A stretch of 23,715 nt of DNA from a virus. The stretch's first letter is position 1. Each line of letters begins with the position of its first letter. The notes under the pieces were generated by a model that was not told the DNA's origin, made no database searches, and was given only the letters and a program-made list of their open reading frames with translations. The stretch lies in the IMG/VR virus record IMGVR_UViG_3300007542_000183, positions 1-23,715 of that record, one strand, 5' to 3'. The position numbers and the translations under genes are program-made. Below, in pieces: positions 1-23,715 of this stretch.

Positions 1-570
1 ACCTACATTAGCAATATCTATGTGGTGAAAGATCCTGCCAACCCCGAGAACGAAGGTAAAGTCTTCCTGTATAAGTTCGGTAAGAAGATCTTTGACAAGA
101 TCACTGCCGCAATGCAACCTGAGTTTGAAGATGAAGAAGCAATCGATCCCTTTGACTTCTGGCAAGGTGCCAACTTCAAACTGAAGGCAAAGAACGTTGC
201 TGGTTATCGTAACTATGACTCTTCAGAGTTTGCCCGCCAAGAAGCACTGCTTGATGATGACGATGCAATGGAAGCGATTTGGAAGAAAGAATATTCTCTT
301 CAAGACTTTGTTGCTCCCGATCAATTCAAGTCTTATGATGACTTGAAGAAGCGTATGGATTATGTGCTCGGTAATAAGGGCACTCCTCGTTTCCAAGATC
401 AAGAAACAATCGAGGAAGAAGAAGAGTTTCGTCAGCAGAATCGTGGAGATGTAGCACCTTCTGTTCCCCAATCACTCAAAGATGAACTTGATAGTCTGAG
501 TTCTTCTAAAATGACTGAAGATGAGGACGATGATGCAATGTCCTACTTTGCCCGTCTTGCCGAAGATTGA
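1..570 (+). CDS. gp32: Single-stranded DNA-binding protein gp32, C-terminal part (5' end outside window)
   Basis: The reading frame is open from base 1 and ends at TGA 568-570, so the gene begins upstream of the window; the GTG at 22 is an internal Val codon, not a start. The visible 189 residues contain the T4 gp32 hallmark VVKDPANPENEGKVF, followed by FGKKIFDKI, which belong to the core OB-fold domain. A WKxEYSL...FKSYDDL region and a strongly acidic tail (TEDEDDDAMSYFARLAED) follow. In T4 the core binds ssDNA cooperatively during replication, recombination and repair, and the acidic tail recruits partners such as the polymerase, primase-helicase loader and Dda. Codon choice is rich in C/G-ending codons (TTC, AAG, ATC, GAC), unlike the AT-rich structural genes that follow. 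A hairpin terminator lies directly downstream, separating it from the convergent operon. Confidence 0.95.
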   Translation, partial: TYISNIYVVKDPANPENEGKVFLYKFGKKIFDKITAAMQPEFEDEEAIDPFDFWQGANFKLKAKNVAGYRNYDSSEFARQEALLDDDDAMEAIWKKEYSLQDFVAPDQFKSYDDLKKRMDYVLGNKGTPRFQDQETIEEEEEFRQQNRGDVAPSVPQSLKDELDSLSSSKMTEDEDDDAMSYFARLAED

Positions 571-577
571 TAGAGTT

Positions 578-602
578 GGGGAGGGAAACCTCCCCCTTTT
601 TT
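578..602 (+). terminator. Intrinsic terminator of gp32
   Basis: A 7-bp GC-rich stem, GGGGAGG (578-584) with CCTCCCC (589-595), is closed by a GAAA tetraloop (585-588) and followed by a six-T run (597-602). It starts 8 bp after the gp32 stop. On the minus strand there is no T-run after the stem, so it should mainly stop gp32 transcription. The last bases of the T-run are part of the stop codon of the convergent gp53 gene. Confidence 0.9.
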
Positions 603-1254
603 ATGCAGGTGGTATGGTATTTCTAGTATTCTCTGTTATAATTAATCTTTCATCAATGTATTGAGAAGAAGTTTGATAAGTCATGATTTGTCTCATGTCA
701 TTCAAGAATTGTTGTAAGTATCTTGGTTTTAAAAGATATATATTAGATTTTTCTTGATTTTTTCTAACTTCGTATTCATAATTTGTAATTCCTCTGACTG
801 GATTTAATTTTTGTGCAGTATAATCATCTGGATTAGGAATTTTAAAATCGCTATTAACTTCTTTTCCTTTTGGTAAAATTAATCGACCATTATTATCTTT
901 TACTTCAGTTGTTTCATAGTGGTGAATTGCATTGATGTCATCATACTTATTATTAGCGTATTCATATAGATGATAATTTGATAGAGGCCATTCATCTCTT
1001 ATGTTAACAATACCTGCAGTCATTATAACAACCCAATCTAGTTCTGCACTTCCATATAATTCTTCGGCAATCGTGTCTGGTCTTGCACCTTCTACAATTT
1101 CATACTTATTAAACAAAGTAAAAACATTTTGGAGGTCATCACGAAGTTTGTTTCTTCTAAAAAGATTTTTTACCGCAACGTATTGATCAGAAGTATTTCT
1201 ATTTGTCAGTGGTGATTGATAAAGTAAATTTGGTAGTTCTCTGAAATATCCCAT
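601..1254 (-). CDS. gp53: Baseplate wedge subunit gp53
   Basis: The 217-aa product resembles T4 gp53 (196 aa), the wedge component that joins six wedges around the hub in the virion baseplate. The N-terminal MGYFRELPNLLYQSP and the segment EELYGSAELDWVVIMTAG followed by NIRDEWPLS are typical: family members carry a 'yG...wviml.N.i.dp..dWPl' pattern at this place. No signal peptide or membrane segment is seen. The start ATG (1252-1254) lies one base after the gp48 stop, so the gene is the last in a four-gene minus-strand operon. Its TAA stop (601-603) abuts the gp32 terminator. T4 gp53 has a LysM-like part, which I cannot confirm here. Confidence 0.88.
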   Translation of the reverse strand: MGYFRELPNLLYQSPLTNRNTSDQYVAVKNLFRRNKLRDDLQNVFTLFNKYEIVEGARPDTIAEELYGSAELDWVVIMTAGIVNIRDEWPLSNYHLYEYANNKYDDINAIHHYETTEVKDNNGRLILPKGKEVNSDFKIPNPDDYTAQKLNPVRGITNYEYEVRKNQEKSNIYLLKPRYLQQFLNDMRQIMTYQTSSQYIDERLIITENTRNTIPPA

Positions 1255-1255
1255 T

Positions 1256-2443
1256 TTAGTATCCTGTTCCGCCTACGTCATCGTGATCACTATAATATAC
1301 TGGTGATAACTCTTGAAATGCTAATTGCATCGTACTCGAAACTGGAGCACCATCAGCATAAGTAGCATAATTTCCTTCACCAGTATAATTAATGCTCATA
1401 TTTGTGAGAGCACAAAGTTTAAACCTATTTAAATAATTACTTCCCTTACCAATATATGATAATTTAAAAATATTCGGAGTTTGCATAAACTTATCTCCTG
1501 GAGATGATATTGGACTCATGTTTTGTTTAAAAACCCTCATGATATCTTTAACCATCACTGCTTCTTTTTGATATCTTGGAGTGAATTTAAATTCGAAATT
1601 AAATTGTCTTAAAGTTGGACCACTAAATAATAATTCCATATTTGGATTTATTATTGATCCAGTTGCTCTTGCAAATAATTGATCTGTGCTTACGTTTGCT
1701 CCTAGACTAGAAACTGCCTGTGAAGCAAAAAATAACCGCAACGCAGCTTGTACTTTTCGATCTTGCGCTATTTTTGCAGCATCAATTGTACTTGATGCTA
1801 ATGATGTTGCTAATTCTTCTGGACTACCAGAAGATATTCCCTTTAGAGCAGTGCCAATAGCAGCAGCATAAAAATTGTTTAAATTACTTTCGCCAAAATT
1901 TGTTGCATTAGTATCAGATACTTGTCCAGGAATTGGTAATATTATTGATCCCAACCGATTTTCTGCAGTAGGATTACGAGCACCTCCAACAAATGGGTTA
2001 TCAAAAGCATTCTGGTTTCTTACATTAATTATTGTAGTTCCCTTTTCAATATAATCGGTTCCATCTTTATTCTTTTCAAATACCTTTACTTGCTCTCCTG
2101 ATGTATAACTAATACCTTCTGATTTTTTTCTTTCATACTTAATAATATCAAATTTTATATGATCTTGATCAAGATTAATACTTGCTATGGGATATCTTAA
2201 ATTTGATTCTAATTTTTTTATATTACGTCCAGCACCCAATTTTTCTATTTTGGGATCTTTATTGTAATCAGCATGGTCTTCTGTTATTCCCTCTCTACGA
2301 CCATCAGGACCATAAACATTTCCAAGCACTTCATAGTATTGGGGGTTGCCAGCATTATTAGGAGTATTATTAGGAGTATTATTAGGAGTAGGTCTGGGTC
2401 TTCCTCCACTATATCTTGTTCTACTTGCTCCTGTGTATGTCAT
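1256..2443 (-). CDS. gp48: Baseplate tail tube cap gp48
   Basis: The 395-aa product matches T4 gp48 (364 aa), which caps the baseplate hub and provides the platform on which the tail tube polymerises. The C-terminal part is the most diagnostic: LRQFNFEFKFTPRYQKEA, then FKLSYIGKGS, LCALTNMSINYTGEGNYATY and a final TMQLAFQELSPVY, the tube-like fold shared by gp48, gp54 and gp19. Residues of about 20-35 are a low-complexity TPNN repeat encoded by a perfect 12-bp x3 minisatellite. The middle (about 170-250) is Ala/Ser-rich and helical. The gene sits between the unknown 124-aa gene and gp53. A CTAAATA box lies 16 bp upstream of its start (2460-2466), overlapping the end of the preceding gene. Confidence 0.85.
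   Translation of the reverse strand: MTYTGASRTRYSGGRPRPTPNNTPNNTPNNAGNPQYYEVLGNVYGPDGRREGITEDHADYNKDPKIEKLGAGRNIKKLESNLRYPIASINLDQDHIKFDIIKYERKKSEGISYTSGEQVKVFEKNKDGTDYIEKGTTIINVRNQNAFDNPFVGGARNPTAENRLGSIILPIPGQVSDTNATNFGESNLNNFYAAAIGTALKGISSGSPEELATSLASSTIDAAKIAQDRKVQAALRLFFASQAVSSLGANVSTDQLFARATGSIINPNMELLFSGPTLRQFNFEFKFTPRYQKEAVMVKDIMRVFKQNMSPISSPGDKFMQTPNIFKLSYIGKGSNYLNRFKLCALTNMSINYTGEGNYATYADGAPVSSTMQLAFQELSPVYYSDHDDVGGTGY
2354..2389 (-). repeat. 12-bp x3 perfect tandem repeat inside gp48
   Basis: The plus-strand unit ATTATTAGGAGT occurs three times without interruption (2354-2365, 2366-2377, 2378-2389). On the coding strand it encodes the repeated tetrapeptide TPNN near the N-terminus of gp48. 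The unit is a multiple of three, so copy-number changes would keep the frame. Confidence 0.95.
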
Positions 2444-2454
2444 TATCGTTTTTT

Positions 2455-2829
2455 CTAACTATTTAGAATGAATTTTTGAATTGGAAGCTCTCTTGCATCT
2501 GCAAGCTCATCTGGATATATTTGGTATAATGATCCAACAACTTCTTCCCAAGAATATTGACGATATTGTCTCCAGTGATAATTGATTCCACGAAATCCCC
2601 AACGAAATATATCAGTAACTGCCACCAAAGGATTTTGATCGTATTGTATTAGAGGAGTTTTCGGTCTATAAACAAATACATAATACTTTCCAACATCTGG
2701 AACAAGCGTAGAGTCACTACTAAGAGCATTCATTAATTCCATCATGATATCATCGGCATCTTCTGTGCCAATTAGATTATCAACCACTCCACGAATGCGA
2801 TTGCTATTAATGTCTGTTGGATATCTCAT
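2455..2829 (-). CDS. Conserved-looking phage protein of unknown function in the gp4-gp48 operon
   Basis: This 124-aa protein is not one I can assign. It starts MRYPTDINSNRIRG, has an acidic helical part (EDADDIMMELMNALSS), then an aromatic-rich core (KYYVFVYRPKTPLIQYDQNP, followed by RWGFRGINYHWRQYRQYSW) and ends with IQKFILNS. No signal peptide, membrane segment or metal-binding cluster is visible. Its ATG overlaps the gp4 TGA stop in an ATGA arrangement (2826-2829), implying translational coupling to gp4. Its stop lies 11 bp before the gp48 start. Position in a head-completion/baseplate operon suggests a virion assembly or structural role, but that is inference only. Confidence 0.75.
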   Translation of the reverse strand: MRYPTDINSNRIRGVVDNLIGTEDADDIMMELMNALSSDSTLVPDVGKYYVFVYRPKTPLIQYDQNPLVAVTDIFRWGFRGINYHWRQYRQYSWEEVVGSLYQIYPDELADARELPIQKFILNS

Positions 2830-3266
2830 TTATGAATTCCCAATTCGTCTTCGGTGATTACTTTAAATTCCCATTGACGATCTTCACAGAAATCTTTTGC
2901 TGCTCTCCACTTTGCCTGATTTCTTACATACTCTTTGACTTCGTAAATATATCCTTTAGTCTTTCTTTTTGGTCTTATTGGTTCAACACACTGCTTTTTG
3001 GGTTTTACCTCAATTAGCATTTTTTTAATTGCACCATTAGATTCTTTTACTTTGATGTAGAAGTCAGGATAGTAACGATGAATTCTATTATCCAATGGTG
3101 AACGATAAGGGAGTGCAATTTCTTCACTTGCCCATTCTAAAATATTTTCATTCTTATCACAATAAACCATAAACTTTCGCTCCCATAGAGAACGATATAC
3201 TATATTTGATGGATTACCTTTATATTTTTTAGGAAAGGATGGTTGGTATTTTCCTTTATATGCCAT
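2826..3266 (-). CDS. gp4: Head completion protein gp4 (TnsA-like nuclease family)
   Basis: The 146-aa product is close in length and pattern to T4 gp4 (150 aa): MAYKGKYQPSFPKKYKGNP, then YRSLWERKFMVYCDKN and W.SEEI.LPY. T4 gp4 (also called gp50/65) is required after DNA packaging to finish heads so that tails can join. The family is classed as a head-completion nuclease related to the TnsA N-terminal endonuclease fold. Residues fitting the restriction-like core are E29 (in SLWERK), D68 (YYPDFY) and E86-V-K88 (LIEVKPK), so the nuclease site looks intact. It is the first gene of the minus-strand operon and is driven from the divergent late promoter region 3267-3307. Confidence 0.9.
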   Translation of the reverse strand: MAYKGKYQPSFPKKYKGNPSNIVYRSLWERKFMVYCDKNENILEWASEEIALPYRSPLDNRIHRYYPDFYIKVKESNGAIKKMLIEVKPKKQCVEPIRPKRKTKGYIYEVKEYVRNQAKWRAAKDFCEDRQWEFKVITEDELGIHK

Positions 3267-3307
3267 CTAAATACTTAATAATGTAGGATTCGTATAAGGT
3301 ATTTAGG
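3267..3307. promoter_or_regulatory. Divergent late promoter region with mirrored CTAAATA boxes
   Basis: This 41-bp gap separates gp4 (-) from the gp54-like gene (+). CTAAATAC on the plus strand (3267-3274) and the same octamer on the minus strand (3306-3299) form an inverted repeat at the two edges. Each box is the right distance (33-34 bp from box to ATG) to serve as a T4-type late -10 element for the gene on the far side. The T4 late consensus is TATAAATA, so CTAAATA is a near match; use as promoters is inference. Confidence 0.55.
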
Positions 3308-4063
3308 ATGCCAAGGATAAATGACTTAAAAGTAGGTGCTATCGAAAGAAGTCAAATTACCAATGTATCATTATCGAATTATTATCAAGTTCATATGACT
3401 GGACTTTCGGAAGGAAGTGGTCTTATGAAATTTCTTAAAAAATATGGATTAAAGGTGGATTGGTTGAGCAATAATCTTGGATTGATGTGTTCTGAGGCAA
3501 CACTTCCCACTAGTTCTCTTGCCACAGCAGAGGTAAAAGATAATTTTCATGGTATTAATGAGCAATATGCTCATACGAGATTATATACCGATAGTGATTT
3601 TACTTTTTATCTTGATGGGGATTATCGAGTTTTGAAATTTTTTGAGGGTTGGATAGATTATGTTGCCGGTGAAAATAATTATCCAGTGAATAAGCAAGGT
3701 GGTCAAGTTTCGGTAGCACATGATGGATATTATAAAAGATTCAATTATCCTTTAGATCCCATTGATGGGTATAAATTGGATGGACTGTATATAACAAAGG
3801 GTGAAAAAGATTCAAACGAAAGAGAGAGACCAATTATATCCTATAGATTTTTTCATGCTTTTCCTAAAGCAATTACTTCTATTCCAGTTTCTTATGGAAG
3901 TGCAGAAGTTTTAAGAGTTACAGTTTCTTTTGCTTATGATAGGTATATTGTTGAGCAATATAGAGGATGGAATAAAGGTCCTTTTCATGATTATCCTACT
4001 AATAAAACAGGATTGAACATTGATGGGGATGATCAAGTAGGTCTTCCTCCTGGCGTGGGGTAA
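3308..4063 (+). CDS. gp54: Baseplate tail-tube initiator, gp54-like
   Basis: The 251-aa protein has the tube-protein fold signature near its end: PIISYRFFHAFPKAITSIPV, then AEVLRVTVSFAYDRYIVEQY. That pattern is shared by T4 gp19, gp54 and gp48. The N-terminal part contains SNYYQVHMTGL and a 'CSEATLPTSSLATAEV' segment typical of tube subunits that must switch conformation. In T4, gp54 (320 aa) sits on the hub and starts tube polymerisation. Its place as first gene of the (+) hub operon, opposite gp4 and gp48, favours gp54 over the main tube protein gp19, but a tube-like paralogue remains possible. Start ATG 3308 is preceded by TTTAGG; no in-frame alternative start precedes it. Confidence 0.62.
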   Translation: MPRINDLKVGAIERSQITNVSLSNYYQVHMTGLSEGSGLMKFLKKYGLKVDWLSNNLGLMCSEATLPTSSLATAEVKDNFHGINEQYAHTRLYTDSDFTFYLDGDYRVLKFFEGWIDYVAGENNYPVNKQGGQVSVAHDGYYKRFNYPLDPIDGYKLDGLYITKGEKDSNERERPIISYRFFHAFPKAITSIPVSYGSAEVLRVTVSFAYDRYIVEQYRGWNKGPFHDYPTNKTGLNIDGDDQVGLPPGVG

Positions 4064-4069
4064 TAAATA
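4062..4069 (+). promoter_or_regulatory. T4-type late promoter (AATAAATA) before gp26
   Basis: AATAAATA matches the NATAAATA late motif reported for T4-like cyanophages and the TATAAATA of T4. It overlaps the TAA stop of the preceding gene and lies 26 bp before the gp26 ATG, giving a leader of roughly 15-20 nt. There is no -35 element, as expected for a late promoter. Confidence 0.6.
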
Positions 4070-4095
4070 ATCATACCTGAATTGTATCAAACAGT

Positions 4096-4818
4096 ATGCC
4101 TTTACCCAAGATTTCGACACCGACATATGAGTTGGAATTGCCTTCAAATGGAAAATTAATTAAATATCGTCCATTTCTTGTAAAAGAAGAAAAAATTCTT
4201 ATCATGGCACTGGAGAGTGAAGATCTTAAACAAATTTCAAATGCAATTAAAACTGTTATATCAGATTGTATTATTACAAGAGGAATTAAAGTAGATCAGT
4301 TATCAACTTTTGATATTGAATATTTGTTTTTAAATGTTCGTGCAAAATCCGTAGGAGAATCTGTAGAAGTAAGTGTAACATGTCCAGATGATGGAGAAAC
4401 ACAATTACAAGTTGAAATTGATATTGATTTAATTAAGGTTCAAAAGAATCCTAATCATAGTAATATTATTAAATTGGATGATAATCTTTCGGTTAAAATG
4501 AAATATCCATCTTTAAATCAATTTGTTGAAAGTAATTTTGAAGTTGATAATAAAAATGAACAAGTTGATAAGTCTATTCAAGTGATAGCATCTTGCATTG
4601 GTCAAGTATTTACTGATGAAGAATCTTGGGATGCTTCTGATTGTAGTAAGAAAGAATTGAATGATTTCATCGAGCAAATGAATACCAAACAATTTAAGAA
4701 AATTGAAGAATTCTTTAACACGATGCCAAAATTATCACATACAATTAATGTGAAGAATCCAAAGACAGGTGTGGAGTCAGAAGTTGTATTGGAAGGGTTA
4801 GCAAGTTTTTTCAGTTAG
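4096..4818 (+). CDS. gp26: Baseplate hub assembly protein gp26
   Basis: The 240-aa product resembles T4 gp26 (208 aa). It shows the family opening 'lP.P.Y.leLPs.g..i.yRPFlvkEEKiLl.A' (here TYELELPSNGKLIKYRPFLV, then KEEKILIMALESED) and the later CIITRGIKVDQLSTFDIEYL and VRAKSVGE segments. T4 gp26 is needed for hub assembly but was not located in the finished baseplate, so it is thought to act as a chaperone. The last sense codons are AGT TTT TTC AGT before TAG (4816-4818). The T TTT TTC heptamer can shift ribosomes into the gp51 frame, yielding a 301-aa gp26-gp51 fusion, like lambda G and G-T. It has its own late promoter (4062-4069). Confidence 0.88.
   Translation: MPLPKISTPTYELELPSNGKLIKYRPFLVKEEKILIMALESEDLKQISNAIKTVISDCIITRGIKVDQLSTFDIEYLFLNVRAKSVGESVEVSVTCPDDGETQLQVEIDIDLIKVQKNPNHSNIIKLDDNLSVKMKYPSLNQFVESNFEVDNKNEQVDKSIQVIASCIGQVFTDEESWDASDCSKKELNDFIEQMNTKQFKKIEEFFNTMPKLSHTINVKNPKTGVESEVVLEGLASFFS
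4791..4812 (+). promoter_or_regulatory. Probable -1 programmed ribosomal frameshift signal (gp26 to gp51)
   Basis: The heptamer T TTT TTC (4806-4812) is in the gp26 zero frame and fits X XXY YYZ exactly. A Shine-Dalgarno-like GGAAGGG (4791-4797) lies 8 bases upstream, similar to the stimulator of the dnaX frameshift site. The zero-frame stop follows one codon later. After slipping, translation continues CAG TTA GCG into the gp51 frame. I see no convincing strong hairpin downstream. Confidence 0.75.
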
Positions 4819-5000
4819 CGCTGGCTCATGAGAGTTTGGAAAATTATTACAAAACAAACTTTGCCTTGATTCAGCACCATAAATATTCATTGACGGAACT
4901 AGAAAATATGATACCTTGGGAAAGAGAAATATATGTTTCTCTTTTGCAACAATATATTGAGGAAGAAAATTTAAAACAGCAAAAACAGAGTGGTATTTAG
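4812..5000 (+). CDS. gp51: gp51-like hub assembly catalyst, expressed as a -1 frameshift extension of gp26
   Basis: After the slip site the -1 frame encodes 62 residues, beginning QLALAHESLENYYKTN and continuing with LTELENMIPWEREIYVSLL and a Glu/Lys/Gln-rich helix that ends at TAG 4998-5000. The 'l..LE.MIPWEReiYv.Ll...ieeE' pattern is typical of gp51 and of other phage tail-assembly chaperone C-terminal pieces. T4 gp51 catalyses hub assembly and is absent from the final structure. The frame is open only from 4749 and has no ATG or GTG before Met at 4908, which lies inside the conserved motif. A stand-alone gene is therefore unlikely; a TTG at 4836 lacks a usable ribosome-binding site. The next gene starts at GTG 4990, overlapping this stop. 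Confidence 0.75.
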   Translation, partial: QLALAHESLENYYKTNFALIQHHKYSLTELENMIPWEREIYVSLLQQYIEEENLKQQKQSGI

Positions 5001-6759
5001 TAGTCAAAGTTTTACGGCACCTACTTTAGATAAAAAACCAAAGTTGGGGAAGAAAATGATTTCTTCTTCAGTTTTTCGTGGTGCCTTTAAATCTATTGGA
5101 AAATCGACTACTATCAAAATTCCTAAAGGAATGCAAATAGGGGCAAGTAAGTCTTATGTTGATCCAAGTTATTTAAGAAAAGAAGAAAGCACGCCAATTG
5201 AACAAACATTAGTAGAAACAAACAATATTCTTATAGAAATACAAAATCAGTTAGCAACTGATTTTGCTTATAGGATTGCAAAAGAGAAAGAAGATATACA
5301 AAAAATAAAAATTACATCTGATAAGGAAAAAAAGAGTAGGGCAGAAGCAGGTGTAGAAAGTGTAAAAAAAATTGGTGGTTTTGTTAAAAATCAAGTTGAT
5401 AAAGTTACTACTCCTGTAAAAGGATTTTTTCAAAAAATACTTGACTTTTTTGGTGCCATTATTACTGGATTTGTAGTTAATAAGGCGATTGATTGGTTAA
5501 CAAAACCAGGTAATGCTGAAAAAATAGCGGGGATATTTACTTTTATTGGGAAACATTGGAAACCAATTCTTGCTGTTATTGGCGGTTTTCTTTTAACTAA
5601 TGTTGTATTAAAAATTTATCGATTATATAAACTTATCCGTGGAGCACTGAGACTTATTGGTATTGGTAGACGTGGTGCTGGTGCTGGTGCTGGTGATGCT
5701 ATAAGGAGAGGTGGTTTAATTAGAAATGCTGCCGGTGGTAGAAGAGGTGTTAATGTTGAGATGGAAAGAATTACCAGAGCAAAACCTGGTTCTGGTGGAC
5801 TACTTCATGAGAGAGTAGATGTATATAAGAGAACTAAAAATCCAGTAGCAAAGGCAGTTCAAAAAGCAGAAGTATTATCAAAGTTAGCTGGTAAAAAGGT
5901 AGTAAAAGCACTTGGTGCAAAAGGTCTCATGAAATTTTTGAGACCAGTATTTAAAAGAGTACCTGTATTTGGAGCACTAATTGATTTTGCCGTGTCTCTT
6001 GCTCTTGGAGAGCCAATAGGTAGGGCAGCAGCAAAGTCGGTTGGTATGTTGCTTGGTAGTGCTTTAGGAACATTAATTCCAATTCCTGGTGTTGGAACAT
6101 TTGCTGGGGGTTTACTTGGTGACTTTGTTGGTGGTAAAATTTACGATGCAATTGTTGGAGAAAAACAGGAAGATCCTTTAAAAATGAATAGAGGTGGTAT
6201 TGTTCCTGGACCCAATATTAATAAGGACATTGTGCCAATACTTGCTACTCCTGGAGAGGCTGTTGTCCCTAAAAAAGAAACAGCAAGATTTTCGGGATTT
6301 TTATCTGATATTATTAGTAATGGTGGAGAATTATTTGAGAAAATGTTTCTCTCATTGAGAAAACAAGAATATAATAATAATATATTTAAAGAAGCGAATG
6401 AAAAATTTGAAGAATCTATAGAAGTGCTTTCCAAGTACTTTAAAAAAGAAACATTAAAAGCGCTTGATCCCAACTTATATAATAAATTATATGGTGCCAT
6501 TGGAGGACCACGAGATTCAATGGCAAATAAATCTTTGAATCCTGTGAAGAAAAATACTTCAAACATGTCAATGAGATCTATGAATAGGTCTCCATCGATT
6601 ACAATGTTGCCTCCGATAAGTGCTGCCACTAATTTATCTGCTTCTAAAGTAAATTCAACACCCTCTGGTGGAGATTCGATAATTGCACTTGATGCAGAGG
6701 ATAATGATAATTTTTATGTTTCATACTACACTGCATCTTCTCTTGGATTGGGAGTGTAA
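4990..6759 (+). CDS. gp29: Tape-measure/baseplate hub protein, gp29-like
   Basis: The 589-aa length is almost that of T4 gp29 (590 aa), the tape measure that extends through the tube from the hub. Order of parts: basic N-terminus (to about 60), coiled-coil region with repeated Lys/Glu (about 75-135), a hydrophobic segment at 142-164 also present in the next protein, further hydrophobic stretches (about 185-215, 315-400, the latter very Gly/Ala-rich: LGSALGTLIPIPGVGTFAGG), then RGGIVPGPNINKDIVPILAT and PGEAVVPKKETARF. That last motif is common in tape-measure proteins. GTG 4990 overlaps the gp51 stop; ATG 5056, preceded by GGGGAAG, is a plausible alternative start giving 567 aa. Position right after gp26/gp51 matches the chaperone-then-tape order of many tailed phages. 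Confidence 0.78.
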   Translation: MVFSSQSFTAPTLDKKPKLGKKMISSSVFRGAFKSIGKSTTIKIPKGMQIGASKSYVDPSYLRKEESTPIEQTLVETNNILIEIQNQLATDFAYRIAKEKEDIQKIKITSDKEKKSRAEAGVESVKKIGGFVKNQVDKVTTPVKGFFQKILDFFGAIITGFVVNKAIDWLTKPGNAEKIAGIFTFIGKHWKPILAVIGGFLLTNVVLKIYRLYKLIRGALRLIGIGRRGAGAGAGDAIRRGGLIRNAAGGRRGVNVEMERITRAKPGSGGLLHERVDVYKRTKNPVAKAVQKAEVLSKLAGKKVVKALGAKGLMKFLRPVFKRVPVFGALIDFAVSLALGEPIGRAAAKSVGMLLGSALGTLIPIPGVGTFAGGLLGDFVGGKIYDAIVGEKQEDPLKMNRGGIVPGPNINKDIVPILATPGEAVVPKKETARFSGFLSDIISNGGELFEKMFLSLRKQEYNNNIFKEANEKFEESIEVLSKYFKKETLKALDPNLYNKLYGAIGGPRDSMANKSLNPVKKNTSNMSMRSMNRSPSITMLPPISAATNLSASKVNSTPSGGDSIIALDAEDNDNFYVSYYTASSLGLGV

Positions 6760-6762
6760 TAA

Positions 6763-8274
6763 ATGGAAAGCGTCGAGAATTTAAAACTTAATGTTAGTAA
6801 TATAAAAAGTGTATTGACTACATCAAATAAAAATTTGAAACAGTTACAAATTAAAAAGACAAGTATATTAAGGAAACAAATACAAGGCGAAAAAAGATTT
6901 GAAAGAGAGAAAAAAATAGAGACCCCTAGAATTCCTGGATCCGAACTTGCCAAAGGAATTGTAAGAAAAATTGCAAGTCCTGTTATGGGAGTATTTGATA
7001 GAATAATGGGATTTTTCAGTGCTATATTACTTGGATTTGTAGTTAATAATTTGCCAAAAATAATTGCAGAGTTGACTCCTATTTTTGAAACTATGAAACC
7101 AATATATGAAGGTTTTATGAAAGGATTGGGATTTGTGATAAATGGAATAGGATTTTTGTATAATTCTGTTGCGCCATTATTTTTTAATGAAAATGAAGCA
7201 CGAAATAATATTAAAACTGCAGAAGATACACTCAAATTAATTGATAAGGATTTAGATGAAGGTTTTGAATTGTCAAAAGATAATGATAATACTGAATCTG
7301 GGACAACTCAAACTCAAGAAGTAAATAATTATACGGATCCTTCTACGCCTGTCATTCAACAACAAACTCAAGTAAAACCGGAAATACAAAAAAGAAATAC
7401 TGGTGGTTTAGTAAACAAAAGACAAAATGCGAATCTTCCACCAAGAAGAAATAATTATGAAAATGCAAAAACAAATCCTTTAAGGTTATTTGGAAAGGTA
7501 ACAGAGCAAAACAGCGAAAATGTAAATCTATTTGAAAAAAATAATGATAAATTAGAAGAAATTGCAAAATTATTAAAATCATCAGAAAGGAAAAAATCTA
7601 TTACTACTAATGATAATAAACCGGCAACTGATAATAAAGTTGTAATTAGTGATGGTAAAATTACCGGACAAATTGTTGGAAGAGTTGGGCATAGTGGGTA
7701 TACGATCCCAGAAGGTCCAGAGGGTTCTCACATTCACATTGAAACTGGAAGGGGGGAAGGAGGAGCGGGAGGAGAGATTCCTTCATCAGTTTTGAGTAAT
7801 ATTATTGTTGGTGGTAAACCATTGTCTGATTGGCCTCAAACTTCAACAATTGGTGATGGTAGAGGGCACCGTGGATTGGATTATGGTATTCCGAAGGGGA
7901 CACCAATTACTCTTAAAGGGGGATTGAAACTTGTTGATTATGATACGGTTAGAGATCCAAGTGGATATGGAAATAATATAGTTATTGTGGATAAATATGG
8001 AAATTATTATTTAATTGCTCACTTATCCAGTGGACCAGAGAAATCTAAAGATGGTGAAGGTGGGCAGTTAAATAATAGTATAACATCTAGACAAATAATT
8101 CCTTTAAGTGACGAAATTAAGAAACAAATTATTATAGTTCCTGTAGAAAAGTTAGTGCCTATTGAAACTCCAGTTCCAGTTACTGGCAATTCTACAAAGG
8201 TCTATAGACCTGGTGGAGGAAAAGATTATGGTGGACGACCTTTAAATCCCTGGCAAACGAGAGGACCTCAATAA
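6763..8274 (+). CDS. Second tape/hub-like protein with circularly permuted M23 peptidase domain
   Basis: The 503-aa protein starts with a coiled-coil, basic region (1-60), then a hydrophobic block at residues 73-95 that matches 14 of 23 positions of residues 142-164 in the preceding gp29-like protein. A low-complexity Asn/Gln/Thr linker (about 150-290) follows. The C-terminal part carries M23 (lysostaphin/LytM-type) metallopeptidase motifs in permuted order: GQIVGRVGHSGYTIP...GSHIHIE (H323, H325), then GHRGLDYGIPKGTPI (H369, D373), then GYGNNIVIVD...YYLIAHLSSG (H420). In normal M23 the HIH strand comes last. All three zinc ligands and both catalytic histidines are present. M23 enzymes cut peptidoglycan cross-bridges, so a wall-penetration role is likely. 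T4 gp28 is an alternative positional counterpart. The TAA stop overlaps the next ATG (TAATG). Confidence 0.7.
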   Translation: MESVENLKLNVSNIKSVLTTSNKNLKQLQIKKTSILRKQIQGEKRFEREKKIETPRIPGSELAKGIVRKIASPVMGVFDRIMGFFSAILLGFVVNNLPKIIAELTPIFETMKPIYEGFMKGLGFVINGIGFLYNSVAPLFFNENEARNNIKTAEDTLKLIDKDLDEGFELSKDNDNTESGTTQTQEVNNYTDPSTPVIQQQTQVKPEIQKRNTGGLVNKRQNANLPPRRNNYENAKTNPLRLFGKVTEQNSENVNLFEKNNDKLEEIAKLLKSSERKKSITTNDNKPATDNKVVISDGKITGQIVGRVGHSGYTIPEGPEGSHIHIETGRGEGGAGGEIPSSVLSNIIVGGKPLSDWPQTSTIGDGRGHRGLDYGIPKGTPITLKGGLKLVDYDTVRDPSGYGNNIVIVDKYGNYYLIAHLSSGPEKSKDGEGGQLNNSITSRQIIPLSDEIKKQIIIVPVEKLVPIETPVPVTGNSTKVYRPGGGKDYGGRPLNPWQTRGPQ

Positions 8275-9590
8275 TGAATGCAGCACAAGCAAGTATATTT
8301 GAAGAATTTATAATTACATCTGATGACGGAAGTAATTCTGTAAATCTTTATGATGGTCAGATAAGAATTATTAGTTTTGATTACTTTGAATCTATATTAT
8401 CACCGTGCATTACTGGCACAATTATAATTTCTAGTGGATCTGATGCTGCTGTATCGAGGGAAGATCCCCAAAATAGAGTAGGAAGTATATTATCGCATTT
8501 ACCTCTTCGTGCAGGATCAATAATATCGACAAAAATACGCACAAAAAATGGAGTATTGAATTTTTCTGGAGATGATTATAAAGTTTTATATGTGACAAAG
8601 GTTGTTCCTCTAATCCAAGATTCTAATTCAGAAACAATATCTATAAAGTTTACATCTAAAATTGGATGGTTAAATGAAACTACCAGAATTACACGATCAT
8701 TTAATGGAAAAATTACCAAATCTGTAGAATCTATATTAACAAAAGAATTGGGTATAAAATCTAATAAAATTTTTATTGAAGAAGCAATCAATAGTCTCAC
8801 ATTTACTGGAATGAGAAAGAGACCATTTGATTTATTAATAGGACTTTTATTAAAACAATCTATACCCCCCAATACAGTAAATCCTGGTTATTTTTGTTAT
8901 GAAACAAAGAGTGGATTTAATTATGTTTCTATTGATACTTTGATAAATCGAGAGGAATTTAAAATTCCTTATGAATATAATGGCAAAAATATATCATCTT
9001 TTGAAACTAAAGATGACAGTGCTGATTTTAAGGTAGCAACATTTTCGACAGAAAAAGATCAAGATTTGTTGATGCAAATTAGATCTGGAATGTATGCTAC
9101 AAAAAATTTATTTTTCAATCCACTAACTTTTAAATTTACCGAAATTGACATATCTGTGATAACAAATTCAAAGTTTTCTTCATTGGGTAAAAAACAAAAA
9201 CTTCCAAGAATTTTAGATCAAGATTTCAATGAGGGGAAAAAATATCATCGAGTTCAGTCTGCTATCCTAGATATAGGAAGTAATACAGAAGAAAAAACTC
9301 AAAATAATAATCCAGAACTTTACTATGCAGCAGGAACTACTAGATATAATGCATTATTTTCTCAAATTCATAATGTAACAATTCCATCAAATATTTTACT
9401 TGAAGCTGGAGATTCGATTATTTTAAATATTGAAAGTATATCTAATGATAAGGTGCAAGGTGTTGATCAAGTTAAAAGTGGTAAATATATAATTAGGGGA
9501 ATAAGGCATCATTTTACTCCTAAAGTATCTACTACTGGATTAAAACTTATTCGCGATTCTTATGGATTACATTTTAGTAAGAGCAAATAA
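8274..9590 (+). CDS. gp27: Baseplate central hub protein, gp27-like
   Basis: The 438-aa protein fits gp27 (391 aa in T4), the trimeric torus at the centre of the baseplate onto which gp5 docks. Features: FIITSDDGSNSVNLYDGQIR followed by FDYFESILSPCITGTIIIS (a first tube-like domain), an inserted alpha/beta part with SVESILTKELGIKSNK, RPFDLLIGLLL, and 'YFCYETKSGFNYVSIDTLI', and a C-terminal domain ending GKYIIRGIRHHFTPK. The GYxFyEt.sGf.f.Sid.L pattern is widespread in gp27/gpD/VgrG-type hub proteins. It overlaps both neighbours by one base in TAATG junctions, suggesting translational coupling with the M23-bearing protein upstream and the gp5-like protein downstream. Confidence 0.82.
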   Translation: MNAAQASIFEEFIITSDDGSNSVNLYDGQIRIISFDYFESILSPCITGTIIISSGSDAAVSREDPQNRVGSILSHLPLRAGSIISTKIRTKNGVLNFSGDDYKVLYVTKVVPLIQDSNSETISIKFTSKIGWLNETTRITRSFNGKITKSVESILTKELGIKSNKIFIEEAINSLTFTGMRKRPFDLLIGLLLKQSIPPNTVNPGYFCYETKSGFNYVSIDTLINREEFKIPYEYNGKNISSFETKDDSADFKVATFSTEKDQDLLMQIRSGMYATKNLFFNPLTFKFTEIDISVITNSKFSSLGKKQKLPRILDQDFNEGKKYHRVQSAILDIGSNTEEKTQNNNPELYYAAGTTRYNALFSQIHNVTIPSNILLEAGDSIILNIESISNDKVQGVDQVKSGKYIIRGIRHHFTPKVSTTGLKLIRDSYGLHFSKSK

Positions 9591-10102
9591 TGGAAGGACT
9601 AAATTCGGCACAATTTAATTTTTATGGTTTGGGGACAAATGAGTGGATAGGTATGATATTGCCCTTTGAATCCCAAAAAGATCAATCTACGGGAAAGAAA
9701 GGATTTGGTTTTCGTTATCGAGTGGCTATTATGGGTTATCATCCACTTGATAATAGTATAACTGATGAAGAAATTACTTATGCCATAACTGGATTCTCAC
9801 CTGCTGATGGCGGCGGCGGTGGATCGTGTTATAAAACATCTAAATTGACTCAAGGAGATGTTGTTTTGGGTAAATTTTTAGATGGTGATAATAAACAATT
9901 GCCAATTATATTGCATGTTTTATGTAGAACGTCTGATATACAATATGGATATGGATCTGGTAGATTTGATCCAAAAACTGGATTTGTTGGAAGTAGAAAA
10001 AAGACATCATTAACAAAAAATCAAGAAACATGTGAACAAAAAGGAATATGCACGCCAAGACTAATACCTGGGAATGGGAAACAAGGTAGAACATCTCCAT
10101 AA
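9590..10102 (+). CDS. gp5: gp5-like spike OB-fold subunit without lysozyme domain
   Basis: The 170-aa product corresponds to the N-terminal OB-fold domain of T4 gp5 (575 aa). It shows WIGMILPFES, GFRYRVAIMGYHPLD, and 'YAITGFSPADGGGGG' with GDVVLGKFLDGDNKQLPIIL, the usual V.V.ihG.H......lPwa....p....G.....l..G..V.v.FldGd...PiVlg pattern. The OB domain plugs the hub trimer and connects to the spike. The T4 lysozyme domain and the C-terminal beta-prism are missing: the protein ends after a Lys/Gly-rich tail containing two Cys (TCEQKGICTPR). A separate beta-prism-like gene lies at 11613-12143. The start overlaps the gp27 stop. Confidence 0.78.
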   Translation: MEGLNSAQFNFYGLGTNEWIGMILPFESQKDQSTGKKGFGFRYRVAIMGYHPLDNSITDEEITYAITGFSPADGGGGGSCYKTSKLTQGDVVLGKFLDGDNKQLPIILHVLCRTSDIQYGYGSGRFDPKTGFVGSRKKTSLTKNQETCEQKGICTPRLIPGNGKQGRTSP

Positions 10103-10105
10103 ATA
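10098..10105 (+). promoter_or_regulatory. Possible T4-type late promoter (CATAAATA)
   Basis: CATAAATA fits the cyanophage late motif and spans the TAA stop of the gp5-like gene (10100-10102). It is only 13 bp from the ATG at 10119, so the leader would be very short. It sits in one of the few non-overlapping junctions of the operon, which favours it; the short spacing counts against it. Confidence 0.4.
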
Positions 10106-10118
10106 ATTCAAAAAATAT

Positions 10119-11609
10119 ATGTCAGTTTGTGCAGATCCTATCAGTAATACATCTGGTCATGTAGTAATTCTTCCAGATCCTTGTAAAGATAATACCTTTG
10201 CGAAGGCAGAAGCATATCTGGAAAACTTTTTTGCTTTGGTAACAAAACCACTTGATTCATCCTCAAGTTTAGATCAAGAATTGAAAAAAACCGTGAAACT
10301 TCTTTCTATTGGTATGAAAGGTTTTGTAAATTCTGTTGTGGGAAGATTTCAAGATGAATTGATTGAAAGAATAAAAGGTGGACTTGCAGGACTGGAAAAT
10401 GCAGTTAGATCTTCATATAAAGGAAATGAATTATTCAAAGCTCTTGATGAATTAGCAAAAAAACAAGGCGCTCAAATTGATCCAGTTGATAATCTGTTTA
10501 AGGCACTTGCTTGTTTGGCAAATAAGGTTACGGATGCCGCAGAAAAAATATTCACTGATTTGCTATCACAAGCAGTAAAAAATGTATTGAATGTCCCTAT
10601 TTGTGCAGTTGAGCAAATATTGGGTGCATTTACTAATAAGATGATAGATATCATTGAGAGCACCGTTTCACCAATATTGGAACCGATTAAGAATGCATTA
10701 GAATTTGTTTTTGATGTAAGAGATTTTCTTGTTGGTGTAGTGAAAACATTGAGAAAGGTTGAAAATCTTTTAAATTGTAATGAGAAGAAAAAGTGTCCTC
10801 CATCTACAAAATATAAAATCAATCAAGGATTGTTGAGAGATAGGGGAGAAGGAGAGCAGAAAGACGCCTTTGATAGAATATTTGCAAAAGGAGCACTGTC
10901 AAGAGGTGCTGCAAATCTTGCAAATGATTTTGAAAATCAATATGGATCATGGTCTATATTTGGCGAGACCCTAGAAAATGCTGATCCAAATTCGGGTTGT
11001 TATACTGGAAATGTTGTCAGTTGTGGCACACCAAATGTAGAATTTTTTGGTGGTGATGGTGCAGGAGCATTTGGAAGAGTAATACTTGGCAATATTATTA
11101 ATGAAGTTGATAGTGAAGGTGTAATTGATTCTGCACAAAGGACTGCAAGTATTGTTGGTGTAGAAATTCAAGATCCCGGAAGTGGATATACAACTCCACC
11201 AATTGTATCTTTTACTGATGCATGTGATAAGGGATATGGTGCATATGGCAGAGCAAACATAGATACAAATCCTAGTTCTCCAACTTATGGTCAAGTTACT
11301 TCTATAAGTATTATTAGTAAAGGAGAAAATTACCCAACGGAAGGTCTTATTGAAGATCCATTATACATTGAAGATATTGTAATTGAAAATCCCGGATCTG
11401 GATACTCTGAAGGTGATTCTGCTCAAGGGATTAAATTAACAATTCGTGATGGTCAAATTGTTGACACTGAAATTGAAAACTTAGGATACAATGGATTGCC
11501 TGACCTAAATATCAACAGTAACACTGGGTTTGGAGCTGTGCTAAGACCAATAATGGCAGTTGTTCCGCCACAGAGAGAAGTTATTCAAGTTATAGATTGT
11601 GTGAGGTAA
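10119..11609 (+). CDS. Structural protein of the spike/baseplate region with PGSGY repeats
   Basis: The 496-aa protein is not assigned to a T4 gene. Residues 1-240 are predicted mainly helical and amphipathic (for example LKKTVKLLSIGMKGFVNSVV), and include several Cys residues (CADP, LPDPCKD, ALACLANK, VPICAVEQ, LNCNEKKKCPP). Residues of about 340-470 hold four copies of a beta repeat: VEIQDPGSGYTTPPIVSF (near 348), SIISKGENYPTEG (near 394), IVIENPGSGYSEGD (near 422) and IENLGYNGLPD (near 454). Such 'v.v.npGsGY..pP.v.f' repeats recur in cyanophage structural and fibre proteins, including the 1020-aa protein downstream. It lies between the split gp5 OB part and the gp5C-like part, so a hub or spike-associated location is likely. 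No ribosome-binding site is clear. Confidence 0.65.
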   Translation: MSVCADPISNTSGHVVILPDPCKDNTFAKAEAYLENFFALVTKPLDSSSSLDQELKKTVKLLSIGMKGFVNSVVGRFQDELIERIKGGLAGLENAVRSSYKGNELFKALDELAKKQGAQIDPVDNLFKALACLANKVTDAAEKIFTDLLSQAVKNVLNVPICAVEQILGAFTNKMIDIIESTVSPILEPIKNALEFVFDVRDFLVGVVKTLRKVENLLNCNEKKKCPPSTKYKINQGLLRDRGEGEQKDAFDRIFAKGALSRGAANLANDFENQYGSWSIFGETLENADPNSGCYTGNVVSCGTPNVEFFGGDGAGAFGRVILGNIINEVDSEGVIDSAQRTASIVGVEIQDPGSGYTTPPIVSFTDACDKGYGAYGRANIDTNPSSPTYGQVTSISIISKGENYPTEGLIEDPLYIEDIVIENPGSGYSEGDSAQGIKLTIRDGQIVDTEIENLGYNGLPDLNINSNTGFGAVLRPIMAVVPPQREVIQVIDCVR

Positions 11610-11612
11610 CAT

Positions 11613-12143
11613 ATGGCAAATTCTGATAGTTTATATCGAGAGGTTTGTAGTCCAAAATTAGTTATTGAGTCGAATTCTGAAGAGCAAACTACTGCCGGTA
11701 AATGTGCCTTTTCTATTAAAAGTGAAAACGAGTCTGGTATTCGTTGCTCACAAGGATTGTATGAAAATGGGATGTTTCATCAAGGAACAGAAGGACGGTT
11801 TGAAATAGAGTGTGGAGATAAAAATAGAGATGGACAACCAGATTTTACTTTAATTGCACATAATGGCAATATTCATTTTAATGCTGATAGTGGATCATTC
11901 GTTGTAGGTGCAGAAACAATTACTTTAAAGGCAACAGATGAAATTGTAATAGATGCTCCTTCAATTAGAATTGGAAATAATGAAGGGCAAACAAATAAAA
12001 TTGAACTTCATGCACAAAATTTGATTCCTGTAGAGAATGGAAAAATAAAAAAATTTGAATTGAAAGAAGCACTAATGTCTTCAAGCACAGTTGCATCTTT
12101 TAAAGGGTCATTAGCTTCTGGAAATCCAAAATTAAAAGCATAA
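11613..12143 (+). CDS. gp5C-like spike/beta-prism protein
   Basis: The 176-aa protein has a run of short beta-strands with alternating small and charged residues, FTLIAHNGNIHFNADSGSFV followed by VGAETITLKATDEIVIDAPS and IRIGN. This is the pattern of the triple-stranded beta-prism/beta-helix of gp5C and VgrG-type spikes. The N-terminal half (TTAGKCAFSIKSENESGIRC, ENGMFHQGTEGRFEIECGDK) is a more globular, Cys-containing part. It may form the spike shaft or tip that T4 makes from the C-terminus of gp5. It begins 3 bp after the previous stop, preceded by GAGG. Assignment rests on repeat pattern and position, without strong residue identity. Confidence 0.6.
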   Translation: MANSDSLYREVCSPKLVIESNSEEQTTAGKCAFSIKSENESGIRCSQGLYENGMFHQGTEGRFEIECGDKNRDGQPDFTLIAHNGNIHFNADSGSFVVGAETITLKATDEIVIDAPSIRIGNNEGQTNKIELHAQNLIPVENGKIKKFELKEALMSSSTVASFKGSLASGNPKLKA

Positions 12144-12146
12144 AAA

Positions 12147-15100
12147 ATGGGAATACCAAGAATAAATCCAGATTTTTCTCAATTAGGTAATTCGATATTT
12201 GAAACCGTATATATTTACGATAAACTTTATGCGAATGAAATTGTTGTAGATAACACAATTTTTACTGGTGATGTTAATCTTGATGTTTTACGAGTAAGAA
12301 AATATTTTAGTGTAGGTACTAAGGAAAAACTTTTAAATGTTAATGATAATACTAAAAGAATTGGAATTAACACATTAAATCCTGATAGATCAATTGTTGC
12401 GATTGGTAATGTTGGAATAGGAGGAACGGTTGATATTAATGGTGGTAGGGTAGGTATTAATTCTGATTATATTGATCCAACAGGCAATAGAGTTCTTGAA
12501 GTTGGTGGAAGTATAAAGATCACAAAATACATTTATGATCAATTTGATAAAAGAGGTAATAATACAAACGTTCTTTCTGTTGATGCAAATGGAATTTTCT
12601 GGAAAGAATTAAGTACAGAAGTTCAGGAAGGTGTCTTTTTACAAGAAGAAGGTGTTGAAGTAGGACAAGGGGTTTCTTTCACAAATATTAATTTCGTGGA
12701 GAGAAACAGTCTTGGTATTTTGACCGAGACTCTGGGAATTACATCTTCCGGAATTTTAGGACTTGCCACTATATTTTCCAATGATTATTGGGGAAATGCA
12801 ATAGGTGGTGACAAGGCAGTTGCCGATAATAACATTTATAGAATGACCAATGTTGGTATTTTTACCAATAATCCATTAGTTGCACTACAGATTGGTAAAA
12901 ATACTTCTGGTGTGGTTGCCATTACATCGGAGGGTAATCTTGGAATAGGAACTACAAATCCAAGATTTCCTTTGGATGTTTATGGCGGTGTCTCTATTAG
13001 TGGTGTAACAACTCTTGCATCTGATGGAGGTATTACAACAACCGGTGGAGACTTATTTGTTGATAATGGTCTTTCTGTAGGAGGTGCTGCTACTATAGGA
13101 GGTGCTGCTACTGTAGGTGGTGAATTATTTGTTAAAGATGATTTATCTGTTTTTGGTGGAGATATAAAAACTAATCAATCCACATTTAACTTATTAAACA
13201 CCACTGTAACCACATTAAATCTTGGTGGTGCTGCAACTTCTATTGAGATAGGTAAGAATGATGCTACGGGCATTATAAGCATAAATTCTACGAAGGATTC
13301 AACCAGTAAAACAACAGGCGCATTAGTTGTTGATGGTGGTGTAGGAATTGCAAAAAGATTAACCGTAGATAATGTAAGTATTGCTAATACAGTTGGTGTT
13401 GGAAGTACTGCATATTTTGAGGATGAAGTTGATATTGATGGCACTCTAATACTAAATTCTTTTATACAGGATGTTAATGATTCTACTGGTGGCGATAAAG
13501 ATTATCGTCTTGCTGCAGTTGGAAGTGGTGTTTCTTGGAGACCTTCTGGTGTTCAAACAAAGAGAACTATTTGGGTTTCGGAGAGTGGTAACGATGCCAA
13601 TAGTGGATTACTTGAGGGTGATGCAAAAAGAACAGTTGGTGGTGCAGCAGCAATAGCAGAAGCGAGTGATACAATTGTTATAAGACCCGGAACATATGAT
13701 GAAAACAATCCAATTGGATTAAGAACTGACGTATCTGTTACAGGTCAAGATTTGAGATTGGTTACAATCAGACCTCAAAATTTGATGCGTGATATTTTTC
13801 ATGTAAGAAGAGGATGTCTCATTGAGAATTTGAATTTTGCCTGTAAAAATAATGATGGAGATCCAAATGACAATGGAGTAAGTGTTGCAAATACTGGAGG
13901 AGGAGCAGTTGCATTTCCTCCAACACAAACAGACATTGATGCCGGGACTGCATATCAAGCGGTAAGTGGATTTACTGATGTTGGACCAGCAACAGAAGGT
14001 CCTACGGGAAGATGGAGAAGTCCATATATTAGAAATTGCACAAACTTCATGACCAAAAGTATTGGCATGAAGATTGATGGTAATCATGCCACAGCATCAA
14101 GTGATGGTGCTAATTTGAAATCAATGGTTTGTGATTCATTTACTCAATACAATGAAGCAGGTATTGGAGTATCACTTACCAATGAAGCATATGCCCAATT
14201 AGTTTCTATATTTACAATTAATAATGATATAGGAATTTATGCTGATACTGGTGCTCAGTGTGATTTGACTAATTCTAATTCTTCCTTTGGAAATTATGGA
14301 TTGGTTGCAGTTGGATTGGGAGCAACTCAATACACTGGTTTTGTTACTTCTAATACTGCTGGAGTTGCTTATGATTTTAATAACACCGATATTATAGTTG
14401 GCACTGCTGTTACCGACAGATCCAATGTATATCAAAGACCTTTTGATGGGCAGGCAGTTTGGTTTGCGATTGATCTTGCAAACTATCCAGATGCAACTCC
14501 ACCAAGTGGAAGCACAATACTTCCATCTCCTATGAGAGAAGTTGAGAGAATTGATTTAATACCTAATGCTACTGGTAACTCTGGATTTAGTGCTGCTTCT
14601 CCTCCTAATGTGATTATAGAAGATTTTGATGATACTTTAGTTGAACCTAAAGGTCCTCAATCTATTGCTGCTCAAGCAACTGCAACTGTAAGTGCAGGAG
14701 GATCCATTACCCAAATTAATTTAATTAGTAATGGTAGAAATTATCTTCCAACTCAAAATATAGTTGTTAGTATTAATGGAAATACTGGAATTGCGACTGC
14801 TATCATGAAACCTATCTACTATACAGTTTCTGAAGCGGGCGATTTCAATTCTGTGGGTATGACGACTATAACCTTTAATGAATTTATACCATATGAATTA
14901 TTTGAAGGAGATCCAATTTATTTTGCAAGAATAAGTCGTATTCTTACATCTTCACATTCATTTGAATACATTGGTACTGGGACCACTATAAATAGTGCGT
15001 TACCCTTTGAGGGTGCAGTTCCAATCAAAGCTAATGAAGTTGATGCCAGAGATGGAGCACAAATTCCGTTTACTAGCACCGACCAAAAAGGAAATTTTGA

Positions 15101-15209
15101 TATAGGAGAGGGGATACAAATCGACCAAACAACGTCAACAATTAGAGGTAGAGATTTTAGTAGAGCAGTTCAGGCAGAAATTACACCATTAATACTTGCA
15201 TTAAATTAA
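12147..15209 (+). CDS. Large fibre/virion structural protein with pectate-lyase-like beta-helix
   Basis: The 1020-aa protein has fibre-type repeats at the N-terminal part, such as KRIGINTLNPDRSI (near 70) and NLGIGTTNPRFPLDVYGG (near 265), then Gly/Ala-rich beta repeats (LSVGGAATIGGAATVGGE, near 308-325). Residues of about 474-735 look like a right-handed parallel beta-helix of the pectate-lyase type: TIWVSESGNDANSGLLEGDA, DTIVIRPGTYDENNPIGL, GCLIENLNF, then a rung series to LVAVGLGATQY. The last 280 residues contain a NLISNGRNYLP repeat like that of the 496-aa protein and end with TSTDQKGNFDIGEGIQIDQ plus a short helical tail. Many beta-helix tail proteins bind or depolymerise surface polysaccharide; no catalytic residues can be named. 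Starts 3 bp after the preceding gene. Confidence 0.7.
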   Translation: MGIPRINPDFSQLGNSIFETVYIYDKLYANEIVVDNTIFTGDVNLDVLRVRKYFSVGTKEKLLNVNDNTKRIGINTLNPDRSIVAIGNVGIGGTVDINGGRVGINSDYIDPTGNRVLEVGGSIKITKYIYDQFDKRGNNTNVLSVDANGIFWKELSTEVQEGVFLQEEGVEVGQGVSFTNINFVERNSLGILTETLGITSSGILGLATIFSNDYWGNAIGGDKAVADNNIYRMTNVGIFTNNPLVALQIGKNTSGVVAITSEGNLGIGTTNPRFPLDVYGGVSISGVTTLASDGGITTTGGDLFVDNGLSVGGAATIGGAATVGGELFVKDDLSVFGGDIKTNQSTFNLLNTTVTTLNLGGAATSIEIGKNDATGIISINSTKDSTSKTTGALVVDGGVGIAKRLTVDNVSIANTVGVGSTAYFEDEVDIDGTLILNSFIQDVNDSTGGDKDYRLAAVGSGVSWRPSGVQTKRTIWVSESGNDANSGLLEGDAKRTVGGAAAIAEASDTIVIRPGTYDENNPIGLRTDVSVTGQDLRLVTIRPQNLMRDIFHVRRGCLIENLNFACKNNDGDPNDNGVSVANTGGGAVAFPPTQTDIDAGTAYQAVSGFTDVGPATEGPTGRWRSPYIRNCTNFMTKSIGMKIDGNHATASSDGANLKSMVCDSFTQYNEAGIGVSLTNEAYAQLVSIFTINNDIGIYADTGAQCDLTNSNSSFGNYGLVAVGLGATQYTGFVTSNTAGVAYDFNNTDIIVGTAVTDRSNVYQRPFDGQAVWFAIDLANYPDATPPSGSTILPSPMREVERIDLIPNATGNSGFSAASPPNVIIEDFDDTLVEPKGPQSIAAQATATVSAGGSITQINLISNGRNYLPTQNIVVSINGNTGIATAIMKPIYYTVSEAGDFNSVGMTTITFNEFIPYELFEGDPIYFARISRILTSSHSFEYIGTGTTINSALPFEGAVPIKANEVDARDGAQIPFTSTDQKGNFDIGEGIQIDQTTSTIRGRDFSRAVQAEITPLILALN
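13080..13115 (+). repeat. 18-bp x2 tandem repeat in the 1020-aa protein
   Basis: GGAGGTGCTGCTACTATA at 13080-13097 is repeated at 13098-13115 with one difference (ATA to GTA). It encodes GGAATI/GGAATV, a six-residue beta repeat. The duplication looks recent because the DNA is nearly identical. Confidence 0.85.
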
Positions 15210-15210
15210 T

Positions 15211-15882
15211 ATGGCAGTAGCACCATTAAATAAATTTATAACTGTAGCAGTACCGGTTGCACCTGGAATTAATACTGTATATACAACTCCTGTTGGTGTA
15301 AGTGCTATTGTATTATATGCCGGAGTTTCAAATGTTGGTTTAGGAACGACTACTTCATATCCAACAGTAACGTTTACGCACCAAAGAAAATCCACGGGAA
15401 CAAGAACATTTGGTAATACCAGAGATACGAGAATTGTAAAAGATATTGAGGTGCTACCGAATGATACATTGTTTCTTATTGATGGAAGATTAGTCTTAGA
15501 AAGAACTGCTGCTGTATCGGATTCATTGACTATTATTAGTGATCAGCATGGTGTCAGAGATATTCAGGGTGTTGAATATCATGCTCCTAATGGGGTAACT
15601 ACTGTAACTACCACAACTCCTCATGGATTCCAAGTTGGTGATGAGATTACTATGGCAGATATTCAATTCACTTGTACGGGAGATGGATACGGAATAACCA
15701 CAACGTTTTTCCCCTCACCACAGAGAAGTTTTACTGTAGATGTATCAGATACTCCAACAACTTTTGAAGTAAATTCTGGTAAGAGTGTTGGCATTGCTCA
15801 CAATCATGTTAGTGGAACAGGAAAAGTAGCACCCTTAAGATTGGAATTAACCCTCAGTATTCTTGAAAATAGTCTTGCATAA
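15211..15882 (+). CDS. Virion structural protein, probable fibre-associated beta protein
   Basis: The 223-aa product is beta-rich and I cannot give it a T4 name. The first half (to about 112) has alternating strands and Gly turns (VSAIVLYAGVSNVGLGTTTS, LPNDTLFLIDGRLVLE). The second half carries the motif TTTTPHGFQVGDEITMADIQ, then FTCTGDGYG...FFPSPQRSFTV and GIAHNHVSGTGK; this 'TPHGl..Gd.v.l....FtC.....t..yPs' block is frequent in cyanophage fibre and structural proteins. It is one base after the 1020-aa gene and two bases before the long fibre gene, so it probably works as an adaptor or short fibre linked to them (inference). Confidence 0.6.
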   Translation: MAVAPLNKFITVAVPVAPGINTVYTTPVGVSAIVLYAGVSNVGLGTTTSYPTVTFTHQRKSTGTRTFGNTRDTRIVKDIEVLPNDTLFLIDGRLVLERTAAVSDSLTIISDQHGVRDIQGVEYHAPNGVTTVTTTTPHGFQVGDEITMADIQFTCTGDGYGITTTFFPSPQRSFTVDVSDTPTTFEVNSGKSVGIAHNHVSGTGKVAPLRLELTLSILENSLA

Positions 15883-15884
15883 CA

Positions 15885-18800
15885 ATGGCAAAATATTTAA
15901 GCGGAAGAGTAAAAAGAAAAGAACAATCCAAAGTAGCAATTTCTACGGATCGCTACCGTTATCTTGGACTTAATGAAACTGAACCAAATTTAGGTGATCC
16001 TCTTTCCGGGACATTTCAAGACACTCCACCTGCTGGTACAAGATATCAAATAGTTTCCGTTGAAGGATATCCTGGAGAAAGATATTGGATTCCTGTTGAG
16101 GGTGGAATCATTCCAGGATCTATTACTGTCTATGATGAATCTACTAAACTTGTTGGTAATATTAGTAGTATAACTCAACTCAATTTTATTGGTGCTGCTA
16201 TAACTGCAACATCAGATTCATTTAAAGAAACAACATTAACTTTAAGTGGCAATCATAGTTTTTCTGTTGGTTTAGGTATTACACAGGGTAACAATAATGT
16301 TACTGGTTTTGTAAAATATTCTACAACAACAGTTGGATATGTTACTGTCACTAATGTTGAGGGATCGTTTGCTCAAAATGCAAGTGATGAAATTTATGAG
16401 GATGGAGTAACCACTGGATTAACCGTAGATTCTTTATCTTCGATTATTGAGACTGGAGTTAAAGCAGACATAACTGTTTCTCCACAATTCTTTTCTGAAA
16501 ATAAAGAATTAATATTTAATGATAATGGGGAATTTAATGGTGCTAGTGTTTATTGGGATAAGTCTAATACACGATTAGGTATTAATAGTAGTGATCCTGC
16601 ACATACTTTAGATGTTACAGGAGATATTGATGTAAGTGGTAGCATTAAAGTTGGAGCAACTATCTATGATAGTGATGGTGATCCAGGAACTGACGGGCAA
16701 ATTCTTGCGAAGGGAGCAGGAAATCCTGGGACAATAGATTGGGTTCGTTTGGAATCTATTATTACTGGTGCTGGTGGAACAATTGGTAATATTCAGTTTC
16801 ATGGCACTACTGGATTGGTTCAGGGTGATAATGAATTAAATTTCAATCCTTATAATGAGTTTATTGGTATTGGTACTAATGATCCGGCACAGAAGTTTCA
16901 AGTTGGAGTAGATGGAAAAAGATATACAACAAAGAAATTAACTTTAGATAGTGCTATAGGTGATAATTATAGTGCAGGAGATTTAGTTCAATTGAGAACG
17001 GCAGCTTCTCCATTTGGACTGCAGGATATATTTGGAACTCTTGTATATGATGTGCCTTCTGCCGGAACAGCACTAACGGTTAGAAATAGTAATTACGAAA
17101 CAAAAGGAACTCAATGGAGTTCTTTTACTGGTAATGGGTATAGAATATACTTTAATAACACTCTTTTAGCTACTGGCAGGTATATAACTTCTGTTGCAAA
17201 TGATGCCACCATACCAGAAACTACCTACGAGGGAGATGATGTCTTTGTAGTTACTAGCACTGGTGATGTTGGTATTGGCACAGTAAATCCAAGGACAAAG
17301 AGAGATTCTACGACAGTTAATTTAGATGTTGTCGGTGATGTTTTATTTAAAGGTGATAATAACTATGATCTTCACTGGGACAAGAGTGCTTATAGTTTAA
17401 TACTTGATGATAATGCCAAGTTTGCTGCAGGCACTGACTCTGATTTAGAAATATATCATAATGGCACTACTGGATATATTGATAATAAGACTGGACATTT
17501 ATATATTAGAAATGCTGGGTCAAATATTAATTCAAACATTTATATTCAGGCAAGAAGTGGAGAAAATAGTATTATTTGTAACGATGATGCTGGCATAGAT
17601 CTTTATTATAATAATAGTAGAAAAGCATATACAGATATCAGTGGTTTTCGTATAGATGGTAGATTATATGTTGATCACAGCACATCAGAGTTTCATGGAG
17701 ATGTAAGATTTGATGGAAATACTGCTGGTCGTGATATTTACTTTGATGTGAGTGAAAACTCTTTATATGCTTATGATAATGCAGAATTTCGTGTAGGGAC
17801 AACTGCCGACCTACGAATTTACCATGATTCTACACTCACCAAAACATATGTTGGGTTAGATTCTAGTGGTGGTAAGACATTAGACTTCGTTTCTTTTGAT
17901 AATAATCTTGGCATAAGCACTGCCATGAGAGTGACACATGTTAATAGTGGAGATAATTATAATACTTATGTAAATCTATACTATAATGGAGTTGAAAAAT
18001 TAGAAGTAACGGAAAATGGTATTGATGTAACGGGTCATGTAGAAACCGATACATTAAATGTTTCTTCTGCATCAACTATTTCTAATATTAAGATTGGTGG
18101 TCTTGGTGGAAATCTTTCTAATACAATAGATACAACTTCTGGAAATTTAATTATTAATGCTCAAGGTGGTTCTAATACAATTGTTACTGATAGCGAACTG
18201 CAAATTAATAGTACTGAACCAACCACTGGTAATAATGATGGTGCTTTAATTGTTGCTGGTGGTGTTCATATCAGAAGTGATTTGATATTATGTAATGATC
18301 CTGATATCGTGGATACTATTGACCCCGTTAAAGTTGGTATTGCAACAAGAACTCCTGTTGATAGACTTCAAATAGGATCACGGAACGAATTTATACCAGT
18401 TGTAAATACAAATACTGGAGATCTTGCTGCTCCTGTTGGTGGTTTGGGTACCAATGAAATTACTGGAATCACAATATCTGGATCTGGTATTGTATTGGGA
18501 CAAGAAGTAAAATCTGGATTCCATACAGTTGGCACGAAGATTTCAAATATTGTTGGAAATACAATTATTGTTGATACTTATGCAACTAATACTGTAGCAC
18601 AAACTAATGTTCCTATTACTTTTGGTATAAGAAATGATAGTGCTGTTATTGCTATTGGACAAACCGGTTCTGTTGGAATAGGCACTACAAGTGCCGAAGC
18701 AAAATTAGATGTTCGTGGTAATTTACAAGTTACTGGAATTGCATCAGTCAGTGAAACTATAAAAGTTGGTGCGGCTGTAACGATTTCATCAAGTGGAGAT

Positions 18801-21800
18801 ACATTCATATCTGGTATCACATCTGTAGGCACTGGTGTGACCATTACTCCATCTAATGGAGGTATTGCCGTCACCGGAATTATAACAGCAACTGGTGGAT
18901 TTATTGGCACAGTTAATAGTAGTGATATTGTTGGTGATATAACAGCAACTAATATTAATGTTACCGAAGAAAGTACTGATGCCGAGTGTAATATAGTTTT
19001 TGTAACCGCATCTAATGGAATTCTTCCACCAAAAACTAATGCCAACTTAACTTATGATTCAAGTACTGGAAAATTGCAATCTGCTAGTTTTGAGGGTGAT
19101 GGATCTTTACTGACTGGTGTTATTGGTGTAGGCACTGGCGTTGAACTTCAATCAAATGGAACTTCGGTTGGAGCTGCAGCAACAATTAATTTTAGTGGAG
19201 GATTTAATGTATTACTTTCTACTTCAAGTGGTGTTGCGACAGTAACTCCAACAGCAACGGATAGAAGTGTTTTCTCTCATTATTCTGATTATGCAAGTCA
19301 TAGTGAAACATCAAATTATGCATACGGTATTGTAGGTATTGCAAACACTTCTTACAATGAAGTAGGAATACTTACTGCAAATTCATCTTCTGCAGATAGT
19401 TTTGGATGGTCAGTAGCAACCAGTGCTGATGGCAAGACTATTGTTGTTGGAGATCGCTTTGGTGATGGTAATGCAACAGATTCAGGCGCAGTTTATGTCT
19501 TTGATCGTGAAGGAAATACCTATAGTCAAGTAGGTGTCTTGACAGGTTCTTATTCTACCGATAATTATGATAATTTTGGACAAGCAGTAGCAACCAGTGC
19601 CGATGGTAAGACCATTGTTGTTGGTGCTTTTGATGATGAAACTTCTGGCACTACTGGTTATGGTCTTGTTTATGTTTATGATCGTGTTGGAAATGACTTT
19701 AATGAAGTAGCAATTTTAACTGGTTCTTATGCCACCGAATCTTTTGATTACTTTGGATGGTCAGTAGCAACCAGTGCCGATGGTAATACTATTATTGTTG
19801 GTGCTTATGGTGATGAAACTTCTGGCACTACTGGTCATGGTCTTGTTTATGTTTATGATCGTGTTGGAAATGACTTTAATGAAGTAGCAATTTTAACAGC
19901 ATCTGATCAAGGTGCAGGTGATTCTTTTGGACAGGATGTTGCATGTAGTGTTGATGGTAAGACTATTGTTGTTGGTGCTGGTGGTCATGACGATCTTTCG
20001 GGACATACATCTTCAGGCGCAGTTTATGTCTTTGATCGTGTTGGAGATGATTTTAATGAAGTAGGAATTTTAACAGCATTTGACAGTAATAATTACTACT
20101 TTTTTGGAAATGAAGTAGCAACTAGTGCTGATGGCAAAACTATTTTTGTTGGTAGAAGTTCTATTTCTGCTAATCAACCTGGTGCTGTTTATGTTTATGA
20201 TCGTGTTGAAAATGACTTTAATCAAGTAGGAATTTTAACAGGTTTTTATGCCGATGATGATGATCAATTTGGGATCTCTGTGGCATGTAGTGCCGATGGT
20301 AAGACGATTATTGTAGGAGCTCAAAGTGATGAGTATCCTGGTTCTGGCAATGGTTCTGGTCTCGTTTATGTTTTTAATCGTCAGGGAAACAACTTTAATG
20401 AAGTAGGAATTCTCACCGGATCTTATGCTTCTAATACTGGTGATTATTTTGGACATTCTGTAGCAACCAGTGCCGATGGTAAGACCATTATCGTTGGTGC
20501 TTACAATGATGAGATTAATAGTGAACAAGGTCTTGTTTATGTTTTCGATCAAAATGTAAATACAAAATCACTTTTAAGGACTATAGATGAAAAAAATATA
20601 ATTATAGAATCTAATTTAACAGTAACGGGTGATATTAAAGGAACTGCAGATAATGCCGATAGAAGTATTTTCTCTTCCTATTCCGATTATGCAAGTCATA
20701 GTGAAACATCAAATGGATCTTATAATCTTGTAGGTATTGGATCAACTTATATTGAAGTAGGTGCTATAGAACTTGATAATCCTAACTCTAACGATGAATT
20801 TGGACACACAGTAGCAACCAGTGCTGATGGTAAGACCATTATCGTTGGTGCTCCCGATCATGATACTAATTCATTATCAAATGTAGGTGCAGTTTATGTC
20901 TTTGATCGTGAAGGAAATACTTATAGTCAAGTAGGTTTCTTTACTGGTTCTTATGCTACCAGTAGCAGCGATTATTTTGGACAAGAAATTGCATGTAGTG
21001 CCGATGGTAAAACCATAGTTGTTGGCAACCAATATAGTGAATTACCAGGATCGGAGTCGAATAGTGGACTTGTTTATGTCTTTGATCGTGTTGGAAATGA
21101 TTTTAATGAAGTCGGTATCTTAACCGGTTCTTATGCTTCTCAAAATAGTGATAATTTTGGATCGTCAGTAGCAACCAGTGCCGATGGTAAGACTATTGTT
21201 GTTGGTGCTCTTCTGGATGAGAAGGGTGTTGATAGTGTTGATGGCGGAGGTGTAGTTTATGTCTTTGATCGTGTTGGAAATGATTTTAATGAAGTAGGTA
21301 TTCTAACAGTATCAAGTGGTGCATTTGTTTTTGATTATTTTGGATATTCTGTAGCAACCAGTGCCGATGGTAAGACTATTGCTGTTGGTGCGTATGGTGA
21401 TGAAAGTGGCGTAACAGTAACTGATGTAGGTGCAATTTATGTCTTTGATCGTGTTGGAAATGATTTTAATCAAGTAGGTATTCTAACAGCATCTTACGAT
21501 ACCGTGCGCTATGACTTTGGACGCGAAGTAGCAATCAGTGCCGATGGTAAGACTATTATTGGTAGTGCTTATTATGAGTCTGGGACCGGTGATCCTACTA
21601 AAGGCACTGTTCATGTCTTTGATCGTGTTGGAAATGATTTTAATGAAGTAGGTATTCTAACAGCAGGAACTGAATATGCTGATAATCATGATTATTTTGG
21701 ATGGTCAGTTGCATGTAGTGCCGATGGTAAGACTATTTTTGTTGGTGCTCCCAATGATGAATATTCATCTACTTTTACTACTGGCATTGTTCATGTTTTT

Positions 21801-22415
21801 AATCGTCAGGGAAATAACTTTAATAAAGTAGGTATTATAACCGGTTCTTATGCTACTAATCTTGCTGATAAATTTGGATACGCAGTGGCATGTAGTGCAG
21901 ATGGTAAGTCTGTTATTGCTTCTGCTCTCAATGATGAGATTGGAGGTACTAGTGCTGCCGGTGTCGTTTATGTCTTCGATCAAACAACAGTTGCCAGAGA
22001 TGCAATTACGGCAACAGATACTGGTGTTTTAATTACCGGAGATCTCAATGTAACTGGTGATATTACTGCATTCTATACTTCTGATGAAAGATTAAAGGAT
22101 AATATCACTCCAATTGATGATCCTTTGGCAAAGGTAATATCAATTAGTGGTAACACATTCGATTGGAATCAAAATTCCAATAAGTCTGGTCATGATGTTG
22201 GTGTTATTGCACAAGAAATAAAAGAAATTCTGCCAGAAGCTGTTACTGAAAGAGATAATGGGTATCTTGCGGTTGATTATTATAAAGTAATTCCTCTCCT
22301 AATTGAGGCAATCAAGGAACTTTCTGAAGATAGAAATATCATAACTTCTAAAAACGGAGTTAAGTATCGTTTCGTTGTTGACGATGATGGAAACCTATCA
22401 ACTGAGAAGGTCTAG
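15885..22415 (+). CDS. Giant tail fibre with two FG-GAP-type beta-propellers and S74 chaperone domain
   Basis: The 2176-aa fibre is likely the main receptor-binding appendage. Order: basic N-terminal adaptor (MAKYLSGRVKRKEQ, about 1-120); fibre shaft repeats such as TRLGINSSDPAHTLDVTGDI (near 225), IGIGTNDPAQKFQV (near 325) and VGIGTTSAEAKLDVRG (near 930); a block of DLEIYHNGTTGYI-type repeats (about 480-700); two propellers of seven blades each at about 1160-1557 and 1625-2033, each blade reading FG.sVA.SADGKTI.VGA...G.VYVFDR.GN.FNEVGILT; then the intramolecular chaperone of endosialidase (S74) from about 2063: TSDERLKDNITPID, GVIAQEIKEILPEAV and YYKVIPLLIEAIKEL. S74 domains trimerise the fibre and usually cut themselves off before the Ser of SD (here S2066). 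The start ATG is two bases after the preceding stop. Confidence 0.88.
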   Translation: MAKYLSGRVKRKEQSKVAISTDRYRYLGLNETEPNLGDPLSGTFQDTPPAGTRYQIVSVEGYPGERYWIPVEGGIIPGSITVYDESTKLVGNISSITQLNFIGAAITATSDSFKETTLTLSGNHSFSVGLGITQGNNNVTGFVKYSTTTVGYVTVTNVEGSFAQNASDEIYEDGVTTGLTVDSLSSIIETGVKADITVSPQFFSENKELIFNDNGEFNGASVYWDKSNTRLGINSSDPAHTLDVTGDIDVSGSIKVGATIYDSDGDPGTDGQILAKGAGNPGTIDWVRLESIITGAGGTIGNIQFHGTTGLVQGDNELNFNPYNEFIGIGTNDPAQKFQVGVDGKRYTTKKLTLDSAIGDNYSAGDLVQLRTAASPFGLQDIFGTLVYDVPSAGTALTVRNSNYETKGTQWSSFTGNGYRIYFNNTLLATGRYITSVANDATIPETTYEGDDVFVVTSTGDVGIGTVNPRTKRDSTTVNLDVVGDVLFKGDNNYDLHWDKSAYSLILDDNAKFAAGTDSDLEIYHNGTTGYIDNKTGHLYIRNAGSNINSNIYIQARSGENSIICNDDAGIDLYYNNSRKAYTDISGFRIDGRLYVDHSTSEFHGDVRFDGNTAGRDIYFDVSENSLYAYDNAEFRVGTTADLRIYHDSTLTKTYVGLDSSGGKTLDFVSFDNNLGISTAMRVTHVNSGDNYNTYVNLYYNGVEKLEVTENGIDVTGHVETDTLNVSSASTISNIKIGGLGGNLSNTIDTTSGNLIINAQGGSNTIVTDSELQINSTEPTTGNNDGALIVAGGVHIRSDLILCNDPDIVDTIDPVKVGIATRTPVDRLQIGSRNEFIPVVNTNTGDLAAPVGGLGTNEITGITISGSGIVLGQEVKSGFHTVGTKISNIVGNTIIVDTYATNTVAQTNVPITFGIRNDSAVIAIGQTGSVGIGTTSAEAKLDVRGNLQVTGIASVSETIKVGAAVTISSSGDTFISGITSVGTGVTITPSNGGIAVTGIITATGGFIGTVNSSDIVGDITATNINVTEESTDAECNIVFVTASNGILPPKTNANLTYDSSTGKLQSASFEGDGSLLTGVIGVGTGVELQSNGTSVGAAATINFSGGFNVLLSTSSGVATVTPTATDRSVFSHYSDYASHSETSNYAYGIVGIANTSYNEVGILTANSSSADSFGWSVATSADGKTIVVGDRFGDGNATDSGAVYVFDREGNTYSQVGVLTGSYSTDNYDNFGQAVATSADGKTIVVGAFDDETSGTTGYGLVYVYDRVGNDFNEVAILTGSYATESFDYFGWSVATSADGNTIIVGAYGDETSGTTGHGLVYVYDRVGNDFNEVAILTASDQGAGDSFGQDVACSVDGKTIVVGAGGHDDLSGHTSSGAVYVFDRVGDDFNEVGILTAFDSNNYYFFGNEVATSADGKTIFVGRSSISANQPGAVYVYDRVENDFNQVGILTGFYADDDDQFGISVACSADGKTIIVGAQSDEYPGSGNGSGLVYVFNRQGNNFNEVGILTGSYASNTGDYFGHSVATSADGKTIIVGAYNDEINSEQGLVYVFDQNVNTKSLLRTIDEKNIIIESNLTVTGDIKGTADNADRSIFSSYSDYASHSETSNGSYNLVGIGSTYIEVGAIELDNPNSNDEFGHTVATSADGKTIIVGAPDHDTNSLSNVGAVYVFDREGNTYSQVGFFTGSYATSSSDYFGQEIACSADGKTIVVGNQYSELPGSESNSGLVYVFDRVGNDFNEVGILTGSYASQNSDNFGSSVATSADGKTIVVGALLDEKGVDSVDGGGVVYVFDRVGNDFNEVGILTVSSGAFVFDYFGYSVATSADGKTIAVGAYGDESGVTVTDVGAIYVFDRVGNDFNQVGILTASYDTVRYDFGREVAISADGKTIIGSAYYESGTGDPTKGTVHVFDRVGNDFNEVGILTAGTEYADNHDYFGWSVACSADGKTIFVGAPNDEYSSTFTTGIVHVFNRQGNNFNKVGIITGSYATNLADKFGYAVACSADGKSVIASALNDEIGGTSAAGVVYVFDQTTVARDAITATDTGVLITGDLNVTGDITAFYTSDERLKDNITPIDDPLAKVISISGNTFDWNQNSNKSGHDVGVIAQEIKEILPEAVTERDNGYLAVDYYKVIPLLIEAIKELSEDRNIITSKNGVKYRFVVDDDGNLSTEKV
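19350..21985 (+). repeat. Fourteen ~180-bp repeats forming two seven-blade propellers
   Basis: Two arrays of seven units each (about 19350-20555 and 20750-21985) repeat at 165-190 bp intervals. Each unit contains near-identical DNA such as GTAGCAACCAGTGCCGATGG and GATCGTGTTGGAAATGA. Each array is introduced by the same 30-bp sequence (19287-19316 and 20685-20714, identical), which encodes DYASHSETSN. The highest local identity is the 86-bp pair 19635-19720 and 19812-19897 with one mismatch. Confidence 0.9.
19635..19897 (+). repeat. 86-bp direct repeat pair in blades 2 and 3
   Basis: Bases 19635-19720 and 19812-19897 are identical except for one position (GGTTATGG versus GGTCATGG). The 177-bp offset equals one propeller blade (59 residues), so this is a recent blade duplication or gene-conversion tract. 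Confidence 0.88.
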
Positions 22416-22442
22416 GACACTCACCCGACTGGCACACACCCC

Positions 22443-22471
22443 TTGACCACCCGGTCCAGATGCCCTATAAT
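22443..22471 (+). promoter_or_regulatory. Sigma70-type promoter for the 64-aa gene
   Basis: TTGACC (22443-22448) and a perfect TATAAT (22466-22471) are separated by 17 bp. The ATG of the small gene lies 23 bp after the -10 box. This marks the switch from late-motif to host-sigma promoters after the fibre gene. Confidence 0.85.
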
Positions 22472-22494
22472 ATGGGGGTAATCAACGGAACAGC

Positions 22495-22689
22495 ATGAAC
22501 GAGTACGTCAAAGGCATTGTGATCGACATTTGCTCTCGCTCTTTCCTTCTGCTCAGCAGCGAAGGAGATGAGAAGTTCGTAGAGTGCGATACTGTCGATC
22601 AATTTATGAATGTCCTCGAAGTTGTAACTGCCAATTTGGAAGAAGATCAGATCGAATATGCAGACCTTGCAATTTGCCAAAAGGTGTGA
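22495..22689 (+). CDS. Small acidic protein of unknown function
   Basis: The 64-aa protein (MNEYVKGIVIDICSRSFLLL...) is acidic in its second half and has no membrane segment or known motif that I recognise. Its composition suggests a small alpha/beta fold: two beta-strands (YVKGIVIDI, SFLLLSSEG), then a helix (VDQFMNVLEVV) and a final strand. It is expressed from its own consensus promoter (22443-22471). The coding sequence uses C/G-ending codons more than the fibre gene. Its 3' end carries the promoter of the next gene. Proteins of this kind are common in early regions of cyanomyoviruses, often as host-takeover factors, but no function can be assigned. Confidence 0.75.
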   Translation: MNEYVKGIVIDICSRSFLLLSSEGDEKFVECDTVDQFMNVLEVVTANLEEDQIEYADLAICQKV

Positions 22690-22695
22690 TATACT
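22667..22695 (+). promoter_or_regulatory. Extended -10 promoter for the Phd-like gene
   Basis: TTGCAA (22667-22672), 17-bp spacer, and TATACT (22690-22695) preceded by TGA give an extended -10 element. The promoter overlaps the end of the 64-aa gene. The predicted start of transcription falls about 13 bp before the ATG at 22716. Confidence 0.7.
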
Positions 22696-22715
22696 TAACC
22701 TAAATAAACTCAACG

Positions 22716-22883
22716 ATGAAAATCTACACTGTGGATCACTGGCAAGAACATTGGGACGAACTGATCTCCAGAGTTGAAGGTGGAGAGCAAATAGGGATCT
22801 CAAACGGAGATAACATAGCAGTCATGATACCAGCAGACGACGAACTTATACGAATATACACAGAACATAACGAAGGGTCTTGA
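22716..22883 (+). CDS. Phd/YefM-like antitoxin-type small protein
   Basis: The 55-aa product (ATG 22716, TGA 22881-22883) reads MKIYTVDHWQEHWDELISRV then EGGEQIGISNGDNIAVMIPA and DDELIRIY. This follows the Phd/YefM N-terminal DNA-binding domain: 'm..isv.e.r.n...ll..V..ge.v.It..g.p.avlvp..e...l'. Family members bind operator DNA as dimers and neutralise a toxin through a C-terminal tail. Here the tail is very short (TEHNEGS) and no toxin gene is adjacent. It may instead act as a stand-alone regulator or counter a host toxin (inference). It has its own extended -10 promoter, and the tRNA promoter starts inside its last codons. Confidence 0.72.
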   Translation: MKIYTVDHWQEHWDELISRVEGGEQIGISNGDNIAVMIPADDELIRIYTEHNEGS

Positions 22884-22909
22884 CAACAGCATCTCAGGTC
22901 TGCTATAAT
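22880..22909 (+). promoter_or_regulatory. Sigma70-type promoter for tRNA-Ile
   Basis: Perfect TTGACA (22880-22885) and perfect TATAAT (22904-22909) with an 18-bp spacer. The -35 box overlaps the stop codon of the Phd-like gene. The tRNA begins 15 bp after the -10 box. Confidence 0.88.
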
Positions 22910-22924
22910 TGACCTGAACCCAAT

Positions 22925-22996
22925 GGGAATATAGCTTAATGGTTAGAGCGGCCTGCTTATAACGGGTTAGTCTGGGTTCAACTCCCAGTATTCCTA
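22925..22996 (+). tRNA. tRNA-Ile (anticodon UAU)
   Basis: Cloverleaf: acceptor GGGAATA (22925-22931) with TATTCCT (22989-22995), discriminator A 22996; D arm GCTT/GAGC; anticodon stem GCCTG/CGGGT with loop CTTATAA, so the anticodon is TAT (22958-22960) and reads AUA; four-base variable loop; T arm CTGGG/CCCAG with loop TTCAACT. The first acceptor pair is G-U. No CCA is encoded. AUA is common in the AT-rich late genes, which fits a codon-supply role. Confidence 0.9.
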
Positions 22997-23012
22997 TTAA
23001 CTCATAACTTTT

Positions 23013-23019
23013 CTAAATA
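23013..23019 (+). promoter_or_regulatory. Possible late promoter (CTAAATA) before the HNH gene
   Basis: TTCTAAATAGTTA (23011-23023) is the same 13-mer as the minus-strand box before gp48. It lies in the loop of a small inverted repeat, ATAACT (23004-23009) with AGTTAT (23019-23024), 26 bp from the ATG. The tRNA-Ile promoter could also read through into this gene. Confidence 0.4.
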
Positions 23020-23045
23020 GTTATGTAAATATTCATAACACCATT

Positions 23046-23489
23046 ATGTTTAAACTAATTTCAACTTGTAAGGGTTGTGGATGTGAAATTATTAATGAGA
23101 GAGAAACTAAGGGGCGCCTCAAAACTTGGTGTAGCGATAAATGTAGACATCAATGGCGTTATCAAAACGATCCAAAATACAAAACAAGTCAACAACAAAG
23201 AAATACCTATGATAGGCAAAAGAGAGTTGCCTATGAGAGAAAGTGGTCAGCAATACAATCAAAAGGTGGAAAGTGTCAACAATGTGGTGAAAGTAGACCC
23301 GCAATGCTATGCTTTCACCACAGAAACCCATCAGAGAAAAAAATTAGACTAGATTCTAGAAGATTTAGTAATACAAATCTTAAATTACTCCTAGAAGAAG
23401 TTGACAAATGCGACCTTCTATGTCATAATTGTCATCAAGAACTCCACAACGCTGATGGGTGGAAAGAGTTCTTTAATAAGCAGGTTTAG
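23046..23489 (+). CDS. HNH homing-type endonuclease located between tRNA genes
   Basis: The 147-aa protein has an N-terminal Cys cluster (C8, C11, C13, C29, C33: CKGCGCE and WCSDKC) that looks like a small zinc ribbon. A basic linker follows (about 35-75), then an HNH nuclease domain: GGKCQQCGESR (C77, C80), LCFHHRNP (H91, H92), and CDLLCHNCHQELHN (C126, C129, N128, H130, H134). The four Cys probably bind structural zinc and the His/Asn form the metal-dependent nicking site. Free-standing HNH genes are mobile elements in T-even phages and often sit in intergenic or tRNA regions. The last ten bases of the gene, including TAG, form the 5' end of the next tRNA, so precise insertion upstream of that tRNA is likely. 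Confidence 0.85.
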   Translation: MFKLISTCKGCGCEIINERETKGRLKTWCSDKCRHQWRYQNDPKYKTSQQQRNTYDRQKRVAYERKWSAIQSKGGKCQQCGESRPAMLCFHHRNPSEKKIRLDSRRFSNTNLKLLLEEVDKCDLLCHNCHQELHNADGWKEFFNKQV

Positions 23490-23553
23490 CAATCTGGTTG
23501 AATGCTCCGTTCTCATAAAGCGGCTAAGGTGGGTTCAATTCCCTCAACCTGCA
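23480..23553 (+). tRNA. tRNA-Met or tRNA-Ile2 (anticodon CAU)
   Basis: Acceptor GCAGGTT (23480-23486) pairs with AACCTGC (23546-23552), discriminator A 23553. D arm GCAA/ATGC; anticodon stem CCGTT/AGCGG with loop CTCATAA (anticodon CAT 23514-23516); variable CTAAG; T arm GTGGG/CCCTC contains a T-T mismatch at the second pair. The first pair is G-C, so it is not a typical bacterial initiator tRNA (C1-A72). Elongator Met and lysidine-modified Ile2 cannot be separated here. The 5' ten bases overlap the HNH gene. Confidence 0.85.
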
Positions 23554-23582
23554 TTGACCATTAACACTCTTTGAGTTATAAT
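23554..23582 (+). promoter_or_regulatory. Sigma70-type promoter for tRNA-Leu
   Basis: TTGACC (23554-23559) directly follows the discriminator base of the previous tRNA. TATAAT (23577-23582) is 17 bp downstream. The tRNA-Leu begins 13 bp after the -10 box. Confidence 0.85.
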
Positions 23583-23595
23583 GGTCTCATATCAC

Positions 23596-23669
23596 GGGAG
23601 TGTATTCCAACAGGCAGAGAAAATCGACTTAAAATCGATCCAGTGTGGGTTCGAATCCCACCACTCCTA
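23596..23669 (+). tRNA. tRNA-Leu (anticodon UAA), short variable loop
   Basis: Acceptor GGGAGTG (23596-23602) pairs with CACTCCT (23662-23668), discriminator A 23669. Anticodon stem ATCGA/TCGAT holds loop CTTAAAA, anticodon TAA (23630-23632), which reads UUA. T arm GTGGG/CCCAC with loop TTCGAAT. The variable loop is only five bases (CCAGT), whereas bacterial tRNA-Leu normally has a long variable arm. The D stem is weak (three pairs), and the first acceptor pair is G-U. Confidence 0.8.
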
Positions 23670-23685
23670 TTCATTCAAATAAAAC

Positions 23686-23715
23686 ATGGACGATCTCAAA
23701 ATCTATTGCGAAACA
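23686..23715 (+). CDS. Start of a further gene (truncated by window edge)
   Basis: An ATG at 23686 opens a frame MDDLKIYCET that runs to the window end without a stop. It lies 16 bp after tRNA-Leu, with no clear ribosome-binding site. Ten codons are too few to identify it; it would be co-transcribed from the tRNA-Leu promoter. Confidence 0.4.
   Translation, partial: MDDLKIYCET

Follow-up and report, generated by a model that had tools for sequence, protein, structure and literature searches.

A conserved -1 slip heptamer at the end of gp26 predicts a short and a long tail assembly chaperone, of the lambda gpG/gpGT kind, in a virus of the T4-like cyanophage type

Four described systems can be set beside the locus treated here: (i) gpG/gpGT of phage lambda; (ii) the tail assembly chaperones of T4-like phages; (iii) gp26 and gp51 of phage T4; and (iv) the tail assembly chaperone of phage Adele. 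In lambda, the gpG/gpGT genes sit between the tail tube and tape measure genes, and a programmed -1 frameshift, at a slip site unlike T TTT TTC, gives a short and a long form. As for the T4-like phages, their tail assembly chaperones are reportedly the subject of a study published in 2022 by Vladimirov, Gautam & Davidson (Virology 566:9-15). An available passage of PMC5009743 presents the G-T frameshift as a widely conserved feature, "except T4". In turn, the available passages of a T4 review list gp26 and gp51 as hub assembly chaperones, with gp51 being absent from the final particle, and they also cite genetic studies that support gp26 as a part of the hub (PMC3004832), which counts against a pure chaperone.

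Two further papers, in the passages available from them, refer to Vladimirov et al.: the PRFect paper takes from that work that a short gene and a longer fusion gene coexist in some T4-like phages (PMC10885494), and in the Adele paper it is the source given for -1 signals of the poly-T type within the short chaperone gene of T4-like phages (PMC12846349). For Adele itself (Vandenendeviridae / Andersonviridae), it was deduced from conservation that the tail assembly chaperone undergoes -1 frameshifting at the poly-T motif GTTTTT (PMC12846349, same passages). Because both of these papers cite Vladimirov et al. for T4-like phages, the scheme is regarded here as known and probably already noted for this group, and the present locus as a well-supported new example. 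In the available passages of related papers, no mention was found of the breadth over 156 representatives, the SD-like and stem signals, the Campylobacter fusion or the case of Aeh1 described below, some of which Vladimirov et al. (2022) may include. Likewise, no paper devoted to cyanophage gp26/gp51 frameshifting was found in the literature searched, where Vladimirov et al. (2022) is represented by the papers citing it.

The stretch of DNA analysed here (the window; 23.7 kb, 23,715 nt) is the partial virus record IMGVR_UViG_3300007542_000183. Its genes follow an order of the T4-like cyanophage type: ssDNA-binding protein, baseplate wedge, tail tube cap, DNA end protector, head closure, tail tube, gp26, tail genes and fibres. 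In the phage collection, the nearest named match to the gp26 of the window is that of Synechococcus phage S-SKS1 (67.9%). The features of the locus are collected in Table 1. The gene that follows the junction had been called tape-measure-like in the initial annotation, and its position agrees with this; the profile support is weak, since the match to phrog_934 (tail length tape measure) has an E-value of 0.0012 and better matches are to families annotated as endolysin or unknown.

Elsewhere in the window, three further observations can be recorded: (i) two consecutive ORFs, 9590-10102 and 10119-11609, match different parts of phrog_1922 (baseplate hub and tail lysozyme), a pattern suggestive of a split gp5; (ii) the gene at 15885-22415 encodes a fibre-like protein of 2176 aa, which has 13 stretches of FG-GAP_2 repeats and carries a Peptidase_S74 (chaperone of endosialidase) domain at its C-terminus, and it contains two tandem arrays, at 19568-20241 and 21072-21750, whose periods are 177 and 183 bp; and (iii) an HNH endonuclease gene is located among three tRNA genes (Ile tat, Met cat, Leu taa) at 22924-23669.

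Table 1. Features of the gp26/gp51 junction in the window, and entries of relatives mentioned in the text
Feature	Position or entry	Strand	Basis
Tail tube protein, just 5' of gp26	3308..4063	+	PF23849 E 5e-21, phrog_45 E 2e-33
gp26 ORF, 240 aa, putative short tail assembly chaperone form (gpG-like, TAC-N)	4096..4818	+	PF12322 E 6e-76, phrog_150 E 2.5e-81, N-domain model match
SD-like element GGAAGGG, 8 nt 5' of heptamer	4791..4797	+	sequence
Slippery heptamer T TTT TTC, gp26 frame, one codon before stop	4806..4812	+	sequence, conservation
-1 frame extension, 62 codons + stop, gp51-like tail (putatively gpGT-like, TAC-NC)	4812..5000	+	phrog_634, phrog_150
Predicted long hairpin 3' of slip site, weak here	4820..4875	+	folding energy vs shuffles
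Next gene, 589 aa, tape-measure-like	4990..6759	+	position + weak profile matches
Campylobacter phage entries (CPt10, CP220, CP21)	L258/L259 1501-2235; L257 1501-2088; L273		
Ackermannviridae-like entries	L278-L281, L283, L084, L088		

The gp26 gene of the window ends in GAA GGG TTA GCA AGT TTT TTC AGT TAG, with its stop codon at 4816-4818. When this end was read again in the sequence, the coordinates and letters given in the initial annotation were found to be correct, i.e., the heptamer one codon before the stop, which sits in the zero-frame X XXY YYZ register; the GGAAGGG word on its 5' side; and the -1 frame, which is open from 4749 and ends with a TAG at 4998-5000. According to conceptual translation, a slip on T TTT TTC would join 239 and 62 residues at the junction QLALAHES, giving the 301-aa gp26-gp51 fusion that had been proposed. 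At the sequence level, two products sharing the N-domain, of 240 aa and 301 aa, are therefore predicted. The tail encoded in the -1 frame (residues from 4809) matches phrog_634, whose annotation is "baseplate hub assembly catalyst", with an E-value of 3.4e-30, and the C-terminal columns of phrog_150 with an E-value of 1.6e-7.

Taken by itself, the heptamer is common in this AT-rich window, with 20 matches vs 13.7 expected. In frame, T TTT TTN is present once in the 18 ORFs of the window (7546 codon positions), precisely 3 nt before the gp26 stop. In-frame heptamers of the A-type or mixed type do occur elsewhere in the window (e.g., A AAA AAG twice), none of them less than 24 nt from a stop.

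The predicted pair is similar to lambda gpG/gpGT in that a programmed -1 frameshift would yield a short and a long form, and differs from it in the protein family (PF12322) and in the slip site itself. With Adele it shares a -1 chaperone frameshift signal at a poly-T motif, a likeness that holds by description only, as both the phage families and the motif are different.

The conservation of the junction was studied in a sample of 258 gp26 loci (1301 phage records have a gp26 match), made up of the window, 80 + 80 + 2 + 78 + 1 + 3 viral contigs and 13 phage records; two of the contig sets are the best 80 matches each, some phages are present twice, and both the gp26 of the two-gene phages T2 and Aeromonas phage 25 and the gp51 loci lie outside the sample. 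Usable loci numbered 247, the other 11 being incomplete. An in-frame T TTT TT(C/T/A) followed by an open -1 frame was found in 240 of the 247 (156 of 159 cluster representatives, hereafter the slip representatives), with C as the last base of the heptamer in 214 loci, T in 19 and A in 7, and with the heptamer at -10 from the gp26 stop in 146 representatives. The seven loci that lack it belong to VAP7 (two entries), K397, Campylobacter phage CP21 (two entries) and two further Campylobacter phages. Among 11 additional phages that were read separately, T TTT TTC is present in six (Aeh1, PX29, 65, S13, ACP17 and S-PM2), and the five without it are Ackermannviridae. The variant T TTT TTA, which places a Leu codon in the A site, is found at the same place in some marine loci (7/247; e.g., L165, L166 and L167).

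The near relatives, a set of 66 representatives that includes the window (the near set), make it possible to compare codons. Both Phe codons of the slip site are invariant in this set (TTT in 66/66, TTC in 66/66), vs 53-95% codon identity in nine other conserved Phe columns; among 97 conserved degenerate columns, the only other invariant codon column is that of Leu3 (TTA). As a control, other Phe-Phe pairs read T TTT TTC in about 4% of cases (32/855), a figure obtained from stop-to-stop frames of the flanks in all six frames, some of which are not genes. The conservation of the slip heptamer goes far beyond chance. Instead of homologues with a conserved gp51 start and ribosome-binding site and without a slip site, the sampled relatives display the opposite pattern, since the slip site is conserved and an ATG backed by an SD-like word occurs in none of the 66 members of the near set and in 30 of the 156 slip representatives.

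The signals that flank the heptamer were conserved to different degrees. An SD-like word 8-9 nt 5' of it is present in 138 of the 156 slip representatives, with none detected in 8. The conserved Glu codon within this word is GAG in 82% of the near set (n = 66); among the ten other conserved Glu columns, the share of GAG is 6-29% in nine and 70% in one. In the P-HM1 group, no GAG bias was seen at this Glu (38% vs 28-51%). A putative SD-like stimulator at a dnaX-like spacing is present, as judged from these letters.

For the RNA on the 3' side, a simple stem-finder was tried and rejected: stems of at least 9 pairs were found in 51 of 156 cases at the site vs 226 of 1248 at control offsets. Because of this poor separation of site and controls, folding-energy profiles against shuffled sequences were used. 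In the 156 representatives, the folding z-score is lowest just 3' of the heptamer (mean -1.93; -1.47 ten bases on), and it ranges from -0.8 to +0.5 at offsets not touching the heptamer. The dip is deepest in the near set (mean z -2.68, n = 66), followed by the P-HM1 group (-2.40, n = 43); in the distant metagenomic set C (36 representatives), no stem signal was seen (mean z -0.05). Pairing probability rises about 6 nt 3' of the heptamer. The commonest stem pairs 74% of cells, vs 26-44% when it is slid along the alignment, and has 17 doubly changed cells vs 6.4 in shuffles (0/500 as high), a count which two of the six slid controls exceed (24 and 26). The window's own stem is weak: the first 40 nt give a z of +0.57 and the 80-nt fold reaches -15.8 kcal/mol (z -1.46), with a z of -2.5 for the 70 nt from +5.

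The comparison with phages in which gp26 and gp51 are separate genes provides a second line of evidence. In T2 and Aeromonas phage 25, gp26 and gp51 are two genes on opposite strands, unlike in the window, where a single gene is used; the gp26 of T2, which falls outside the locus counts, ends without a heptamer of this kind. Residues 1-201 of the T4-type gp51 match the gp26 family PF12322 (E 1e-55) and residues 3-248 match columns 13-280 of phrog_150. Furthermore, the profile comparison between gp26 and the T4-type gp51 (E 1.8e-13) runs to the end of gp26, and, with the search size set to 1000, the last ~45 residues of the T4-type gp51 are matched to the -1 frame tail with E-values of 1.6e-9 (Aeromonas 25) and 1.9e-4 (T2). 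Judged by this homology, the T4-type gp51 is a gp26 paralogue which bears the same tail as the -1 frame of the window. In 12 virus records, a short plus a long copy were found in three T4-like and two Campylobacter phages, and a single gp26 in seven. The tail lies just beyond this single gp26 in five of the seven records at E <= 0.01, and translation revealed it for the remaining two types, in VAP7 and in ValKK3, which is related to the Vibrio record. Among the window proteins scanned, no second phrog_150 match was detected, the 23.7-kb record being partial.

Other relatives show further arrangements. In the Campylobacter phages CPt10 and CP220, a gp26-like domain and a gp51 tail are contained in one 244-aa frame, and a separate short gp26-like gene is located elsewhere in CPt10, likewise in CP21; in CP21, a 1-nt difference, natural or due to sequencing error, splits the long gene compared with its relatives. 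In the Aeromonas phage Aeh1 (L269 1501-2447), the Cronobacter phage S13 (L272), avDM12 (L086) and Atu_ph04 (L091), a gp51 tail follows T TTT TT(C/T) in the -1 frame and is unannotated. Aeh1 has been reported as a phage without gp51 in an available passage of PMC3037559, a listing which its T TTT TTC and unannotated -1 tail would explain.

Seven Ackermannviridae-like phages (VAP7, K397, SP1, T765, phiDP10.3, ChubbyThor and YC) keep the -1 tail and lack the heptamer. K397 is counted here by its place in the tree, its record being unclassified. Before the stop, six of them read NTT TTY and YC reads GCT TTC; the junction itself is TAATG in five and TAATT in two. From these letters, the tail may be reached by start overlap or by a non-canonical slip in this group. 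SH-Ab 15599, filed in Ackermannviridae, has T TTT TTT and falls outside the clade of the seven in the tree. In that tree, built from 36 gp26-family proteins, the short and long copies of the T-even phages are sister groups (84/89), and the Campylobacter copies, with long branches, are unplaced.

Structural models were compared as well. The gp26 model (mean pLDDT 87.9) gave no PDB match at E <= 0.001 with Foldseek, where 2ob9, the HK97 tail assembly chaperone, had rank 12 and a probability of 0.60. In a second-look ranking, 3fgx, 2ob9, 3klu and 5ir0 came out on top (Z 8.1, 7.9, 7.3 and 5.2), with matches within residues 1-96, and the next row was unrelated (Z 4.2). The first three of these are called tail assembly chaperones in an available passage of PMC9603447. 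As modelled, the N-domain of gp26 resembles solved tail assembly chaperones best. The model of the T4-type gp51 has nearly the same order of elements as that of gp26, plus three extra C-terminal helices; in the second look no chaperone was listed for it, the best match (Z 4.9) being unrelated. Profile searches of gp26 and the T4-type gp51 against PDB sequences yielded no credible relative, and Foldseek among viral models returned mainly other gp51 and gp26 proteins.

What is directly observed comprises the signals in the sequence and how far they are conserved among the relatives sampled, together with the homology of the fusion to the T4-type gp51 and the resemblance of the N-domain to tail assembly chaperones. 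Taken as a gene model, gp26 and the gp51 tail very probably constitute one gene read in two ways, which would encode a short tail chaperone and a frameshifted long one.

The alternative that survives best is that gp51 is made as a separate short protein, through termination-reinitiation or from its own start after the gp26 stop, with the poly-T run being incidental. The initial annotation had described gp51 as a gene without a start codon, a statement which is valid for the window and not for the family. In the window, the -1 frame before MIPWEREIY contains no ATG or GTG, and neither of its two TTG codons (4836 and 4866) has an SD-like word; in the near set, of which the window forms part, 52 of the 66 representatives have an ATG starting 2 nt past the gp26 stop, in no case with an SD-like word. 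The presence of this ATG in many near relatives leaves room for separate gp51 synthesis there. Also in favour of this alternative are the SD-backed ATG codons counted above, the seven Ackermannviridae-like phages, which lack the canonical heptamer and five of which carry TAATG, and the distinct gp51 genes called by annotators. Nevertheless, the heptamer is universal in the near set, unlike this ATG; no ATG is available in the window or in 20 of the 156 slip representatives (4 of the 156 have none of ATG, GTG or TTG); and, in the relatives that have the commonest stem, the ATG falls within its 5' arm. Moreover, the tail is naturally fused to a gp26-like domain in the T4-type gp51 and in the Campylobacter phage protein, and the codon invariance of the heptamer is left unexplained. 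Separate synthesis may thus take place in some relatives or contribute in a minor way, yet it cannot account for the heptamer and, as an explanation of this locus, it is improbable.

A second alternative places the -1 shift in the transcript, through transcriptional slippage on the T run, instead of in the ribosome. The signal is indeed a T run, which attains up to eight T in C48C1 and Melnitz, but it consists of six T in the window, as it does in the loci with T TTT TTC, which is short for polymerase slippage, and the zero-frame register, the SD-like word and the stem found in part of the family fit ribosomes better, making this option very improbable. The weakest alternative, i.e., that the frame break is an indel artefact from an assembly error or a decaying gene, for which the split long gene of CP21 offers a precedent, is practically negligible and is refuted for the window by conservation, as the same -1 relation and heptamer recur in isolates and in many metagenome contigs, four of which carry the gp26 and junction of the window unchanged.

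Under the reading as one frameshifted gene, gp26/gp51 would most likely work like lambda gpG/gpGT. That the two pairs mirror each other had been put forward from the window alone; slip conservation, homology to the T4-type gp51 and the fold resemblance of the N-domain now support it. Most ribosomes would stop at the gp26 TAG and release the 240-aa short chaperone, while a minority would slip by -1 on T TTT TTC, aided by the SD-like element upstream and, in many near relatives, by a stem-loop about 6 nt 3' of the heptamer, and would add the 62-residue gp51 tail to give the 301-aa long form. If lambda gpG/gpGT is taken as the model, the tape measure protein would be coated by short copies in large number and long ones in small number, the tail tube would be recruited through the gp51 tail of the long form, and both forms would leave before the virion is finished. 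We infer the slippage, its rate and the binding partners in this scheme.

Across the T4-type myoviruses, a single -1-slip gene could be the ancestral state, with a T-run heptamer, an SD-like word and a stem that stays in place as its own sequence changes. According to this joint reading, to which slightly less than even confidence is given, the single gene was replaced (i) by duplication in the T-evens; (ii) by a separate duplication in the Campylobacter phages; and (iii) in the Ackermannviridae-like phages, either by a start that overlaps the stop or by non-canonical slipping at NTT TTY, and phages reported as lacking gp51, such as Aeh1, carry the -1 tail unannotated.

The link that had been drawn between the T4 "hub catalyst" genes and the tail chaperone system is thus supported by homology and by the resemblance of the N-domain model; its novelty is not, as the citing passages place its publication in 2022. 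With the general scheme already in print, the gain lies mainly in scope, annotation and testable signals. In some records (Aeh1, S13, avDM12, Atu_ph04) the tail is left unannotated and, in slip-type phages, the "baseplate hub assembly catalyst" genes annotated after gp26 are probably C-terminal extensions.
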